NCBI RefSeq assembly: GCF_009858175.1
Contig: NZ_CP047393.1
Span: forward strand, 3,038,001 to 3,102,000
DNA: 64,000 nucleotides
Source: Pontibacillus sp. HMF3514
Lineage (GTDB): Bacteria; Bacillota; Bacilli; Bacillales; BH030062
Direction: 5' to 3'
The notes beneath the pieces are model-generated. The model was given only the letters and a program-made list of their open reading frames with translations, was not told the DNA's origin and did no database searches. Shown here piece by piece: positions 1 to 64,000 of this stretch. A program made the position numbers and the translations under genes. How positions within the stretch are numbered: position 1 is the first letter of the stretch; each line of letters starts with the position of its first letter.

Positions 1-449
1 GCAACGAATTGCTCTACTCCATTATTTTCAATTTCTTCTGCTAACCCTTCATCCTTCACCTGTCTAGCTAACTGTTCATGCGTTGAATCAAGACCAGGGC
101 TGCCACTCTCTAAAAGAAGAGAACGAACACGAGTTGGATGGAGCATCGCAAATGATAAAGCAGTACGACCTCCCATTGAATACCCTAGAACATGGACATT
201 TGGTAGTGAGAGCTCATCAAGTAAATCATTCAAATCACCACATACAGATTCCATTGTGAAATCAGTACCCCCAATTGTTTCTCCGTGTCCCGGTAAATCC
301 ACTCGGATAAATTGAAGTGAGTCTTTGTGGTTTTCAACAAGTTGATCCCATGTATGTAAACTTCCTGTGAAACCATGTAAAAGTAATACAGGAGGACCTT
401 CACCTTGTATATCAATCCTATACTTGATTTGATTTATGTGCCTATACAA
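1..449 (-). CDS. menH: 2-succinyl-6-hydroxy-2,4-cyclohexadiene-1-carboxylate synthase MenH (partial)
   Basis: This is the N-terminal half of an alpha/beta hydrolase; the 3' end runs off the left edge of the window. I start it at a TTG (449..447) that sits 8 bases after an AGGAGG ribosome site, and this reading frame is open to the edge. The translation shows the oxyanion motif HGFTGS, a DLPGHGE segment and the nucleophile elbow GYSMGG. MenH removes pyruvate from the MenD product in menaquinone synthesis. It follows menF and menD in the same direction with 18 bases between the menD stop and this start, so one operon is likely; menB and menE probably lie outside the window. The assignment rests mainly on context, since many hydrolases share these motifs. 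Confidence 0.88.
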   Translation of the reverse strand, partial: MYRHINQIKYRIDIQGEGPPVLLLHGFTGSLHTWDQLVENHKDSLQFIRVDLPGHGETIGGTDFTMESVCGDLNDLLDELSLPNVHVLGYSMGGRTALSFAMLHPTRVRSLLLESGSPGLDSTHEQLARQVKDEGLAEEIENNGVEQFV

Positions 450-467
450 TTTGAAGTCCTCCTCATT

Positions 468-2207
468 TTATAAATCATCAATTTCATTCTCAATAGCTTC
501 CTCAACAGCTTTCCATTTGGACCGATGCCAATTTGCATTTTCATCTCTTCTTGTCATGACTTCAATGACTGACAAGCCTTCACGTATTTCTAACAATTCT
601 TCACGTAAATGAGACCATGATTCCACACGTGAAAATGCCCCTCCATACATGGAGACGACTTTCTCAAAATCAATATCGAGAGGTGTTCCAAATAAGGCTT
701 CAAAATGATCGGGATGCTGCGCTTGAGGAAGAAAAGAGAAGATTCCTCCACCCTGATTATTAATCACAATGATTCGTAAACGTATTCCATATTGTTTGGC
801 TACAAGCAATCCATTTAAATCATGGAAAAACGATAAGTCACCTAATATCAGCGTTACTTCTTCGCCATGTGCAGCAGCTCCAAGTGCACTGGAAGCTAAT
901 CCGTCAATTCCATTTACACCTCGATTAGCTAATACGCGTATGGATTTAGGACTTGTAAACATAAATGTATCCAGATCACGTATAGGCATACTATTCCCCA
1001 CATAAATCGTACCTTGCTCTGGTAACAACTCCATTAATTCACTAAAAACATGCCCTTCTGTTACAGGCTCTTCACCTCTATCTTCTAGAAGAGTAGCCTT
1101 GGCTATACGATTGGAATCTTGCCAAAACTTTAACCACTCTTTATCAAAAAACAAATCAGAGCTCTCTTGAGCTAATGCTTTACACAACGCTTTTCCATCC
1201 GCATAAATAAACTCTGTAGAACTTGTCGTAGGCTCACGATGACCTTCAAAATCTTCTACAACGAAGTGAGATATATCCTGATTCTCTTTTAACATTAGCA
1301 TATAAGGTTTGGATACAGGCATAGCACCAAAACGAATGATAAAGTCAGGCTTCATTTTCCCTCTTAATTTAGTACTTTTTAGAATAGCATCATAGGATTC
1401 AATAACATGATCCTTTTCATGCTCCCCTGCTCTTATCTGCGATAAAGGATCTGCTAAAATAGGTAACTGCAATACTTTTGCTAGTTGGGTAACTTGTTCT
1501 GGAAGTTCTCCATCCCATTGAGGCCCACATACGATTAGACCTTTTTTTCCAGATTGAATCTTCTGTTTCAAAAAGGCCAAATTTTGAGGGTCTAAATGAC
1601 GTTTCCCTTTAATGTGAGTCTGAAAGCCTTTCGTCCGTCTGCCCCAAACATTCTCTAGCGTAAAGTCTGGAACAAGAGGTTCACGAAATGGAAAATTCAA
1701 GTGAACTGGACCCTGGTTACCATCTGAGGCTGTATGACAAGCCCGAGCAGCTATACTTCGAATATAACGGAGCATTTTATCGGAGCTCTCAGGCAGCGCA
1801 ACCTCTTGAAACCATTTCACGAAATGGCTATACATATGAATCTGGTCAATCGCTTGTGGAGCTCCAACATTTCGAAGTTCGTGCGGTCGATCTGCAGTTA
1901 AAATAACTAGCGGGACTCGACTATAATAGGCTTCGATAATAGCAGGATAATAGTTAGCCGCTGCCGTTCCAGATGTACAGACTAATGCTACGGGTTTCTT
2001 TTGCTGCTTTGCCATACCAAGAGCAAAAAAGGCAGCTGATCGTTCATCCAGCTGGATCCAATGGTTCATCCCAGTATGTTCAGCTGCTGTCATAGCAAGT
2101 GGGGTTGAGCGTGATCCGGGTGAAATAACAATATTATCTACACCGCTAGCCACTAATTCATCAATAAAATGTCCCACGTATCTCGTTAACGATTCTGTAT
2201 GATTCAT
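468..2207 (-). CDS. menD: SEPHCHC synthase MenD
   Basis: This 579-residue protein is a thiamine-diphosphate enzyme that condenses 2-oxoglutarate with isochorismate, the first committed step of menaquinone synthesis. Visible features are the N-terminal pyrimidine-binding part with the catalytic-type glutamate in DERSAAFFALG (about residues 53-63), a central domain, and the C-terminal diphosphate-binding motif beginning GDLSFFHDLNG and ending near NNQGGGIF (about 456-490). Length fits the family. Its ATG overlaps the menF stop codon in an ATGA junction, which implies translational coupling. No oddity is visible. Confidence 0.97.
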   Translation of the reverse strand: MNHTESLTRYVGHFIDELVASGVDNIVISPGSRSTPLAMTAAEHTGMNHWIQLDERSAAFFALGMAKQQKKPVALVCTSGTAAANYYPAIIEAYYSRVPLVILTADRPHELRNVGAPQAIDQIHMYSHFVKWFQEVALPESSDKMLRYIRSIAARACHTASDGNQGPVHLNFPFREPLVPDFTLENVWGRRTKGFQTHIKGKRHLDPQNLAFLKQKIQSGKKGLIVCGPQWDGELPEQVTQLAKVLQLPILADPLSQIRAGEHEKDHVIESYDAILKSTKLRGKMKPDFIIRFGAMPVSKPYMLMLKENQDISHFVVEDFEGHREPTTSSTEFIYADGKALCKALAQESSDLFFDKEWLKFWQDSNRIAKATLLEDRGEEPVTEGHVFSELMELLPEQGTIYVGNSMPIRDLDTFMFTSPKSIRVLANRGVNGIDGLASSALGAAAHGEEVTLILGDLSFFHDLNGLLVAKQYGIRLRIIVINNQGGGIFSFLPQAQHPDHFEALFGTPLDIDFEKVVSMYGGAFSRVESWSHLREELLEIREGLSVIEVMTRRDENANWHRSKWKAVEEAIENEIDDL

Positions 2208-3592
2208 GTTCTTCCTCCTAGCGCATTTAACATAGGGAGGAATTTTATAGCTGTTTCCTCATATTCCGCTTCAGGCATAGAATCTTCTACAATTCCACAA
2301 CCTGAATACAGCACAGTTTTGTTCTTCTTAACCAAACCAGAACGGATCGCTACAGCAAATTCACCGTTGTCCTTATAATCAAACCAACCAACAGGTGAAG
2401 CGTACCACCCTCTATCAAAAGGTTCATGTTCACGTATATAAGAGAGAGCCTCTTGACGTGGGTATCCATTTAACGCAGGAGTAGGATGGAGTTTTTCTAC
2501 AACTTCTAAAATGGTATATCCAACTCGAAGTTTTGCTTCAACTGGTGTGTATAAGTGTTGAAGGTTTCTCAAAGGATAAATCACCGGTTCACTAGGAATT
2601 TGCACTTGATCACAACAGGATTCCACTGCCTCCCGGATCATTTGCACAACAAAATCATGTTCCTGAAGGTTTTTATTATCATGCAGTAGTTCCTCGCCAA
2701 GTGCTTGATCCTCCTCAGCCGTATCACCTCTAGCAATCGTACCCGCTAGGCAAGCTGAATGCAGTTCTCTGTTATCCACCTTAACTAGTCGTTCAGGTGT
2801 AGCTCCTAAGAAGCAAGAATCTCCACTCTCTATCGCAAAAACATAACTCTGCTGTTGCTCTTGTTGTAACGCATCAAGCACTGAAACAATACTCACATCT
2901 TGGTCAAAATTTACTTCTAGTTCTCTAGCCAACACCACTTTACTCATGTATCCTGATTGGATATCATGAGTCGCTTGTTTCACAATATCTTTCCATTCTA
3001 AAGGTTGAATCTCTTCCTTACCTATTATAGGTGGCATTTCATCTATTGAAGTTCCACCTTCCAAAAACTCCTGATAAGCCTGTGTTACAAACTGATAAAT
3101 ATCCTCAATATCATCTTCAGGATGAACCATAATATTAACTGTAAGATAATCTGCACTCTCCGTTTTTGTTAGCAAAAACATCGGAATGCTTACCTTGCTA
3201 TTCGGAAAATCCTCCCACACTGTTCTTGAATGGTCGTGAGGATCGAATGAAAAACCACCCAATGCAACAGGTCCTGTTCCTGATGATTCATAAGGGTTAT
3301 CAATAACAGCTTCTTCTATCAAAGCTTTCCACGCTTGTTGTATCGTGTTAAATCTGTTCTCTCCGGCTTCCAATGTAAAGGCAGAGCCGATTCCAACTAA
3401 GGTAAAAACATCGTCTGTACTTGTCCAGTAAACACGTTCCCCTTGATAAGCCTTTCCAGCTTGATAAAAACGAAATGGATCAGCTGTTTCCATTTGTTCC
3501 GTTACACTAATAAGCTGAGGCGTTTCAATATGGTGAATTTGCGATAAAGCTTTATAGAGTCTTTCATTATAATGTGTTGTTGTTCTAATCAT
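2204..3592 (-). CDS. menF: Isochorismate synthase MenF
   Basis: This 462-residue chorismate-binding enzyme converts chorismate to isochorismate. The N-terminal 200 residues are variable; the C-terminal half carries the conserved blocks SKVVLARE with the catalytic-type lysine, SACLAGTIARG, EHDFVVQMI, the ALNGYPRQEAL stretch and the magnesium-site segment GCGIVEDSMPEAEYEET near the end. The start has a GGAGG site 7 bases upstream. It is the first gene of the menF-menD-menH operon and is divergent from menA, so both halves of the pathway share this intergenic region. Confusion with anthranilate or salicylate synthase is unlikely given the neighbours. Confidence 0.96.
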   Translation of the reverse strand: MIRTTTHYNERLYKALSQIHHIETPQLISVTEQMETADPFRFYQAGKAYQGERVYWTSTDDVFTLVGIGSAFTLEAGENRFNTIQQAWKALIEEAVIDNPYESSGTGPVALGGFSFDPHDHSRTVWEDFPNSKVSIPMFLLTKTESADYLTVNIMVHPEDDIEDIYQFVTQAYQEFLEGGTSIDEMPPIIGKEEIQPLEWKDIVKQATHDIQSGYMSKVVLARELEVNFDQDVSIVSVLDALQQEQQQSYVFAIESGDSCFLGATPERLVKVDNRELHSACLAGTIARGDTAEEDQALGEELLHDNKNLQEHDFVVQMIREAVESCCDQVQIPSEPVIYPLRNLQHLYTPVEAKLRVGYTILEVVEKLHPTPALNGYPRQEALSYIREHEPFDRGWYASPVGWFDYKDNGEFAVAIRSGLVKKNKTVLYSGCGIVEDSMPEAEYEETAIKFLPMLNALGGRT

Positions 3593-3760
3593 AAATTGCC
3601 CTCCAATCCCTCAAGGACTTCTTCGAGACAATGGTCTATTTAGACTAGGCTCGTTCTGTAAAATTGATCTAATTTCATAAATTCCCATCTTTTATTTTAT
3701 TCTCTTTTTCCCGATTCCTCAACCTATGCTTATTATTCCCATTCACTTCCTTCTCCGTCA

Positions 3761-3789
3761 TTGACACCATAGGGCACTTTGCCTAAACT
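3761..3789 (+). promoter_or_regulatory. SigA-type promoter of menA
   Basis: TTGACA at 3761-3766 is followed by a 17-base spacer and TAAACT at 3784-3789. Transcription would begin near 3796. This places the upstream TTG at 3779 inside the promoter and supports the ATG at 3842 as the menA start. Confidence 0.6.
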
Positions 3790-3841
3790 AAAGAATGGAT
3801 TATGTATGAACATAGCCTTCATACAAAGGGAGAGAAGAACC

Positions 3842-4789
3842 ATGACGAACATGAATAAAAAAGACATACAATCAGCATTAAATGAACGAAAAGGCTGGCA
3901 AGTTTGGTGGAGATTACTAAGACCTCACACATTAACTGCAGCTTTTGTCCCTGTATTCATTGGAACGATGTTAGCAAGCCTCGAAGAATCTATTAACTTA
4001 CCATTATTTGCAGCAATGCTTTTTGCTTCTATTTTAATTCAGGCTGCAACAAATATGTTTAATGAATACTATGATTATGTACGAGGATTGGATACAGAGC
4101 AATCTATAGGTATCGGAGGGACTATTGTTAGGGATGGAATCTCCCCTAAAACCGTACTTGGTCTCGCACTCGGATTCTTTGGTACAGCTATGTTACTTGG
4201 TGTTTTTATTTGTATAGCTACTACATGGTGGATTGCTGCTATCGGAGCTATCTCCATGGCCTTTGGCTACCTTTACACAGGTGGTCCATATCCAATTGCT
4301 TACACGCCATTTGGTGAAGTGGTAGCAGGTTTCTTCATGGGAACAGTTATCATTGGTATCAGCTATTATATTCAAACATTATCTTTATCCTATTCAGTTC
4401 TATTTGTATCAATTCCTGTAGCTATACTTATTGGAGCAATCCTGCTTGCCAATAACATTCGAGATTTAGAAGGGGACAAAAAGAATGGTCGAAAAACGAT
4501 CGCCATTCTATTAGGAAAACGCGGAGCTATACAATTCCTAAAAGTTCTTTTCATCACTGCCTATGGCTCAGTAGGCATATACATTGTCCTCGGTATCTTA
4601 CCGATTTGGTCAGCTATCGTACTTTTAGCACTACCTAAAACAATTGGCGCTATCCATGTGTTTAAATCAGGTAATACGCCACTTGAAATGATGCCAGCTA
4701 TGAAATATACCGCTCAAACAAATACGATTTTTGGTTTCTTATTGGGAGTATCTATTTTAATCCAGTTACTTATACCATTCTCAATTTAG
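3842..4789 (+). CDS. menA: 1,4-dihydroxy-2-naphthoate polyprenyltransferase MenA
   Basis: This 315-residue membrane protein of the UbiA prenyltransferase family attaches the polyprenyl tail to dihydroxynaphthoate. It has about eight hydrophobic segments, the first aspartate-rich motif NMFNEYYDYVRGLD near residue 75, and a second conserved region around NNIRDLEGDKKNGRKT. The reading frame is open further upstream, but I chose the ATG at 3842 because GGGAGAGAAG lies just before it and a promoter overlaps the longer start. It is transcribed away from menFDH and ends in a strong terminator. Confidence 0.95.
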   Translation: MTNMNKKDIQSALNERKGWQVWWRLLRPHTLTAAFVPVFIGTMLASLEESINLPLFAAMLFASILIQAATNMFNEYYDYVRGLDTEQSIGIGGTIVRDGISPKTVLGLALGFFGTAMLLGVFICIATTWWIAAIGAISMAFGYLYTGGPYPIAYTPFGEVVAGFFMGTVIIGISYYIQTLSLSYSVLFVSIPVAILIGAILLANNIRDLEGDKKNGRKTIAILLGKRGAIQFLKVLFITAYGSVGIYIVLGILPIWSAIVLLALPKTIGAIHVFKSGNTPLEMMPAMKYTAQTNTIFGFLLGVSILIQLLIPFSI

Positions 4790-4797
4790 TCACTCAA

Positions 4798-4836
4798 AAA
4801 CCTCCAAGCTTTATGGATAAGCTTGGAGGTTTTTTA
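4798..4836 (+). terminator. Rho-independent terminator after menA
   Basis: The inverted repeat AACCTCCAAGCTT / AAGCTTGGAGGTT is followed by a run of T. Confidence 0.9.
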
Positions 4837-4964
4837 TATACCAAATCAGGTTATGTAATATTTTACATCCATTATAAATCATTATCGTGGGTAATATAAA
4901 AATGCTGATATTTACTGTTCAAATTAAAAATTTTAAGTTTAATAAAATTTTTTCCGGGTAATTA

Positions 4965-4993
4965 TTGACCATATGTCAGCTTTAGGTTACACT
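4965..4993 (+). promoter_or_regulatory. Promoter of the glutamine synthetase gene
   Basis: TTGACC at 4965-4970, a 17-base spacer and TACACT at 4988-4993 give a plausible vegetative promoter with a start near 5000. A GlnR/TnrA box begins at 4997, so a bound repressor would cover the start point. Confidence 0.55.
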
Positions 4994-4996
4994 ACA

Positions 4997-5013
4997 TGTA
5001 ATGTTTCCTGACA
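4997..5013 (+). promoter_or_regulatory. GlnR/TnrA box
   Basis: TGTAATGTTTCCTGACA matches the Bacillus GlnR/TnrA consensus TGTNAN7TNACA at every fixed position. It overlaps the predicted transcription start of the downstream glutamine synthetase, a position expected for repression by GlnR under nitrogen excess. A second similar inverted pair at 4974-4991 has 8 instead of 7 central bases and lies between the -35 and -10. Confidence 0.75.
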
Positions 5014-5076
5014 TAATAAAAATTGTTACTCATATACATAAATGTGTAACAACAAAAAACAAAGCGAGGAGATCTT

Positions 5077-6387
5077 ATGGCTAATACTAAAGAACTCATC
5101 AAAAAAGAAGTACAAGAACATGGAGTAGAATTCATCCTACTTGAATTCACAGATATGCTTGGTTACACAAAAAACGTTGAACTACCAGTTGAAGAACTTG
5201 AGAATATCCTAGATAATGAAGCGATGTTTGACAGTTCGTCCATCGTTGGTTTCTCTGACATTCAAGAAAGTGACATGTATCTATACCCTGATTTAGATAC
5301 ATTTAAAGTACTACCTTCAATCGTTTCTGAAGAACCAACTGCACGATTTATTTGTGACATTTATAAACCAGATGGTACACCATTCGAAGGTGACCCTCGC
5401 TACATTCTTAAACGCGCAATGCAAGAAGCAGAAAACATGGGTTACACTATTAATGTTGGTCCTGAACCTGAATTCTTCCTATTCAAATTGAATGAAGAAG
5501 GTTACCCAATCCGTAAAATGAACGACCGTGGTGGTTATTTTGACGCTTCACCTAAAGACAAAGGTGATTCCGTACGCCGTGACATCGTTCGTACACTTAA
5601 GAAGTTCGGTTTCCAAATGGAAGCTTCTCACCACGAGGTAGCTCAAGGACAACACGAAATCAACTTCCGTTTTGATGATATGCTGAAAACAGCAGACAAT
5701 ATCCAAACATTCAAGAGCGTTGTAAAAGACGTGGCTACAAACCACGATTATCACGCAACGTTCATGCCTAAACCAATCAGCGGTGAGAACGGTTCAGGAA
5801 TGCACGCTCACTTATCCTTATTCAAAGATGGCGAGAGTGCTTTCTATGACGAGACAGCTGAAGATGGCGTTTCTGAAACAATGAAACAGTTTATGGCTGG
5901 TATTTTGAAACATGCAAACGCAATTGCAGCTATTACAAACCCAAGTGTTAACTCTTACAAACGTCTAGTACCTGGTTACGAAGCACCTGTAAGTGTTGCA
6001 TGGTCTCACTCTAACCGTTCTTGTATGATTCGCGTACCAAATACACGTGGTCTTGGTACACGATTCGAAGTTCGTAACCCAGATCCGTCCGCCAATCCGT
6101 ATTTAACTTTAGCTGTTTTAATTCAAGCTGGTCTTGAAGGAATCCGCAAAGGTCTAGATGCTGGTGAGGCAGAGACTCGTAACCTTTATGAGGTTGAAGA
6201 CGAAAGCGTACCAACATTACCGACTAACTTAAAAGAAGCTATTACTGCACTTCAGAAGGATGAACTTCTTATGAATGCACTAGGTGAGCACACTTCTTGT
6301 GTATTCATTAAAGAAAAAGAAGCAGAATGGTCTGAGTATTCCCTACAAGTTAGTAAGTGGGAAATGGATAAATATATGCACAATTAA
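5077..6387 (+). CDS. glnA: Type I glutamine synthetase
   Basis: This 436-residue enzyme of the GlnA family makes glutamine from glutamate, ammonia and ATP. Conserved pieces include ESDMYLYPD, PEPEFFLF, GQHEINFRF, NGSGMHAHLSLF, the flap region RLVPGYEAPVSVAW and RNPDPSANPYL. A GAGGAG site precedes the ATG, and a full GlnR/TnrA box precedes the gene. Two points differ from the Bacillus subtilis enzyme: FDGSSI reads FDSSSI here, and the position I align with the feedback-inhibition arginine (R62) is aspartate (D61). No glnR is adjacent, so this may be a second glutamine synthetase rather than the glnRA copy. The reaction is well supported; the exact regulatory class is not. Confidence 0.93.
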   Translation: MANTKELIKKEVQEHGVEFILLEFTDMLGYTKNVELPVEELENILDNEAMFDSSSIVGFSDIQESDMYLYPDLDTFKVLPSIVSEEPTARFICDIYKPDGTPFEGDPRYILKRAMQEAENMGYTINVGPEPEFFLFKLNEEGYPIRKMNDRGGYFDASPKDKGDSVRRDIVRTLKKFGFQMEASHHEVAQGQHEINFRFDDMLKTADNIQTFKSVVKDVATNHDYHATFMPKPISGENGSGMHAHLSLFKDGESAFYDETAEDGVSETMKQFMAGILKHANAIAAITNPSVNSYKRLVPGYEAPVSVAWSHSNRSCMIRVPNTRGLGTRFEVRNPDPSANPYLTLAVLIQAGLEGIRKGLDAGEAETRNLYEVEDESVPTLPTNLKEAITALQKDELLMNALGEHTSCVFIKEKEAEWSEYSLQVSKWEMDKYMHN

Positions 6388-6401
6388 TTAATAGTAAAGA
6401 T

Positions 6402-6437
6402 AAAGCAGATGTGAACATTTCACATCTGCTTTTTTTA
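6402..6437 (+). terminator. Terminator after glutamine synthetase gene
   Basis: AAAGCAGATGTGAA / TTTCACATCTGCTTT followed by seven T in total. Repeat copy A begins 8 bases later. Confidence 0.92.
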
Positions 6438-6444
6438 TGCTTTA

Positions 6445-7056
6445 TTCAGTTATATGGCAGTAATATGGAATAACTGTTTTAGTGAGATAGGCGGTTCCGT
6501 TGCTATTGTGGAGTGCGGTGGGCTTGGGAACGGGTTGCTTTCCCCGGACGAACGATCGAGCCTCCTCATCCGCTACGCTTCTTGCGGGGTCTCGCTCGCC
6601 CGTTTTTCCGGAGGAGTCAACCCGTTCCCAAGCCCACCTTAGCCGAATGGTGATTAACTGAACCGCAGAGAGAATGTGAGGAAATGCTTGCGGACATTTA
6701 TTCCGTTATTTGCATCAAATCACCTTGAAAAACCCCAATTTGTCACAAATAAGGTACCATATGTCCGTAACGACTCTCGAAATGCCTTAAAAGTTCAAAA
6801 TAACGGAATAAATGTCCGTAAGGTTTAGAACTCACACACTAGGGTCCGTTATTCTTCATAAACGCAAAGGGGGGAAGGAAACGGCAAACTCCAGTGGTAG
6901 AAAGGGCAGATGAGACCCCACAGAGAACGGAGTGAACGAGGAGGCTCAGCTGGTCTTCCACAGGAGTATTGCCGTTTCTCTGAACCCCTACCTCTCATAA
7001 AAGCAACGGACTGCTCTCAACTTATCTCGATTCCAAGTCTTCAAGATAAGGGGGCT
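6445..7056 (+). repeat. Long modular hairpin repeat, copy A
   Basis: This 612-base intergenic element recurs at 35344-35954, 47549-48155 (inverted), 63414-63950 (rearranged) and as a remnant at 40408-40527. From left to right it has a terminus starting TTCAGTTATATGGCAG, hairpin module 1 bounded by CGGTTC (6492) and GAACCG (6660) with perfect 21-base arms at 6517-6537 and 6618-6638, a linker with a perfect 19-base inverted repeat (6691-6709 and 6800-6818), hairpin module 2 with arms at 6877-6897 and 6958-6978, and a terminus ending GGGGGCT. It carries no transposase and I see no target-site duplication. Short open frames across module 1 are stem artefacts. The remaining 130 bases to the next gene hold only its leader. 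Confidence 0.9.
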
Positions 7057-7183
7057 ATAATGAAAAATGCCACTAAGTATCTTTCCTCCCTTAATCCTCA
7101 CAGAATATTCCCATTCCTATACATGTATCCCATTTATTCGAATACATTTGTATTATGAATGTCATCTTAGAGGAGGACGTACT

Positions 7184-8602
7184 TTGATTATTCATGTAGT
7201 CCAAAAAGGAGATTCCTTGTGGCAAATTGCAAACCGTTACGGAGTTAGTTACTCTGATATTTCCACTATTAATGAATTACCTAACCCTAATCAATTAGTC
7301 GTCGGTCAGTCTTTAGTTATTCCTATACCTGCTAAGCAACACACTGTAAAAAGTGGCGAATCACTTTGGCAAATCGCTCAACAATACGGTGTGTCACCCC
7401 AATCCATCATTCAAGCGAATCAACAATTAAGTGACCCATCATCTATCAGTCCAGGAATGAAGATCGTTATACCAGCCAGAACACACGTGGTTCAACCTGG
7501 AGAAAACCTCTCACAAATCGCTCAGCAATACGGTGTTTCCGTAAATGCAATCGTTACAGAAAATCAAATTCAAGATCCAAGCGCTATATCACCTGGTATG
7601 AGTTTAGTCATCCCTTATCCGAAACCAACAATTGAGGTAAATGCTTTCGTCACAAAAATGGGAGAAGAAGGAGCTCAGCTCACAAGGGAAAGAGCCTCTG
7701 CTTTAACCTATATCACACCCTTTGTTTACACAATGAAACAAGATGGAAGTTTAGATTCAATCAATGACACCCCTATTATTCAAGCAGCTCAAAACAACAA
7801 TGTTGTACCTATGATGAGTATTACGAACTTCACTCCAACGGATCCTGGTTCTGATTTAGCTCAGACTATACTCTCTAGCACGGAACTACAAAACACGTTA
7901 CTCGATAATATCGTTAATGTGATGCAAAACAAAGGGTATCAAGGAATTAATATAGACTTTGAAAATGTATATCCAGAAGATAAGGAGAACTATAATAAAT
8001 TCCTCCAACGTTCTGTGGACCGTTTGAAACCATTAGGATATTTTGTTTCTACTTCGTTAGCACCTAAAGAAAGTGCAGAAAAGAAAGGTTTGTTATATGA
8101 GGCGCATGACTACGAAGCTCATGGAAGAATCGCTGATTTTGTAGTATTAATGACGTATGAATGGGGTTACCGATTAGGGCCGCCACAAGCCATTTCACCT
8201 GTTAACCAAATGGAAGATGTTGTTCAATATGCTTTAACTGTGATGCCTCCGGAAAAGATTCTTTTAGGATTCCAATTATATGCACGCGACTGGCTCCTGC
8301 CACACCAAGAAGGTCAAGAAGCTGAAACCTTTGATATGCAAGAAGCTATTCGAAGAGCTGCTAAATATAATGCCGATATCCAATATGATGAATTAACGCA
8401 ATCGCCTTTCTTCAGGTACTACGATGAACAAGGACGACAACATGAAGTCTGGTTCGAGGATGCAAGAAGTACTCAAGCCAAATTTGACCTCGTTACAGAC
8501 AACAATTTGAGAGGGTTAAGTTATTGGGAGCTAGGATTTCCATTTTCTCAAAACTGGGTGTTACTTCAAGATCGATTTAATACCAAAAAAATTGAAACAT
8601 GA
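7184..8602 (+). CDS. yaaH: LysM-GH18 spore germination glucosaminidase, YaaH/SleL type
   Basis: The protein has 472 residues: three N-terminal LysM peptidoglycan-binding repeats (about residues 2-48, 52-100 and 101-150, each with a QxGDSLWQIA-like core) and a C-terminal glycoside hydrolase 18 domain with the catalytic stretch GINIDFENV and a YEWGYR segment. Such proteins act on cortex fragments during spore germination. I chose the TTG at 7184 because AGGAGGACG lies 5 bases before it and the product then begins directly with the first LysM repeat, as in YaaH. The family usually has two LysM repeats; three here is a modest difference. There is no signal peptide, as usual for these spore proteins. 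Confidence 0.9.
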   Translation: MIIHVVQKGDSLWQIANRYGVSYSDISTINELPNPNQLVVGQSLVIPIPAKQHTVKSGESLWQIAQQYGVSPQSIIQANQQLSDPSSISPGMKIVIPARTHVVQPGENLSQIAQQYGVSVNAIVTENQIQDPSAISPGMSLVIPYPKPTIEVNAFVTKMGEEGAQLTRERASALTYITPFVYTMKQDGSLDSINDTPIIQAAQNNNVVPMMSITNFTPTDPGSDLAQTILSSTELQNTLLDNIVNVMQNKGYQGINIDFENVYPEDKENYNKFLQRSVDRLKPLGYFVSTSLAPKESAEKKGLLYEAHDYEAHGRIADFVVLMTYEWGYRLGPPQAISPVNQMEDVVQYALTVMPPEKILLGFQLYARDWLLPHQEGQEAETFDMQEAIRRAAKYNADIQYDELTQSPFFRYYDEQGRQHEVWFEDARSTQAKFDLVTDNNLRGLSYWELGFPFSQNWVLLQDRFNTKKIET

Positions 8603-8628
8603 TAAACAAAAACGCCTCCCAAAATAGG

Positions 8629-8662
8629 AAATCGCAACGTCTTAGATGACGTTGCGATTTTT
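8629..8662 (+). terminator. Terminator after yaaH-like gene
   Basis: AAATCGCAACGTC / GACGTTGCGATTT followed by T. It could also serve the minus-strand gene remnant on its right. Confidence 0.85.
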
Positions 8663-9001
8663 AATGTCTATATCTCCTAAGAAGATAACGAACAGCTTCA
8701 GTTAACAAGAGGAAGAAAACAAAAACAATCAATACCGAGAGCCAATAATTTGGCCAGGAAGTTATTTCGTGATAGCAACAGCTCCCATTATAGTTCCATG
8801 GAAGTGGTGGATATCGATTTCAGGATACTTCAATTCAGCAAAACGAAGAGGAAAACCCGTTTTTATCGGAAAAGCACTTGCCAACTCCTCCCTCGTTTCA
8901 ATTCTTTCTCCTTCAAATGATGTTGAAAATACAATGATCATCGAGAACAACCAAATACCTTTATAAATTAGAACTCGTTTAATCCAACTCTTCATGTCCA
9001 T
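8661..9001 (-). pseudogene. Small membrane protein gene, apparently frameshifted
   Basis: The minus strand begins with an open frame of 79 codons (start 9001, stop 8762) with one hydrophobic segment near residues 13-27. Directly after that stop, in another frame, the strand encodes ITSWPNYWLSVLIVFVFF followed by a charged tail RYLLRRYRH, ending at a TAA at 8661. This looks like a second membrane segment with a basic end, so a single-base shift near 8760 probably broke a protein of about 110 residues. A GGGAGGAATG site precedes the start. I do not recognise the family. A programmed or sequencing frameshift cannot be excluded. Confidence 0.5.
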
Positions 9002-9139
9002 TCCTCCCTAAAGAAGATCCTACCATGCAAGAATTTTACACGAATGAGGAGAAGGTTTTGAATCTATGCTTTCTACTGTTACACCCCTTACAGAAAAGGG
9101 TATGATGAGAACAAACTACCTTTTTAGGAGTGAACGGTA

Positions 9140-10618
9140 ATGAACAGTCAATTTGGAGAACGCCCAGTGGTCGCTTTAACTGGGGCTAGTGGGTATATTG
9201 GACAGAACCTATTAAGAAAATTGACCAAATTCGCTGATGTTATTGCTCTATCACGAAATGGTGACAAACATGAAGATACAGAGCATGTCACGTGGCGCTC
9301 GTGTGATTTATTTTCTCTCTCGGATGCTGAGAAAGGTCTTAAAGGTGCCGATTTTGCTGTGTACCTCGTACATTCCATGAAGCCCTCTGCTAAATTAACG
9401 CAAGGATCTTTTGAAGACATGGATATTATTTTAGCGGATAATTTTGCTCAAGCCGCTCAAAGACAGGGAGTTAAACAGATTGTTTATTTAAGTGGCCTAA
9501 TTCCAAAATCACGTACATTATCCCGCCACTTACAAAGTCGTTTAGAGGTAGAAAAGATATTAGGTTCCTACGAGGTTCCTGTTACTACTATTCGAGCTGG
9601 TCTCATTGTTGGACCTAAAGGATCTTCTTTTCCGATTCTCGCAAAACTTGTTCGTAGACTACCTGTCATGACACTTCCAAAATGGACGAGAACGAAAACA
9701 CATCCCATCGCACTCCCAGATGTGTTGCATGCCTTAGATTACAGCATTGGGAATCCTCAATTATCTGGTGAGTCCATTGATGTTGGAGGACCTGAAGTGA
9801 TGACATACAAAGATATGATGCACCAGACAGCTGAGGTTATGGGGAAGAAGCCAATATTTATTAACGTTCCTTTTCTATCGATCAAACTCTCTAGATTGTG
9901 GGTAAGTTTAGTAACTGGATCTTCTAAAGAAATGGTATATCCTTTAATCGAGAGCTTGTCATACCCTATGACTGCTCAGCCTGAAAACATGTCAAAAGAC
10001 GTAAGCTATGGAAAAATCCCATTTAAAGAAGCAGCGTGTACTTCACTTAAGGAGGAAAAAAGAGAGCAGGATGCGGCGAAGAAAACCCTTAAACCCAAAA
10101 CACCTATCATTCAATATGATGTGCGCTCTGTCCAACGTATTCCTATACCAGAAGGGAAAAATGCATTATGGGTAGCTAGATATTATACAACTTGGCTATC
10201 TCACTTAGTATCGCCATTCTTAAGGGTAGAAGAAGATGAAGACCAAAACTGTCAGATATGTATTATGTTCAGTAACCTTCCTTTACTTGAGCTAAGTTAC
10301 TCTCCTGAAAGAAGCACTCCGAATCGTGTCCTTTATTATATAACAGGTGGCATATTCGAGAATGCTGAGAAGAATGAGCGGGGGCGTCTGGAATTTCGTC
10401 AAATCCCTGGTGGACAAGAATGTATTGTTGCCATTCACGATTACATGCCATCCCTTCCATGGTTTATTTACAAATATACACAAGCAAAAGCTCACCTTTG
10501 GGTTATGTATCAATTCAAGAGACATTTAAAAAATTGTATTAAACAAGGAGAAACCCTTGAGGAAAAACGAATTCCACAAACACAAATTAGAACTGAAAAA
10601 GAAAAAGTTCTTCGATAA
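9140..10618 (+). CDS. NAD(P)-binding epimerase-like protein (atypical SDR)
   Basis: The first 300 or so residues form a Rossmann domain of the extended/atypical short-chain dehydrogenase group. It shows the nucleotide motif TGASGYIG near residue 15, the strand VYLVHSM, and the segment VYLSGLIPKS in place of a clear YxxxK catalytic pair. Related proteins often bind NAD(P) without a known substrate. The last 150 residues (from about 345, rich in aromatic residues) are a separate domain that I do not recognise. The protein is 492 residues, longer than simple NmrA-like proteins. It stands alone, with an AGGAG site before its ATG. Confidence 0.75.
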   Translation: MNSQFGERPVVALTGASGYIGQNLLRKLTKFADVIALSRNGDKHEDTEHVTWRSCDLFSLSDAEKGLKGADFAVYLVHSMKPSAKLTQGSFEDMDIILADNFAQAAQRQGVKQIVYLSGLIPKSRTLSRHLQSRLEVEKILGSYEVPVTTIRAGLIVGPKGSSFPILAKLVRRLPVMTLPKWTRTKTHPIALPDVLHALDYSIGNPQLSGESIDVGGPEVMTYKDMMHQTAEVMGKKPIFINVPFLSIKLSRLWVSLVTGSSKEMVYPLIESLSYPMTAQPENMSKDVSYGKIPFKEAACTSLKEEKREQDAAKKTLKPKTPIIQYDVRSVQRIPIPEGKNALWVARYYTTWLSHLVSPFLRVEEDEDQNCQICIMFSNLPLLELSYSPERSTPNRVLYYITGGIFENAEKNERGRLEFRQIPGGQECIVAIHDYMPSLPWFIYKYTQAKAHLWVMYQFKRHLKNCIKQGETLEEKRIPQTQIRTEKEKVLR

Positions 10619-10782
10619 TCATTCTGGTACCGTATTGCGAACTCAAGCCCCAACACGGTAACATTTTTATTACTCAGGAAGCTTTTTTAGCGTTCAATGT
10701 AATAACTTTTCTTAAATCTAAACCTTAACAGTATCTTAACACCATCCATTAAGTGAGCTTACTCATATCCCCCCCAATTAAC

Positions 10783-11319
10783 TCACACTTTATATTCCAT
10801 TAAGTAACAGTCACGAAATTCTCCTTCGTGAAGTTCATGTTGATGTAATTCCTTTACCTTAATAAAATGACACTTTTCATAGCATTTAATCGCTCTCATA
10901 TTAGACTTTTGAGGATCCATAACAACAATATCCGCTTCATGGTTCTCAATTAAGTACGTTGTCACGGATTGAATCAATTTACGTCCAATTCCTTGATTCC
11001 ACAATTCCACTTCACCTATGAATTGGTCTAAACCAAATATAAGCTCATTATTCTTGTACCCATATTCTGATTTAGTTTCATGATCTAATGTATAAAATTG
11101 AATATAACCTACCTTATTTCCTTCGTACTCAACAATACATCTATTTACATTGTCTGACCTATCAAGAAATTTACTATCAATCTTTTCATAATCAAAATGC
11201 TTATCTCTTCCTTCATAAAACTCTAATACTTTAGGATTGGACAACCATTTACCTAATAACGTAATATCATCTTTATGTATGTTTCGTACTAGTAATTCAT
11301 CGTTTTGTAGTATTTTCAT
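10783..11319 (-). CDS. GNAT acetyltransferase, AAC(6')-like
   Basis: This 178-residue protein belongs to the GNAT superfamily that transfers acetyl groups from acetyl-CoA. The acetyl-CoA loop appears as ELWNQGIGRKLI (about residues 105-116) and the C-terminal fold as NMRAIKCYEKCHF. The opening LLVRNIHKDDITLLGKWLSNP and the IDQFIGE-like segment resemble the AAC(6') subgroup of aminoglycoside acetyltransferases, but the substrate cannot be read from the sequence. It is followed by another GNAT gene on the same strand upstream, not overlapping. Acting on a drug is only one possibility. Confidence 0.8.
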   Translation of the reverse strand: MKILQNDELLVRNIHKDDITLLGKWLSNPKVLEFYEGRDKHFDYEKIDSKFLDRSDNVNRCIVEYEGNKVGYIQFYTLDHETKSEYGYKNNELIFGLDQFIGEVELWNQGIGRKLIQSVTTYLIENHEADIVVMDPQKSNMRAIKCYEKCHFIKVKELHQHELHEGEFRDCYLMEYKV

Positions 11320-11414
11320 TTCCTCACCCTCTCTACAGTCCTACTTTAATAATAAGACGTATTCATTTGTGCAAATGTTACAAAAAAGGCACTCACCCTG
11401 GTAGGATAAGTCCC

Positions 11415-11969
11415 TTAATTGATATATAAATCACGATAATCATTTTCTAACATACTCATGATCGTAGAATTATAGTAATGGTGATTGTAATACACGACAT
11501 CTCGTTTAATACCCTCAATCTGAAATCCTAATTTTTCATAAACATGAATCGCTCGCTCATTAAATGAATATACCTCTAACTCAATTCGGTGTAAGTTCAG
11601 AACCCCAAACCCATACTCTAGCATGAGTTTCATAGCCTCAGTACCATATCCGCTGTTTGTATAGGAGCTAAAAATAGCAATTCCTAATTCTGCGCTACGA
11701 TTATATGGCGGTTGGATATCATTAAAGCCAATATCCCCAATTACTTGATTATCTTCCTGAGTTACTATAGCAAAGCTTATACGACCTTTATCTTGTGATA
11801 GACTTTGAAGAATACTCTCGATTTCATTATGAGAAAATGCTCGATGCGTTCCGGTTAGTCTCATATTTTCAGGGTCGTTGAAAGAATGATATAACACCTC
11901 TGCATCCTTAACCTCCATTGGTCTAAGGTAGATGTTTTTTCCCTCGAATACCTTTAGTCGGTTGGACAA
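11415..11969 (-). CDS. RimJ/RimL-type GNAT acetyltransferase
   Basis: The 184-residue sequence has the layout of N-terminal-acetylating RimJ/RimL relatives: the opening NIYLRPMEVKDAEVLYHSFND, the acetyl-CoA site SSYTNSGYGTEAMKLML (about residues 102-117), and HRIELEVYSFNERAIHVYEKLGF. The natural substrate is unknown; small-molecule or ribosomal-protein acetylation are the usual family options. It lies between the AAC(6')-like gene and the divergent SET-domain gene, in a patch of small accessory genes. Confidence 0.85.
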   Translation of the reverse strand: MSNRLKVFEGKNIYLRPMEVKDAEVLYHSFNDPENMRLTGTHRAFSHNEIESILQSLSQDKGRISFAIVTQEDNQVIGDIGFNDIQPPYNRSAELGIAIFSSYTNSGYGTEAMKLMLEYGFGVLNLHRIELEVYSFNERAIHVYEKLGFQIEGIKRDVVYYNHHYYNSTIMSMLENDYRDLYIN

Positions 11970-12146
11970 CTATAATACACCTTCCATCATTTATACTTGA
12001 CTATAAATGATTATTTCAAATTTTTTCTTATCACTCAAATTACTAATGATAGAAAATTTAAACAATTGCTTCCTTACCTATAACGTGTCAGACTAGGAAG
12101 AAGGTTAATTGGACTGACAAGAATGACAAAAAGCGTAGGTGAGAAC

Positions 12147-12524
12147 ATGATTGAATTAAAAACTTCTACAATTAACGACGATGAGTTTGATAAAGGCGTA
12201 TTCGCTAAGTGCGATATAGCAAAGGGTCAGCTTTTTCACGAAGCACCTGTACTTCCTTATCCAAATGAAGAGCATGTGCACATTGAAAAAACACATCTGG
12301 CTGATTATGTGTTTGAGTACGGGGAAAACCACTCAGCATTTCTTTTAGGTTTTGGTATGATGTTTAACCATTCCTACACGCCAAATGCAGATTACGAAAT
12401 AAACTTCACAAACCACACTTTTGAATTTTATGCTCACAAGGATATTAAAGCCGGTGAAGAAATTCTTATTAACTATAATGGTGAGATTGAAAACGATTCT
12501 CCACTCTGGTTTAACGAAGATTAA
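12147..12524 (+). CDS. SET-domain protein
   Basis: The 125-residue product is little more than a SET domain, the lysine-methyltransferase fold. The signature is visible as GVFAKCDIAKGQLF at the start, the NHSYTPNADY motif that matches the NHS-x-xPN core, and AGEEILINYN near the end, which corresponds to the GEEL-xx-Y motif. An upstream ATG at 12123 lacks a good ribosome site, while AGGTGAG precedes the ATG at 12147, so I use the latter. Small free-standing SET proteins in bacilli have unknown targets. Confidence 0.82.
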   Translation: MIELKTSTINDDEFDKGVFAKCDIAKGQLFHEAPVLPYPNEEHVHIEKTHLADYVFEYGENHSAFLLGFGMMFNHSYTPNADYEINFTNHTFEFYAHKDIKAGEEILINYNGEIENDSPLWFNED

Positions 12525-12526
12525 TA

Positions 12527-12570
12527 AAAGCCTAATTTCTCTAGTATCATTAAGAGAAGTTAGGCTTTTT
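12527..12570. terminator. Bidirectional terminator between convergent genes
   Basis: AAAAGCCTAATTTCTCT / AGAGAAGTTAGGCTTTTT forms a stem with A and T tracts on either side, serving both the SET-domain gene and the convergent gene at 12569. Confidence 0.85.
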
Positions 12571-12907
12571 ACTTATTCATAATTGTAATTGTATTCGCTA
12601 CTTTATTATGATCAACTTTATCTACCCAAAGTTTTAATTCTTGCCCTTCTTTTAAGTCACCGATACCATCTCCTCTTCCCTTGACCTTTGTATCCTCGTT
12701 AAAATAAATTTCATGTACACTATACTCTGCCTCATGGTCTACATTTAATGGCTCTAAAATGAATTTATTTCCTTCAAGATCAGTTAGAACACCATAGTAA
12801 TCTGACTTCATTAAAGACCAAGTAAAGAAAATCGTTGCAAGCAAGCTTAATATGGTTATTAAAACAATTAATAATGCTTTAATCTCTGACTTCATATACG
12901 TATTCAT
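12569..12907 (-). CDS. Membrane-anchored protein, DUF3221/YobA-like
   Basis: The 112-residue protein has one N-terminal membrane segment (about residues 9-32) and an external domain whose IYFNEDTKVKG and LKEGQELKLWVD pattern resembles the DUF3221 (YobA) family. That resemblance is from memory and is moderate. AAAGGGGG precedes the ATG. Function is unknown. It and the lipoprotein gene behind it both encode small envelope proteins on the same strand. Confidence 0.6.
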   Translation of the reverse strand: MNTYMKSEIKALLIVLITILSLLATIFFTWSLMKSDYYGVLTDLEGNKFILEPLNVDHEAEYSVHEIYFNEDTKVKGRGDGIGDLKEGQELKLWVDKVDHNKVANTITIMNK

Positions 12908-13007
12908 TCTATCCCCCTTTTCAACTCTTCTGTATTATTCATAAACTTCGAAATTACAGCCTGAATTTTTTGATCTGTTTTAGCATCGTTACGGGTTGGA
13001 ACATAAA

Positions 13008-13331
13008 TCATGCTAAAGTTTCTTTATAAAGCTTTTTAACGGAGAAAGGAAACTCTGTTTCAGCAAGTACTTTATTTAATTGATCTATTATTTTCTCTTT
13101 CTCTTCATAGTCATATATAAGATAAATGGTTCCACCTTCGAACTTAAACTGTTTTTCATCTGCACCGCTTACAGTAAATGTTTTAGACGTATTCGTTTGT
13201 TCTTCAAATACAATTCCAACTTCTTTAAATACACTCTTAACATGTTTCGGCACGGTACTGCTTTCTGAATTAAAACTACAAGATGATAGAATGAATATAC
13301 ACATTACCAGAGAATAATAAAGGCTTTTCAT
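13008..13331 (-). CDS. Small lipoprotein, unknown function
   Basis: This 107-residue protein begins with a lipoprotein signal peptide: positive start, hydrophobic core and lipobox LSSC near residue 18. The mature part is short and charged with no motif I recognise. It is expected to be tethered to the outer face of the membrane. It lies on the same strand as the DUF3221-like membrane protein and a GNAT gene; shared function is not established. Confidence 0.7.
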   Translation of the reverse strand: MKSLYYSLVMCIFILSSCSFNSESSTVPKHVKSVFKEVGIVFEEQTNTSKTFTVSGADEKQFKFEGGTIYLIYDYEEKEKIIDQLNKVLAETEFPFSVKKLYKETLA

Positions 13332-13374
13332 TATAATTTCACCTTCCTAGCTGCTCCTATGGATCAAATCCTTT

Positions 13375-13845
13375 CTAATACTTATGAAAATAACCTAATG
13401 TAGCATGTTCATTTAACTTCTTATCTTCACCGATTCTTACATATCCGATTTTTTCATATAGGTGAACATTTCTCTTTTCTTCTAAAATAGTGGCTAACTT
13501 CCACATTTCCGCTTCAGGGAACATATCTTCTAAAAGGGATAGAGATCTTTGCGCAATTCCCTGTCGTTGGTACTCTGGTAAAATAAACATAGGACTAATC
13601 CAGTAATGAGCAGTTTCATTTTCTCTTGTCACACATATTGCTCCAGCAACAAAACCATTAGCATAGATTTTAAAAAAGCCCCCGCTAGGATTCTTAATTC
13701 TCGTAAGCACACGATCAATCGACTCGTTTGCAGGATTTGTTTTTATATCTTGATACTTATCTAATAACGGTTGAAAAGCTTCTAGTTGTATATTAAAAAT
13801 CATACTAGCATCAGCCTCTGTTGCTTTTTCTAGTCTTATGTCCAT
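13375..13845 (-). CDS. GNAT acetyltransferase
   Basis: The 156-residue protein shows the GNAT acetyl-CoA signature ILPEYQRQGIAQRSL (about residues 89-103) and the closing motif NVHLYEKIGYVRIGE. It is the third GNAT gene within 3.1 kb; the three differ in sequence and are not recent duplicates. The substrate is unknown. It ends 21 bases upstream, in the transcription sense, of nothing it could be coupled to, but the Nif3-like gene at 13866 precedes it on the same strand with only 20 bases between, so the two are probably cotranscribed. Confidence 0.82.
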   Translation of the reverse strand: MDIRLEKATEADASMIFNIQLEAFQPLLDKYQDIKTNPANESIDRVLTRIKNPSGGFFKIYANGFVAGAICVTRENETAHYWISPMFILPEYQRQGIAQRSLSLLEDMFPEAEMWKLATILEEKRNVHLYEKIGYVRIGEDKKLNEHATLGYFHKY

Positions 13846-13865
13846 ATGTACGCCTCCATGAATGC

Positions 13866-14624
13866 TTAATGATTCAATTCAAAATGCTCTTCTTTCAATC
13901 TAGCAATTTCTGTATCTGGAAAAGCTTCTCTCACTTTTTTTGCTAAGCTTTCCACACCAAAGATTTCGGTGAATGTATGACTACCTACTAAAAGGTTAAC
14001 CCCAACAAATTTAGCATATTGAATCGTGTATAGGGTGGCCTCTCCAGTTATGTATGTATCGCATCCTTCTTCAAGAGCTTTCTTTATAACATCTGATGAA
14101 TGGCCTGCACCCGTTAATATACCAATCCTTTTCACCTTACCATGATGATGCCGCCATGCTCGTACAGGCTCTTGTAATTCACTTCTTATTTTTTCTACAA
14201 GTGAATTGAATTCAATCTCTTCAAAAAACTCTCCAACTGCAGGGAATTCCTCATCATTGAATGTCGCAAATTTCTTAATCTCATCAATACCTAACACATC
14301 CATTAACGATGTACAGGTACCAAAATCAATGAAGTCTAACGGGCCATGTATAAAAAAGTGGCTGATTTGATGCTTCTCTAATTGCTTTACACACTCTTCC
14401 CTAAGGCCATAAAGGAAGTCCCAGGCATCATGATGTGTGATCATCAAGTCTATATCGTTTTTTATCGCTTCATCTATCGTTTCAAGAGATAAGTTTGTGG
14501 CATAGCCTATATTGATGATTGATCTATTCGTCTTATAAGTAAATCCATAGTCATCATAAAATTCCAATAACAACTCTTTCGAAAATAAAGATTCTATGAG
14601 TTTTTCAAATTGCTCTAATTCCAT
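13866..14624 (-). CDS. Nif3-like dinuclear metal centre protein
   Basis: The 252-residue protein has the two metal-binding blocks of the Nif3/YqfO family: IDLMITHHDAWDF (about residues 62-74) and, near the C terminus, LLVGSHTFTEIFGVE with a histidine and glutamate in the usual places. Family members bind two metal ions in a toroidal hexamer; GTP cyclohydrolase activity has been proposed for some, without a firm role. It lacks the insertion domain found in Bacillus subtilis YqfO (about 370 residues), so it is a short form. Its start has a GGAGGAATA site. Confidence 0.83.
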   Translation of the reverse strand: MELEQFEKLIESLFSKELLLEFYDDYGFTYKTNRSIINIGYATNLSLETIDEAIKNDIDLMITHHDAWDFLYGLREECVKQLEKHQISHFFIHGPLDFIDFGTCTSLMDVLGIDEIKKFATFNDEEFPAVGEFFEEIEFNSLVEKIRSELQEPVRAWRHHHGKVKRIGILTGAGHSSDVIKKALEEGCDTYITGEATLYTIQYAKFVGVNLLVGSHTFTEIFGVESLAKKVREAFPDTEIARLKEEHFELNH

Positions 14625-14644
14625 GGGTTATTCCTCCTTCAATT

Positions 14645-14697
14645 ATGTGCCTGCCACATACCACGTTAATCCTTTAGCGGAGTGGGGGACAGGCACT
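14645..14697. repeat. Intergenic hairpin with GTGCCTG/CAGGCAC arms
   Basis: GTGCCTGCCAC and GTGGGGGACAGGCAC face each other across about 26 bases between the Nif3-like and HIT genes. No T run follows, so it is not an obvious terminator. Similar GGGGGACAGGCAC hairpins are scattered in some bacillus genomes; only one copy is evident here. Confidence 0.5.
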
Positions 14698-14699
14698 GC

Positions 14700-15035
14700 T
14701 CAAGCAAAATCATCGCCTTTATAACGAGGAACTACATGCATGTGGTAATGAGTGAGCTCGTTAAAAATGCCACCATTTTGGCAAACTGTAATGCCAGCTG
14801 GTTGATAGGCTAGTTTGACTGCTTTTGATATTAACTTCGTAACATCCATTACGGATTTCGTTGTATCTTCATCCATCTCATCAAAATCAACGATATGGGC
14901 TTTTGGCAAAATTAATACATGCCCTTCGTTATAAGGATCATGGTCTAAAAAACAACTAATAGAATTATTTTCATAAATTTTATGTACGGGTAATTCAGAC
15001 TGCGCTAATGAGCAGCCTAAGCAATGTTGTTCCAT
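14700..15035 (-). CDS. HIT family hydrolase
   Basis: This 111-residue protein carries the histidine triad as LTHYHMHVVPRY (about residues 94-105), the active site of nucleotide phosphoramide and dinucleotide hydrolases. An N-terminal CLGC pair may form part of a zinc site, as in some HINT-like proteins. Length is slightly short for the family but complete. A GGGGTGAC-type site precedes the ATG reading from the right. The physiological substrate is not known. Confidence 0.88.
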   Translation of the reverse strand: MEQHCLGCSLAQSELPVHKIYENNSISCFLDHDPYNEGHVLILPKAHIVDFDEMDEDTTKSVMDVTKLISKAVKLAYQPAGITVCQNGGIFNELTHYHMHVVPRYKGDDFA

Positions 15036-15079
15036 GGGGTCACCTCAATTCATTTGGAAAATATTATAGCATAGAAATA

Positions 15080-15111
15080 AAGCATGTGATTAGATGTCAC
15101 ATGCTTTTCCT
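15080..15111 (-). terminator. Terminator of the sigma/anti-sigma operon
   Basis: On the minus strand AAAAGCATGTGA / TCACATGCTTT forms the stem directly after the stop at 15114. The hairpin is nearly symmetrical. Confidence 0.75.
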
Positions 15112-15113
15112 CT

Positions 15114-16463
15114 TTATTTAACTCTTATGCGAATGTCTCCATTAATGAATTTTGGGTATTGGTTAATATCAAATGTTAATGGGTTTTGATAGTTCTTATC
15201 TTCTAAATAAATAAAGTAATCATTTTTTGACGAACTTTGAACGCTATACGAATATTCTTTTCCTGTAGCATCTTCAAATTTTCTAGAAAGTCCAAAGGTG
15301 GTTATATTCTCGTCTGCACCGTTTAAATCAACTTTGAAATGCAGAGCTAAGTCTTCTTCTGGGAAACTTTCCTGATTGCGATTGATGCCAAAAAGGGTAA
15401 GCTTATGATCTGGAGCTTTGATTAACTCCTCTTCTTGTAAATCTACAACTACCTGTTGATTATTTTTATCCAAAGCACTAGCCTTTGTCAAAACAATATA
15501 CAAAGCTTCGTGATCTTTAAAGTATTTCCCTGTTAAGTAGATTTTCCGTTCGTTTCCACTAGTCTGAGCTCCTTCTTGGCTTGAAACGATCTCTCCTTTT
15601 TCATTTTCAAGGTGAAGGTCATAGAAGTTTAAAAACCTCATATCATTCTCTTGATCAAACTCTACATATAACACTTCACGAGTAGGATAAGATACTAATT
15701 TTTTAAAATGAATCAATTGCCCTGATATAGATTGAGTTTGGTTAATCTCATACGTTTTACTTTCTTCTATCTTTGACTGATCAATTGGAAAAGTTATAGA
15801 GAATGGCTTTTCTATTAGTTCCCCTTTATCCTGATGCTCTTTATAAAACTCTTCAACTTGAAAAGTTAGTGTTAACTTATCAGTAAAATGCACTTCATCT
15901 CTCCATGAAAAATCCAATCTTCCAGAAAACTCTTTTTCTTCGAAGGAAAGCCTCCCACCATAAGCAGACACGGAGTTATTGAGTCTCTTTCCTTTTTCAT
16001 TCATAACACTCGTACCTCTTACCGCTAATTCACGATTGGATTCTTCCCTTGTTAATGTGTAAAACAAAATCAACCTACTTTTGTCTACAATGATATGATC
16101 TACCGTGAACGTTATTCCATCCCTTGTAACACTCTTATCAATCACTTGTACGTATTCATTTTCAACAGCGTCTTTTAACCCATCATCATATTTAACACGC
16201 TCTACAATCCCATCTAATCCAGGCACCTTACCAGCTAGATTGCTGAAACCAGGGATGAAGTTTACAGAGAGAATAAATAGAATACAAGCAGCAACAGCGG
16301 ATAAACCAGAATTCTTCCAGTTATCCCATCTCTTTCGACGATTTTTTCCTTTTTCCAATCCTGCTTGAATTTTATAATCAATTTTCTGAGGAACGCCTTC
16401 CTTTTTAAAGGTTTTCAAGCTCTCTTCTAACTCATTGGAAAAGTTGTCCTGATTCATTTTCAT
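15114..16463 (-). CDS. DUF4179 membrane protein, probable anti-sigma factor
   Basis: The 449-residue protein has a cytoplasmic N-terminal 50 residues, one membrane segment (about residues 51-69, LSAVAACILFILSVNFI) and a large external part that starts as a DUF4179 domain with the TVDHIIVDKSRLILFYTL motif. Proteins of this layout sit beside ECF sigma factors and are thought to hold them inactive. Its start lies 32-35 bases inside the sigma gene, which argues for coupled translation. I use the ATG at 16463 behind AAAGGGGG rather than the TTG just before it. The signal it senses is unknown. Confidence 0.82.
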   Translation of the reverse strand: MKMNQDNFSNELEESLKTFKKEGVPQKIDYKIQAGLEKGKNRRKRWDNWKNSGLSAVAACILFILSVNFIPGFSNLAGKVPGLDGIVERVKYDDGLKDAVENEYVQVIDKSVTRDGITFTVDHIIVDKSRLILFYTLTREESNRELAVRGTSVMNEKGKRLNNSVSAYGGRLSFEEKEFSGRLDFSWRDEVHFTDKLTLTFQVEEFYKEHQDKGELIEKPFSITFPIDQSKIEESKTYEINQTQSISGQLIHFKKLVSYPTREVLYVEFDQENDMRFLNFYDLHLENEKGEIVSSQEGAQTSGNERKIYLTGKYFKDHEALYIVLTKASALDKNNQQVVVDLQEEELIKAPDHKLTLFGINRNQESFPEEDLALHFKVDLNGADENITTFGLSRKFEDATGKEYSYSVQSSSKNDYFIYLEDKNYQNPLTFDINQYPKFINGDIRIRVK

Positions 16464-16974
16464 CAAAGCCCCCTTTCTTCATGTAGGCTTTCAATTCTTT
16501 TAATGCCCTGTTGATGTATGTTTTAACTGTACCTTCAGGTAGAGATAGGCTTTCTGCTATCTCTTGGTTTTTCATGTCTTGTTGATATTTCAGAATAACT
16601 ACTGTCTGATATTTAGGCTTTAACGATTGAATGGCATCTGATAACAAAAACGAAGTTGTATGATCACCATCTGTTTTTGGAACGTTATTAATATAATAAT
16701 CATCTTGCTCAAAGCGTTTATTTTTCTTAATTTCATTTAAACAATAGTTAATCGTTATTCGAATTAACCACGGTTTAACAGCATATATCTTTTTGATCTT
16801 ATGACAGTTTTTATAAGCTCTAAATGTTACCTCTTGCACAGCCTCAAGTGCTTTTTCTTCATCCTTAAAATATGTCAGTGCAGTATAATATACGGTATTC
16901 TTATAAAGACTCATCATATCTAAGAACGCTTCTTCATCACGTTTTTTCACCTTTTTAAATGTTTTCTGATCCAC
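16432..16974 (-). CDS. ECF-type RNA polymerase sigma factor
   Basis: The 180-residue protein has the two sigma-70 regions of the ECF class: region 2 with YFKDEEKALEAVQEVTFRAYKN and PWLIRITINYCLNEIKK (about residues 37-83), and region 4 with a helix-turn-helix LSLPEGTVKTYINRALKELK (about 142-161). It starts with GTG behind AAGGGGGG. A TGAAAC-17-TGTC pair upstream suggests it transcribes its own operon. The regulon cannot be named; it is close to the SigV/SigM style of region 2. Confidence 0.92.
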   Translation of the reverse strand: MDQKTFKKVKKRDEEAFLDMMSLYKNTVYYTALTYFKDEEKALEAVQEVTFRAYKNCHKIKKIYAVKPWLIRITINYCLNEIKKNKRFEQDDYYINNVPKTDGDHTTSFLLSDAIQSLKPKYQTVVILKYQQDMKNQEIAESLSLPEGTVKTYINRALKELKAYMKKGGFDENESGQLFQ

Positions 16975-17013
16975 AGGGCTCCCCCCCTTTTTTCAATGAC
17001 TCTCTATATTAAA

Positions 17014-17040
17014 GACAAACGAGTAGTGGTTTTCGTTTCA
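17014..17040 (-). promoter_or_regulatory. Candidate ECF autoregulatory promoter
   Basis: On the minus strand TGAAAC (17040-17035) and TGTC (17017-17014) are 17 bases apart, close to the TGAAAC/CGTC pattern of bacillus ECF promoters. The -10 match is imperfect (TGTC for CGTC). Confidence 0.45.
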
Positions 17041-17087
17041 AGTATTTATTTATTTTATAAAATTTTTCAAATAAAAGTAATAAAAAG

Positions 17088-17122
17088 ATCCCAGATCTTA
17101 ATGACCTGGGATCTTAATTAAT
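17088..17122 (-). terminator. Terminator of the short-chain dehydrogenase gene
   Basis: On the minus strand GATCCCAGGTC / GATCTGGGATC is followed by five T. Confidence 0.85.
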
Positions 17123-17142
17123 ATGGATCTAGTAAGTCCAAT

Positions 17143-18021
17143 CTACAACTCCACATTCTCTTCAAAATATTTACCCCAATGAGGCTGAGAACCGTCGATA
17201 TCTTTATATTTATACACCTCAGATAATCCCCATGTACTTAATGCTTCTCCATTAAATCGTTGAACATCATCGTCCATGGCTAGGTGTTTCACCGCTTCAC
17301 CAATATAAAAAGGGCTCTCAGATGCAATAAAGTGCTCATCAATTTTCGTTGCTTCTTTCCAGTTCCCTTCAGTTACACCGAAGTGATCAAGCATCGCTTC
17401 AGAACGAAGGAACCCTGGTGTTAATGCGACTGTCGTAATCCCATGCTCTTTGAGATCTGCAGCCATCGCTTGGGCGATGTGGATGTTTGAGATTTTAGCA
17501 AGGCTATAGTATAAATTCCCACGATACTCATAATTGGTGCCATCTGTGATTTCAATTACTAATCCACCTTCAACCTTCTTCATGAGAGGTACTCCATAGT
17601 GAGACGTGATCAAATGAGCATGTACAGCTTGCTTTTGAATTTGAAGTCCGTTCGTCAAATCATGCTCGCCAATGGTTTTACCCCATTCTGTTAGAGGATC
17701 CCCTCCCCATATATCATTAATTAGAATATGTAACCTACCTTGCTCTTCTTTTATTTGTTCAAAAAGGTTTTGTACCTGATATTCTTCTGTATGATCAACC
17801 TGAACCGGAATCCCCTTCCCACCTGCTTCAGTAACCTTTTCAGCTGTGTCTTCAATGGTTTCTTTACGTTCCATGGGAGAAAGCTGCTCTCTAGTCGTAC
17901 GGCCTGTTACATAAACGGTTGCTCCTGCTTCCCCTAGCTTAATGGCTATAGCTCGCCCAGCTCCTCTAGTTGCGCCTGCTACGAGTGCTACTTTATTTTG
18001 TAATTGTTTCATGAAATCCAA
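17143..18021 (-). CDS. Short-chain dehydrogenase/reductase
   Basis: This 292-residue protein is a classical-type SDR: the nucleotide motif AGATRGAGRAIA (about residues 15-26), a ND(I) segment after strand 4, and YYSLAKISNIHIAQ, which supplies the catalytic tyrosine and lysine. The C-terminal part is longer than usual with FYIGEAVKHLAMDDDVQRFNG, as in a group of bacillus SDRs annotated only as oxidoreductases. The substrate is unknown. An AGGAAGG site precedes its ATG. It is monocistronic, bounded by its own terminator. Confidence 0.87.
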   Translation of the reverse strand: MDFMKQLQNKVALVAGATRGAGRAIAIKLGEAGATVYVTGRTTREQLSPMERKETIEDTAEKVTEAGGKGIPVQVDHTEEYQVQNLFEQIKEEQGRLHILINDIWGGDPLTEWGKTIGEHDLTNGLQIQKQAVHAHLITSHYGVPLMKKVEGGLVIEITDGTNYEYRGNLYYSLAKISNIHIAQAMAADLKEHGITTVALTPGFLRSEAMLDHFGVTEGNWKEATKIDEHFIASESPFYIGEAVKHLAMDDDVQRFNGEALSTWGLSEVYKYKDIDGSQPHWGKYFEENVEL

Positions 18022-18108
18022 CCTTCCTGAAATTCCTCATCATAATTCATCCTTACTATCGTATTTTTTACTAAACTGATACTTTAAAAGGGGTTATGTC
18101 AAATAAAC

Positions 18109-18255
18109 ATGATTGATTTAAGTGTACCATTAAGTCCTAAGGTTAAAGAACCAACACCACCGTCTATATAGTACAAGTCTCATAAGGACGGAGCTCTCGA
18201 AGCAATGAAGCATTTAGGTGTTCAAAAATCGGATTTGCATAATGCAAAAATCCTA
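18109..18255 (+). pseudogene. Truncated cyclase-family (kynurenine formamidase-like) remnant
   Basis: From the ATG at 18109 the frame reads MIDLSVPLSPKVKEPTPPSI, then meets a TAG at 18169, and continues YKSHKDGALEAMKHLGV to about 18255, where the similarity ends. This is the typical N terminus of the metal-dependent cyclase family (Pfam Cyclase). The nonsense codon plus loss of the HxGTHxD metal-binding part shows a dead gene. The sequence between here and the TPP aptamer (18256-18413) has no gene that I can support. Confidence 0.7.
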
Positions 18256-18413
18256 TGCATTGGGTGCACCCTGTTGCAATTATCGTTTTATATGATTTCG
18301 AAATGTTTTTTTGTGAGCAATCCTTCTTTAATTTCTATATTTTAATGAAACGCTTGCAATCTATAATCGATTATGGCAAAGTCATTAATGAACAAGGCGT
18401 TAGTCTACAATTC

Positions 18414-18520
18414 TATAATTTCGTGAAATGTAGGGGGACCAGTGTTGCTGGTTGAGACTGTATGCATGAACATACTGACCCTTCGAACCTGAACTGGTTG
18501 AGACCAGCGTAGGAAACATA
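18414..18520 (+). promoter_or_regulatory. TPP riboswitch (with -10 TATAAT at 18414)
   Basis: The aptamer runs from about 18428 to 18518. Conserved pieces are the GGTTGAGA of the pyrimidine-sensing arm, ACCCTTCGAACCTGAACTGG and ACCAGCGTAGGAA. A perfect TATAAT (18414-18419) sits just upstream, though the -35 is weak. A terminator hairpin at 18545-18580 follows, so thiamine diphosphate should stop transcription of the transporter genes downstream. Confidence 0.95.
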
Positions 18521-18544
18521 TTCAATCCATAAATGTATTGATAT

Positions 18545-18580
18545 ATGCACCCTAGGTATGGTCCTGGGTGCATTTTTTAT
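18545..18580 (+). terminator. Expression-platform terminator of the TPP riboswitch
   Basis: ATGCACCCTAGG / CCTGGGTGCAT followed by six T, located between aptamer and thiY. Confidence 0.9.
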
Positions 18581-18670
18581 TGGCATTTTCTACGGATCAT
18601 ACTCAATCCTTTTGACCTCATTTCACATATGGATTAACGCAAAATATCAACTTTTTGAGGAGGATTCAAA

Positions 18671-19675
18671 ATGAAAAAATGGGTTGTTTTTATTATGGCT
18701 CTATTTATTTTAGGAGCATGTTCAAGTGACGAAGAAGCGAACTCACAAGGTGGAGAAGCTTCTAAAGAATTAAAGGACATCACACTAGTATTAGATTGGA
18801 CACCAAATACGAATCATACAGGACTATATGTAGCCCAGGAACAAGGCTACTTTGAAGAACAAGGACTAGATGTCGAGATAATTATGCCTAGTGAAACAGG
18901 GTCAAATCAGCTTGTGGCATCTGGCAAGGCAGATTTCGGTATAAGTTATCAAGAATCTTTAACAAAAGCTCGTATTCAGGATATTCCTGTTGTATCGATC
19001 GCTGCTATTATCCAACATAATACGTCTGGCTTTGCTTCACCAGAAAATCGGAATATCACATCCCCTAAAGACTTCGAAGGTAAAACTTACGGCGGCTGGG
19101 GAGATCCAGTTGAAAAAGAAATGATCTCTACCCTTATGAAAAAAGAAGGTGGTGACATTGATCAAGTAGACATCATTAACATGGGGAATACTGACTTCTT
19201 TACAGCTACAGAGCGTGGAGATATTGATTTTGCATGGGTTTATTACGGTTGGACTGGTGTAGAAGCAGAACTACGTGGAAAAGACCTGAACATGATTTAT
19301 CTAACCGATTATTCTGAGAAACTAGATTACTATACACCAATTTTGACTGCGAATGAGAAGAAGATTAAAGAAGATCCAGACACCGTTAAAGCGTTTGTTA
19401 AAGCAGTTTCAAAAGGATATCAATACGCAATTGATCAACCTGAAAAGGCTGCAGATATCTTAATTGAAGCTGTCCCTGACCTGGATCCCGAACTAGTGAA
19501 GGCAAGTCAAAAATGGCTATCTCCAAAGTATCAGGATGACGCAGAGCAGTGGGGTGTGCAAAAGAAAAGCGTATGGAAAAACTATGCGGATTGGATGCAC
19601 GACAATAACCTACTTGACCAAGAATTAAATGCTGAAGATGCATTTACGAATGAATTCTTACCAAATAAGGAGTGA
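18671..19675 (+). CDS. thiY: ABC transporter substrate-binding lipoprotein for a thiamine precursor (ThiY-like)
   Basis: The 334-residue protein starts with a lipoprotein signal (lipobox LGAC near residue 17) and continues as an NMT1/THI5-like binding protein with LDWTPNTNHTGLYVAQEQGYFEEQGL, the family hallmark. These proteins capture the pyrimidine HMP or its formylamino form outside the cell. Placement behind a TPP riboswitch and before a permease and ATPase supports this strongly. AGGAGG precedes the ATG. The exact pyrimidine bound cannot be read from the sequence. Confidence 0.9.
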   Translation: MKKWVVFIMALFILGACSSDEEANSQGGEASKELKDITLVLDWTPNTNHTGLYVAQEQGYFEEQGLDVEIIMPSETGSNQLVASGKADFGISYQESLTKARIQDIPVVSIAAIIQHNTSGFASPENRNITSPKDFEGKTYGGWGDPVEKEMISTLMKKEGGDIDQVDIINMGNTDFFTATERGDIDFAWVYYGWTGVEAELRGKDLNMIYLTDYSEKLDYYTPILTANEKKIKEDPDTVKAFVKAVSKGYQYAIDQPEKAADILIEAVPDLDPELVKASQKWLSPKYQDDAEQWGVQKKSVWKNYADWMHDNNLLDQELNAEDAFTNEFLPNKE

Positions 19676-19678
19676 TCA

Positions 19679-19975
19679 ATGATGGCAAACTCTCTTGTAA
19701 GCATACAAATCCTTCCCAAAACACCTAATGGAGACAATGTGATCCCTTATGTAGATGAGGCCATTTCTGTTATTAAGGAAGCTGGCGTAAAGTATGAAGT
19801 CCATCCACTTGAAACCACGATGGAAGGTGAACTTTCTGAGCTTTTTTCTGTCATTGAGAAAATGAATGACAAAATGGTTCAAATGGGCTGCAGTAATGTG
19901 ATCTCCCAAGTAAAAGTGCTTTACCAACCAAGTGGAGCGTCAATGGATCAGTTAACGGAGAAGTATCGAGGATGA
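19679..19975 (+). CDS. MTH1187/YkoF-type thiamine-binding protein
   Basis: This 98-residue protein belongs to the thiamine-binding (PF01910, UPF0045) family, with the ferredoxin-like pattern VSIQILPKTPNGDNVIPYVDEAI and a closing SNVISQVKVLYQPSGA. Members bind thiamine or related pyrimidines in the cytoplasm. It lies 3 bases after the binding-protein gene and its stop overlaps the permease start (ATGA), so it is built into the transport operon. Its role beside the transporter, buffering or delivering the imported compound, is an inference. Confidence 0.85.
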   Translation: MMANSLVSIQILPKTPNGDNVIPYVDEAISVIKEAGVKYEVHPLETTMEGELSELFSVIEKMNDKMVQMGCSNVISQVKVLYQPSGASMDQLTEKYRG

Positions 19976-20742
19976 GACATATTGCACAAAAAGGATGGCG
20001 GCCGCTTCTGGTCATCATCTTTCTCTTTGTCATTTGGGAGCTAGGAACTCGAATGTTTGAAATTCCAGCCTGGCTTATCCCCTCCCCTTCTGAAGTGTTG
20101 GATGAAGGGATATCAGGTTGGTCTATATATGAACATCACTTGTATTCTACTATTCTTCTAACATTAATAGGATTTGCAATTGGAACTAGCTTTGGAATTT
20201 TCGTGGCAATATGCTTACATTTAATTCCAACAGTTCGAAATATGTTTTACCCACTCATTATTTTTTCTCAAAATATACCGATCATTGTGCTAGCTCCACT
20301 ACTTGTTATTTGGTTTGGATTTGGGATGCTTCCTAAGTTAATTGTCATTACATTGGTCTGTTTCTTCCCAATAGCTGTTTCAACCTTTGATGGGTTAAGA
20401 CAGACGAGCACGGAACTTATGCATTATATGAAAATGGCCGGGGCATCAAAAGGACAGATTTTTTGGAAGTTAGAATGGCCGCATGCGCTTCCTTCATTAT
20501 TTTCTGGTCTGAAAATTTCAGCTACTTATAGTGTTATGGGAGCCGTTATTTCTGAATGGCTCGGTGCAAAAGAAGGGATTGGTGTTTATATGACACTAGC
20601 CTCCTCTTCATTCCGAACGGATCGTGTATTTGTCTCAATTTTTGTCATTATGGCTTTGAGCTTAACATTTTTCCTTTTGATAACAGCATTAGAAAAGTGG
20701 TTTATTCGTTGGAAATCGAAAGGGGTTGAGAATAGTGGCTGA
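19972..20742 (+). CDS. thiX: ABC transporter permease for a thiamine precursor (ThiX-like)
   Basis: The 256-residue membrane protein has about six hydrophobic segments and the inner-membrane component loop EWPHALPSLFSGLKIS (about residues 163-178), the site that contacts the ATPase. Its start overlaps the upstream stop by four bases and its end overlaps the ATPase start. With the binding protein and ATPase it forms a complete importer under TPP control. Length and layout match ThiX/SsuC-type permeases. Confidence 0.9.
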   Translation: MRHIAQKGWRPLLVIIFLFVIWELGTRMFEIPAWLIPSPSEVLDEGISGWSIYEHHLYSTILLTLIGFAIGTSFGIFVAICLHLIPTVRNMFYPLIIFSQNIPIIVLAPLLVIWFGFGMLPKLIVITLVCFFPIAVSTFDGLRQTSTELMHYMKMAGASKGQIFWKLEWPHALPSLFSGLKISATYSVMGAVISEWLGAKEGIGVYMTLASSSFRTDRVFVSIFVIMALSLTFFLLITALEKWFIRWKSKGVENSG

Positions 20743-21472
20743 GTTATCCTTAAAAGGGATTGGTAAATCATTTGAAGATACACGTGTGCTGGAAGACATT
20801 TCTTTTGATGTCCATGATGCTGAATTTGTTTCGATATTAGGTCCTTCAGGAAGTGGTAAAAGTACGATTTTTAACTTGATTGGCGGACTTTATCAACCTG
20901 ATGAGGGGAATATCAACTTAGACGGGGAATCGATAGCAGGCAAGAGGGGATCAATTAGCTACATGCCACAAAGCCCATCCCTTTTTCCATGGCGTACATT
21001 GCTAGATAACGTCATGCTTGGAAGTGAGATTGTCGGAAAGCAGGACCGCGAAGCTTCTCTTCAAATGATTCAAAAAGCAGGCCTCGGAGGATATGAGGAC
21101 GCTTATCCTCATCAATTGTCTGGCGGTATGAAGCAACGTGCTGCTTTTATCAGAAGCTTATTAAGTCCACAATCTTTAATATGTCTGGATGAACCTTTTT
21201 CTGCTCTCGATGAATTTACCCGACTAGAAATGCAAAAATGGCTCCTTTCCTTATGGAATGAATATAAACGTTCAGTTTTGTTTGTAACGCATAATATTGA
21301 AGAAGCATTGTTTTTATCTGATCGAGTCATTGTGTTATCAGACCGACCAGCGCGAGTAAAAAAAGAGTTTAAGATCCCTTTTGATAGGCCCAGGGATGAA
21401 TCGTTACTTCTAACGGGGGAGTTTTTAGAATGGAAAAAAGCGATCTACAATGAATTAAGGATGATAACATGA
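20735..21472 (+). CDS. thiZ: ABC transporter ATP-binding protein (ThiZ-like)
   Basis: The 245-residue ATPase shows Walker A GPSGSGKST (about residues 37-45), a Q-loop MPQSPSLFPWRT, the signature LSGGMKQR and Walker B LICLDEPFSALD. I prefer the GTG at 20735, which follows AAGGGG by 9 bases, over the in-frame TTG at 20726; with it the protein begins AELSLKGIGKSF as in the family. It energises the thiamine-precursor importer. The stop overlaps the next gene by four bases. Confidence 0.9.
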   Translation: MAELSLKGIGKSFEDTRVLEDISFDVHDAEFVSILGPSGSGKSTIFNLIGGLYQPDEGNINLDGESIAGKRGSISYMPQSPSLFPWRTLLDNVMLGSEIVGKQDREASLQMIQKAGLGGYEDAYPHQLSGGMKQRAAFIRSLLSPQSLICLDEPFSALDEFTRLEMQKWLLSLWNEYKRSVLFVTHNIEEALFLSDRVIVLSDRPARVKKEFKIPFDRPRDESLLLTGEFLEWKKAIYNELRMIT

Positions 21473-22245
21473 AACACCGAATTATAGATGCTCATATTCA
21501 TTTAGATATGTATGGATTAGAAGATCAAGAAAAGATATTACAAGATTTAGATTATGAAAACGTTGAAGCTCTTATCGCTGTTTCGAATCATATTGAGTCC
21601 GCCAGAAGAAACTTGGAACTTGCTCATTTGGATCAACGTGTAAAACCTGCTATTGGATGGCATCCTGAACAACCACTCCCATCAGATGATGAAGCAGATG
21701 AATTGTTGAAGATGTTAGAGGTGCATAAAGATCAAATTGTTGCAGTTGGCGAAGTAGGATTGCCATATTATATGAGGAAAGAACATGGTGGGATAGAGCT
21801 GAAACCTTACTTAGAGCTTTTAGAAACTTTTGTGAAAAAAGCCGTCCTTCTAGATAAACCGATTGTACTCCATGCCATTTATGAGGATGCTGATTCTGTG
21901 TGTGATCTACTGGAGAAACATAACGTGAAGAAAGCTCATTTTCACTGGTTTAAAGGATCTGATCAGACTGTGGATCGTATGATAAAAAACGGTTATTCGA
22001 TTTCAGTTACACCTGATTGTTTATATGAAAAAGAAATTCACCGAATGATTGAACAATATCCAGTGAACCAGTTAATGGTTGAAACAGATGGACCTTGGCC
22101 ATTTGAAGAGAGGTTTAAGGGATCCCTTACACACCCATGGATGATTCACGAATCTATTGCGAAAATCGCTGAATTAGAGAAAATGAGTGTGAATGATGTT
22201 TATGGAGTCTTGTTAGAAAATACGAAGAGGTTTTATGAGATTTAA
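21469..22245 (+). CDS. TatD-family metal-dependent hydrolase
   Basis: This 258-residue protein has the amidohydrolase-like metal motifs of TatD proteins: DAHIHLD at the start, the central VGEVGLPYY glutamate, a histidine in IVLHAIYED, HFHWFKGS, and MVETDGPWP near residue 200. TatD relatives are nucleases or hydrolases with varied substrates. It overlaps the importer ATPase gene by four bases (ATGA) and is the last gene of the TPP-regulated operon, so a role in processing an imported thiamine precursor is a reasonable inference, not a demonstrated one. Confidence 0.85.
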   Translation: MKHRIIDAHIHLDMYGLEDQEKILQDLDYENVEALIAVSNHIESARRNLELAHLDQRVKPAIGWHPEQPLPSDDEADELLKMLEVHKDQIVAVGEVGLPYYMRKEHGGIELKPYLELLETFVKKAVLLDKPIVLHAIYEDADSVCDLLEKHNVKKAHFHWFKGSDQTVDRMIKNGYSISVTPDCLYEKEIHRMIEQYPVNQLMVETDGPWPFEERFKGSLTHPWMIHESIAKIAELEKMSVNDVYGVLLENTKRFYEI

Positions 22246-22253
22246 ATATTTGG

Positions 22254-22282
22254 AAAGAACTCGCCGGAGCGAGTTCTTTTTT
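22254..22282 (+). terminator. Terminator of the thiamine-precursor operon
   Basis: AAAGAACTCGC / GCGAGTTCTTT followed by T. Confidence 0.9.
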
Positions 22283-22295
22283 GTTTTTATTGTGA

Positions 22296-22450
22296 TTTGA
22301 GCTGTTCTGCAGAGGTATGAGTGATCCACAAATTTAATGAGTGCTGCTGCCGAGATTTGAGTGATGATCGGGATATTTGAGCGGTCTTGCATCGTTTTGA
22401 GCGACACACCTCCGATATGAGCGGTCCCGTTAATATATGATCGGTTCTTA
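22296..22450. repeat. Eight-unit array with exact 20-bp period
   Basis: The trinucleotide TGA occurs at 22298, 22318, 22338, 22358, 22378, 22398, 22418 and 22438, spaced by exactly 20 bases. Each unit starts with a core close to WWTGAGYGRTC (for example TTTGAGCGGTC and TATGAGCGGTC) followed by about 10 bases that differ in every unit. The array fills the gap between the converging TatD-like gene and thrS and touches the thrS stop. It is not a CRISPR array, because cores and spacers are only about 10 bases each. Confidence 0.85.
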
Positions 22451-24355
22451 TTTTTTCAACTCAATCTCCTCACGAACCCTCTGCACAAATTCCTCAAGCC
22501 CTATTTGCTGAGAGCTTTCTTTTCCATACTCCCTGACATTAACTGCACCTTGCTCCCTTTCTTGATCACCAACGACCAAAATATAAGGTATCTTTTTCAT
22601 TTGCGCCTCTCTAATTTTGTAACCCATTTTTTCTTCGCGTAAATCTACATCCACTCGCACATCCTCTTTCTTCAATTGATCCACAATCTCTAGCGCGTAA
22701 GATGAATGAACCTGATTTGATACGGGAATAATCTTAGCTTGCACAGGCGCTAACCATGTTGGAAATGCACCGCCGAAGTGTTCAATAAGAATCCCTAAGA
22801 AACGATCGATAGAACCAAATACAGCCCTGTGAATAACAACTGGACGAACTTTTTCATTATTTTCATCAATGTAGTTGAGGTCAAATTTCTCTGGCATTTG
22901 GAAGTCTAACTGAATTGTTCCACATTGGTGACTGCGATTTAATGCATCTTTAATATGGAAATCAATTTTTGGTCCATAGAATGCACCATCTCCTTCATTG
23001 ATACGATAATCAAACTCTAAAGCCTGAAGTACATTTTTTAAAGCTCCTTCTGCTTGATCCCATAATTCGTCGCTACCCATTGCTTTCTCTGGACGAGTTG
23101 ATAGCTCAAGCTCGTATTCAAACCCCATCACCTTATAGACATGATCAATCAACTCAACAGCTGTCTTGATTTCCCCTTCAATTTGCTGAGGTGTAGCAAA
23201 TATATGAGCATCATCCTGGCAAAATGAACGTACACGAAGTAAACCGTTTAAAGCTCCACTATATTCATGACGATGCACCTGTCCGAACTCAGCCATGCGA
23301 AGAGGAAGATCTCTGTAGGAATGAAGCTGATCATTGTACATGAGCATGTGCCCAGGGCAATTCATCGGCTTTAACGCAAAGCTTGCATGGTCCACATCTG
23401 AAAAGTACATGTTTTCTTTATAATGATCCCAGTGTCCAGATTGTTCCCATAGACGTTGATTCATTAGTTGAGGAGTACGTACTTCCTGATAATCGTAATA
23501 CTTATGAAGATCACGAATAAAAAACTCAAGTTCATTTCGTAAAACCTGACCATTTGGCTTATAAAATGGCATCCCTGGAGCTTCCTCCGAAAACATAAAT
23601 AGCTCTAATTCTTTACCTAGCTTTCGATGGTTTCTTTTAGCCGCTTCATCGAGAAACTTTAAATAATCGTTTAGCTCAGTTTGTGAAGGAAATGCTACCC
23701 CGTAAATGCGCTGGAGCATTTTATTTTTGCTGTCGCCCTTCCAATAAGCACCCGCTACACTCATTAATTTAAAGGATTTAATTAAGCCAGTAGAAGGAAG
23801 ATGCGGACCTCGGCATAGATCTAGAAATTCTCCTTGTTGATAAACTGTTATAGGAGCACCTTCAGGTAAGTCTTTTAAAATCTCTATCTTTAGTGCATCA
23901 CCTTCTAATAGTGATTGCGCTTCCTCACGGGACACTTCTTTACGTTCCACAATCAGATTTTCTTGAATGATCTTGTTCATTTCTTTTTCAATTTTCGGGA
24001 GGTCTTCCTCTGAGATACTTTCTGCCAGATCCATATCATAGTAAAAGCCATTCTCTATAACAGGCCCAACCCCTAGCTGCACACCTCCATATAATCGTTT
24101 AACTGCTTGCGCCATCACATGTGCTGATGTATGACGAAGAAGTTCTTTACCCTCATCAGAATCAGCTTGTAGCAACTCTACCGCTGCATCGTTTTCAATT
24201 GGTCTTCTAAAATCATAGAGCTCCCCATTCACTTTTCCAGCAACCGATTTTTTTCTTAAACTTGGACTGATTGATTGTGCTATCTTCTCTAGTGTAATCC
24301 CTTTTTGATACGCTTTCTGATTTCCATCCGGAAACACAATTTTAATGTCATTCAT
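22448..24355 (-). CDS. thrS: Threonyl-tRNA synthetase
   Basis: The 635-residue class II synthetase has an N-terminal TGS domain (MNDIKIVFPDG onward), the editing domain with HTSAHVMAQAV and CRGPHLPSTG, class II motif 2 with MAEFGQVHRHE and RVRSFCQDDAHIF, motif 3 HRAVFGSIDRFLG, and a C-terminal anticodon-binding domain. The frame is open 16 codons further, but that part lies in a T-box terminator; the ATG at 24355 follows AGGAG. Two tandem T-box leaders control it. Confidence 0.98.
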   Translation of the reverse strand: MNDIKIVFPDGNQKAYQKGITLEKIAQSISPSLRKKSVAGKVNGELYDFRRPIENDAAVELLQADSDEGKELLRHTSAHVMAQAVKRLYGGVQLGVGPVIENGFYYDMDLAESISEEDLPKIEKEMNKIIQENLIVERKEVSREEAQSLLEGDALKIEILKDLPEGAPITVYQQGEFLDLCRGPHLPSTGLIKSFKLMSVAGAYWKGDSKNKMLQRIYGVAFPSQTELNDYLKFLDEAAKRNHRKLGKELELFMFSEEAPGMPFYKPNGQVLRNELEFFIRDLHKYYDYQEVRTPQLMNQRLWEQSGHWDHYKENMYFSDVDHASFALKPMNCPGHMLMYNDQLHSYRDLPLRMAEFGQVHRHEYSGALNGLLRVRSFCQDDAHIFATPQQIEGEIKTAVELIDHVYKVMGFEYELELSTRPEKAMGSDELWDQAEGALKNVLQALEFDYRINEGDGAFYGPKIDFHIKDALNRSHQCGTIQLDFQMPEKFDLNYIDENNEKVRPVVIHRAVFGSIDRFLGILIEHFGGAFPTWLAPVQAKIIPVSNQVHSSYALEIVDQLKKEDVRVDVDLREEKMGYKIREAQMKKIPYILVVGDQEREQGAVNVREYGKESSQQIGLEEFVQRVREEIELKK

Positions 24356-24374
24356 GTTCACCACTCCTATTTTG

Positions 24375-24615
24375 ATAATAAAAAAGCACGTATTCATCCC
24401 CAAGAAAGGGACGAGTACGTGCTAACCCGTGGTTCCACCCAATTTTTCATCAAAATATGATGACTCATGTAGCCTGTAACGTGGCTTAATCCGGTACAGG
24501 ATACTGGTTTTCCCCTGTACAGCTCAAAGGTGGTAAGTCTCTTTTCTGCGTTAGGAAGCTCTCAGCACCCTTCCATCTCTGGAAACCGTAAAAAGAAACT
24601 GTTGTCCTTATCAAA
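24375..24615 (-). ncRNA. T-box leader, gene-proximal copy (thrS)
   Basis: On the minus strand the leader ends with the T-box sequence TGGGTGGAACCACG (24441-24428) and a terminator (24422-24380) with six T. The specifier region reads CTTACCACCTTTGAGC, giving ACC, a threonine codon. Uncharged threonine tRNA should promote readthrough into thrS. It resembles the second leader upstream closely in its T-box and specifier parts. Confidence 0.93.
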
Positions 24616-24631
24616 GCTTACATATATCCAT

Positions 24632-24885
24632 TAAAAAACACGCAATCATCCCTAACTAAGGGACGAGTGCGTGTTATACCCGTGGTTCCACCCAATTTTT
24701 CATCCGTACTTGGATGACTCATTGAAGCCGTAACGTAGCCATACGATACTGGTTTTTCAATTCCCCAGTATAGCTCAAAGGTGGTAAATGACTCTCCTGC
24801 GTTGGGAAGTTCTCAGCAATTCTCCCCTCTCTGGAAACCGTTTAGAGTCATTCATGTCCTTTTCATTGCTTTCGTCTTTAAATAT
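24632..24885 (-). ncRNA. T-box leader, promoter-proximal copy (thrS)
   Basis: A second complete leader precedes the first: stem I with ATGACTCT / AGAGTCAT, specifier region TTTACCACCTTTGAGC (ACC), T-box TGGGTGGAACCACG (24694-24681) and a terminator with CACGCA / TGCGTG arms followed by six T (24675-24632). Two in series mean that transcription must pass two antitermination decisions. Confidence 0.93.
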
Positions 24886-24893
24886 TATGAAAT

Positions 24894-24922
24894 ATCATAT
24901 ACCAGAATATTCTGGAAGTCAA
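24894..24922 (-). promoter_or_regulatory. Promoter of thrS with a palindromic spacer
   Basis: On the minus strand TTGACT (24922-24917), a 17-base spacer and TATGAT (24899-24894). The spacer contains the perfect 14-base palindrome CCAGAATATTCTGG (24902-24915), which could be an operator. Confidence 0.7.
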
Positions 24923-24936
24923 TAAGGGTTCATGAA

Positions 24937-25926
24937 TTATTTTGAAAGGTCCACAATGGTGCGTCCGCGAACCTTACTTTGTAAAATATCCTGCAAGGTT
25001 TGAGGAAGTTCTTCTAACGATACTTCTTGTTCGATGGAATTTAATACTTCAGGTTTTAAATCATTAGCTATACGATCCCACACTTCGCGACGAGTATTCA
25101 TTGGACAATATACCGAATCAATCCCCAATAAATCGACTCCTCGTAAAATAAAAGGCATAACCGTAGTTGGCACTTCAACACCAGCTGTTAAGCCACTAAC
25201 AGCAACAGATCCGCCATATTTTAGTGACCCTAAAACAGATGCTAGAGGCTTGCCACCTACAGGATCTACAGCTGCAGACCATCTTTGAGATTGAAGAGGT
25301 CTCATTTTTTCTGGAGTTACATCCTCACGACTAAGAACTTCTTGCGCTCCAATTGACTGTAAATATTCACTCTCAGAATCTTTTCCTGTAGCTGCAACAA
25401 CCTGATATCCTCGCTTAGCAAGCATGGCCACAGCCATACTACCTACACCACCTGTTGCCCCTTGAACAAGCACAGGACCATCTTCAGGTGCTAATCCGTT
25501 TTGCTCCAAACGATGAACAGATAGAGCAGCAGTAAATCCTGCTGTTCCAAAAACCATAGCCTCTTTTAATGTCAGCCCATCTGGAAGAGGAACAATCCAG
25601 TCAGCTTTTACTCGAGCATATTCACTAAAACCACCATCATGTGCAACACCTAGTTCATAACTTGTTACAATTACTTCATCGCCTTCTTGAAAACGACCGT
25701 CATTGGAATCAACCACTGTTCCTGATAAATCAATACCAGGAACAATTGGATAGTCTTGTACAACTTTTGATTTTGGTATAGTAGCTAATCCATCCTTATA
25801 ATTCACACTTGAATAAGCTACCTTTATCGTTACATCTCCTTGAGGTAAATCCTCTAAGTTACGTTCTATCAGTTTCGTTTTCACTTGATCTTCTTCTTTA
25901 ATTGCTTGTAATGCACGAAATGTCAA
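24937..25926 (-). CDS. Zinc-free alcohol dehydrogenase-family quinone/acryloyl-CoA reductase (YhdH/AcuI type)
   Basis: The 329-residue protein is a medium-chain dehydrogenase without the zinc ligands. It has the KVAYSSVNYKDGLA start, the PGIDLSGTV segment, and the nucleotide-binding VQGATGGVGSMAVAMLAKRG (about residues 148-167), which suits NADPH. YhdH/AcuI relatives (YhfP in Bacillus subtilis) reduce acryloyl-CoA or quinones. I start it at the TTG 25926, 8 bases after GGGAG, because this begins MTFRALQA like its relatives; the longer frame adds 20 residues without a ribosome site. Confidence 0.88.
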   Translation of the reverse strand: MTFRALQAIKEEDQVKTKLIERNLEDLPQGDVTIKVAYSSVNYKDGLATIPKSKVVQDYPIVPGIDLSGTVVDSNDGRFQEGDEVIVTSYELGVAHDGGFSEYARVKADWIVPLPDGLTLKEAMVFGTAGFTAALSVHRLEQNGLAPEDGPVLVQGATGGVGSMAVAMLAKRGYQVVAATGKDSESEYLQSIGAQEVLSREDVTPEKMRPLQSQRWSAAVDPVGGKPLASVLGSLKYGGSVAVSGLTAGVEVPTTVMPFILRGVDLLGIDSVYCPMNTRREVWDRIANDLKPEVLNSIEQEVSLEELPQTLQDILQSKVRGRTIVDLSK

Positions 25927-26089
25927 AATGCATTCTCCCTTCGTGAATCTTTCCATATTCACGTTAAAGGTATAGGATTCATCCACTTAAATGCAATGAA
26001 TTTGTTCGGAGTGTCTCCTTAACAATGAAAACTAAGGTAATAATACTAGTATAAGCTAGTTTTTTCCCATTAGCCCCTAAAAAATAAAA

Positions 26090-26118
26090 AGGGCAACCCT
26101 AACTAAGTGGGTTGCAGC
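26090..26118 (-). terminator. Terminator of the ZIP transporter gene
   Basis: On the minus strand GCAACCCAC / GGGTTGC followed by CCTTTTTATTTT. Confidence 0.75.
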
Positions 26119-26849
26119 TACCTCAAAATATGTGTCAAAACCATCATCGTAATGAATCCAATAATAAAAGAAAATGTCGATACTCTTTCATTGCCATCAC
26201 CATGACTTTCAGGTATCAACTCTTTATACACAATAAACAACATTGCTCCAGCCGAAAAAGCAAGGCCATACGGAACGACTCCACTGAAGGCATCACCAAA
26301 ATACACACCAATGATTCCTGATATAAACTCTACAACTCCTGTGAGTGTTGCATAAAAGAGAGTCTTCCATCGATTTACCTGTTGAAGAATTAAAAATAAG
26401 GCAACCAAAAAGCCTTCAGGAACATTTTGTAATCCTATAGCAAATGATACGATAGGTCCTAAGTCTTTATACTCGCTAGCGAAACTCATTCCTACTGAAA
26501 GCCCTTCAGGAAGGTTATGCAATGACATCGCAATGATAAAAAGAAATATACTAGCCTGTTTGTGATCTTGATTTGTATGTTCAAGATCTTGGTGGGGAAC
26601 AAAGACCTCAAGAAGCATGAGGGTGAACGTCCCAATTAATATGCCTATAACCAATACTGGCAAATTGGAGAGTTTTAAGGCAGATGGGATTAGCCCATAA
26701 GTTGAAGCTGCTACCATGATACCAGCAGTAAATGCTAACAGAATATCTTTTCCTCTATGAGATAAATCCTTGATTAGTAAAACAGGCAGTGCTCCAAGGC
26801 TTGTACATAAAGACGTAATAAAAATAAAGCCAATATATGTATAATCCAT
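26118..26849 (-). CDS. ZIP-family divalent metal transporter
   Basis: This 243-residue membrane protein has about eight hydrophobic segments. The fourth carries the ZIP hallmark MSLHNLPEGLSVGMSF and the fifth has GLQNVPEGFLVALF, which supply the metal-binding histidine, asparagine and glutamates. A short histidine-bearing loop (VPHQDLEHTNQDHK) lies between segments 3 and 4. The likely cargo is zinc or another divalent cation taken into the cytoplasm. GAGGAGG precedes the ATG. No metal-regulator box was identified upstream. Confidence 0.9.
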   Translation of the reverse strand: MDYTYIGFIFITSLCTSLGALPVLLIKDLSHRGKDILLAFTAGIMVAASTYGLIPSALKLSNLPVLVIGILIGTFTLMLLEVFVPHQDLEHTNQDHKQASIFLFIIAMSLHNLPEGLSVGMSFASEYKDLGPIVSFAIGLQNVPEGFLVALFLILQQVNRWKTLFYATLTGVVEFISGIIGVYFGDAFSGVVPYGLAFSAGAMLFIVYKELIPESHGDGNERVSTFSFIIGFITMMVLTHILR

Positions 26850-26941
26850 ATAGTCCTCCTCTATGTATAACTACTTATACATATGAGGACAAACCTTAGA
26901 GCATTCATTTTCTTCCTTCATAACAGCTCCTCAACATCGAA

Positions 26942-27256
26942 TTAATGTCCAGATCCACCTTTTTCATCAAAGCTACCGATAAATGTGACCACAGGTGGAT
27001 GAGCATCTGAATATTCATATTCAATATCGTAGTGATCTCCCTCATGAATAAGATTCCATGTATTATGGTCCTCAATTTTCAATGCTCTACCTTCGGCAAA
27101 AATGTAATAATTCGTTTTATGATTAATCTCTTTTTTATATTTTTCTGTTACCTCGCCATCTTTAATTTTTTCATGGTGAACAATTTTCGTTTGAAGATAA
27201 AAGCTCACCATAACAATAATGACAATGGATAAGATCGTCCATAAAGCTTTTTTCAC
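26942..27256 (-). CDS. Single-pass membrane protein, unknown
   Basis: The 104-residue product starts with GTG behind GGAGGAATG. It has an N-terminal membrane anchor (about residues 5-22) and a short polar outer domain that ends in acidic and glycine-rich residues. No motif or family is recognised. It sits upstream of the ZIP transporter gene on the same strand with 92 bases between them, which allows but does not prove cotranscription. Confidence 0.6.
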   Translation of the reverse strand: MKKALWTILSIVIIVMVSFYLQTKIVHHEKIKDGEVTEKYKKEINHKTNYYIFAEGRALKIEDHNTWNLIHEGDHYDIEYEYSDAHPPVVTFIGSFDEKGGSGH

Positions 27257-27329
27257 GATACATTCCTCCGTGTTGTTGATAGTAATTCAAGTTTTAGTCT
27301 ATTGGAATCACGAATTAAAATCAACATGA

Positions 27330-27366
27330 AAAGGGTCAGCTCACCTTATTGAGCTGACCTTTTTTT
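27330..27366. terminator. Terminator of the YjiH-like gene
   Basis: GGTCAGCTCA / TGAGCTGACC with A tract on the left and T tract on the right. It directly follows the minus-strand stop at 27368. Confidence 0.85.
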
Positions 27367-27367
27367 C

Positions 27368-28702
27368 TTAAAGCAACAAATAGGCTATTGGAATTACAAT
27401 CACTAGTGTTAATATTGTTCGTTCAATCCATATCACTAGCAATTTCGGTATTGAAATCGGTATATCTGTTGATAGAATACAAGGAATTAACGCAGAGAAA
27501 AATAAAATTGCTGAAACCGATAGGACTCCGACAATAAACTTCGATACCATAGCCGCTTCAGTAACAAGAAGAGCTGGTAGAAACATTTCTGCAATTTCAA
27601 GGGCTGATGCTTTTGCTACCAACATTGCATCCGGTACTTGAAATAAGGCTGTAATAGGGTAAAAGATCAAACCTAGTATATCGAAAATAGGTGTGAATTC
27701 AGCAAGAACAAGCCCTAATAAACCGACAGACATAATAGAAGGTAAAATTGCCATTGTCATGATAAATCCATCTCGAAAATTATCTTTTACATTCTTAGCT
27801 AAACTTGGAGAATGGTCTGCTGCTATCATAGCTTCATTCCATGCAGCTTTAAATCGATTTATTGTAGGCTTTTCTTCTGGTTTCCCTTCTTCAGTATAGT
27901 ACTCCTCACTTAAAGAGCGAATCGGCCATATACGGACCGTTATAGCTGTAACTAAAAATGTTACGCCTAATGTGACCCAGAAGTACGTATTCCAAATCTC
28001 CATTAGTCCTAGCGTTTTAGCCACAACAATCATAAAAGTTGCCGAAACGGTTGAAAATCCTGTGGCAATAATCGTTGCTTCTTTTAACGTGTACTTTCCT
28101 TCTTTATAGACACGATTTGTTATTAACAATCCAATTGAATAACTACCCACAAATGAGGCAACGGCATCAATTGCTGATCTTCCTGGTGTCTTCCAAATAG
28201 GTCGCATAACTGGCTGCAAAATGACTCCAATAAACTCTAATAAACCGTAACCTACAATTAAAGCTAAGAATACCGCTCCAATTGGTACTAATATCCCTAC
28301 AGGAATAACGAGCTTTTCAAATAAAAATGGTCCCATATTGGACGCCATTAACCAAGCTGGTCCAACATTAAATAAAATGAGTGTGGCTACAAAGAAACCT
28401 AAAATCTTAAATATCGAAAGGACTACCTCAACATTACTCTTATTCCAGGCTTTCGTAATGAATGGGTAGAGAGCCCCTAAAAGAATCACAAAAAGTGCAT
28501 AATATGGAACAACTTCAGGTAATGTATTCTGGATTGCAGTTACGATATGGTCTAGGGGAATAGTAGTACTGCCTCGTAGTGTTATAGGAATAAAAAACAT
28601 AAAAATACCTATTAAACTAAACACAAAAAACTTCAACATGTTTTTAGGTGACGCCATTCTTATATCTGTTTGGGTGTTTGTATCTAAATTTGAATCACCC
28701 AT
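27368..28702 (-). CDS. YjiH-family nucleoside-recognition (Gate) domain membrane protein
   Basis: The 444-residue protein has about eleven hydrophobic segments and two Gate-like repeats (for example PGRSAIDAVASFVGSYSIGLL near the middle and FLPALLVTEAAMVSKF near the end), as in YjiH proteins related to spore maturation proteins SpmA/B. Transport of a small molecule is suspected for this family but its cargo is unknown. I use the ATG at 28702, which AGGAGG precedes by 8 bases. The 295 bases upstream hold only non-coding AT-rich sequence and the start of the divergent thioesterase gene's leader. Confidence 0.8.
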   Translation of the reverse strand: MGDSNLDTNTQTDIRMASPKNMLKFFVFSLIGIFMFFIPITLRGSTTIPLDHIVTAIQNTLPEVVPYYALFVILLGALYPFITKAWNKSNVEVVLSIFKILGFFVATLILFNVGPAWLMASNMGPFLFEKLVIPVGILVPIGAVFLALIVGYGLLEFIGVILQPVMRPIWKTPGRSAIDAVASFVGSYSIGLLITNRVYKEGKYTLKEATIIATGFSTVSATFMIVVAKTLGLMEIWNTYFWVTLGVTFLVTAITVRIWPIRSLSEEYYTEEGKPEEKPTINRFKAAWNEAMIAADHSPSLAKNVKDNFRDGFIMTMAILPSIMSVGLLGLVLAEFTPIFDILGLIFYPITALFQVPDAMLVAKASALEIAEMFLPALLVTEAAMVSKFIVGVLSVSAILFFSALIPCILSTDIPISIPKLLVIWIERTILTLVIVIPIAYLLL

Positions 28703-28997
28703 GTACACTCCCTCCTTTTTTTTATCAAAATATTCCGAAATTTACTCACAAAAAAATTCTGTACTATTCCTCCCTCCTGTCCTACTAAAATACTGTTCAA
28801 AAACCAGAAACATGACCTCTTTTACAAAAACTTTTCTATACATTTACTACCATTTCCTTCTCGAGATCAAAATCCTTTTACATCTGACTAATAGACTCTC
28901 CTAAGAAGGAATTTCATTACTATAATAGAATGTAAGAGAACAAGAGATGTTTCACGAAATTGATATAGAGGAAATACAAAAGAGAGGAAGTTAAAAA

Positions 28998-29387
28998 ATG
29001 AACATGAATTATGACAATACATTGCTAAAAGCACTTGGTATGGAGGAAGTATCCTTAGATAAGGACCGCGTTGTACTATCAATGCCTGTTGATGAGAGGA
29101 CTCACCAACCATTGGGTTACTTGCATGGTGGAGCTAGTGTTGCTTTGGCTGAGACTGCTGCTAGTATCGGATCTATTTTAAATGTAGATATGGAACAATA
29201 TAAGGTGTTTGGGCTTGAAATTAATGCAAATCATCTTAAAAGCAAGCAAAGTGGTACAGTTTATGGGATTGCAACACCTGTTCACATTGGCAAAAGCACG
29301 ATGGTCTGGGAAATACGCATTGAGGATGAGGAAAAAGAACTCATCTGCCTATCTCGATGCACAGTAGGCGTGGTTCCAAAAGGATAG
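28998..29387 (+). CDS. Hotdog-fold acyl-CoA thioesterase, MenI/YuxO-like
   Basis: The 129-residue protein is a PaaI-type hotdog thioesterase: the signature GYLHGGASVALAETAAS (about residues 36-52) carries the catalytic-type acid, and GLEINANHLKSKQSG follows. Close relatives hydrolyse 1,4-dihydroxy-2-naphthoyl-CoA in menaquinone synthesis (YuxO/ComA2-like proteins). The rest of the men pathway lies 25 kb to the left, so a MenI role is possible but rests on similarity alone. It is followed within 30 bases by the YteA-like gene. Confidence 0.82.
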   Translation: MNMNYDNTLLKALGMEEVSLDKDRVVLSMPVDERTHQPLGYLHGGASVALAETAASIGSILNVDMEQYKVFGLEINANHLKSKQSGTVYGIATPVHIGKSTMVWEIRIEDEEKELICLSRCTVGVVPKG

Positions 29388-29416
29388 AATACTCCATAAA
29401 CGAAAGGAGTATATAT

Positions 29417-29782
29417 ATGTTAACAGATGCCCAAATTAATGAACTTAAGAATCAATTAGAAGAGATGAAAGATGAAGCGTATAAAGAGTTAAATAATCAT
29501 GATGGTTATCGCAATACGGAGGGATATCCGAACAATTCTGTTGGAGAACTTTCCAGTGTCGATAACCACCCAGGTGATCTAGGAACAGAAAAATTCGAAC
29601 GTGAAAAAGATTACACATTAAATGAGCATGCCAAAGAGCAAATTCAAGAAATTGAAGCTGCATTGGGACGTATAGAAAAAGGAACATATGGGTATTCTGA
29701 AAAATCAGGTAAGCCTATTCCTTATGAACGTTTACAAGCTATGCCTACCGCTCGTTATTTAGTGGAGGAAGAGAAAGAATAG
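29417..29782 (+). CDS. YteA/DksA-like protein lacking zinc-finger cysteines
   Basis: The 121-residue product matches the bacillus YteA family: a coiled-coil N terminus, the conserved GYPNNSVGELSSVDNHPGD and the C-terminal GTYG-KPIPYERL-MPTARY pattern of the TraR/DksA zinc finger. In canonical members a CxxC pair follows GTYG; here the stretch reads YSEKS with no cysteine in the protein, so the zinc site is lost. I chose the ATG at 29417 behind AAAGGAG; the frame extends upstream into the thioesterase gene. Its role is unknown; DksA proteins modulate RNA polymerase. Confidence 0.82.
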   Translation: MLTDAQINELKNQLEEMKDEAYKELNNHDGYRNTEGYPNNSVGELSSVDNHPGDLGTEKFEREKDYTLNEHAKEQIQEIEAALGRIEKGTYGYSEKSGKPIPYERLQAMPTARYLVEEEKE

Positions 29783-29800
29783 GCTCAGAGGAGTCGATAT

Positions 29801-30289
29801 ATGAGTAGATGGTTAAAAGGGATTATTCTCTTTATAGTATTGTATGGATTATTTAGTTTATCTGGATTCTTGTTTCCGATCGATCCAAGTTGGTATAATT
29901 CGTTACAAAAACCTTCATGGACACCGCCAGGCGCTGTAATCGGCATTGTGTGGGGAATCCTTTATGCTTTCATTGCTGGTGCTTTTACTCTTTCATGGTA
30001 CAAGCACGGATTTGAAGGGATGTCTCAAGCTTTTTATATTGTATTTGCTATTAATTATGTCACAAATCAATTGTTTAGCTTTTTTCAATTCACCTTAAAG
30101 GATTTACTTCTAGCCACAATTGATACAGCAATCGTAGCTATAACTGCAGGCGTTTTGGTAATTATGTATCGGAAATATAGTCGAGTTAGCAGTATAATGA
30201 TGATTCCATACTTTCTATGGACCTTATTTGCCATATATTTAGCATTTACCATCTATCAGATGAACCCAACTGAAACACTATTGAAATAA
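29801..30289 (+). CDS. tspO: TspO/MBR family membrane protein
   Basis: This 162-residue protein has five hydrophobic segments and the family hallmark SLQKPSWTPPGAVIGIVWGILYAF near residues 33-56. TspO proteins bind porphyrins and sterol-like ligands and influence tetrapyrrole and stress physiology. AGAGGAG precedes the ATG, 18 bases after the preceding stop, so it probably shares a transcript with the two genes before it. A strong terminator follows. Confidence 0.92.
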   Translation: MSRWLKGIILFIVLYGLFSLSGFLFPIDPSWYNSLQKPSWTPPGAVIGIVWGILYAFIAGAFTLSWYKHGFEGMSQAFYIVFAINYVTNQLFSFFQFTLKDLLLATIDTAIVAITAGVLVIMYRKYSRVSSIMMIPYFLWTLFAIYLAFTIYQMNPTETLLK

Positions 30290-30290
30290 C

Positions 30291-30325
30291 AAAACCTCCA
30301 GCGTTATTGTGCTGGAGGTTTCTTT
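30291..30325. terminator. Terminator after tspO and ribU (convergent)
   Basis: AAAACCTCCAGC / GCTGGAGGTTT with T on the right and A on the left; ribU converges from the right. Confidence 0.9.
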
Positions 30326-30333
30326 ATATGATC

Positions 30334-30915
30334 TTATGTTGTAGATAATCGTTTGTGGTCAAACCACGGTTTTAATTTTAGGAATACCGGTACAAATAAC
30401 GCACTGATAAAGATTCCTTTAATCACGTTAAATGGTAATATCCCCGCTACTACTATCTTGAGAGTTTCTGATCCAAAATCTATTCCCATAAACATCGAAT
30501 AGAGTGGGAGAAAAACAAAATAGTTTAATATACTTAAAGCAATAGCCATAATAATGGTTCCTGTTGCTAGCCCAGATACAATGCTCTTTACGGACTTAAA
30601 CTTGTGATAAAGCAGTGATACAGGAAGAATAAATAAAACTCCTGCTACAAAATTCGCTGCAGCTCCGACTGGCTCACCACCAGCTAAAACTAAATGAAGG
30701 ATATTCTTCAATAGTTCTACAGCAATACCCGCTAACGGTGAAAACAGTAAGGCTGCCAGTAATGCAGGAACCTCACTAAAATCAACCTTCAAAAATCCTG
30801 GTAGCATTGGCAACGGAAAGTTTAGTAGCATAAGAACCGTTGAAATACTCCCAAATAATGCGATAACAATCAGCTTTAAAAGCTGTGATGACGGACCTGT
30901 TCTTGGTTTCATCAT
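30334..30915 (-). CDS. ribU: Riboflavin ECF transporter S component RibU
   Basis: The 193-residue integral membrane protein has about six hydrophobic segments and typical RibU features: VDFSEVPALLAALLFSPLAGIAVELLKN near residues 43-70 and GAAANFVAGVLFILP. It binds riboflavin outside and works with the shared ECF ATPase/EcfT module encoded elsewhere. An FMN riboswitch with a terminator lies directly upstream, which fixes the cargo. GGAGGAG precedes two adjacent ATG codons; I use the first. Confidence 0.95.
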   Translation of the reverse strand: MMKPRTGPSSQLLKLIVIALFGSISTVLMLLNFPLPMLPGFLKVDFSEVPALLAALLFSPLAGIAVELLKNILHLVLAGGEPVGAAANFVAGVLFILPVSLLYHKFKSVKSIVSGLATGTIIMAIALSILNYFVFLPLYSMFMGIDFGSETLKIVVAGILPFNVIKGIFISALFVPVFLKLKPWFDHKRLSTT

Positions 30916-30990
30916 CGATCTCCTCCTTCATCTTCTTTTCCGATTCACATCTCGATGAAGGTGAGCGATCTCTCTAGTTGTTGATCCCAT

Positions 30991-31023
30991 CAAAAAACCC
31001 CGAAGTTCAAGAACACTTCAGGG
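30991..31023 (-). terminator. Expression-platform terminator of the FMN riboswitch
   Basis: On the minus strand CCCTGAAGT / ACTTCGGGG followed by six T, between aptamer and ribU. Confidence 0.88.
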
Positions 31024-31078
31024 TAAAAAAGACCATAGAGAACTAAAGGTGCAATATACACCTTTTAAAATCGCTCTA

Positions 31079-31238
31079 CATCTTCTCCCATCCAGACTGT
31101 AACTGTCGGTCCCGGAGTTTCACCAGGTCCACCGATCGGCATGGAGTTAAAACTCTCGTAGCGCCTCCCGGGTCACGGACTAAGAACACCAAGTGGGTTC
31201 ATCACCGTCGGTCGGGAATTTCACCCTGCCCCGAAGAT
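31079..31238 (-). ncRNA. FMN riboswitch (RFN element) upstream of ribU
   Basis: On the minus strand the conserved RFN pieces appear in order: ATCTTCGGGGCAGGGTG, GAAATTCCCGACCG, GCGGTGA-type segment read as GACGGTGATGAACCC, AGTCCGTGACCCG, GGTGGACCTGGTG and GACAGTTACAGTCTGGATG. FMN binding should favour the downstream terminator and shut off riboflavin uptake. A TATAAA at 31272-31267 could be its -10. The rest of 31240-31357 holds nothing else I can support. Confidence 0.95.
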
Positions 31239-31357
31239 GGAATCGTATTGAATTTACACTTTTTAGTTTATAGGATCCTGTCTATTTCAGCAACTAAATT
31301 AGCTTAATTCATACTATATAGGAATCGTATGAACCTATCATCATTTTCATATAGCAT

Positions 31358-32416
31358 TTAATCTTCTAATGGATTTAAACTCTCATTACCTGTCATACTT
31401 GCAATCATCTCAACTAACAGTTCAATCTCTTCATCCATATCTTGAATGCTCACGGTCTCAACTGGAGAGTGCATATACCTTAAAGGTAAAGAAACTAATC
31501 CAATAGGAACGCCGCGTCCAGTTAAGCGCATTTTGTCTGCGTCTGTCCCTGTCATCCGCGGCGTCAATTCATATTGTACGTCCATGTCCAGAGATTGTGC
31601 AGTTTTTTCAAGCATTCGGTTGATTTTAATGTTAATAGGAGCACCTTTTGCTAGTACAGGACCTTTTTCCAGTCGGACATCACCGTGTTTTTGTTTATTC
31701 ACATGTGGATAATCCGTTGCGAACGTAACATCACATGCTATTGCCATCGTTGGTTCCAGACCAGCTGCCGCAAAATATGCACCACCCATGTTGGTCTCTT
31801 CATTTACAGTGCTTGCTGCATATACGCCAACATTAAGATCTTTTTCAGAAAGTTTGCGTAGTACTTCAGCTACAATAAAGGCTCCTGTACGATTATCAAG
31901 ACCACGGCCAGATATATAACGATCCATTAAAAACTCTGGCTCAAGCTTGTACACAGCCAGGTCCCCTACTTGTACATACTTCTCAACTTCCTCACGAGAC
32001 TGAGCACCGCAATCAATGAACAAATCATCTAAGCCAAAGTCACCTTTCAATCCTCCATGATGTTGTGCGTTTACCCCAATCACACCTGTCAGCGTGCCCC
32101 CCTGACCTAAAATCGTAACCTTCATTCCTACAGCTGCTTTAGGATTTACGCCTCCCATTTTGTCCGCACAAATAAAGCCATGATCATCTACACGTGTAAC
32201 AACTAGCGCAATTTCGTCACAATGACCAGCCAACAAAATTTTAAAATCAGCATCAGGATTCAAGACACCAATCGCATTTCCTGCATTGTCAGTACGTATT
32301 TCATCTGCATAAGGTTTAACATATTGTATCCATTTCTTTTGAATCTTCATTTCCATACTTGAAGGAGATGGTGTTTTGAGTAAATCAACTAAAAAGTCCT
32401 GTTGTTTTTGTTCCAT
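31358..32416 (-). CDS. M42-family aminopeptidase
   Basis: The 352-residue protein is an M42 (glutamyl aminopeptidase/cellulase M) metallopeptidase. Metal and catalytic residues are visible in LLAGHCDEIALVV, DCGAQSREE, RGLDNRTGAFIVAEVL, STVNEETNMGGAYFAA and PLRYMHSPVETVS. These enzymes form large tetrahedral cytoplasmic complexes that trim peptides. Length fits the family. GGGGG precedes the ATG. It is transcribed alone, divergent from the ferritin-like gene. Confidence 0.92.
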   Translation of the reverse strand: MEQKQQDFLVDLLKTPSPSSMEMKIQKKWIQYVKPYADEIRTDNAGNAIGVLNPDADFKILLAGHCDEIALVVTRVDDHGFICADKMGGVNPKAAVGMKVTILGQGGTLTGVIGVNAQHHGGLKGDFGLDDLFIDCGAQSREEVEKYVQVGDLAVYKLEPEFLMDRYISGRGLDNRTGAFIVAEVLRKLSEKDLNVGVYAASTVNEETNMGGAYFAAAGLEPTMAIACDVTFATDYPHVNKQKHGDVRLEKGPVLAKGAPINIKINRMLEKTAQSLDMDVQYELTPRMTGTDADKMRLTGRGVPIGLVSLPLRYMHSPVETVSIQDMDEEIELLVEMIASMTGNESLNPLED

Positions 32417-32549
32417 TATGTAACCCCCACTATGTCTATTTCTTTTATCTTATCAATTCTTATGAGTCTTCACCAATCTTGGGCGTGTGAATGATACACG
32501 AATGTCACGGTATGAATACGATGTAGGGAAATCAAATAGAAGAGGTGAA

Positions 32550-33002
32550 ATGATGTTTCGCCCCCAACAACAAGGCTTAAATGAAGACTTAGCATGGGAA
32601 TATACAGCAGCCACTCAATACTTACAACACGCTGCCATGCTAAATGGATCTGAGTATTATGTCATGATTGATGAATTAAAAGAGCACGCGCACGATGAAT
32701 TTTCGCATGCAGAAATTTTAAATGACCTAATTCAATATCTAGGTGGAGTACCAACCGTTGAAGCTGCTCCTGTTATGACTTCTATGAACAATAGAGAAAT
32801 GTTAATGCAAGATTTGCAAGGGGAATATGATGCGATTAATCGTTATCTACAACGCATCCAACAATTAGAGTCAATGGGACTCTATGACTCATCAGAAAGA
32901 ATTCGTAATATCATTGTAGATGAGCAAGAACATGCAAACGATTTAGAGAATGTTCTCGGTATAAATCAAAACACAGTGCCAAAATCTCCGTATTACTATT
33001 AA
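32550..33002 (+). CDS. Bacterioferritin-like (ferritin superfamily) protein
   Basis: The 150-residue protein has the four-helix ferritin layout with two ExxH pairs: helix A LNEDLAWEYTAATQYLQ, helix B EHAHDEFSHAEIL, helix C EYDAINRYLQRI and helix D DEQEHANDLE. These residues would form a di-iron site. It is closest to bacterioferritin-like or DUF2202-free small ferritins in bacilli; iron storage or peroxide handling is an inference. I use the ATG at 32550 behind AGAGGTGA; the frame opens 21 codons earlier without a ribosome site. Confidence 0.8.
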   Translation: MMFRPQQQGLNEDLAWEYTAATQYLQHAAMLNGSEYYVMIDELKEHAHDEFSHAEILNDLIQYLGGVPTVEAAPVMTSMNNREMLMQDLQGEYDAINRYLQRIQQLESMGLYDSSERIRNIIVDEQEHANDLENVLGINQNTVPKSPYYY

Positions 33003-33050
33003 TAAAAAAATGCTTATGAGATTTATCTTAGTTTATACTTTCTTAGCGTG

Positions 33051-33089
33051 AAAAAGCAGCTTCTCCATTCTCCTGGAGAAGCTGCTTTT

Positions 33090-33093
<4 letters not shown>
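33051..33093. terminator. Bidirectional terminator between ferritin-like gene and pbuX
   Basis: AAAAAGCAGCTTCTCC / GGAGAAGCTGCTTTTT is a 16-base stem with A and T tracts on the two sides. Confidence 0.93.
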
Positions 33094-34996
<1,903 letters not shown>

Positions 34997-35057
34997 CTAT
35001 AATAACGCGGCCGAACTCAGAAAAAGGGTATGATGGAGAGTTTCAAGTGAAAGAAAA

Positions 35058-35106
35058 TAAAAAACCTCCATAAATAGCACGAGTATCGCACTATTCATGG
35101 AGGTTA
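35058..35106 (-). terminator. Expression-platform terminator of the xpt riboswitch
   Basis: On the minus strand AACCTCCATGAATAGTGCGA pairs with the GTGCTATTTATGGAGGTT that follows, ending in six T. Confidence 0.92.
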
Positions 35107-35169
35107 TCTTAAACAATATTAATTAAGAAACTTGTCCCAATTACAATTGAGACCATCATGAAATCTTGC

Positions 35170-35244
35170 AATACCCATAGTCGGATCATTTACGGTAATC
35201 CGGTAGAAACTTGCGAGCCATATCCTCGCGATTATATGAGTACG
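35170..35244 (-). ncRNA. Guanine-class purine riboswitch (xpt-pbuX)
   Basis: On the minus strand the aptamer contains ACTCATATAATCGCG, GATATGGCTCGC, AGTTTCTACCGG, CCGTAAATG and CCGACTATGGGTA. The discriminating base in the closing GACTATGGG is C, as in guanine-sensing members rather than adenine-sensing ones (U). Guanine binding should allow the terminator at 35058-35106 to form. Confidence 0.96.
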
Positions 35245-35267
35245 TCCGCATCTTTTAATGTATCCCA

Positions 35268-35295
35268 ATTATAGCAAGTGATGGACAAAATTCAA
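35268..35295 (-). promoter_or_regulatory. Promoter of xpt-pbuX
   Basis: On the minus strand TTGAAT (35295-35290), a 16-base spacer and a perfect TATAAT (35273-35268), about 24 bases before the aptamer. Confidence 0.7.
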
Positions 35296-35343
35296 GACCT
35301 TCATTTAAATTACGATATGTATAGATTCATGCTAATGGATTTG

Positions 35344-35954
35344 TTCAGGTAAATGGCATTTATGTGGAATAACTGTTTTAGTGAGAGAGGCGGTTCCGAT
35401 GCTATTGTGGAGTGCGGTGGGCTTGGGAACGGGTTGCTTTCCCCGGACGAACGATCGAGCCTCCTCATACGCTACGCTTCTTGCGGGGTCTCGCTCGCCC
35501 GTTTTTCCGGAGGAGTCAACCCGTTCCCAAGCCCACCTTAGCTGAATGGTGATTAACGGAACCGTAGCGATATTGAGACGAGGCTCTCGGACATTCATTC
35601 CGTTATTTACTTCAAATCACCTTGAAAAAGCCCATTTTGTCACAAATAAGGTACTATATGTCCGTGACGACTCTCGAAATGCCTTAAAAGATCAAAATAA
35701 AGGAACAGATGTCCGTAAGGTATAGAGCTCACACAACTAGGGTCCGTTATTCTCCTTAAACGCAAAGGGGGGAAGGATACGTCGAACTCCAGTGGTAGAA
35801 AGGGCGGCCGAGATCCCGCAAGGAACGCAGCGGATGAGGAAGCTCGGACGGTCTTCCACAGGAGTATCGATGTTTCACTGACCCCCTTACTCTCTTACAA
35901 GCAACGGACTGCTCTCAACTTATCTCGATTCCAAGTCTTCAACAATAGGGGGCT
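35344..35954 (+). repeat. Long modular hairpin repeat, copy B
   Basis: This 611-base copy has the same order and orientation as copy A and is its closest relative; the two align from the TTCAG terminus to the GGGGGCT terminus. Module 1 has perfect 21-base arms at 35416-35436 and 35517-35537, identical to copy A. Module 2 differs: its arm reads TACGTCGAACTCC where copy A reads AACGGCAAACTCC, and the facing arm has changed with it (GGAGTATCGATGT). The middle inverted repeat is less perfect than in A. It lies between the divergent xpt leader and the glyoxalase-like gene. The 170 bases after it hold no gene. Confidence 0.9.
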
Positions 35955-36128
35955 TAAGTCCATTTAACACCTCAATACTTACAATACAATTCAATAAAGT
36001 TCAGAAATAATATACTTAACATGCTCTACGATGTTTTGATAGGGCTATTTAGGGAATTCTAAAAATACCATACATAGCAACCAAGATACTTAATCAAAGT
36101 AGCAAATAATTACAGGAGGAGTTCAACA

Positions 36129-36506
36129 ATGAGAGTATGTAATGTTAACATTTACGTAAGTGATTTAGACTTTGCGATTGAATGGTACGATGAAGTGCTC
36201 GGTCTCAAGGTTGCAAGTAAAAAGAATTATCCAACTTCAGTTTTTTTACAACAAGACAGTGATACACGTTTAGTACTCCATAAAGCTGAAAAAGACACCG
36301 AAATTGATATTTGGAAACAATCTGCTACCATTCTTACATTTGAAGAGCAAAATTTGCGAGAAAAAATGAAGAAACTAAAAGAACGTGGAGTTATTATGAT
36401 GAACGATGAGCCACAGTGGTTCCCAGATGGTGAACGTATTGCATTCAAAGATCCGTTTGGAAATGTCCACGAGTTAGCAGAAATGCGATCTGAAAATAAA
36501 AAATAA
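36129..36506 (+). CDS. VOC (glyoxalase/bleomycin-resistance) family protein
   Basis: The 125-residue protein has the paired beta-alpha-beta-beta-beta units of the vicinal oxygen chelate fold: VNIYVSDLDFAIEWYDEVLGLKV at the start and FPDGERIAFKDPFGNVHELAE at the end, the latter carrying the usual metal-binding glutamate and neighbouring residues. Such small proteins can be dioxygenases, isomerases or binding proteins; the function here is not determined. AGGAGG precedes the ATG, and a terminator follows the stop. Confidence 0.85.
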   Translation: MRVCNVNIYVSDLDFAIEWYDEVLGLKVASKKNYPTSVFLQQDSDTRLVLHKAEKDTEIDIWKQSATILTFEEQNLREKMKKLKERGVIMMNDEPQWFPDGERIAFKDPFGNVHELAEMRSENKK

Positions 36507-36521
36507 AACACATTCTATAAT

Positions 36522-36554
36522 AAAAATCCTACTCTTATCAGGGTAGGATTTTCT
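36522..36554 (+). terminator. Terminator after the VOC protein gene
   Basis: AAAATCCTAC / GTAGGATTTT with T following. Confidence 0.88.
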
Positions 36555-36632
36555 ATATGATCTTTGTCTAGGTTTCCTTATATTTGATGGGAGTTTGGTC
36601 CATACTGGTAATAAAACTTCGGAGGAGAAAAC

Positions 36633-37637
36633 ATGAGTCTCAATCAATTAATACAATGGTACTTCAGAACTCCCATTGTTTTACGATTACTTTCAACCGT
36701 AGCATTTTGTATGATCTTTTTTGGTGCCATTGTGCATTGGATTGAACCTGATGTCTTTCCAACCATATTTGATGGGGTCTGGTGGGCAGTCATAACAGGA
36801 TCAACAGTTGGATATGGAGACTTTGTGCCACTCACCATTTGGGGGAAAGTGATTGGAATTTTTCTTATCCTTGCTGGTGGTGGAGTTGTTACTTTTTATA
36901 TGGCAACAGTTTCAGCTTCTACTGTAAAATACGAGCAAGACCTTTCAAAAGGGAAATTAGAATATAAAGGTAAAGACCATGTTATCATAATTGGATGGAA
37001 TGAACGCACAAAGCAATTAAATAAGATGATTGAATCTTATGCTAAAAACGAACATGTAGTTTTAATCGATAGTACTTTAAAAGAGATAGAATATAAAGAT
37101 CATGACTTTCATTATGTCAGAGGAGATGCCACTGAGGATGAAACACTGAATAAAGCTCATATAAAAGATGCAAGGTGTGTCATAATTACTTCAGACCCCT
37201 CTAAAAAAGAAAGACAGGCTGACCAAACAAGTATATTAGCAACTGTTGCAGCGAAAGGATTAAATCCGGATGCATTCATTATTTGTGAAATATTAACAAA
37301 AGAACAAATCCCGAATGCCAAACGTGCCGGTGCAAATACTGTTGTACGTTCTAATGACTTCATGAGCACGTTATTTTTTCATGAGCTATATCGAAAAGCT
37401 CATGTTAAACCCTTCGATACATTAGTAAAACAATTATCAAATCAGCAATACAAACAAATTACAGTACCAGAAAAACTTGTAGGGAAAACCTTTCAAAATT
37501 GTTCATTTGAATTTATGAAACAAGAGGAATTGCTATTGGGAATGGAACAAGACGGAGAGTTACAAATCAACCCTCCGGCTCAAACCATACTAAAAGAGGA
37601 CGCACATTTAATTTTGTTAACAGCTTTACGAAAGTAA
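36633..37637 (+). CDS. yugO: Potassium channel with RCK domain (YugO-like)
   Basis: The 334-residue protein has two membrane segments around a pore helix and the selectivity filter STVGYGDFVP (about residues 53-62), followed by a cytoplasmic RCK/TrkA-N domain that begins HVIIIGWNERTKQL and includes YVRGDATEDETL. This is the layout of Bacillus subtilis YugO, the K+ channel linked to electrical signalling in biofilms. The neighbours yugN, pgi, yugJ, yuzA and yugI confirm the locus. The small Mistic gene (mstX) that precedes yugO in B. subtilis is absent; only 126 bases separate it from the previous gene. Its stop overlaps the converging yugN stop by 12 bases. Confidence 0.93.
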   Translation: MSLNQLIQWYFRTPIVLRLLSTVAFCMIFFGAIVHWIEPDVFPTIFDGVWWAVITGSTVGYGDFVPLTIWGKVIGIFLILAGGGVVTFYMATVSASTVKYEQDLSKGKLEYKGKDHVIIIGWNERTKQLNKMIESYAKNEHVVLIDSTLKEIEYKDHDFHYVRGDATEDETLNKAHIKDARCVIITSDPSKKERQADQTSILATVAAKGLNPDAFIICEILTKEQIPNAKRAGANTVVRSNDFMSTLFFHELYRKAHVKPFDTLVKQLSNQQYKQITVPEKLVGKTFQNCSFEFMKQEELLLGMEQDGELQINPPAQTILKEDAHLILLTALRK

Positions 37638-38030
37638 TGTTCGTTCCAACTCTTGAACAAGTTCTTTTCCAACTTCTACATATTCTTCTGGAAACTCTGC
37701 GTCTGGATCTTCAGGTTCTGAGAATTGGTCAAAAGAAGCTCTGAAGTTACTCTCGTGTACATTGTCATCTAGCCCACGTTGGTATTTATGGGATAATAAA
37801 AATGGTTCCCCCATCTCTACTGTTACTTGCGGAGCATCTAATTGTCCATTTACCGCTTTAAATGGAACTCGTAGAAATTGATAACCTACGTCATCAGCGA
37901 TCTCATAATCAAAAGATCCATGGTCGTAATCCCAATTGCCACCAATCACATATCCAAGTGGCTTTAACTTCTGTTCCAAATCATATAAAGAAAAGATTTG
38001 CGATTCAACTTTTGACGGGATCGGAATCAT
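37626..38030 (-). CDS. yugN: YugN-like protein
   Basis: The 134-residue protein begins MIPIPSKVESQIFSLYDLEQ and continues with GNWDYDHGSFDYEI and FLRVPFKAVNGQLD, the conserved core of the YugN family, whose function is unknown. The acidic C terminus (EPEDPDAEFPEEYVEV) is typical. The minus-strand frame is open for another 124 codons upstream, but that region encodes a different gene in another frame and contains a terminator; GGAGGG precedes the ATG at 38030. It converges with yugO and overlaps its end by 12 bases, leaving no room for a terminator between them. Confidence 0.9.
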   Translation of the reverse strand: MIPIPSKVESQIFSLYDLEQKLKPLGYVIGGNWDYDHGSFDYEIADDVGYQFLRVPFKAVNGQLDAPQVTVEMGEPFLLSHKYQRGLDDNVHESNFRASFDQFSEPEDPDAEFPEEYVEVGKELVQELERTLLS

Positions 38031-38085
38031 GCTATCCCTCCTCACTCTTTTAGGTTTAGCATGTCCTGAAATATGAATTTTACTA

Positions 38086-38119
38086 AATAAAAAAAGCTCT
38101 CGAAATCGAGAGCTTTTTA
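38086..38119. terminator. Terminator of the YugM-like gene
   Basis: AAAAAGCTCTCG / CGAGAGCTTTTT, a near-perfect palindrome with A and T tracts. Confidence 0.88.
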
Positions 38120-38425
38120 TGCTTCTTCTACTTTTTTCATACTGCTTTTCCCTGCATCCAGTAGCAAAATGAATGCTGTTATAATGTGAAGGATAAAGCC
38201 CACAAACGGGATCCATCCAAGCAATGATGTAATAATCCCCATTATGCTTCCTGTCTTCTTCGTACCTTCTCGAGAAGCTATAAAGAGGGTGAAAATGTGT
38301 AAGCCAAGCATTAAAAGTAATGGAACATAAGTAAATCCCATGATGATCGTTGCCCCCACTATTGGAAACCCTAACACAGCTTCTGCCCCACCTGAAATCC
38401 ATTTTAAAAGAGTTGATAATTTCAT
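38117..38425 (-). CDS. Small multi-pass membrane protein, possibly YugM-like
   Basis: The 102-residue product has three to four hydrophobic segments (for example VLGFPIVGATIIMGF, VPLLLMLGLHIFTLFI and LLGWIPFVGFILHIITAFI) and a short basic C-terminal tail. No functional motif is visible. Its place between yugN and pgi is where Bacillus subtilis carries yugM, so it may be the equivalent, but this is by position only. AAAGGATGG supports the ATG at 38425 rather than one three codons earlier. Confidence 0.65.
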   Translation of the reverse strand: MKLSTLLKWISGGAEAVLGFPIVGATIIMGFTYVPLLLMLGLHIFTLFIASREGTKKTGSIMGIITSLLGWIPFVGFILHIITAFILLLDAGKSSMKKVEEA

Positions 38426-38514
38426 ATATACCATCCTTTATTTCTTCATTTTCGCCTTAATATATGTACGATTGAAACATGTATTTGGTTCCTTTATTTT
38501 TATCCGTTTCATGA

Positions 38515-38810
38515 TCTAAAGCGCAAGCGCTCGGTTAGCAACGTATATGCTGGACTGAACCACAGTAAGATAAACAAAACTTGCTGATTGGCAAGCCAAT
38601 AGGCGCAGACAGAAGCATAGTTGCCGTGGTACTTTCACCTAGAAATTTTAACTACGTCGAGTTCCTTCATTGTTAAAATTTCATTTAACAAACGTGTAAA
38701 GGAAACACGAAGAGCAAAGCGATTCGATGTTGAACTTATCTTACGGAGGTGAAGGAAGCATACTAGTTGCTGGGCGCTGGAGCTGGATGTGGCCACGCTC
38801 TTATTAAAGA
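38515..38810. repeat. Second hairpin repeat family, copy F
   Basis: This intergenic element between the YugM-like gene and pgi starts AAGCGCAAGCGCTCGGTTAGC and ends GGGCGCTGGAGCTGGATGTGG. Inside are the hairpin CTTGCTGATTGGCAAG (from 38580) and a perfect 11-base inverted repeat GAAATTTTAAC (38642-38652) / GTTAAAATTTC (38672-38682) around the loop TACGTCGA. About 130 bases match the element at 58030-58195. Short open frames on it are not genes. Confidence 0.8.
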
Positions 38811-38858
38811 ATAATCCACTAGCCATCTATTTTACAATTTCCTAGAGAACAAAAAATT

Positions 38859-38904
38859 AAACAAGCTCACGGCCCCCTTAATGAAAGAGGGACCGTGAGC
38901 TTTG
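38859..38904 (-). terminator. Terminator after pgi
   Basis: CAAGCTCACGGCCCC pairs with GAGGGACCGTGAGCTTTG, near-symmetrical with A tract for the minus-strand transcript's T run. Confidence 0.8.
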
Positions 38905-38914
38905 TTATAAGAAA

Positions 38915-40261
38915 TTATAAGCGTTTTTCAAGCTCTTCTTTTTGTTCTTCGAAACCGGGTTTACCAAGTAATGCGAACATATTTTTCTTATAAGCTTCAA
39001 CACCTGGCTGATCAAATGGATTTACTCCAAGCAGGTATCCGCTGATCGCACAAGCTTTCTCAAAGAAGTACACCATATAACCGAAAGTATAGGCATCAAG
39101 CTTTGGTACATGTAAAACAAGGTTTGGAACTTGTCCGTCCGTGTGAGCGATCATTGTACCCTGGTAAGCTTTTTCATTAACAAAGTCAACTGTCTTGCCA
39201 GCTAGATAATTTAAGCCATCAAGATTCTGCTCGTCTTCTTTGATCTCAACGTCACTCTTTGGCTCTTCAACATGAAGGACCGTTTCAAATAAGTCACGAC
39301 GTCCATCCTGAACATATTGTCCAAGAGAATGGAGGTCTGTAGAGAAGTTGGCAGAAGCAGGGAAAATTCCTTTTTGATCTTTTCCTTCGCTTTCACCAAA
39401 GAGCTGCTTCCACCATTCAGAGAAATACTGAAGAGCTGGCTCATAATTGATTAACATCTCAATGGTTTTTCCTTTGTTATAGAATATGTTACGAACAGCA
39501 GCATATTGATACGCTGGGTTCTTGTCCAAGTCTGATTCACTTAGTTCATGTTGAGCGTCTTGTGCACCTTGCATCATCGCTTCAATATCAATACCACTTG
39601 CTGCGATTGGTAAAAGGCCTACTGCTGTCAATACAGAGAAGCGCCCACCAACATCATCTGGGATGACGAAGCTTTCATAACCTTCTTCTGTTGCAAGTGT
39701 TTTAAGAGCACCTTTTTGCTTATCTGTTGTCGCATAAATACGCTTACGAGCTTCTTCTTTTCCGTATTTGTTTTCTAAGAATTCACGGAATACACGGAAT
39801 GCAATCGCAGGCTCTGTTGTCGTTCCGCTTTTAGAAATAACATTAACAGATACATCTTTACCTTCTAATGCATCAAAAAGATCATTGATATAAGGAGCGC
39901 TAATACTATTACCTACGAAAAATACTTGTGGTGTTTTTCTCTGGTCTTGGGATAGTTCATTATAAAAGGAATGGTTTAACATTTCTAGGGCTGCGCGAGC
40001 TCCTAGATAAGATCCACCAATACCGACAACTAGTAAAACATCAGAGTCATTTTTGATTTTTTCTGCAGCTTTTTGAATGCGTTCAAATTCTTCTTTATCG
40101 TACTGCTCAGGTAGGTCAAGCCAACCTAAGAAATCGTTCCCAGCCCCAGTTTTCTGATGAAGCGCTTCGTGAGATAGGGCTACTGTATCTTTAATATTTT
40201 TAAGCTCATGTTCGCCGAAAAAGGATAATGCTTTATCATAATCAAATCGAATATGGGTCAT
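38915..40261 (-). CDS. pgi: Glucose-6-phosphate isomerase
   Basis: The 448-residue enzyme interconverts glucose 6-phosphate and fructose 6-phosphate. Conserved parts are [17 protein letters not shown] (about residues 79-95), [34 protein letters not shown] and the C-terminal [17 protein letters not shown] with the catalytic-type lysine. The length suits the short Firmicute form. GGAGGGATTTAC precedes the ATG. It keeps its yug-block position seen in Bacillus subtilis. Confidence 0.97.
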
Positions 40262-40407
40262 ATGTAAATCCCTCCAAAGAAAATCTTTCTGTAAACACTT
40301 TATCGAAACGGGTAACCCAAATCAAGTCCAAGCCAAAATGTAAACGAATACAGAAAGGATTTTTATATTTTTGTAATATTTTTTACGATAGGAAACATTA
40401 TTACAGA

Positions 40408-40527
40408 AAACTTGGATTCAAGATAAGGGGGGACAGTACAGAGGGCTACCCGGCGGAAAGATGTGCTCACCCTCTCTCTATTTGGCAACGGAACCACTCC
40501 ACACCTTATTACTGCCAGATTGCTGAA
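40408..40527 (-). repeat. Long modular hairpin repeat, internally deleted copy E
   Basis: The left end reads ACTTGGATTCAAGATAAGG, close to the left flank of copy C, and the right end reads CAACGGAACCACTCC then ACTGCCAGATTGCTGAA, close to the right end of copy C. Only about 40 unrelated bases remain between, so both hairpin modules and the linker are lost. Orientation is that of copy C (inverted relative to A and B). Confidence 0.75.
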
Positions 40528-40531
40528 TAAT

Positions 40532-40565
40532 AAAAAACAGGCTGAGAACCCCCAGCCTGTTTGTT
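40532..40565 (-). terminator. Terminator after yugJ
   Basis: AAACAGGCTG / CAGCCTGTTT; the minus-strand transcript runs into the A tract, giving a T run. It abuts repeat remnant E. Confidence 0.88.
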
Positions 40566-40571
40566 CTACTC

Positions 40572-41738
40572 TTATAAAGACATTTTTAAGATCGCTTCAA
40601 CATCATCGTGTTCAAGTTTTCTAAAGTTGCCAAATGGTCCACGTTTCATAGCACGGTCAATCATAAGGTCCAATTGGCTATCATCAACATCATAATCGGC
40701 TAAACGTTCTGGTGCACCAAGGCTTGTCCAAAAAGCACGAAGTTTATCAATACCTTCTAATGCAATTTCTCGGTCACTTTTACCTTCTTCTTCTACATCA
40801 AACACACGTACTGCTAACTGTTTGAAGCGCTCAGTATTATGATCTACATTATGCTTCATCCAGCTTGGGAATAAAATCGCTAAACCACCTGCGTGAGGTA
40901 TGTCATATACGGCAGAAACTGCGTGCTCAATATTGTGAGTAGCCCAGTCTCCGCGGTAACCCATTTGCAGAGAACCGTTTAATGCGATTGTACCTGCATA
41001 CATGATCGTCTCACGGTGCTCATAAGATTTAAGGTCTTCCAATAATTTTGGAGCTGTCTCAATAACGGTTTTTAAGACTCCTTCAATCATGCGATCTTGT
41101 ACTGGCGCATTCGTAGGTTGGTGGAAATATTGTTCGAATAAGTGACTCATCATATCCACCATACCGTAAATCGTTTGATCACGAGGCACAGTCATTGTGT
41201 TTTCCGGGTCAAGGATAGAGAATGTAGGATTTGTTAATGGTGCTGCTCCCCAACCATATTTTTCATTTGTCTCCCAATTTGTGATAACTGATCCTGCGTT
41301 CATCTCAGATCCAGTTGCCGCTAATGTTAGAACAGTTCCAAATGGTAATGCTTCTTGAGGTGTTGCTTTACGTGTTACTAAGTCCCATGCATCTCCTTCA
41401 TATTTAGCACCTGCGGCGATCGTTTTTGTAGCATCAATTACAGAGCCTCCACCTACAGCTAATAAAAAGTCAATGTTATGCTCTTTGCATAGTTCTACTC
41501 CTTTATGAACTGTCGATAATCTAGGGTTTGGCTCCACGCCAGCAAGCTCTTCTACATTCAGGTTCATGCTACTTAATTTATCGACAACTTGGTCATAAAG
41601 GCCACTCTTCTTAATACTGCCGCCTCCATATACCAATAACACATTTTGAACGTGTGAAGGTATTTCTTCAGTCAATTTTTCTAGTTGTCCCTTACCAAAA
41701 ATTAATTTTGTAGGATTGTGATATACAAATGGTTCCAA
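40572..41738 (-). CDS. yugJ: Iron-containing alcohol (butanol-type) dehydrogenase
   Basis: The 388-residue protein is a group III, NAD(P)-dependent alcohol dehydrogenase. It shows [16 protein letters not shown] and [17 protein letters not shown] for nucleotide binding, and metal ligands in [44 protein letters not shown]. The start is a TTG behind AAAGGAG. Relatives YugJ and YugK in Bacillus subtilis lie in tandem next to pgi; here there is one copy. The physiological alcohol or aldehyde is unknown. Confidence 0.93.
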
Positions 41739-41931
41739 CTTAATTCTCCTTTCGGTTTCTAACTACACCGTCTTATTATGTCCAAAATCCCTTTCTGTTT
41801 CAAAAGATATGCAATGAGGTAGAACAATTGGTAATACTTTCATCATGAAATCGGATTTTCCAAGTGTATAAAATAAGCAAAACAACTCAACCTATAACCG
41901 AATCAATTTTAAACTAAGGAGGAATAGGTAC

Positions 41932-42165
41932 ATGAGTACTCTTCAACGCATTGCTCTTTTATTAGTCATTGTTGGAGCTGTTAACTGGGGACTTATTGGC
42001 TTGTTTCAGTTTGATTTAGTAGCAGCATTATTTGGTGGCGGAGAACAGAGCGGAGCATTCGCACGCGTAATCTATACACTTGTTGGTATTAGTGGTCTAA
42101 TTAACATTGGCCTTTTATTCAAACCTAGCGAAGAAATGTCTGATCACCCCGAACCTGAAGCTTAA
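41932..42165 (+). CDS. yuzA: DUF378 membrane protein YuzA
   Basis: The 77-residue protein has two membrane segments and the DUF378 pattern RIALLLVIVGAVNWGLIGLFQFDLVAALFGG followed by RVIYTLVGISGLINIGLLF. The function is unknown. AAGGAGG precedes the ATG. It sits at the yuzA position between yugJ and yugI as in Bacillus subtilis, and converges with yugI at a shared terminator. Confidence 0.92.
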   Translation: MSTLQRIALLLVIVGAVNWGLIGLFQFDLVAALFGGGEQSGAFARVIYTLVGISGLINIGLLFKPSEEMSDHPEPEA

Positions 42166-42195
42166 ACCCCCAGAGCTAACTATGTTTAACTTGAA

Positions 42196-42233
42196 TAAAA
42201 AAATGTCCGATCTTTTTCAGATCGGACATTTTC
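42196..42233. terminator. Bidirectional terminator between yuzA and yugI
   Basis: AAAATGTCCGATCT / AGATCGGACATTTT with A and T tracts. Confidence 0.93.
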
Positions 42234-42234
42234 A

Positions 42235-42636
42235 TTATTTACGGTACGTGTTTTCACGCTCTTTAGACTGGTTAATCCACTCGTCTAATTTATCTTTTAG
42301 CGTATTGAAACCAGACTGGTCATCATCTTGATGTTGAACCTGTTGGTTTTGCTGAGGCTTACGCTGTTGTTGTTGTTTTGGCTGTTGCTTTGGTGCTTCT
42401 TCTGTAGCACGAATAGAAAGAGAATACTTTCCTTTCTCTTCATCGATGTTTAAGATTTTAACCTTTACTTCGTCACCGATATTTAAGTGCTCGTTAATAT
42501 CCTTAACAAAGCCATGTGTAACCTCTGAAATGTGGACTAAACCTTGTACTTCTTCATCTAATGCAACAAAGGCACCATAAGGCTGGATACCTGTTACTTT
42601 TCCTTCCAATACTTGACCTGTTTCAAACTTTGCCAT
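42235..42636 (-). CDS. yugI: S1 RNA-binding domain general stress protein (YugI/GSP13)
   Basis: This 133-residue protein begins with one S1 domain (about residues 1-75: GQVLEGKVTGIQPYGAFVALDEEVQGLVHISE) and ends in a glutamine-rich linker plus an acidic-to-basic tail. YugI associates with ribosomes and is stress induced in Bacillus subtilis. I start at the ATG 42636 behind GGGAG; the frame continues upstream without a site. The low-complexity part from about residue 84 (QQPKQQQQRKPQQNQQ) is longer than I expect but normal in character. Confidence 0.92.
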   Translation of the reverse strand: MAKFETGQVLEGKVTGIQPYGAFVALDEEVQGLVHISEVTHGFVKDINEHLNIGDEVKVKILNIDEEKGKYSLSIRATEEAPKQQPKQQQQRKPQQNQQVQHQDDDQSGFNTLKDKLDEWINQSKERENTYRK

Positions 42637-42890
42637 GCTGAACAACTCCCAATAATAATTATATATTCGTTTCTTTTCACACAATAAGTTATTTTATCAT
42701 AATTGTCTCATGCAAGCAAAATGAAGAAAATGACAATAAAGCCCTAATTTATAGTGCTTACTCAATTTTCTTAAGGAAAAAATCTGATTCCTATAAAATT
42801 ATTTATAAAAAAATTAGAGTTTGAGGTTTAATTTTTTTATAGCTTGGCAATACATACTAATGTAAGACTTTCTCGTATTCCCCCTGTGAG

Positions 42891-42921
42891 GCAAAGCGTC
42901 GTCAACGCTTTGCTTTTTTTT
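42891..42921 (+). terminator. Orphan terminator-like hairpin
   Basis: GCAAAGCGT / ACGCTTTGC followed by eight T. No plus-strand gene lies upstream of it: yugI runs leftward from 42636 and the next gene starts at 43063. The rest of 42637-43062 is AT-rich and I see no other feature in it. Confidence 0.75.
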
Positions 42922-43062
42922 ATGCTTAATGTTCCCCTACTTTTGTATGAATCCTCTAATTACGCAAAAACTAACGATACTTACCAATAAAACATGCCCT
43001 ATGGTTAACTTTGCACGAAAACGTCATCACATAAAAGACTTGAGGAATGGAGGCACAGGAAC

Positions 43063-43914
43063 GTGGAAACGATCCATAAAGAGGAACAATGGCTAAACCA
43101 TGAGGGAATCAATATTTCCTACAATTATTACTCATCCTCCTCCAACGATAAACCTGCCCTTGTTTTAGTACATGGATTTTTGTCTTCGAAATTTTGTTAT
43201 CGGTATATGATTCCGGATTTAATCGATCATTTTGACATTTTCGTTTTTGATTATCCGCCTTTCGGTGACAGCGACAAGATTTGTGCTTACGACTTTTCCT
43301 ATCGTAACTTTGCACGTATTATTATAGAGCTCCTCGATCAACATAATATCTCCACCGCTTCAATTGGTGGACATTCGATGGGAGGGCAAGTTGCTTTATT
43401 AACCGCTCACTTATTTCCAGATCGAATCGATAAGCTTATTTTATTTGCTCCATCAACATATGTTAAAAAATTTAATTCTTTTATGAGAATGGCTAGTAAA
43501 ACACCAGCATTTTGGTATGTGTTGAAGCGATATTTTTACCGAAAAGGCGTATATGGCGCTTTGTTGGATTGTGTATATGATCCTCATATTGTCGATAAAG
43601 ATATGATAAAAGGCTATATGAACCCTTTTCTAAAAAAGGATATTTTTCTCTGCCTTACAAAAATGATACGTGACCGCGAAGGGGACCTCCCTTCTGAAGA
43701 CTTACAAAACATACAAGCAGACTGCTTGGTTCTTTGGGGAGAAGAAGATAAAGTTCTACCTGTATCACTTGGACATAAGCTCATAAAGGACTTGCCGTCA
43801 GCAACGCTTGTAACATTTGAAAAAATAGGTCACTTATTACCTGAAGAAATACCACTTATTTTAACTGAAAAGATCAAAGAATTTTGTGCACCTATGGAGA
43901 AAGCTACCGTTTAA
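43063..43914 (+). CDS. Alpha/beta hydrolase, YugF-like
   Basis: The 283-residue protein is an alpha/beta hydrolase with the oxyanion region LVHGFLSSKFCYR, the nucleophile elbow GGHSMGGQVAL (about residues 104-114), an acid in LVLWGEEDKVLP and a catalytic-type histidine in FEKIGHLLPEE. The start is a GTG behind GGAGG. Its position after yugI suggests a relation to yugF of the same block. The substrate is unknown. Confidence 0.85.
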   Translation: METIHKEEQWLNHEGINISYNYYSSSSNDKPALVLVHGFLSSKFCYRYMIPDLIDHFDIFVFDYPPFGDSDKICAYDFSYRNFARIIIELLDQHNISTASIGGHSMGGQVALLTAHLFPDRIDKLILFAPSTYVKKFNSFMRMASKTPAFWYVLKRYFYRKGVYGALLDCVYDPHIVDKDMIKGYMNPFLKKDIFLCLTKMIRDREGDLPSEDLQNIQADCLVLWGEEDKVLPVSLGHKLIKDLPSATLVTFEKIGHLLPEEIPLILTEKIKEFCAPMEKATV

Positions 43915-44007
43915 AAGGTAGTTTTTTCATTTTTATAATTCGTGTTATTTCTGTTTAAGCTCATCTTTTTGTATGATGTAAGGAAAAGCATGTAGGAGGT
44001 TTTTGAA

Positions 44008-45177
44008 ATGTCAAAATTCCAAAAGGTAACTAACCGTCTAAGTACAAGATCTGTGAAATGGGATTGGAGAGAAAATTTATTCAAGAGTGAAGAAGTGCTT
44101 CCTATGTGGGTTGCTGACATGGATTTTGAAGTTCCTGAGGCTGTACAAAATGCTATTATCAAACGAGCTGAGCACGGCATTTTCGGATATACGCTCACAG
44201 ATGAAAAGGTAAACGAAACCATTCAAAATTGGTTACAGTCAAAACATGATTGGGAAATTGAAAAGAACTGGCTTACATACAGCCCTGGTGTCGTTCCAAC
44301 ATTACACACCATCATTGAAGCATTAACCGCTCCAGAGGATCAAGTTCTTATTCAAACACCTGTTTATCCTCCATTTTACCAAGTGGTGAATAAGCACAAT
44401 AGAACACTTGTAAAGAATCCTCTTCGATTAGAAAACGGACGTTACGAAATTGATTTCAACGACCTAGAGGAGAAATTAGCTTCTGGAGTAAAAGCTTTCA
44501 TCCTGTGTAATCCCCATAATCCTGTTGGTCGCGTTTGGGGAAAGGATGAACTACAAAAAATGGCTGATTTATGCATGAAGCATGATGTATTAATCATATC
44601 AGACGAGATTCATTCAGATCTTGTCTACCCTGGATATAAGCATATCCCTGTTGCTTCATTATCTAAAGATATCGAAGTAAATACTATCACTTGTATGGCA
44701 CCTTCCAAAACGTTTAACTTGGCTGGATTACAAGCTTCTTTTGCCATTACACCCGATAAAAAAATGCGTGAAGCCGTTAATGAACAATTCGGATTACAAG
44801 GTGTGAATATGCTAAACACTATGGGCATTACAGCTATGGAAGCTGCTTACGACCATGGGGAAGAATGGTTGGATGAACTCATTCAGGTACTAAAAAGTAA
44901 TAAAGACCTTCTGATGGAACGCCTTCATTCTGAAACAAATCATATAAAAGTGATCGAACCTGAAGGCACCTATCTAGTATGGCTCGATTGCAGAGAAATG
45001 GGTTTAACCCATTCAGATTTAAAGCAATGGTTTGTAGAAAAAGCAAAAGTAGGGTTGAACGACGGAGCTTCATTCGGTGAAGATGGTGAGGGCTTCATGA
45101 GAATCAACATCGCATGTCCTCCTGAAACATTAGAAGAAGGAATCAACCGTATTGTAAGTGCTACTTCCGCTAGATAA
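44008..45177 (+). CDS. patB: PatB/MalY-type aminotransferase or C-S lyase
   Basis: This 389-residue PLP enzyme of fold type I shows LPMWVADMDFEVPEAVQNAI near the start, GIFGYTL, NPHNPVGRVW, ISDEIHSDLVY and the PLP lysine in MAPSKTFNLAGLQASF (about residue 233). PatB of Bacillus subtilis cleaves cystathionine-type C-S bonds and lies in the same chromosomal area. GTAGGAGG precedes the ATG. Aminotransferase activity is also possible for this family. Confidence 0.88.
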   Translation: MSKFQKVTNRLSTRSVKWDWRENLFKSEEVLPMWVADMDFEVPEAVQNAIIKRAEHGIFGYTLTDEKVNETIQNWLQSKHDWEIEKNWLTYSPGVVPTLHTIIEALTAPEDQVLIQTPVYPPFYQVVNKHNRTLVKNPLRLENGRYEIDFNDLEEKLASGVKAFILCNPHNPVGRVWGKDELQKMADLCMKHDVLIISDEIHSDLVYPGYKHIPVASLSKDIEVNTITCMAPSKTFNLAGLQASFAITPDKKMREAVNEQFGLQGVNMLNTMGITAMEAAYDHGEEWLDELIQVLKSNKDLLMERLHSETNHIKVIEPEGTYLVWLDCREMGLTHSDLKQWFVEKAKVGLNDGASFGEDGEGFMRINIACPPETLEEGINRIVSATSAR

Positions 45178-45190
45178 GTTAATATCCATT

Positions 45191-45226
45191 GGTCCTCCTC
45201 ATACAATAGTGGAGGACTTTTTTTAA
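45191..45226 (+). terminator. Terminator after patB
   Basis: GTCCTCC / GGAGGAC followed by seven T. Confidence 0.85.
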
Positions 45227-45239
45227 TAGGAGGAGACGT

Positions 45240-45989
45240 ATGATTACTCGTAAAAGCAAACGAGAAATTGAACTGATGCATGAAGCTGGTAAACTTTTAG
45301 CTTCATGCCACAAAGAAATCGCAAAACGTATTAAACCCGGTATTACAACTATAGAAATCGATACATTTGTTGAGGAATACTTAAAGAAACATGATGCTAC
45401 ACCTGAACAAAAAGGATTTCATGGATATCCTTACGCTACTTGTGCATGCATCAATGACGAAATTTGCCATGGGTTTCCGAGAGATGAACCCCTAAAAAAT
45501 GGTGATATCGTTACAATCGACATGGTGGTGAACCTAAATGGTGCACTCGCAGATTCTGCATGGACTTATAGGGTGGGAACAGTTGACCCAGAAGTAGAAA
45601 GATTATTAAATGTAACCCATGAATCATTGAAAAGATCGATTGACGTAGCTCTCGTTGGGAAACGTACAGGGGATATAGGACACGCCATCCAGTCTTATGT
45701 TGAAGACGAAGGTTTTTCAGTCGTTCGTGATTTTACCGGACACGGCATAGGACCTACCATTCATGAAGACCCAAACATTTTTCATTTCGGTCATCCTGGA
45801 ACTGGCGTCCGTCTTAAAGAAGGAATGGTACTGACCATAGAACCAATGGTAAATATGGGTACATGGCATTCACAAAAGGATGATAATGGTTGGACCGCAA
45901 GAACAATTGACGGAAAATGGTCAGCTCAATTTGAACATACCATTGCAATAACTAAGGATGGTCCCTTGATTTTAACGAGCCAGGATTAG
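45240..45989 (+). CDS. map: Type I methionine aminopeptidase (MapB/YflG-like)
   Basis: The 249-residue enzyme removes N-terminal methionine. All five metal ligands are in place: DMVVNLNGALADSA (two aspartates), GHGIGPTIHEDP, LTIEPMV and the C-terminal FEHTIAI. It is a stand-alone gene rather than the ribosomal-operon copy, and its form with CHGFPRDEPLKNGDIV is close to the second enzyme, MapB, of bacilli. The ribosome site AGGAGGAG lies directly before the ATG. Confidence 0.93.
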   Translation: MITRKSKREIELMHEAGKLLASCHKEIAKRIKPGITTIEIDTFVEEYLKKHDATPEQKGFHGYPYATCACINDEICHGFPRDEPLKNGDIVTIDMVVNLNGALADSAWTYRVGTVDPEVERLLNVTHESLKRSIDVALVGKRTGDIGHAIQSYVEDEGFSVVRDFTGHGIGPTIHEDPNIFHFGHPGTGVRLKEGMVLTIEPMVNMGTWHSQKDDNGWTARTIDGKWSAQFEHTIAITKDGPLILTSQD

Positions 45990-46037
45990 GAATTATGAGA
46001 AGGTTGTAATGCACTTTTTGTACGAAGCTTCAAAATG

Positions 46038-46069
46038 AAAAGATCCTACCTGAATAAGATAGGATCTTT
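46038..46069. terminator. Bidirectional terminator between map and the SodC-like gene
   Basis: AAAGATCCTA / TAGGATCTTT between convergent genes. Confidence 0.85.
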
Positions 46070-46086
46070 CAACTCTCTTTTTATCT

Positions 46087-46680
46087 TTATCCCTCTTCTT
46101 TTTCCTTCTCTTTTCCACCTTTAGTTGGATCAGAAGGTGGGTTCTTCTCAGCCGCTTCTTCCAGCTGAATAATACCACAAGCGACTCGAGGTCCAGCATC
46201 TCCAGCTGGTTGTGATAAACCATCATCTGTTCCTTCATGAATAACTATGGATGTACCTTCATCCCTTAATAAAGAATACTTACCATCCATTAATGTTGCC
46301 CCTTTGACACTCACTTCGGTTTCGACCATTCCATCAGGATCCGCTTCAATGTTTGGCATATCACCTTTATGCTGTCCTTTTGGATTCATCGCTCCATGCT
46401 CTTTTCCATCAGGATTAAAATGGCTCCCTGCTGATATGAAATCGGGTCCCTCACATTGTGGAAATTCATGGATATGTATGCCATGTAATCCAGGTTCAAG
46501 CCCCGTTAGTGATAGTTTAATCTTCACTTCATCTGGCTGTTCACTTAGTTTTGCAGTACCAAGTGAATCTCCATCTGGATTATACATTTCAATTTCAAAC
46601 ATCGATCGATTTTGACTATTACAACTTGTTAATACCCATAATAATAAGAATCCGACGATTAAAACACGATACGTTCTCAT
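46087..46680 (-). CDS. Cu/Zn superoxide dismutase-like lipoprotein (SodC/YojM type)
   Basis: The 197-residue protein starts with a lipoprotein signal (lipobox LTSC near residue 19) and continues as a SodC domain. Copper ligands appear in GIHIHEF (two), GSHFNP (bridging) and IVIHEG; zinc ligands in EHGAMNPKGQHKGD. The disulfide cysteines (QCEGP and ACGI) and the guiding arginine (GPRVACG) are also present, so enzymatic activity is plausible, unlike some bacillus homologues that lost copper residues. The tail is strongly charged. It would work on the outer face of the membrane. Confidence 0.9.
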   Translation of the reverse strand: MRTYRVLIVGFLLLWVLTSCNSQNRSMFEIEMYNPDGDSLGTAKLSEQPDEVKIKLSLTGLEPGLHGIHIHEFPQCEGPDFISAGSHFNPDGKEHGAMNPKGQHKGDMPNIEADPDGMVETEVSVKGATLMDGKYSLLRDEGTSIVIHEGTDDGLSQPAGDAGPRVACGIIQLEEAAEKNPPSDPTKGGKEKEKEEG

Positions 46681-46818
46681 CAATACCCTCTTCCTTTCGT
46701 CATACTCTTTTGATAGTGTCGCCGAAATCGTGTAACTTTAACCAAAAAAGTTAGACAAAATAGCTGAGAGGACGAGGCATTATTCATCAAATAAAAAAGC
46801 CCCTTCTAAAAGAAGAGA

Positions 46819-47013
46819 CTATGAATGAGGCTTATTATCTGATTCGTCTATATTGTGATTATCATATGTTTCATCAACGATTTCTTTTTCTTTCTTAGCA
46901 GCCTTTAAAATAATTCGCATTGTCACAAAAGCCCCTAAAGCGAAAAAGAGTAATGTAATTAGCGCTGGAATGTATTCGGTCTTATCTTGTGGAAAATATA
47001 GAAATTCCATCAT
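46819..47013 (-). CDS. Short single-pass membrane protein, unknown
   Basis: This 64-residue open frame encodes one hydrophobic segment (about residues 14-36, YIPALITLLFFALGAFVTM) followed by a basic stretch and an acidic hydrophilic tail. Two adjacent ATG codons follow a weak AAGGGCG site. I recognise no family. The composition looks like a real small membrane protein rather than a chance frame, and nothing else occupies the interval. Confidence 0.55.
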   Translation of the reverse strand: MMEFLYFPQDKTEYIPALITLLFFALGAFVTMRIILKAAKKEKEIVDETYDNHNIDESDNKPHS

Positions 47014-47148
47014 AAGCTATCACGCCCTTCACCAATATCAGCGATTCTATTATACCAAATTCAATCCAGAACGACACTACGTGAAAGTGAACAGTGAGTG
47101 ACAAGTTATGTTATGATGAGCCTAAATCCGAATGTGGGAGGAATAAGA

Positions 47149-47529
47149 ATGGCAGAATTACAACCTGGAGATAAAGTTCAAGCACATTATAAGACTGGAA
47201 AATATATCGGAGAAATTATGGAAGATCGAGGTCATGCCTACCTAGTAAAAGTATTGGCAGTCCTTAAACATCCACAACAAGGTGACTTACATAATCCTGG
47301 CCAAACGGAGAATGTTTTCTTCCACGAACGAAAGGCATTAGCTCATAATGAAAAAGCAAACATTTCCAAGTCGTCCTTAAGTCAATATGATGGAGAAATT
47401 CCAGAATACCAAGCTTCCTTAAGAGAGGCTTTGGATAAACTTAAACAAAAACTCGCTGCAAAAGATGATGAGTTCAGCAAGAAAGCTCAGAATCAATTAG
47501 CAGAATTAGAAAGAAGATATTTTAAGTAA
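47149..47529 (+). CDS. kapB: Kinase-associated protein B
   Basis: The 126-residue protein matches Bacillus subtilis KapB well: QPGDKVQAHYKTGKYIGEI, YLVKVLAVLKHPQQGDLHNPGQT, VFFHERKALA and a C-terminal ELERRYFK. KapB supports the sporulation kinase KinB in the phosphorelay. I start at the ATG 47149 behind GGGAGGAA; upstream in-frame ATG codons lack a site. The kinB gene that precedes kapB in B. subtilis is not here, so kapB is separated from its usual partner. KapB was called a lipoprotein, yet no signal peptide is visible. Confidence 0.92.
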   Translation: MAELQPGDKVQAHYKTGKYIGEIMEDRGHAYLVKVLAVLKHPQQGDLHNPGQTENVFFHERKALAHNEKANISKSSLSQYDGEIPEYQASLREALDKLKQKLAAKDDEFSKKAQNQLAELERRYFK

Positions 47530-47548
47530 GATCCCCTTCTTCCGTTAA

Positions 47549-48155
47549 AGCCCCCTTATCTGGAAGACTTGGAATCGAGATAAGTTGAGAGCAGTCCGTT
47601 GCTTTTATGAGAGGTAGGGGTTCAGTGAAACGGCAATACTCCTGCGGAAGACCAGCTGAGCCTCCTCGTTCACTACGTTCTCTGTGGGGTCTCATCTGCC
47701 CTTTCTACCGCGGGAGTTTGCCGTTTCCCTCACCCCCTTTACGTTTATGGAGGTTAACGGACCCTAGTGTGTGAGTTCTAAACCTTACGGACATCGGTTC
47801 CGTTATTTTGAACTTTTAAGGCATTTCGAGAGTCGTTACGGACATATGGTACCTTATTTGTGACAGATTGCTCTTTATTAAGGTGATTTGCAGCAATTAG
47901 CGGAATGAATGTCCGTAAGCATTACCTCCTCATATCGCTACGGTTCCGTTCATCACCATTCGGCTAAGGTGGGCTGGGAAACGGGCTGACTCCTCCGGAA
48001 TAACGGGCGAGCGAGACCCCGCAAGGAGCGTAGCGGATGAGGAGGCTCGATCGTTCGTCCGGGGAAAGCAGCCCGTTTCCCAGCCCGCCGATCTCCACAA
48101 AAGCAACGGAACCACTCCTCACCAGCTTATTCAAGATAACTGCCATATTACTGAA
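47549..48155 (-). repeat. Long modular hairpin repeat, copy C (inverted)
   Basis: This 607-base copy is in opposite orientation to copies A and B and lies between the convergent kapB and khtU genes. The module 1 arms are GGGCTGGGAAACGGGCTG (within 47968-47988) and its partner at 48069-48089; they differ from copy A at several places, yet 20 of 21 positions still pair and the exception is a G-T. Module 2 arms carry GCGG/CCGC where copy A has GTGG/CCAC. Termini are AGCCCCCTTATC on the left and ACTGCCATATTACTGAA on the right. Confidence 0.9.
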
Positions 48156-48160
48156 CAAAA

Positions 48161-48190
48161 AAGCCCTACACCATCATGGCATAGGACTGA
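48161..48190 (-). terminator. Terminator after khtU
   Basis: On the minus strand AGTCCTATGCC / TGTAGGGCT forms a stem with some wobble pairs, followed by six T. It abuts the TTCAG end of repeat copy C. Confidence 0.7.
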
Positions 48191-48196
48191 GAAGAG

Positions 48197-49393
48197 TTAG
48201 GATCCAGGTACTTTTAAGTTCTTCTTTTTCTTCTTTGGTTTTCCATAAATCAGATTCGTTATATTCGGTGCTCGTTCAAATAAGAGCATTCCAATAAATG
48301 CAGCAACAAGAATGTACATTCCGCTAAATACCTTAATTGTCCCAGTTGCCAATGCAGCAATAACAACGGAAAACTCACCTCTCGAACAGATCGACAAACC
48401 TGCCCTTAAGGATACACGCTTTGATAACCCATAAAGCTTACCACCTATAATTCCAACAAGAAGTTTGGCAATCAAGCCCCATCCAATGAGTGTGATTAAC
48501 AGCCCTAACATTGGTATACCATTTCCGAACTCAATCGTCGTTCCAAAATAAACGAAAAATAAAGGAAGCATTAAATCTTTAACAGGTAAGACAGTTTGTT
48601 CAACTCGCTCAATTTTACCAATTTCCGCAAGCATGATCCCTGCAAGAAATGCTCCTAATACTTCAGAAAGGTCGAGGTATAAAGCAAGACCACCGTAAGC
48701 TAAAGCAATACCGATAAGTAAGGCAATTTTAAAGTCCTCATCATCAATTTTCTCAAGCAACACCTCGAACCTTTTAAATAATGTTTTCCCAAGGATAATC
48801 GCACCCAATGCTAATCCAACAATTTTCCCAATTAAAATAGCAAGATCGACGGCAGCAAAATCACCACCAGTGCTCATTCCCATTAAAATCGCGACTACAA
48901 TAGGAGCAACTAAGTCTTCAAAAATTAATAAAGCCAAAATAAACTCAGTTTCACGGTTTGCCATACGGCTTGTATCATCGAGCAGCTTAGCTGTTATAGA
49001 AGAACTTGTTGCGTATGTAACGCCACCGACTAAGAAGGAAGTAAAGAGATCAAGACCGAATGCATAGGTTATGGCCATCGACACCCCTAAACTTAGGCCA
49101 ACATCAAGAAACCCAGCCGGCCATATTTTCTTAGCAATGCCTCCTAGTCGTTTGATATTGAACTCTAGTCCTAATAGGAAAAATAACAATACGATTCCAA
49201 TTTCACTAGCAAAATGTAATAACTCATTATGATGCAGTGCCCCCGCTAGCACAATACCAAGCAAAATATATAAAATGACATTCGGAAATTTTATTTTTAG
49301 ACTTAAAAAACCTAGCCAAAAAATGAGTAACAAGACAAGTCCAGCACCTAATAATGATGGCATTTCTATATCAAATGGAATCAATGGGATCAT
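48197..49393 (-). CDS. khtU: K+/H+ antiporter, CPA2 family (KhtU-like)
   Basis: The 398-residue membrane protein has about 12 membrane segments in the CPA2 monovalent cation:proton antiporter pattern, with GIVLLFFLLGLEFNIKRLGG near residue 66 and LALLIFEDLVAPIVVAILMG (about 150-169) containing the transport aspartate. It overlaps the regulatory KhtT-like gene by four bases. In Bacillus subtilis KhtTU (YhaTU) exports K+ and is controlled by cyclic di-AMP and pH; the same arrangement here supports that role. The tail is highly basic. Confidence 0.9.
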   Translation of the reverse strand: MIPLIPFDIEMPSLLGAGLVLLLIFWLGFLSLKIKFPNVILYILLGIVLAGALHHNELLHFASEIGIVLLFFLLGLEFNIKRLGGIAKKIWPAGFLDVGLSLGVSMAITYAFGLDLFTSFLVGGVTYATSSSITAKLLDDTSRMANRETEFILALLIFEDLVAPIVVAILMGMSTGGDFAAVDLAILIGKIVGLALGAIILGKTLFKRFEVLLEKIDDEDFKIALLIGIALAYGGLALYLDLSEVLGAFLAGIMLAEIGKIERVEQTVLPVKDLMLPLFFVYFGTTIEFGNGIPMLGLLITLIGWGLIAKLLVGIIGGKLYGLSKRVSLRAGLSICSRGEFSVVIAALATGTIKVFSGMYILVAAFIGMLLFERAPNITNLIYGKPKKKKKNLKVPGS

Positions 49394-49878
49394 TCCTCTC
49401 CCTTACATAATGCTGTAAGTGAAGCAATTTGATCTTTTTTACCAATTCCCATTAGCACGTCACCTGGTTTCAACGTGGTATATGCCTCTGGGATGGCAAT
49501 AATGTCATCTCCTTTTACAATTCCAATAATCGTAGCTCCTGTTTGATTTCGAACCTCAGACTCTTCAATCGTCTGATGAGCAATAGAAGATGATTCTTTA
49601 ATTTCTACCCAATCAATGACGATTTGGTTATTAAACATCTTAAGCTTATCCGCATCAACGGGTTGATAAGTTGCACCTAGCAATTGCGCTCCAAGTTCTC
49701 TTGTTTCATCACCTGTAAGATCCATACCAAAATCCGCTTCTTCGCTGTCAGCGTCCTCAAAAAAGTATAATTCACGCTTACCTGTATGGTGAACAATTAA
49801 AATGAGCTGGCTATCTTCAGCAGTAGTTAGTGTGATTTTTTGACCGATACCAGGTAATTGGGATATAGATATATTCAT
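49390..49878 (-). CDS. khtT: TrkA-C domain regulatory subunit (KhtT-like)
   Basis: The 162-residue protein has an N-terminal part beginning MNISISQLPGIGQK and a C-terminal TrkA-C (RCK-C) domain with SEVRNQTGATIIGIVKGDDIIAIPEAYTTLKPGDVLMGIG, the region that binds cyclic di-AMP in KhtT. It precedes and overlaps the antiporter gene. I use the ATG at 49878 behind AAAGGAG rather than an upstream TTG. The khtS gene seen in Bacillus subtilis is not present upstream. Confidence 0.9.
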   Translation of the reverse strand: MNISISQLPGIGQKITLTTAEDSQLILIVHHTGKRELYFFEDADSEEADFGMDLTGDETRELGAQLLGATYQPVDADKLKMFNNQIVIDWVEIKESSSIAHQTIEESEVRNQTGATIIGIVKGDDIIAIPEAYTTLKPGDVLMGIGKKDQIASLTALCKGEE

Positions 49879-49980
49879 TTGAGTGTCTCCTTTCAAAATG
49901 TATCATTATGTTTGTATATGCTTCATTTAAAAAATTTGTTCAACAAGCTCTACTAAATCATACCCTATTTACGTCAGGTA

Positions 49981-51036
49981 TTAATCTTGTACCATGCGAT
50001 TAATAAATAAAGTCGGTGCTTTTGCCAGATTAATTTCCTCCACATCATAATGCATATATTGGTTTGTCGTATTATTAGAAAAAATACGTACAATCGGGCG
50101 TTGAGGTAGTCCCTTATTCTGCCCTACTATTGTAGCGATACTTCCATTAGATAGGTGGACATTGCTTCCATTTGGATAAAATGCAACACTTCGTAAGAAT
50201 TGCCATACAACATCTCGATCAAATTTCTCCCCGGCTAACCCCATGATCCGCTCCCCCGCTTCATAGGGTAACAAAGGCTGACTTCCATCTTGTGGTGATA
50301 CTAAATTGTCGTAGGTGTTCGCCACTGAAACAATTCGTGCATAGGGGTGAATATTTTTCCCCTCAACTCCTCTAGGCTCACCACTTCCATCAAGAAACTC
50401 ATGGTGTTGAAAAGCTACATGAGCAGATACAGTACTTATTTCTCTATTTTGACGCAAAATATTAAATCCAATCCAGGCATGATGCTCATTTGCAGTAAGT
50501 CCATCTTTTTGTGTCCTGCCTACCTTACCAACGTCATGAAGGATAGCACCAATTCCCAATTCTATAAGCTCTTTATTCGTATATTGGAGCTTAATCCCCA
50601 CAAGCACTGACATCACCGTTACGTGCATAGAGTGAATTAACAGTTCATTATCCTTGGTTCGGATATCTTCTAATTGTAATAATACATCTTTATTATGTAA
50701 TAGTTCATCAATAATATTTTTGGTCGTTTGACCAAGATCCTTTGTATGAAACTCTTTTCCCTCTTGAATAATGCCTAACGATTCAGAAAGATTTTTCATG
50801 ACTTCACGTTTAGTTTTATCAGAAATGGAGGATGCATCCTTTGACTCAGGGATGTCTTTTCCCTCTTCGTCATCGTCCATCACATAAACAGCGTGTACAC
50901 CCATACGTTTTAAACGGCCGATTAGTCCAATTGTTAATGAAATCCCTTTTCCTAATAAGACACGTCCATCGTTGGCATAGATATTACGTCCCAGTCTATC
51001 ACTTTGCTCTACTTGATCAATTGGTCTATATTTCAT
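49981..51036 (-). CDS. HD-GYP-like phosphohydrolase with altered signature
   Basis: The 351-residue protein contains an HD domain with HSMHVTVMS, AILHDVGKVG (HD at about 167-168), HVAFQHHEFLDGSGEPRG (about 206-223) and IVSVANTYDNL. It resembles cyclic di-GMP phosphodiesterases of the HD-GYP class, but GYP reads GEP and the usual aspartate of the VADxYDA motif is asparagine (N240). Activity towards cyclic dinucleotides is therefore uncertain. The N-terminal 100 residues have no recognised domain. It lies beside the K+ efflux genes, though not clearly in one operon. Confidence 0.8.
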   Translation of the reverse strand: MKYRPIDQVEQSDRLGRNIYANDGRVLLGKGISLTIGLIGRLKRMGVHAVYVMDDDEEGKDIPESKDASSISDKTKREVMKNLSESLGIIQEGKEFHTKDLGQTTKNIIDELLHNKDVLLQLEDIRTKDNELLIHSMHVTVMSVLVGIKLQYTNKELIELGIGAILHDVGKVGRTQKDGLTANEHHAWIGFNILRQNREISTVSAHVAFQHHEFLDGSGEPRGVEGKNIHPYARIVSVANTYDNLVSPQDGSQPLLPYEAGERIMGLAGEKFDRDVVWQFLRSVAFYPNGSNVHLSNGSIATIVGQNKGLPQRPIVRIFSNNTTNQYMHYDVEEINLAKAPTLFINRMVQD

Positions 51037-51118
51037 ACAAAACCCCTCGAACTACGCCTTTGTTCTTATTTTAGCAGTCCTTGAACTGAAAACATAGTAA
51101 ATATATTCCTTCATGATT

Positions 51119-51162
51119 TGAAAACGTTCCCATTTGTGTTCTTAAAACCGTTATGGTATTTT
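51119..51162 (+). promoter_or_regulatory. Candidate cre site and promoter of deoD
   Basis: TGAAAACGTTCCCA (51119-51132) matches the CcpA operator consensus TGWAARCGYTWNCW at all but one defined position. It lies directly upstream of a weak TTGTGT-17-TATTTT promoter (51134-51162). Carbon catabolite control of deoD is therefore possible. Confidence 0.4.
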
Positions 51163-51247
51163 TACAATGTAGATGTCAGACAACCTAAATTTTCTATTCA
51201 TGGCTCTACTTTTCTGAGAAAAAAGAACTCAAGGAGGTTTATACCAT

Positions 51248-51958
51248 ATGACAGTACATATTGGTGCCAATAAAGGCGATATTGCAGATAAAATTTTACT
51301 ACCTGGAGATCCTCTTCGTGCAAAATATATTGCTGAGAACTTTTTAGAGGATGTTACATGCTATAACGAGGTTCGTGGAATGTACGGTTTCACAGGTACA
51401 TACAAAGGAGAACGTATCTCTGTACAAGGCACAGGTATGGGTGTACCATCTATTTCTATCTATGTGAATGAACTTATTCAGAGTTACGACGTACAAAAGT
51501 TAATCCGTGTAGGTTCTTGTGGAGCTTTACAAAAAGACGTACAAGTTCGTGATGTTATTCTTGCATCTACTTCGTCTACAGATTCCCAAATGAACCGCAT
51601 GGTATTTGGCGGTATCGACTTTGCTCCTACAGCAGACTTTAGCTTATTAAAAGCTGCCTATGACGTAGGTGAAGAAAAAGGACTTAACTTGCGCGTAGGT
51701 AATGTCTTCACAAGCGATAGCTTCTATCGTGATAACGCAAAAGAATTATTCGATCAACTTGCAGAATATAACGTGCTAGCAGTTGAAATGGAAACGACAG
51801 CTCTTTATACACTTGCATCAAAATTTGATCGTCAAGCGCTTTCTGTTCTAACTGTAAGTGACCATATCATCACAGGCGAAGAAACAACATCTGAAGAACG
51901 TCAAACAACGTTCAACGAAATGATCGAAGTAGCTTTAGAAGCTGCAATTCAAGATTAA
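51248..51958 (+). CDS. deoD: Purine nucleoside phosphorylase DeoD
   Basis: The 236-residue enzyme cleaves purine nucleosides with phosphate. It is the hexameric DeoD type: [30 protein letters not shown] at the start, [24 protein letters not shown] and [17 protein letters not shown] with the catalytic aspartate near residue 204. AAGGAGG precedes the ATG. It complements the xpt-pbuX salvage genes elsewhere in the window. Confidence 0.97.
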
Positions 51959-51963
51959 TCCAA

Positions 51964-51998
51964 AAAATCGAGCCTCAGTTAAGAGGTTCGTTTTTTTA
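51964..51998 (+). terminator. Terminator after deoD
   Basis: CGAGCCTC / GAGGTTCG with one wobble pair, followed by seven T. Confidence 0.8.
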
Positions 51999-52063
51999 TG
52001 GCCTATTTTCACTCTTATCTTACATTTGCATATAGTGTGTATGAGAAAAAGGAGGCCTGAAAT

Positions 52064-52450
52064 ATGAATCCTTATCAAAACCATCACCCTATTTATTACA
52101 CACCCTACATGCTTATGCCTGTAAATTCACTTCAATATCAGCAGCAAACCGCTTCTCGTCAGTATCCAGATGTAAGCACTAAAAAATTTCAAGATTCCTC
52201 TCAAACCTATCAAAATTTAATCAATGACTCTCAGGTTATTTCGCAGCGTTTTGCGGAATCTAGAAAATTACGCCGTAAAGTAATGCGTGCGGCACAAAAA
52301 TCGGATCACAATAAGGTTGTTCACTTAATCCAGAATACAGGTATCTCACACCCTATTGAGGTTTCATATAACCCAGACAGTATAAGAGTGACCATAATGG
52401 ATGTTGAAGAACGTCCAACTAGTAAGCTTATTATGGCATTACGTTGGTAG
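52064..52450 (+). CDS. Conserved small protein, possibly YuzC-like
   Basis: The 128-residue protein has an N terminus rich in tyrosine, histidine, proline and glutamine (MNPYQNHHPIYYTPYMLMPV) and a basic helical middle (RFAESRKLRRKVMRAAQKSDHNKV). The end includes HPIEVSYNPDSIRVTIMD, which looks like a folded beta unit. The composition of the N terminus is reminiscent of spore coat proteins, and it may correspond to YuzC, but I cannot confirm either. AAGGAGGCC precedes the ATG. Confidence 0.6.
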   Translation: MNPYQNHHPIYYTPYMLMPVNSLQYQQQTASRQYPDVSTKKFQDSSQTYQNLINDSQVISQRFAESRKLRRKVMRAAQKSDHNKVVHLIQNTGISHPIEVSYNPDSIRVTIMDVEERPTSKLIMALRW

Positions 52451-52492
52451 GCTTTCACTCCGCCGATTAAAAGCTTTTCCTTTATAAACATG

Positions 52493-52532
52493 AAAAAAAA
52501 GCATGGACCTGCCTAACACAGACCATGCTCTT
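52493..52532 (-). terminator. Terminator after pepA
   Basis: On the minus strand GAGCATGG / CCATGCTT followed by eight T. Confidence 0.75.
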
Positions 52533-52540
52533 ATAGTTGT

Positions 52541-54040
52541 CTACCTTGTTAAAACATAGTGTGCTAATGTACGAGCCATAACACCAGTTGGACCTTTAGG
52601 ACCTAAATCATATTCTGTACCAGGGTTAGATGTACCTGCAATATCTAAGTGAACCCAAGGCGTACTTTCAGCAAATTCCGCCAAGAACGAACCAGCCATA
52701 ATCGCATGTCCTTTACGTCCTGGTGAGTTATTTAAATCAGCAACATCACTGGACCTTACTTGATCTCGATAAATTTCATTATAAGGTAGTTGCCAAATCT
52801 GCTCATCTGTATATTTGGATGCTTTTTCAATATCTGTAAACAAATCCTCATTATTCGTCATCGCACCTGTAACCCAATCCCCAAGTGAAACAACTACACC
52901 ACCAGTAAGCGTTGCAACATCAATAATTTTTTCAGCTTTATGATGCTTAGCATAGGTAATTGCATCAGCAAGAGCCAAGCGGCCTTCTGCATCCGTATTA
53001 AGAACCTCTATCGTTTTCCCACTTAATGAAGTGATTACATCATCAGGTTTGAAGGCAGAACCACTAATCATGTTATCTGTAGATGGAATAACAGCGACAA
53101 TGTTTTGTTTTGGCTTTAGGCGACCAATTGTATCCATGGCACCAAGTACAGCTGCAGCTCCTCCCATGTCACCCTTCATACCTACAATACCATCCTTCGG
53201 CTTAATCGAGTAACCGCCTGTATCAAAGGTGATTCCTTTTCCTACAAGACCTACAACGTCATCCCAATCTTCTTTACCTTGGTATTTCAAAACAATCATC
53301 TTTGGTGGCTCAGTCGATCCTTGGTTTACGGCTAAGAGAGCCCCCATACCTAAACGCTCCATATCTTCTTTTTCAAGAATTTCTGTTTCAAAATCATACG
53401 TTGTAGCAAGCGTCATGGCATACTCAGCTAAATCTGTCGCAGTTAATAAGTTACCAGGTGTTTGAACTAAATGTCGGGCTGTGTTCACACCATGTCCAAC
53501 TGCTACTCCTTCTTCAAGAGCGTTTGTAAGAGAGCCAGCTTCTTGATCAGACAAGATTCGAACAGATTCAATGACTTGTTCTGGTTTTTCATTACTTGTT
53601 TTGTAGTGCTCAAACTGATAAGGAGCCACAATCATTGCTTCAGAGAACGCTTTTGATGCTTCTTCCTCAGAGATTTCATCGGTCTGGAACGTATGTAGTA
53701 AACAAGTAACATCAGAAACACGATCCTGACGTAGCTGCTTAAATAAAGGACCGAACGCTTTCTTTAACTTTTGCACACTCAAATCTTTCTTTTTTCCTAG
53801 CCCTACGACGTAGATTCGCTTGGCAGATGTTTGATTCAATGTGAATACCTTCGAAACTTTCTTATAATCATTTGATAGATCCCCATCTTGCATATATTGA
53901 TCAAGAGCTCCATCTAACGCATCATTTAGTTGCTGATAGGCTGGTTGATGCTGTTTGTTTTCGTGATATAAACCTAGTACTAGAGCTTCTGTTTCTTGAA
54001 ACATTTCTGTTGTTGGTTGTATAGTAAACAAAATCTCCAC
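52541..54040 (-). CDS. pepA: Leucyl (cytosol) aminopeptidase PepA
   Basis: The 499-residue M17 metallopeptidase has an N-terminal macro-like domain and a C-terminal catalytic domain with VGKGITFDTGGYSIKP (lysine and aspartate), MKGDMGGAAAVLGAM and the signature NTDAEGRLALADA (about residues 339-351), so all metal ligands are in place. It trims N-terminal residues in the cytoplasm. It corresponds to YuiE of Bacillus subtilis and begins the conserved yui block. GGAGGTGG precedes the ATG. Confidence 0.95.
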   Translation of the reverse strand: MEILFTIQPTTEMFQETEALVLGLYHENKQHQPAYQQLNDALDGALDQYMQDGDLSNDYKKVSKVFTLNQTSAKRIYVVGLGKKKDLSVQKLKKAFGPLFKQLRQDRVSDVTCLLHTFQTDEISEEEASKAFSEAMIVAPYQFEHYKTSNEKPEQVIESVRILSDQEAGSLTNALEEGVAVGHGVNTARHLVQTPGNLLTATDLAEYAMTLATTYDFETEILEKEDMERLGMGALLAVNQGSTEPPKMIVLKYQGKEDWDDVVGLVGKGITFDTGGYSIKPKDGIVGMKGDMGGAAAVLGAMDTIGRLKPKQNIVAVIPSTDNMISGSAFKPDDVITSLSGKTIEVLNTDAEGRLALADAITYAKHHKAEKIIDVATLTGGVVVSLGDWVTGAMTNNEDLFTDIEKASKYTDEQIWQLPYNEIYRDQVRSSDVADLNNSPGRKGHAIMAGSFLAEFAESTPWVHLDIAGTSNPGTEYDLGPKGPTGVMARTLAHYVLTR

Positions 54041-54273
54041 CTCCTTCTGCTATTATACAGAAAAATCAATCGTTTTTGTGATTCAGTTATTCATGAGTGT
54101 GATATAATAATAAAACAATAAGTGAAAGTGAAAGAGAAGCGTGTTAATTTTAATAATATTTTTACATACATAAAGCCTTGAATTTCCTCATATCCATTAC
54201 CTTCGTGTTAAAATTAAAGGAGCAGAGTCAGGGTCAATTAATGTACTAGATGTAGAAAGGATGACACAAAAGC

Positions 54274-54747
54274 ATGGAATTACTCTCCAATTTCCCCCTA
54301 TGGGCTGCATTAACCGCGATTGTTTTTGCCCAGGTTGTTAAAATTCCCATTCATTTCATTGCAACAAGAGAAGCAAATATAGGTCTCGTTTTCTCAACTG
54401 GAGGTATGCCTAGTAGTCACTCTGCTGCTGTTACCGCTCTAGCTACTGCTGTAGGAATTCAGGAAGGATTCGGATCCAATATGTTTGCGATTGCATGTGT
54501 TTTAGCTGTCATTGTGATGTATGATGCCACAGGCGTCCGAAGACAAGCTGGTGAGCAGGCAGTTATGCTAAATATGCTAGTGAAAGACTTTTCTCACTTT
54601 GTTGAAGAAGCGAAAGTGTGGAACAAAAAAGCAGAGTATGAAAAGCGTGAAGAATTGAAAGAGTTACTTGGCCATCAGCCTATTGAAGTATTCTTTGGTG
54701 GAATTACTGGTGTTCTTTTAGCAATCGTTCTTTATTCTATAATTTAA
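54274..54747 (+). CDS. yuiD: Divergent PAP2/DUF212 membrane protein YuiD
   Basis: This 157-residue membrane protein has the DUF212 motif GGMPSSHSAAVTALATAVG (about residues 50-68) and DATGVRRQAGEQA, related to acid phosphatase/vanadium haloperoxidase signatures but divergent. Three to four hydrophobic segments are visible. The function is unknown; lipid phosphatase activity is inferred from the fold. It is divergent from pepA, as expected for this block. Confidence 0.92.
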   Translation: MELLSNFPLWAALTAIVFAQVVKIPIHFIATREANIGLVFSTGGMPSSHSAAVTALATAVGIQEGFGSNMFAIACVLAVIVMYDATGVRRQAGEQAVMLNMLVKDFSHFVEEAKVWNKKAEYEKREELKELLGHQPIEVFFGGITGVLLAIVLYSII

Positions 54748-54756
54748 TATCACGAA

Positions 54757-54792
54757 AAAAGCATCAGCAATACAGCTGATGCTTTAATTATG
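54757..54792. terminator. Bidirectional terminator after yuiD
   Basis: AAAAGCATCAGC / GCTGATGCTTT between convergent genes. Confidence 0.88.
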
Positions 54793-55114
54793 CCATAAAA
54801 TATGGAGCATAATAGATAAATGTAATAACTAAACTGATTATCATAAATAATATAAGTCCTAACATTAAAGGCGTTATTTCAAAACGAAACAATTTAACTT
54901 GACCAGCATCCAGCCCCGTCCACCCTTTTGTACCTGCCTTAACAATATTGTTAACTCTATTCATTTCATAGCCAGATAACCAAATAACCCCAAAAATAAA
55001 CGCTCCACCTAAAAAAAGAACCTCCATGACCTGAACACCAAAAAGTTTAGCAACCACTAATATTAATAGAAATTCAAATAAAACTGTTCCCAAAACAATT
55101 AGAAAGGACTTCAT
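54788..55114 (-). CDS. Small membrane protein, unknown
   Basis: The 108-residue protein has three or four hydrophobic segments (LIVLGTVLFEFLLILVVAKLF, VLFLGGAFIFGVIWLSG, and PLMLGLILFMIISLVITFIYY at the end) with a short basic loop (NNIVKAGTKGWTGLDAGQVK) between. I recognise no family. GGAGGTGG precedes the ATG. It lies between yuiD and yuiC, in a place where Bacillus subtilis has no matching gene that I recall. Confidence 0.65.
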   Translation of the reverse strand: MKSFLIVLGTVLFEFLLILVVAKLFGVQVMEVLFLGGAFIFGVIWLSGYEMNRVNNIVKAGTKGWTGLDAGQVKLFRFEITPLMLGLILFMIISLVITFIYYAPYFMA

Positions 55115-55198
55115 TCCACTTCCACCTCCATATATATGTCTAACGATTTATAAAGGAAAAAGTTTCAAAATCAATGTTTTTGTAATCCAAAATAAATA

Positions 55199-55226
55199 AG
55201 AGCCTGGGTTACCCCAAACTCTTATT
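55199..55226 (-). terminator. Terminator after yuiC
   Basis: On the minus strand AAGAGTTTGGGG / CCCAGGCTCTT around TAA, followed by ATTTATTTT. The T run is imperfect. Confidence 0.55.
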
Positions 55227-55251
55227 GTTACCGTTTAAATGAATTAACGTG

Positions 55252-55941
55252 TTAACTCTGCAAAATCTCTTCACGGAACACCTGAAGCTGTTCATTCTGA
55301 TTTAAGGTTACAAGTGTATCTTCAGAAAGTTTTCCGTTTCCTTTTTTTACAACATAAACATCAACGCGTTTTTTCCCCCACTTTTCATAAACATCATCAA
55401 CTGTTTCATAATAAAGATCGATTTTATTTCCCTTTATGGCTGAACCTTTGTCAGCCACAACTCCAAATCCATAATTAGGAATATAGAGAATTGTCCCGAT
55501 TGGATAAATATTCAAATCTGCTGCAATTGTAGAATATAGGTCACGCTTAACTTTTACACCTGAATACGTAATGCCATACATAGGGTGGTCAGGTGTTTTA
55601 CCTGTTGATTCTACACCAGCTGTGTACCCAGTTGCTAGCACTGTTGATTTAGGATACTGTGAAAAATCTACAGCTTCCTCAATTGAAGTCGGTCCTTGGA
55701 TCTGCTGACTAGAGATATAACGAGTTTTAGAATCTGCATATTTGAATTCTTTTTTCTTTAAACTTACTTGGCGATCCTTGTGTTCGTCATAAGTAGATTG
55801 AAAAGGATATAAAGACTTGGTTTGATTGTGGATCCAAACGCCAACCTCAACGGCCGAGACATTCGAAATAGATGTAAAAGTCGAACCTAATGCAGCTACC
55901 AATAACCCCAACATCATGATTCGTTTTAGTAATGTTTTCAT
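55252..55941 (-). CDS. yuiC: 3D-domain secreted protein YuiC
   Basis: The 229-residue protein begins with a signal peptide ([20 protein letters not shown]... to about residue 30, cut after SNVSA) and ends in a 3D domain with [55 protein letters not shown], carrying the three conserved aspartates. Related domains are lytic transglycosylases acting on peptidoglycan; YuiC is a stationary-phase survival-type murein enzyme. I use the ATG at 55941 behind AGAGGTG. Confidence 0.9.
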
Positions 55942-56006
55942 CTTGTTAACACCTCTCTCGAATGTCATCCTTGCCAATTCCTTTAGTTAATATACTAATC
56001 CATTAA

Positions 56007-56048
56007 AAAAACACTACTTTTGTCCTGCTAATAGGAAGTAGTGTTTAT
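56007..56048 (-). terminator. Terminator-like hairpin upstream of yuiC
   Basis: On the minus strand AAACACTACTT / AAGTAGTGTTT followed by seven T. It lies after the yuiB terminator and before yuiC, so it may be a backup terminator or an attenuator in the yuiC leader. Confidence 0.75.
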
Positions 56049-56079
56049 AAAATAATCCAATACAATTTTCTTCAAATAA

Positions 56080-56111
56080 AAAAACAAGCAGAAAGATCCG
56101 CTTGTTTTAAA
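56080..56111 (-). terminator. Terminator after yuiB
   Basis: On the minus strand AAAACAAGCGGA / CTGCTTGTTTT followed by T, overlapping the yuiB stop. Confidence 0.85.
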
Positions 56112-56424
56112 ACATCTGATAGCCACGAACACGTAGCATTTTAATAACTATCCCAGAACAGATTGCTCCAGCTAAACCTGAAGAAAGAATAACAGCATCC
56201 ATAACATTAAGCTGAACTAAGTTTTCAAAAGCGACTTGAATGGATGAGCCAAATTGGGTGAAGTATTTTCCGATTGAGATATTATCCACGATGGTTAGGA
56301 CAATAATCGGATAGAAAAATGCTAGGAGCCATGTCTGACGAAATAGCATATTGACGATAAATGAAATTCCAAAAAACAAAACAAAAAACAGAAGTACTGA
56401 GACTACCGCTTGTACAATACTCAA
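56107..56424 (-). CDS. yuiB: YuiB-like membrane protein
   Basis: The 105-residue protein has three hydrophobic segments (SIVQAVVSVLLFFVLFFGISFIVNMLF, AFFYPIIVLTIVDNIS, AVILSSGLAGAICSGIVI) and matches the YuiB family by its start and position between yuiC and the NADH dehydrogenase gene. The function is unknown. The frame opens at an ATG eight codons earlier that lies in the ribosome site; I start at the TTG 56424, nine bases after AGGAGG. Confidence 0.82.
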   Translation of the reverse strand: MSIVQAVVSVLLFFVLFFGISFIVNMLFRQTWLLAFFYPIIVLTIVDNISIGKYFTQFGSSIQVAFENLVQLNVMDAVILSSGLAGAICSGIVIKMLRVRGYQMF

Positions 56425-56591
56425 AGATGTTCTCCTCCTATATTTCAACGATCTTAAACTTTTCTAATCAGGAAATCCTAATCATTAAAATTAAAACGGT
56501 TTCTAAAACATTTTATAATGCTCAAATGAAAAGCGCAAGTTCTCCTAGAGATTGTCACATAAACTTACGATTGTTCTATACAAATACACGT

Positions 56592-56640
56592 TAGAAAAGC
56601 ACGGTTATCGCCAAAAATGGCGAAACCGATGTCTTTTCTT
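56592..56640. repeat. Imperfect intergenic hairpin
   Basis: AGAAAAGCACGGTTATCGCC faces GGCGAAACCGATGTCTTTTCT with a few mismatches, between yuiB and the yumB terminator. GAAAAGCGCAAG just upstream at 56527 recalls the start of repeat copy F, so this may be a decayed relative. Confidence 0.4.
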
Positions 56641-56678
56641 ATACTTTAATCCTTAAATAGTTAAACTTTCTTAAAGTG

Positions 56679-56712
56679 TAAAAAAGCAAAGGCAGCTTAA
56701 GCTACCTTTGCT
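56679..56712 (-). terminator. Terminator after the NADH dehydrogenase gene
   Basis: On the minus strand AGCAAAGGTAGCTT / AAGCTGCCTTTGCT followed by six T. Confidence 0.85.
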
Positions 56713-56718
56713 CCAGAA

Positions 56719-57939
56719 TTACTTCGTAAATATATTAAATTTACCTTTTTTCAGTAGTAAGCCTACTCCGCCAAGCATGAACAGATAACGGTTGTCGATA
56801 ATCTTCTTCATAACAGATGCTGTCCAACCAAATAGCTTTTTATCGCCAACTACCCCGATTGCTTGTCCTTCTCCTAAGGATGCAACGGTACCTTTTAAGT
56901 TTGGCTCAAATGGCTCAAGGTCTGATCCACCACGTACGAGCACTTTCAAGTTGTGCGCTACGTTTTCAGCTTCTTGCATAGCAATCTGTGCAGTTGGAGG
57001 ATAAGGACGATCGTTCTCTTCGTTCATGATAAGTGCACAGTCACCTACGATGAATACATCATCATGGCCTGGTGCTAGAAGTGTATCAGAAACTTTTACG
57101 CGACCACGCGCTGTTTCAAATCCAGCTTCTTCAACGATAGAGTTACCACGTACACCTGCTGCCCATACAACTGTGTTTGTAGGAATCTCTTCTTGCTGTT
57201 CGTCTTTTTCAACTAAAATCTTATCTTCATGTACTTCTTTAATCATTGTACCTGTTTTGAATTCGACGCCTTTTCCTTCTAAAAGGTTCATAGCGTATTC
57301 AACAAGTTCCTCATCGAAACCAGGTAGAACGCTTGGAGATGCTTCTACGTTCATAATACGAACTTTTTCACGAGGAATATCGTATTCTTCACAAAGCTCA
57401 GGAACACGGTTTGCAAGCTCACCAACAAATTCGATACCAGTGAAACCTGCACCACCTACAACAATGTTAAGCATATCTTGACGTTCTTCTTTTTCATTGT
57501 TGTAACGAGCAAAGTTATACTCAATGTGCTCACGGATCAAACGAGCCGTGTTAATATTGCTTATTGTGTACGCATGCTCTTTCAAGCCTGAAATACCGAA
57601 AGTTGCTGCTTCAAAACCTAGTCCAACTACAAGGTAGTCATACTCAAGGTCGCCATTTTCAAGCTTCACTTTCTTTTCATCAGAGTTGATGGAAAGAACG
57701 GTGTCTTGAACAAAGTTAATTTTGTTTGTGTCCACTACATCACTGATCTTCATACGAGTTTTGTCATGGTGAAGTGTTCCGGCTGCATTTTCGTGAAGCC
57801 AAGTTGTTTGATAATGGTAGTTATGCTTGTTTACAAGGGTTACATTCGCTTCATTAGCACCCAGCATTTTTTGTAAACGTACAGTAGTAATCATGCCACC
57901 ATACCCTGCTCCAAGAATGACAATATTTGGTCTCTTCAT
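56719..57939 (-). CDS. yumB: Type II NADH:quinone oxidoreductase (YumB-like)
   Basis: This 406-residue flavoprotein transfers electrons from NADH to menaquinone without pumping protons. The FAD site ILGAGYGGM is at the start, the NAD(P) site [16 protein letters not shown] near residues 164-179, and [10 protein letters not shown] near 295. The C-terminal [14 protein letters not shown] probably forms the amphipathic membrane anchor. It matches the yumB position of Bacillus subtilis and is divergent from yumC. It fits with the menaquinone genes at the left of the window. Confidence 0.93.
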
Positions 57940-58029
57940 AACATATCACTTCCATTTACTATTAGTTTTTCACATTTCACGAAATCCATACAGTGGTTTG
58001 TGAATGGGTGGATTGTGACCAACTTCACG

Positions 58030-58195
58030 AACTAACACATTAAGAAAACTTGCCGATTGGCAAGCCATAAGGCGCTGACAGAGGCCTAGTTGCACTGGTA
58101 CTTGAACCTCAAATGTTTTACTACGTCGAAATCACTACCTGCAAAACATTTATCCAATTCAACGTATTAAGAAAACTTGCCGACTGGCAAGCAGA
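58030..58195. repeat. Second hairpin repeat family, copy G
   Basis: This copy lies in the 540-base gap between yumB and yumC. It has two direct repeats of TTAAGAAAACTTGCCGAYTGGCAAGC's core, each containing the hairpin CTTGCCGAYTGGCAAG (58049-58064 and 58176-58191). In between is an inverted repeat AAATGTTTT (58111-58119) / AAAACATTT (58143-58151) around ACTACGTCGA. About 130 bases match copy F at 38515-38810. The remaining gap, 58200-58482, holds the yumC leader and nothing else that I recognise. Confidence 0.8.
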
Positions 58196-58482
58196 TACAG
58201 TGTTGTCATAGACATATGATGTATAGTGTCACATGGTTTTATGTGTTCTTAATGTGAAAAAGAAGACATACTTCAATTAGGGATTGTCATAATATCGTAA
58301 AATATTTTCTGAAATCATCATAGTCCTTTTTACTACAATTTTCAACCCTAAATGACAAATAAACGACATTCAGACATTTCAAATAGTTTTATCAAATTGG
58401 TGGTTTTGGTATTATTAAAGGCGGAGTGTCATAAGTATGGTAGAATAGAATAGAAACGAAATTATGAATGGGGGAATCATTT

Positions 58483-59472
58483 GTGTCTGAACAAGTATAT
58501 GATATTACCATTATCGGAGGAGGGCCTGTTGGCTTATTCACTGCGTTTTACGGTGGAATGAGACAAGCCAGCGTAAAAATCATCGAAAGCCTCCCTCAGC
58601 TTGGTGGACAGCTCTCCGCTTTATATCCGGAAAAATATATTTATGACGTGGCGGGCTTTCCAAAAGTTCGCGCGCAAGAACTAGTAGATAACTTGTGGGA
58701 ACAAGCAAACCAGTTTGATCCTGCTGTAGCTTTAGAAGAATCTGTAAAAGTTGTTGAAAAACTTGATGATGAAACATTTAAGCTTACAACAAATAAAGAT
58801 GTACACTATTCCAAAACGATCATTATTACGGCAGGTAACGGTGCATTTTCACCTCGCCGATTAAAAATACAAGATTGCGAACACTTCGAGAAAACAAATC
58901 TTCATTATCATGTAGACGATATGAAAAAATTCGCTGGCCAAAATGTAATGGTTTGTGGTGGCGGTGACTCAGCTGTCGATTGGTCTCTAATGCTTGAACC
59001 AATTGCAAAATCCGTTACTCTTGTCCATCGTCGCGATAAATTCCGTGCGCATGAACATAGTGTTGAACAATTAAATAACTCTAGCGTCAATATTATGACA
59101 CCATACTCGCCTGAAGAACTTGTTGGAACAGACCGCATTGAAGAGGTTGTGTTAAAAGAAACAAAAGGTGATCAGACTCATAACATTCCAGTTGATGCTA
59201 TGATTGTAAACTACGGTTTCGTTTCTTCATTGGGACCAATTAAAGAGTGGAACTTAGATATTGAGAAAAACAATATCGTTGTTAACCAACGAATGGAAAC
59301 CAATATCCCTGGTATTTATGCAGCTGGAGATATTTGTACGTACCCTGGTAAAGTTAAATTGATTGCTTCCGGCTTCGGTGAAGGTCCGACTGCAGTTAAT
59401 AACGCAAAGGCAAAAATCGACCCAAATGCAAAACTTCAGCCTATGCATTCAACTAGCTTGTTCGGTTCTTAA
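58483..59472 (+). CDS. yumC: Ferredoxin/flavodoxin-NADP+ reductase YumC
   Basis: The 329-residue protein is a thioredoxin-reductase-like ferredoxin-NADP+ reductase without the redox CxxC. It has the FAD motif [40 protein letters not shown], the NADPH site [19 protein letters not shown] (about residues 157-175) and [19 protein letters not shown]. The end MHSTSLFG is characteristic. I use the GTG at 58483 behind GGGGG; a start five codons earlier would place the site inside the gene. Confidence 0.95.
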
Positions 59473-59483
59473 ATAACATGTAT

Positions 59484-59517
59484 CCCCTTGGCTTTAAAAA
59501 CCAAGGGGACTTTTTTA
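59484..59517 (+). terminator. Terminator after yumC
   Basis: CCCCTTGG / CCAAGGGG followed by AC and six T. Confidence 0.9.
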
Positions 59518-59594
59518 TGCCATTATGAGGAATTCTCCCCTTTTGTTTTCCCTTCATAATCCATAATTCTATATTACAGCATTATAAGTGAATC

Positions 59595-59630
59595 AAAAAA
59601 ATAGCCTTACCATATGAGGTAAGACTATCA
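59595..59630 (-). terminator. Terminator after yutM
   Basis: On the minus strand ATAGTCTTACC / GGTAAGGCTAT followed by seven T. Confidence 0.88.
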
Positions 59631-59638
59631 TCTGTTCA

Positions 59639-59998
59639 TTAACAATCTGTACTTGGCGCACCAGCATTTGTTGCCGTACGGAAAGATGAGCCACAGCCAC
59701 AATTAGCAATGGCGTTCGGATTATCAATCGTGAACCCGCCGCCCATCATGTTCTGTTTAAAGTCGATGTTTGTACCTTCTACGATGGCAAGGTCTTGCTT
59801 ATTGACCACAACAGGGATTCCATTAGCTTCGAATGTAGTATCAAGCTCTTCGTTGATATCATATTCAAATCCCATAGCATAAGAAAGTCCGCTGCAGCCT
59901 CCTCCTTTAACACCAAAACGTAAAAGAACGTTTTCCGACTCTTCTTTCATCATCTCTTGTATTTGAAGACTAGCACTATCAGAAATGTTGATCGACAT
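59639..59998 (-). CDS. yutM: HesB/IscA/SufA-family Fe-S protein YutM
   Basis: This 119-residue A-type Fe-S carrier has the three conserved cysteines: one in GGGCSGLSYAMGF (about residue 36) and two in ANCGCGSSF (about 101 and 103). The opening SDSASLQIQEMMKEE and the FTIDNPNA region fit the family. It would accept clusters from the SUF system and pass them to targets such as LipA, encoded nearby. AAGGAGG precedes the ATG. Confidence 0.94.
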   Translation of the reverse strand: MSINISDSASLQIQEMMKEESENVLLRFGVKGGGCSGLSYAMGFEYDINEELDTTFEANGIPVVVNKQDLAIVEGTNIDFKQNMMGGGFTIDNPNAIANCGCGSSFRTATNAGAPSTDC

Positions 59999-60225
59999 AT
60001 GATGACCTCCTTACGTCTGATCTTATTACTCAGTATACTAATAATTGGCTTTTGTATCAATTTTCGAATCTGAATCTTCCACTTTAAGATTGAGGGAAGC
60101 TAAAAGTTGTAGTACAAAGATATGAAAGTAGCCCAATATGAAGTATACAGTTCGTGATAAAGAGCTCACCTGATAAGGGTGAGTTTAATTTAGTTAAGTC
60201 TCCATTGCTCTTCTGTCAAAAATAA

Positions 60226-60252
60226 AACCGCACACCCTAGGGCATGCGGATT
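60226..60252 (-). terminator. Terminator after lipA
   Basis: On the minus strand CCGCATGCCC / GGGTGTGCGG followed by TTTTATTTTT. Confidence 0.85.
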
Positions 60253-60257
60253 TAAAA

Positions 60258-61205
60258 TTAAAAGTTCATCGTATCTAGTTTTTCCTCATTAGACTCTTCG
60301 TAGCCTTTCATGTATTTAATGCGGCGTTGAAGAGAGGTTTCGTTGACTTGTTCATCAGCGTGATAAGATGAACGGACAAGTGGGCCGGCCTGACAGTGTT
60401 TGAAGCCTTTTTCTAATGCGATCTGGCGAAGCTCTTCAAATTCATCAGGATGATAATAACGCTCAACTTTAAGGTGCTTTTTCGTTGGTTGTAAATATTG
60501 ACCGATTGTCATGATATCTACATTGTGTGCAAGAAGATCGTCCATCGCTTGTACAATCTCTTCTTTTGTTTCACCCAAACCTACCATAAGACTTGATTTT
60601 GTTGGTGTATTTGGAGCAATTTCTTTAACACGACGTAGCAACTCTAAAGAACGGTCATAAGTTGCCTTAGAGCGAACTCTTGGTGTTAAACGACGAACAG
60701 TTTCAATATTATGGTTAAAGATATCAGGCCCTGCATCCATTAATGTATGAAGACTATCGTAGTCTCCTGCCATATCAGATGGTAATACTTCTACCGTAGC
60801 GCCTGGGGAACGACGGTGAATAGCTTTCACAGTTTCAGCAAAAATGAATGCACCACCATCACTTAAATCATCACGTGCTACTGCTGTAACAACTGCGTGT
60901 TTCAGATCCATAAGCTCTACAGATTCAGCAACTTTTTCAGGCTCCTGACGATCTAACTCGTTTGGAAGACCTGTTTTAACTGCACAGAAACGGCAACCAC
61001 GTGTACATGTATCACCTAGAATCATGAATGTTGCGGTTTTTCGCTCACTCCAACACTCATGAATATTTGGGCATCTTGCTTCCTCACATACGGTATGTAG
61101 ACCGCGCTCACGCATAATACGCTTTAGCTTATTGTAGGATTTGTTCGTTTTAATGTTAATTTTCAACCATTCGGGCTTGCGTAAATGTTCTTCTTTTTTA
61201 CTCAT
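60258..61205 (-). CDS. lipA: Lipoyl synthase LipA
   Basis: This radical SAM enzyme of about 315 residues inserts sulfur into octanoyl groups. The auxiliary cluster cysteines are in [13 protein letters not shown] and the SAM cluster in [11 protein letters not shown]; the C-terminal serine ligand is in [11 protein letters not shown] use the ATG at 61205 behind AAAGGA; a start 15 codons upstream would overlap lipM. It lies directly downstream of the octanoyltransferase lipM, giving the complete endogenous lipoate route. Confidence 0.97.
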
Positions 61206-61231
61206 TCTCCCACATCCTTTTTTTATTTTTT

Positions 61232-62050
61232 CTAGCGATAATACGTCCATTCGTCTTTAGCATATCGCTCTTCTGCTAACTGGTTTACTTCGGCTAATTG
61301 TTCTTGTGTTAATGTATAAGGCTGCAATTGCATACCTAGACCTTTTTCAAAACCTGCGTAGAAGGCTTTTTTTACTTCTTCTAGTTGAACTTGGCGTCCG
61401 GCCACTTCATTAATAGCAACAGCTTTGCCGCTAAACGCCTTACGCGCACGTTCTTTAATTCGCTCATTTGGGTAAATAAACATATCAAACAACGCAGATT
61501 CATCAACCTCTATTGGGATTGAACCATGCTGTAAAATAACGCCCTTTTGCCTAGTTTGGGCACTACCTGCTGCTTTTTTACCCTCAACAATTAATTCATA
61601 CCAGGATGGCTCTTCAAAACAGACGGCTGAGCCCGTTTGTTCGAGCTTTCCTTCGGGTATAGAGAAGTCTGCTTGAACATCTAAGTTTCGAAACCCTTGT
61701 AGAATTCCTTCAGAGATAACCCTATAAGCTTCGGTTACGGAAGGTGGCATCGATTGATGATTCTCAGAGACGATGACACTATATGTAAGTTCATTATCAT
61801 GAAGTACCGCACGTCCACCTGTAGGTCTTCTCACCAAACCATATCCATATTCTTTTACGGCATCTACATCAATTTTCCCACTTAGCTTTTGAAAATACCC
61901 AACTGACAGTGTCGCTGGGTCCCACCCATAAAAACGAATGACAGGCGGAATAAGTCCTTGACTATGCCAGTTCAGTAATGCTTCATCCAATGCCATATTA
62001 TAAGCAGGCGAAGCATGTCCAGAGTCTATAAAATACCATGTTTCTGACAT
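61232..62050 (-). CDS. lipM: Octanoyltransferase LipM
   Basis: The 272-residue protein transfers octanoate from acyl carrier protein to GcvH, the first step of lipoate assembly. It is very close to Bacillus subtilis Lip[81 protein letters not shown] with the catalytic cysteine (about residue 149), and [20 protein letters not shown]. The cysteine in this place separates LipM from lipoate ligase LplJ. AGAGGTAC precedes the ATG. Confidence 0.95.
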
Positions 62051-62177
62051 GTTGTACCTCTTTTCTAGTTCGTTCCTTTAGTGAATTAAAATAATCAAAT
62101 TTATTCTAACAAGCTTATATATTCCATGTAAACTGCTCTGCACTTTTTGAGCCTACTGAATCAGATTATAATATACA

Positions 62178-62206
62178 AAAACGCGATGCTAAAACATCGC
62201 GCTTCT
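62178..62206 (-). terminator. Terminator after yuzB
   Basis: On the minus strand GCGATG / CATCGC flanked by GCGC and a T run. Confidence 0.8.
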
Positions 62207-62212
62207 ATTTCA

Positions 62213-62449
62213 TTAGAACAGGGGATTCTCTTCTAAGTGCTGATATACATTTTCCACTAATTCATCAGGTGTTTCTCCAGTTACACGATCCCCATTTACT
62301 AAACAAAAAAGGGACTGGGCGCATAGGCCACAATGACTTAAACATCCATATTCTATAACATCAAGATCTAGATCTTTCTCAAGCTCTTCTTTCGCTTTTT
62401 GAGATCCACTTGCTAAATTATTAATACAAAATTCGATGATCGGATTCAT
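62213..62449 (-). CDS. yuzB: DUF1450 protein YuzB
   Basis: The 78-residue protein has the DUF1450 pattern with several cysteines: [10 protein letters not shown] near the start and [23 protein letters not shown] in the middle, likely a metal or Fe-S site. The function is unknown. I use the ATG at 62449 behind GAGGTGAA rather than the GTG three codons earlier, which overlaps that site. It lies among Fe-S genes, as in the yut block of Bacillus subtilis. Confidence 0.9.
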
Positions 62450-62550
62450 CGTTTTCACCTCTTGCTATTTTAATCTGATGAATCCCCTACTCAACGATCT
62501 ATGCTACCATAGTTTCGGTATAAATCTCAATATACATACACCTTTGTTCG

Positions 62551-62874
62551 TTAACTTGTTGGTTGAATACCTTCCGATTCCAACGCTCTATAAACCGTTT
62601 TCAAACGAGGGTTCCCTTCTCCTACGACTTCTCCATTCACGACCACAAGTGGATAGAAGAATTCATCATCTAAGATCTTTTGTGTGAAATACTGATGCTC
62701 TTCTTGTTCGGGTGGTGTAAAAATATCAATATACTGAAATTGTAGATAACTAGAATCATATTTTCTTGAAATAGCTGCTTCAAGCCACTCATACGTTTCT
62801 TTAGACCCAGGAGCATTCACACAACTTGCACATCGTTGCTCCGCTCCATACACTGTAATGGTTGTTTTGTTCAT
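62551..62874 (-). CDS. yuzD: DUF1462 thioredoxin-fold protein YuzD
   Basis: The 107-residue protein matches YuzD: TVYGAEQRCASCVNAPGSKETYEWL contains a CxxC pair (RCASC) in a thioredoxin-like opening, followed by FQYIDIF and FFYPLVVVNGEVVGEGNPRLKTVYRA. A disulfide or metal-related role is likely but unproven. It is divergent from the NifU-like gene yutI with a Fur-box-like sequence between them. Confidence 0.9.
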   Translation of the reverse strand: MNKTTITVYGAEQRCASCVNAPGSKETYEWLEAAISRKYDSSYLQFQYIDIFTPPEQEEHQYFTQKILDDEFFYPLVVVNGEVVGEGNPRLKTVYRALESEGIQPTS

Positions 62875-62947
62875 GCTTTATCCTCCCTCTCTGATGAAGC
62901 CTTTCTCCTATAATTCTATTTTACAAAAAGCTGAAAAAAAGTTAAAA

Positions 62948-62962
62948 TGATAATGGTTCTCA
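62948..62962. promoter_or_regulatory. Fur-box-like sequence between yuzD and yutI
   Basis: TGATAATGGTTCTCA resembles the 7-1-7 Fur operator TGATAATNATTATCA, with two mismatches in the right half. It could link the yuzD and yutI genes to iron status. Only one half-site is exact, so confidence is low. Confidence 0.3.
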
Positions 62963-63108
62963 GTAAAATATAAAGAGAGACAATTATACTTTTTCATTAT
63001 ATAATGGAAATATCCATAGATGAACCAGATTGAGGAAATTGACGCAGTATAATAGATTTTTTATGAAGTGTGAATTATAATGAACATAAGAATGAAAGGA
63101 GAAGATGG

Positions 63109-63339
63109 ATGATGGAAAACCAAGAACAAGTACAAGAGGTCTTAAATAAACTTCGTCCCTTCTTACTACGTGATGGTGGAGACGTTGAGCTTGTAGATGT
63201 AGAAGAAGGAATCGTTCGCCTTCGTCTAATGGGAGCTTGCGGAAGCTGCCCAAGTTCTACAATCACACTAAAAGCTGGTATTGAGCGCGCACTTGTAGAA
63301 GAAGTACCAGGTATTCGTGAAGTTGAACAAGTATTCTAA
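63109..63339 (+). CDS. yutI: NifU C-terminal-domain Fe-S scaffold YutI
   Basis: The 76-residue protein is a free-standing NifU C-terminal domain: [45 protein letters not shown]. The CGSC pair (about residues 47-50) binds a cluster between two subunits. I use the ATG at 63109, seven bases after AAAGGAG; the longer frame has no site. Together with YutM, LipA and YuzB it makes this an Fe-S-rich neighbourhood. Confidence 0.94.
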
Positions 63340-63351
63340 ATGACTCTACTT

Positions 63352-63386
63352 AAGAACATGCAGCTATAAACTGCATGTTCTTTTTT
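63352..63386 (+). terminator. Terminator after yutI
   Basis: AAGAACATGCAG / CTGCATGTTCTT followed by T. Confidence 0.92.
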
Positions 63387-63413
63387 ATATCAGGCTTTTA
63401 TTTATTCCACTAT

Positions 63414-63950
63414 AGCCCTCTAATGTGGAAGAATTGGAATCGAGATAATGTGCGTATGGTTCCGTTGCTTTTGTGCAGATCGGTGGGCTGTGGAACGGGT
63501 TGCTTTCCCCGGAAGACCGATCGAGCTTCCTCGTCACTTCGTTCCTGCGGGATCTCGCTCGCCCTTTCTACCGGAGGAGTCAACCCGTTCCACAGCCCAC
63601 CTTTGCCGAATGGTGACTAACGGAACCGCCGTAGTTCAGGGAGAGGATGTTCTGATTCCAGGTAGTATAAGCCTATCATGACAAGGGTCTGAGCAACTTC
63701 TCAGAATATGATTTCCAATCAATATGAGGTGGGAAAGCTGAATTATGGTCCGTTAGTCTCCTTAATCGCGTGGAGGGAAGGAAACGGCAAACTGTCGTGG
63801 TAACAAAGGCAAGACGAGACCCCGCAGGAACGAGGAGGCTCGGCTTGTCTTCCACAACAGGCTTGCCGTTTTACTGACCGGAACAAATTACTCAACAGCA
63901 ACGGACTCCTCTCAGTTTCAAGTCTTCAATAATCCTGCCATATTGTTGAA
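63414..63950 (+). repeat. Long modular hairpin repeat, copy D (rearranged)
   Basis: The two hairpin modules are in the order and orientation of copies A and B, but the outermost sequences are those of the opposite ends: an AGCCC-type terminus with GGAATCGAGATAA on the left and CTGCCATATTGTTGAA (the TTCAG-type end) on the right. Module 1 arms carry GGGCTGTGGAACGGGTTG and its exact complement AACCCGTTCCACAGCCC, a third version of the stem. The linker between modules is unrelated to that of A, B and C. The copy lies after the yutI terminator; 63951-63971 holds nothing recognisable. Confidence 0.85.
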
Positions 63951-63971
63951 AAAAGTATGTTTATCTAACTA

Positions 63972-64000
63972 AAAAAAGATCCCTCATTAAGAGAGATCTT
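63972..64000 (-). terminator. Probable terminator of a minus-strand gene beyond the edge
   Basis: On the minus strand AAGATCTCTC / GAGGGATCTT is followed by seven T; the window ends at its left arm. Confidence 0.65.

Follow-up and report, generated by a model that had tools for sequence, protein, structure and literature searches.

The long intergenic elements of Pontibacillus sp. HMF3514 are probably noncoding cassettes, of the ORF-less kind, that belong to an integron-like system in the Bacillaceae. They were examined in a window of 64,000 nucleotides (the whole stretch of DNA analysed, G000:C1:3038001-3102000, in which G000 is the elements' own genome, a single contig of 3,976,892 bp), for which a preliminary description had reported four copies and one remnant of a two-hairpin repeat and had proposed a non-autonomous mobile element, a structural RNA or a chromosome-organising signal. 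Of these three guesses the mobile element is the best supported. The elements do not appear to be remnants of an insertion sequence, because no target duplication was found in 58 elements tested, no gene-bearing partner with these ends occurred among 91 complete elements and the same ends recur at gene cassettes.

Copies, ends and interiors of the family

All five reported copies were recovered, with limits slightly wider than first given. Copy A is complete from L end to R end (6442..7068, plus strand; pairwise comparison and end scans) and contains, in order, the L end (6442..6473, plus strand; L-end model, E = 3e-4), hairpin module 1 with a core GAGCCTCCTC...GGGGTCTC that is common to other genera (6493..6666, plus strand; alignment), hairpin module 2 (6838..7010, plus strand; pairwise comparison, limits approximate) and the R end including a 28-bp palindromic core (7022..7068, minus strand; E = 1.5e-16 with a model built from own-genome R ends including that of copy E). 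Copy B (35341..35966, plus strand; comparison and end scan) is complete with a poorly conserved outer R terminus, and copy C (47537..48158, minus strand) is complete and inverted, with a copy at the same site and in the same orientation in P. marinus. In copy E (63402..63953, minus strand), which sits in both end models, the R end is on the left and a long L end (GGCAGGATTATTGAAGACTTGAAACTGAGA) on the right, and the modules are inverted relative to the ends. The remnant D (about 40406..40530, minus strand; E = 0.0055) consists of an R core fragment and an L end with little between them.

Copies A and B were 93%, 88% and 85% identical in three successive blocks, and copies A and C (inverted) showed 89% identity across 389 bp and 94% across 200 bp. 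When copy A was compared with the complete genome, as the preliminary description had proposed, at least 40 long matches of 77-100% identity were obtained (itself included; best 40 of 162 candidates), so the family is not a product of chance. A 24-nt L-end pattern with at most three mismatches was found at 62 places and its reversed control at none; in the own genome the R-end pattern occurred at 102 places and a shorter L-end pattern at 92. From 203 ends detected in the scanned stretches with lax thresholds (at most 10 mismatches in 32 for L and 16 in 47 for R), 91 complete elements were obtained by pairing and 21 ends were left unpaired. Every pair joined one L and one R end (48 LR, 43 RL, 0 LL, 0 RR). 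The elements measured 220-798 bp each and 55,642 bp together. The number 91 is a lower bound, in which copies A, B and C are counted, copy E is left out since its L end was missed by the scan, and at least four further elements are not included. The density of one copy per 13 kb that had been estimated from the window holds there locally and not genome-wide, where 91 elements in 3.98 Mb correspond to one per 44 kb.

The reported lack of coding capacity was borne out, the longest complete ORF per element having a median of 72 aa compared with 65 aa in shuffled sequences; one outlier contained an ORF of 202 aa, the shuffled maximum being 122 aa. The placement between genes agrees with the finding of an ORF on both sides of 91/91 elements according to simple ORF calls. 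According to the preliminary description a match to a named Rfam or repeat family would refute its reading, and none of the elements in the window had an Rfam match at gathering score; when copy A was searched up to E = 5, seven Rfam matches were returned, all far under their gathering scores and none credible. No match to copy A was found in a plasmid collection searched in distant mode.

The outermost sequences of the elements are TTATTC.../...GAATAA, with the L end reading TTATTCAGTTATATGGCAGTTATCTGGAATAA and the R end, read inwards, TTATTCCATTAAAGCCCCCTTATCTGGAAGACTTGGAATCGAGATAA. By inspection of alignments, the core of the R end is a 28-bp palindrome of 11-6-11 form, TTATCTTGAAG ACTTGG ATTCGAGATAA. 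The core is preceded by a short spacer that is of GCCCCC type in R and of GGCAG type in L, and the outer half-site is TTATTC; several R-end positions vary without compensation. In the own genome the L and R ends form partial terminal inverted repeats, which are clearer in the copies read from the genomes G001 and G007, where both ends are R-like.

Between these ends the interiors vary. Most consist of two GC-rich hairpin modules, some have the modules in another order and some carry an extra hairpin in a loop. In five of the 91 elements (e681175, e869690, e886866, e2578090 and e2708927) the usual ends enclose a minisatellite whose repeat unit, GACGGAATCGCTCGGGTAGGC, is about 21 bp long. A different unit of the 21-bp type forms an interior array, also with the usual ends, at another own-genome locus (L404). 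A short hairpin unit of another Pontibacillus genome (G004) is bounded by an R end of GCCCTC type and an L end of GGCAG type. In the double-module architecture as first described, the two-hairpin interior is only one cargo of several, so that it is the L and R ends, not the hairpins, that define the family.

The hairpin itself is more widely distributed. Its GC-rich core had been said to recall hairpins of bacillus genomes, and a similar hairpin without these ends is present in other genera of the order. Copy A, module included, matched 20/41 genomes and 14/34 genera, and the matches read outside the genus covered the module. Across the order, a similar GC-rich hairpin of the form TCGCTTTCC-GCGGG...GAGCCTCCTC...GCGGGGTCTC...CCCGCAGGAGTC was seen in at least 12 genera (L107, L108, L111 and other loci), and at several loci it is bounded by GTTGATT/AATCAAC.

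Gene arrays with the same ends and a candidate recombinase

Sites of the same kind punctuate arrays of genes in G175, a genome of another family of the order, of which 165 kb was read. It contained 63 cores and no reversed core. All R-type cores were located on one strand (44/44) and all L-type cores on the other (8/8), with 11 unclassified (6 and 5 on the two strands), and R-type cores formed two dense clusters of 32 and 10, the median spacing being 777 bp overall. Exactly one ORF of at least 60 aa was present in 24 of the 40 intervals shorter than 2.5 kb (two ORFs in 11, none in two, more in three), and the longest ORF was opposite in strand to the core in 32/38 intervals. The array products are mostly small and hypothetical-looking, the few that were scanned including an acetyltransferase; arrays in the genomes G059 and G080 include a nucleotidyltransferase-like protein and a nuclease.

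Several array genes were present in two or three copies with differing neighbours. Within the two clusters, with three intron pairs set aside, 29/36 endpoints of nine duplicate pairs were located at most 40 bp from a core, against 7.5% in the null (binomial p = 1e-26 if endpoints are taken as independent, which they are not fully). An unrestricted count of 24 repeat pairs in all 165 kb gave 29/96 endpoints, many of these pairs being hairpin elements outside the clusters. The introns are three identical group II introns with reverse transcriptase inside the array (L374, L375 and L394; G175:C1:1495000-1546000), and in two of them the identical stretch begins no more than about 16 bp from an R core. 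They recall the attC-targeting group II introns of integrons.

The likeness of the array sites to the ends of the Pontibacillus elements was assessed with an R-end model built from 12 own-genome elements only (R3), which makes the test non-circular. Across the 165 kb it matched 42 sites at E values of 0.1 or lower, the best being 4e-10, and 38 of these sites came from the four array loci. Homology of the L end is weaker than that of the R end, the L-end model from own-genome elements (R2) giving 10 matches (best E = 5.7e-5). By blastn, the own-genome elements matched eight array sites of G175 with 82-94% identity over 33-47 bp (for example at 1502778 and 1622887, with 85% identity across 46-47 bp) and also matched dispersed hairpin elements of G175 that have the same ends; one of the G175 elements (1557100-1557860) has GAAGACTCAGTTTCGAGATA at one end and its inverse with one difference at the other. 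The short hairpin unit of Pontibacillus G004, with R and L ends of these same types, forms a bridge inside its genus. Hairpin and gene cargoes thus appear, from these alignments, to have common ends, both within one genome and across families.

The ends are found beyond these genomes. An exact degenerate R-core pattern, searched in one genome per species of 84,980 species (a set from which the window's own genome is possibly absent), matched 108 stretches, of which 100 were in P. marinus and P. yanchengensis and the other eight in Bacillus sp. CHD6a, Pseudalkalibacillus, two Halobacillus, Oceanobacillus, Alkalihalobacillus, Thalassobacillus and B. horikoshii. A small ORF, judged by eye, follows directly after the site in at least four of those eight. 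A 47-nt R-end model (R1), which was built partly from gene-associated sites, had matches in 32/199 genomes and 14/97 genera of the order. In P. yanchengensis (L189, 743-1607) a gene of the zeta-toxin family, preceded by a small ORF, adjoins a GGGCC-type R site, and at four own-genome loci (L403, L405, L406 and L408) GGGCC- or GCGCC-type R sites adjoin genes that by eye are ArsR-like regulators and a kinase-like gene. It is possible that these types of R site are a gene-bearing subtype.

A candidate enzyme is encoded among R sites. The own genome has a 280-aa Xer-like recombinase at 337109-337948, with a homologue in G175; it contains a Phage_integrase domain, and its alignment with XerD spans the catalytic region. 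At this locus (L438) cores at 427, 886 and 1327 precede the recombinase gene, ORFs of 68 and 92 aa are located in the intervals, and downstream a weak core (six mismatches) follows ORFs that by eye are acetyltransferase-like and phosphatase-like. The protein scored 220.4 against NF040815, "site-specific tyrosine recombinase/integron integrase", with a cut-off of 220, and the G175 homologue 218, just under it. For TIGR02249, the IntI-type integrase, 0/10 site-bearing genomes were over the cut-off and the candidate reached 103 bits compared with 265.

Recombinases of at least 70% identity, partial or broken copies included, were found in 17/199 genomes, nine of which have R1 sites compared with 2.7 expected (Fisher's exact test, p = 2e-4). 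In a looser set of 43 genomes (E = 1e-60) 11 had R1 sites compared with 6.9 expected (p = 0.05). Among 11 loci with at least 70% identity, cores with at most five mismatches adjoin the recombinase in five (own genome, G001, G104, G176 and G175), and the other six had no such core in the flanks examined; at 19 more distant recombinase loci the only matches had 5-6 mismatches, which is at the level of noise. G004 and G007, which have sites, gave no recombinase match at E = 1e-60, and the array region of G175 gave no tyrosine recombinase at E = 1e-5, the homologue in that genome being located elsewhere (669136). The case for a link between recombinase and sites, as judged from co-occurrence and adjacency, is good but not proved, and in some lineages the enzyme may have been lost or a different one may be used. 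At about 321000-357000 of the own genome (G000:C1) several genes for tyrosine recombinases are grouped in the region of cassette sites, which resembles an integration hot spot. Another recombinase adjoins the own-genome element ending at 1763458; it looks like XerC and follows what we take to be a topoisomerase gene, and it was dropped as a candidate.

Based on these comparisons we propose that the unit would be the stretch bounded by one L end and one R end, and that where units stand in tandem, the R end of each and the L end of the unit that follows would together make up a large palindrome, imperfect and similar to attC, that encloses a terminator hairpin. The Xer-like recombinase probably acts at the core. 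By excision and integration it would carry units from array to array and, less often, to secondary sites that follow terminators, where insertion would leave no target duplication. In Pontibacillus, units carrying a pair of the hairpins common in the order would have grown very numerous and become dispersed, and the hairpins may bring a benefit.

An alternative that we regard as rather unlikely is that the elements are a family of short MITEs whose terminal inverted repeats are imperfect and which were mobilised in trans by a DDE transposase from another locus, possibly lost by now. The high copy number and the small coding capacity are typical of this reading, and the partial inverted repetition of L and R, with two R-like ends in the copies read from G001 and G007, agrees with it. 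Against it, no target-site duplication was detected across the first 58 pairs (best z 2.4 among many offsets), and with pairing allowed up to 2 kb there was no autonomous or longer gene-bearing pair with matching ends among the 91 (longest 798 bp). Also against it, these ends punctuate one-strand gene arrays that have their breakpoints at the core.

Genomic placement and conservation in P. marinus

The elements are located preferentially downstream of genes. Using simple ORF calls, the neighbouring genes of the 91 elements were convergent in 35 cases, tandem in 53 and divergent in three, and the facing stop codon was at a median of 65 bp from the element. A terminator-like hairpin was present on 74/123 gene-3' sides compared with 4/59 gene-5' sides. 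Divergent neighbours were less frequent than at element-free gaps of at least 80 bp in the window (3/91 vs 9/37, p = 7e-4). Other regulatory structures observed in the window are two tandem T-box leaders upstream of a single gene (24404-24875) and FMN (31076-31242), purine (35158-35259) and TPP (18422-18532) riboswitches.

To compare orthologous sites, as had been suggested, P. marinus was searched for the coding sequences that flank 25 elements; nine loci were unscorable with the flanks on different contigs and 16 could be scored. An element in the same orientation, as called by hand from the strands, was present at eight of these, a partial one at two (681175 and 3698737), and no recognisable pair at six (2759094, 1635958, 1824223, 3023063, 269959 and 1611812, the last with a gene there instead). 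There was no clean empty site among them, the apparently empty ones differing beyond the element ends too, and the mechanics of insertion could not be read from the junctions. Many R ends of the P. marinus genome were seen close to contig ends, at distances of a few hundred bp or less, so that the draft assembly seems to be interrupted at the repeats and this species probably has more copies than were counted.

The eight orthologous copies were 65-86% alike (three over less than 300 aligned bases), compared with 87-98% for the best own-genome copy of similar length. The outer termini resembled the orthologue more closely than they did the average copy of the same genome at 7/8 loci (mean difference 0.08), whereas the interiors were nearer to the median same-genome copy than to the orthologue, also at 7/8 loci. 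Position is thus conserved while interiors are homogenised, which at these eight loci is most simply explained by old insertions whose interiors were made alike within the genome, presumably by gene conversion. Under the cassette proposal, homologous recombination would later have homogenised the interiors in place and sometimes inverted them.

These data also bear on the possibility that the element is a fixed functional intergenic structure, whether a structural RNA or, where genes converge, a terminator or insulator, which is selected and homogenised by gene conversion and whose mobility lies in the past or never existed. The strong 3'-flank bias, the deficit of divergent neighbours and the retention of site and orientation at half of the scorable P. 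marinus loci all speak in its favour, as does the pairing of the hairpin module. In an alignment of 25 module sequences (four of the window and 21 taken at loci in 16 other genomes; five sequences were removed before the count), 94.7% of the paired cells were kept and 11/21 pairs had changes on both sides, compared with 29-63% paired and 3-7 such pairs in slid controls, the sequences having been chosen by the core pattern, so that conservation of the core is partly due to selection of the sample. Further pair types were no better than in the slid control (23 vs 11-24) and the RNAalifold covariation term was unfavourable (+1.8). We nevertheless consider a fixed structure unlikely, given that the cargo is exchangeable (hairpins, minisatellite, short hairpin) with the ends constant and that no recognisable pair of ends was present at 6/16 of the orthologous sites that could be scored; avoidance of promoters also fits purifying selection against insertions. 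A single-strand element (HUH, IS200/IS605-like or REP-type) with hairpin ends cut by a Y1 transposase would account for the palindromes near both ends and for the missing target duplication but is hardly credible, since by eye the listed flanks show no apparent insertion consensus or fixed 5' target motif, the ends are symmetric enough for inverted-repeat pairing and the array breakpoints point to site-to-site recombination.

Relation to known systems and significance

The reading as noncoding cassettes places the elements closest to integrons, which are extremely rare in Firmicutes according to the relevant passage of one study (PMC9024848) and in which ORF-less cassettes are known according to a passage of another (PMC6557892). 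Like integrons and CALIN, G175 has one-strand tandem arrays of small, mostly unrelated genes with one palindromic site per unit, duplicated units that break at the site, and group II introns within the array, and in some genomes a tyrosine recombinase is located among the sites. Unlike them, the integrase is not IntI in any of the 10 genomes compared with the TIGR02249 cut-off, the sequence of the site differs, and about 100 copies per genome are dispersed here, each with both ends. An integron-like array is present in G175 and not among the hairpin copies of the own genome, which are not arrayed. As the comparison with the IntI-type model was negative even though the system seems to work in an integron-like manner, it was not classified as an integron.

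In pdif/Xer modules a 28-bp core of 11-6-11 form is acted on by a Xer recombinase, and a core of the same length and form (by inspection) is found here together with a Xer-like recombinase; the difference is that TTAT is at the outer edges of the core here and next to the centre in dif. REP/REPIN/BIME repeats are palindromic, 3'-flanking and homogenised within a genome, all of which applies to the present elements. They are palindromes of 20-40 bp, however, and the elements described here are many times longer and have distinct, defined L and R ends. Among MITEs, Bcr1 of the B. cereus group is similarly short, intergenic and of high copy number with little or no coding capacity, in part as given in a published account (PMC2267715); the present family, set apart from it by description only, differs in having no target duplication, a variable interior and ends that are common to gene arrays. 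The same account describes Bhal-1 of B. halodurans as a 74-bp repeated intergenic stem-loop. By comparison of descriptions only, this is another repeated intergenic stem-loop of a bacillus and may be the same as the hairpin module; at 74 bp it is much the shorter, and the passage that describes it gives no composite element with ends.

In the open-licence literature no description of such a cassette system was found among the matches listed, and no paper that by its title deals with such a system; the core sequences searched as text had no match there and the module sequences only unrelated ones. A broader proposal, for which we see the case as evenly balanced, is that the Bacillaceae have a cassette system of their own that is independent of IntI, with a Xer-like recombinase, composite attC-like L/R sites, chromosomal arrays of dozens of small genes, and many dispersed noncoding hairpin cassettes (in Pontibacillus, with about 100 in this genome, and in at least one other family) that are homogenised in place. 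If this is true, the storing and shuffling of genes by cassettes would have evolved, or would persist, outside IntI integrons. The system would serve as a chromosomal model for which an enzyme candidate and a defined core of 28 bp are at hand, and the Pontibacillus elements would be a natural case of noncoding cassettes that have spread across a genome, beside terminators and with no target duplication.
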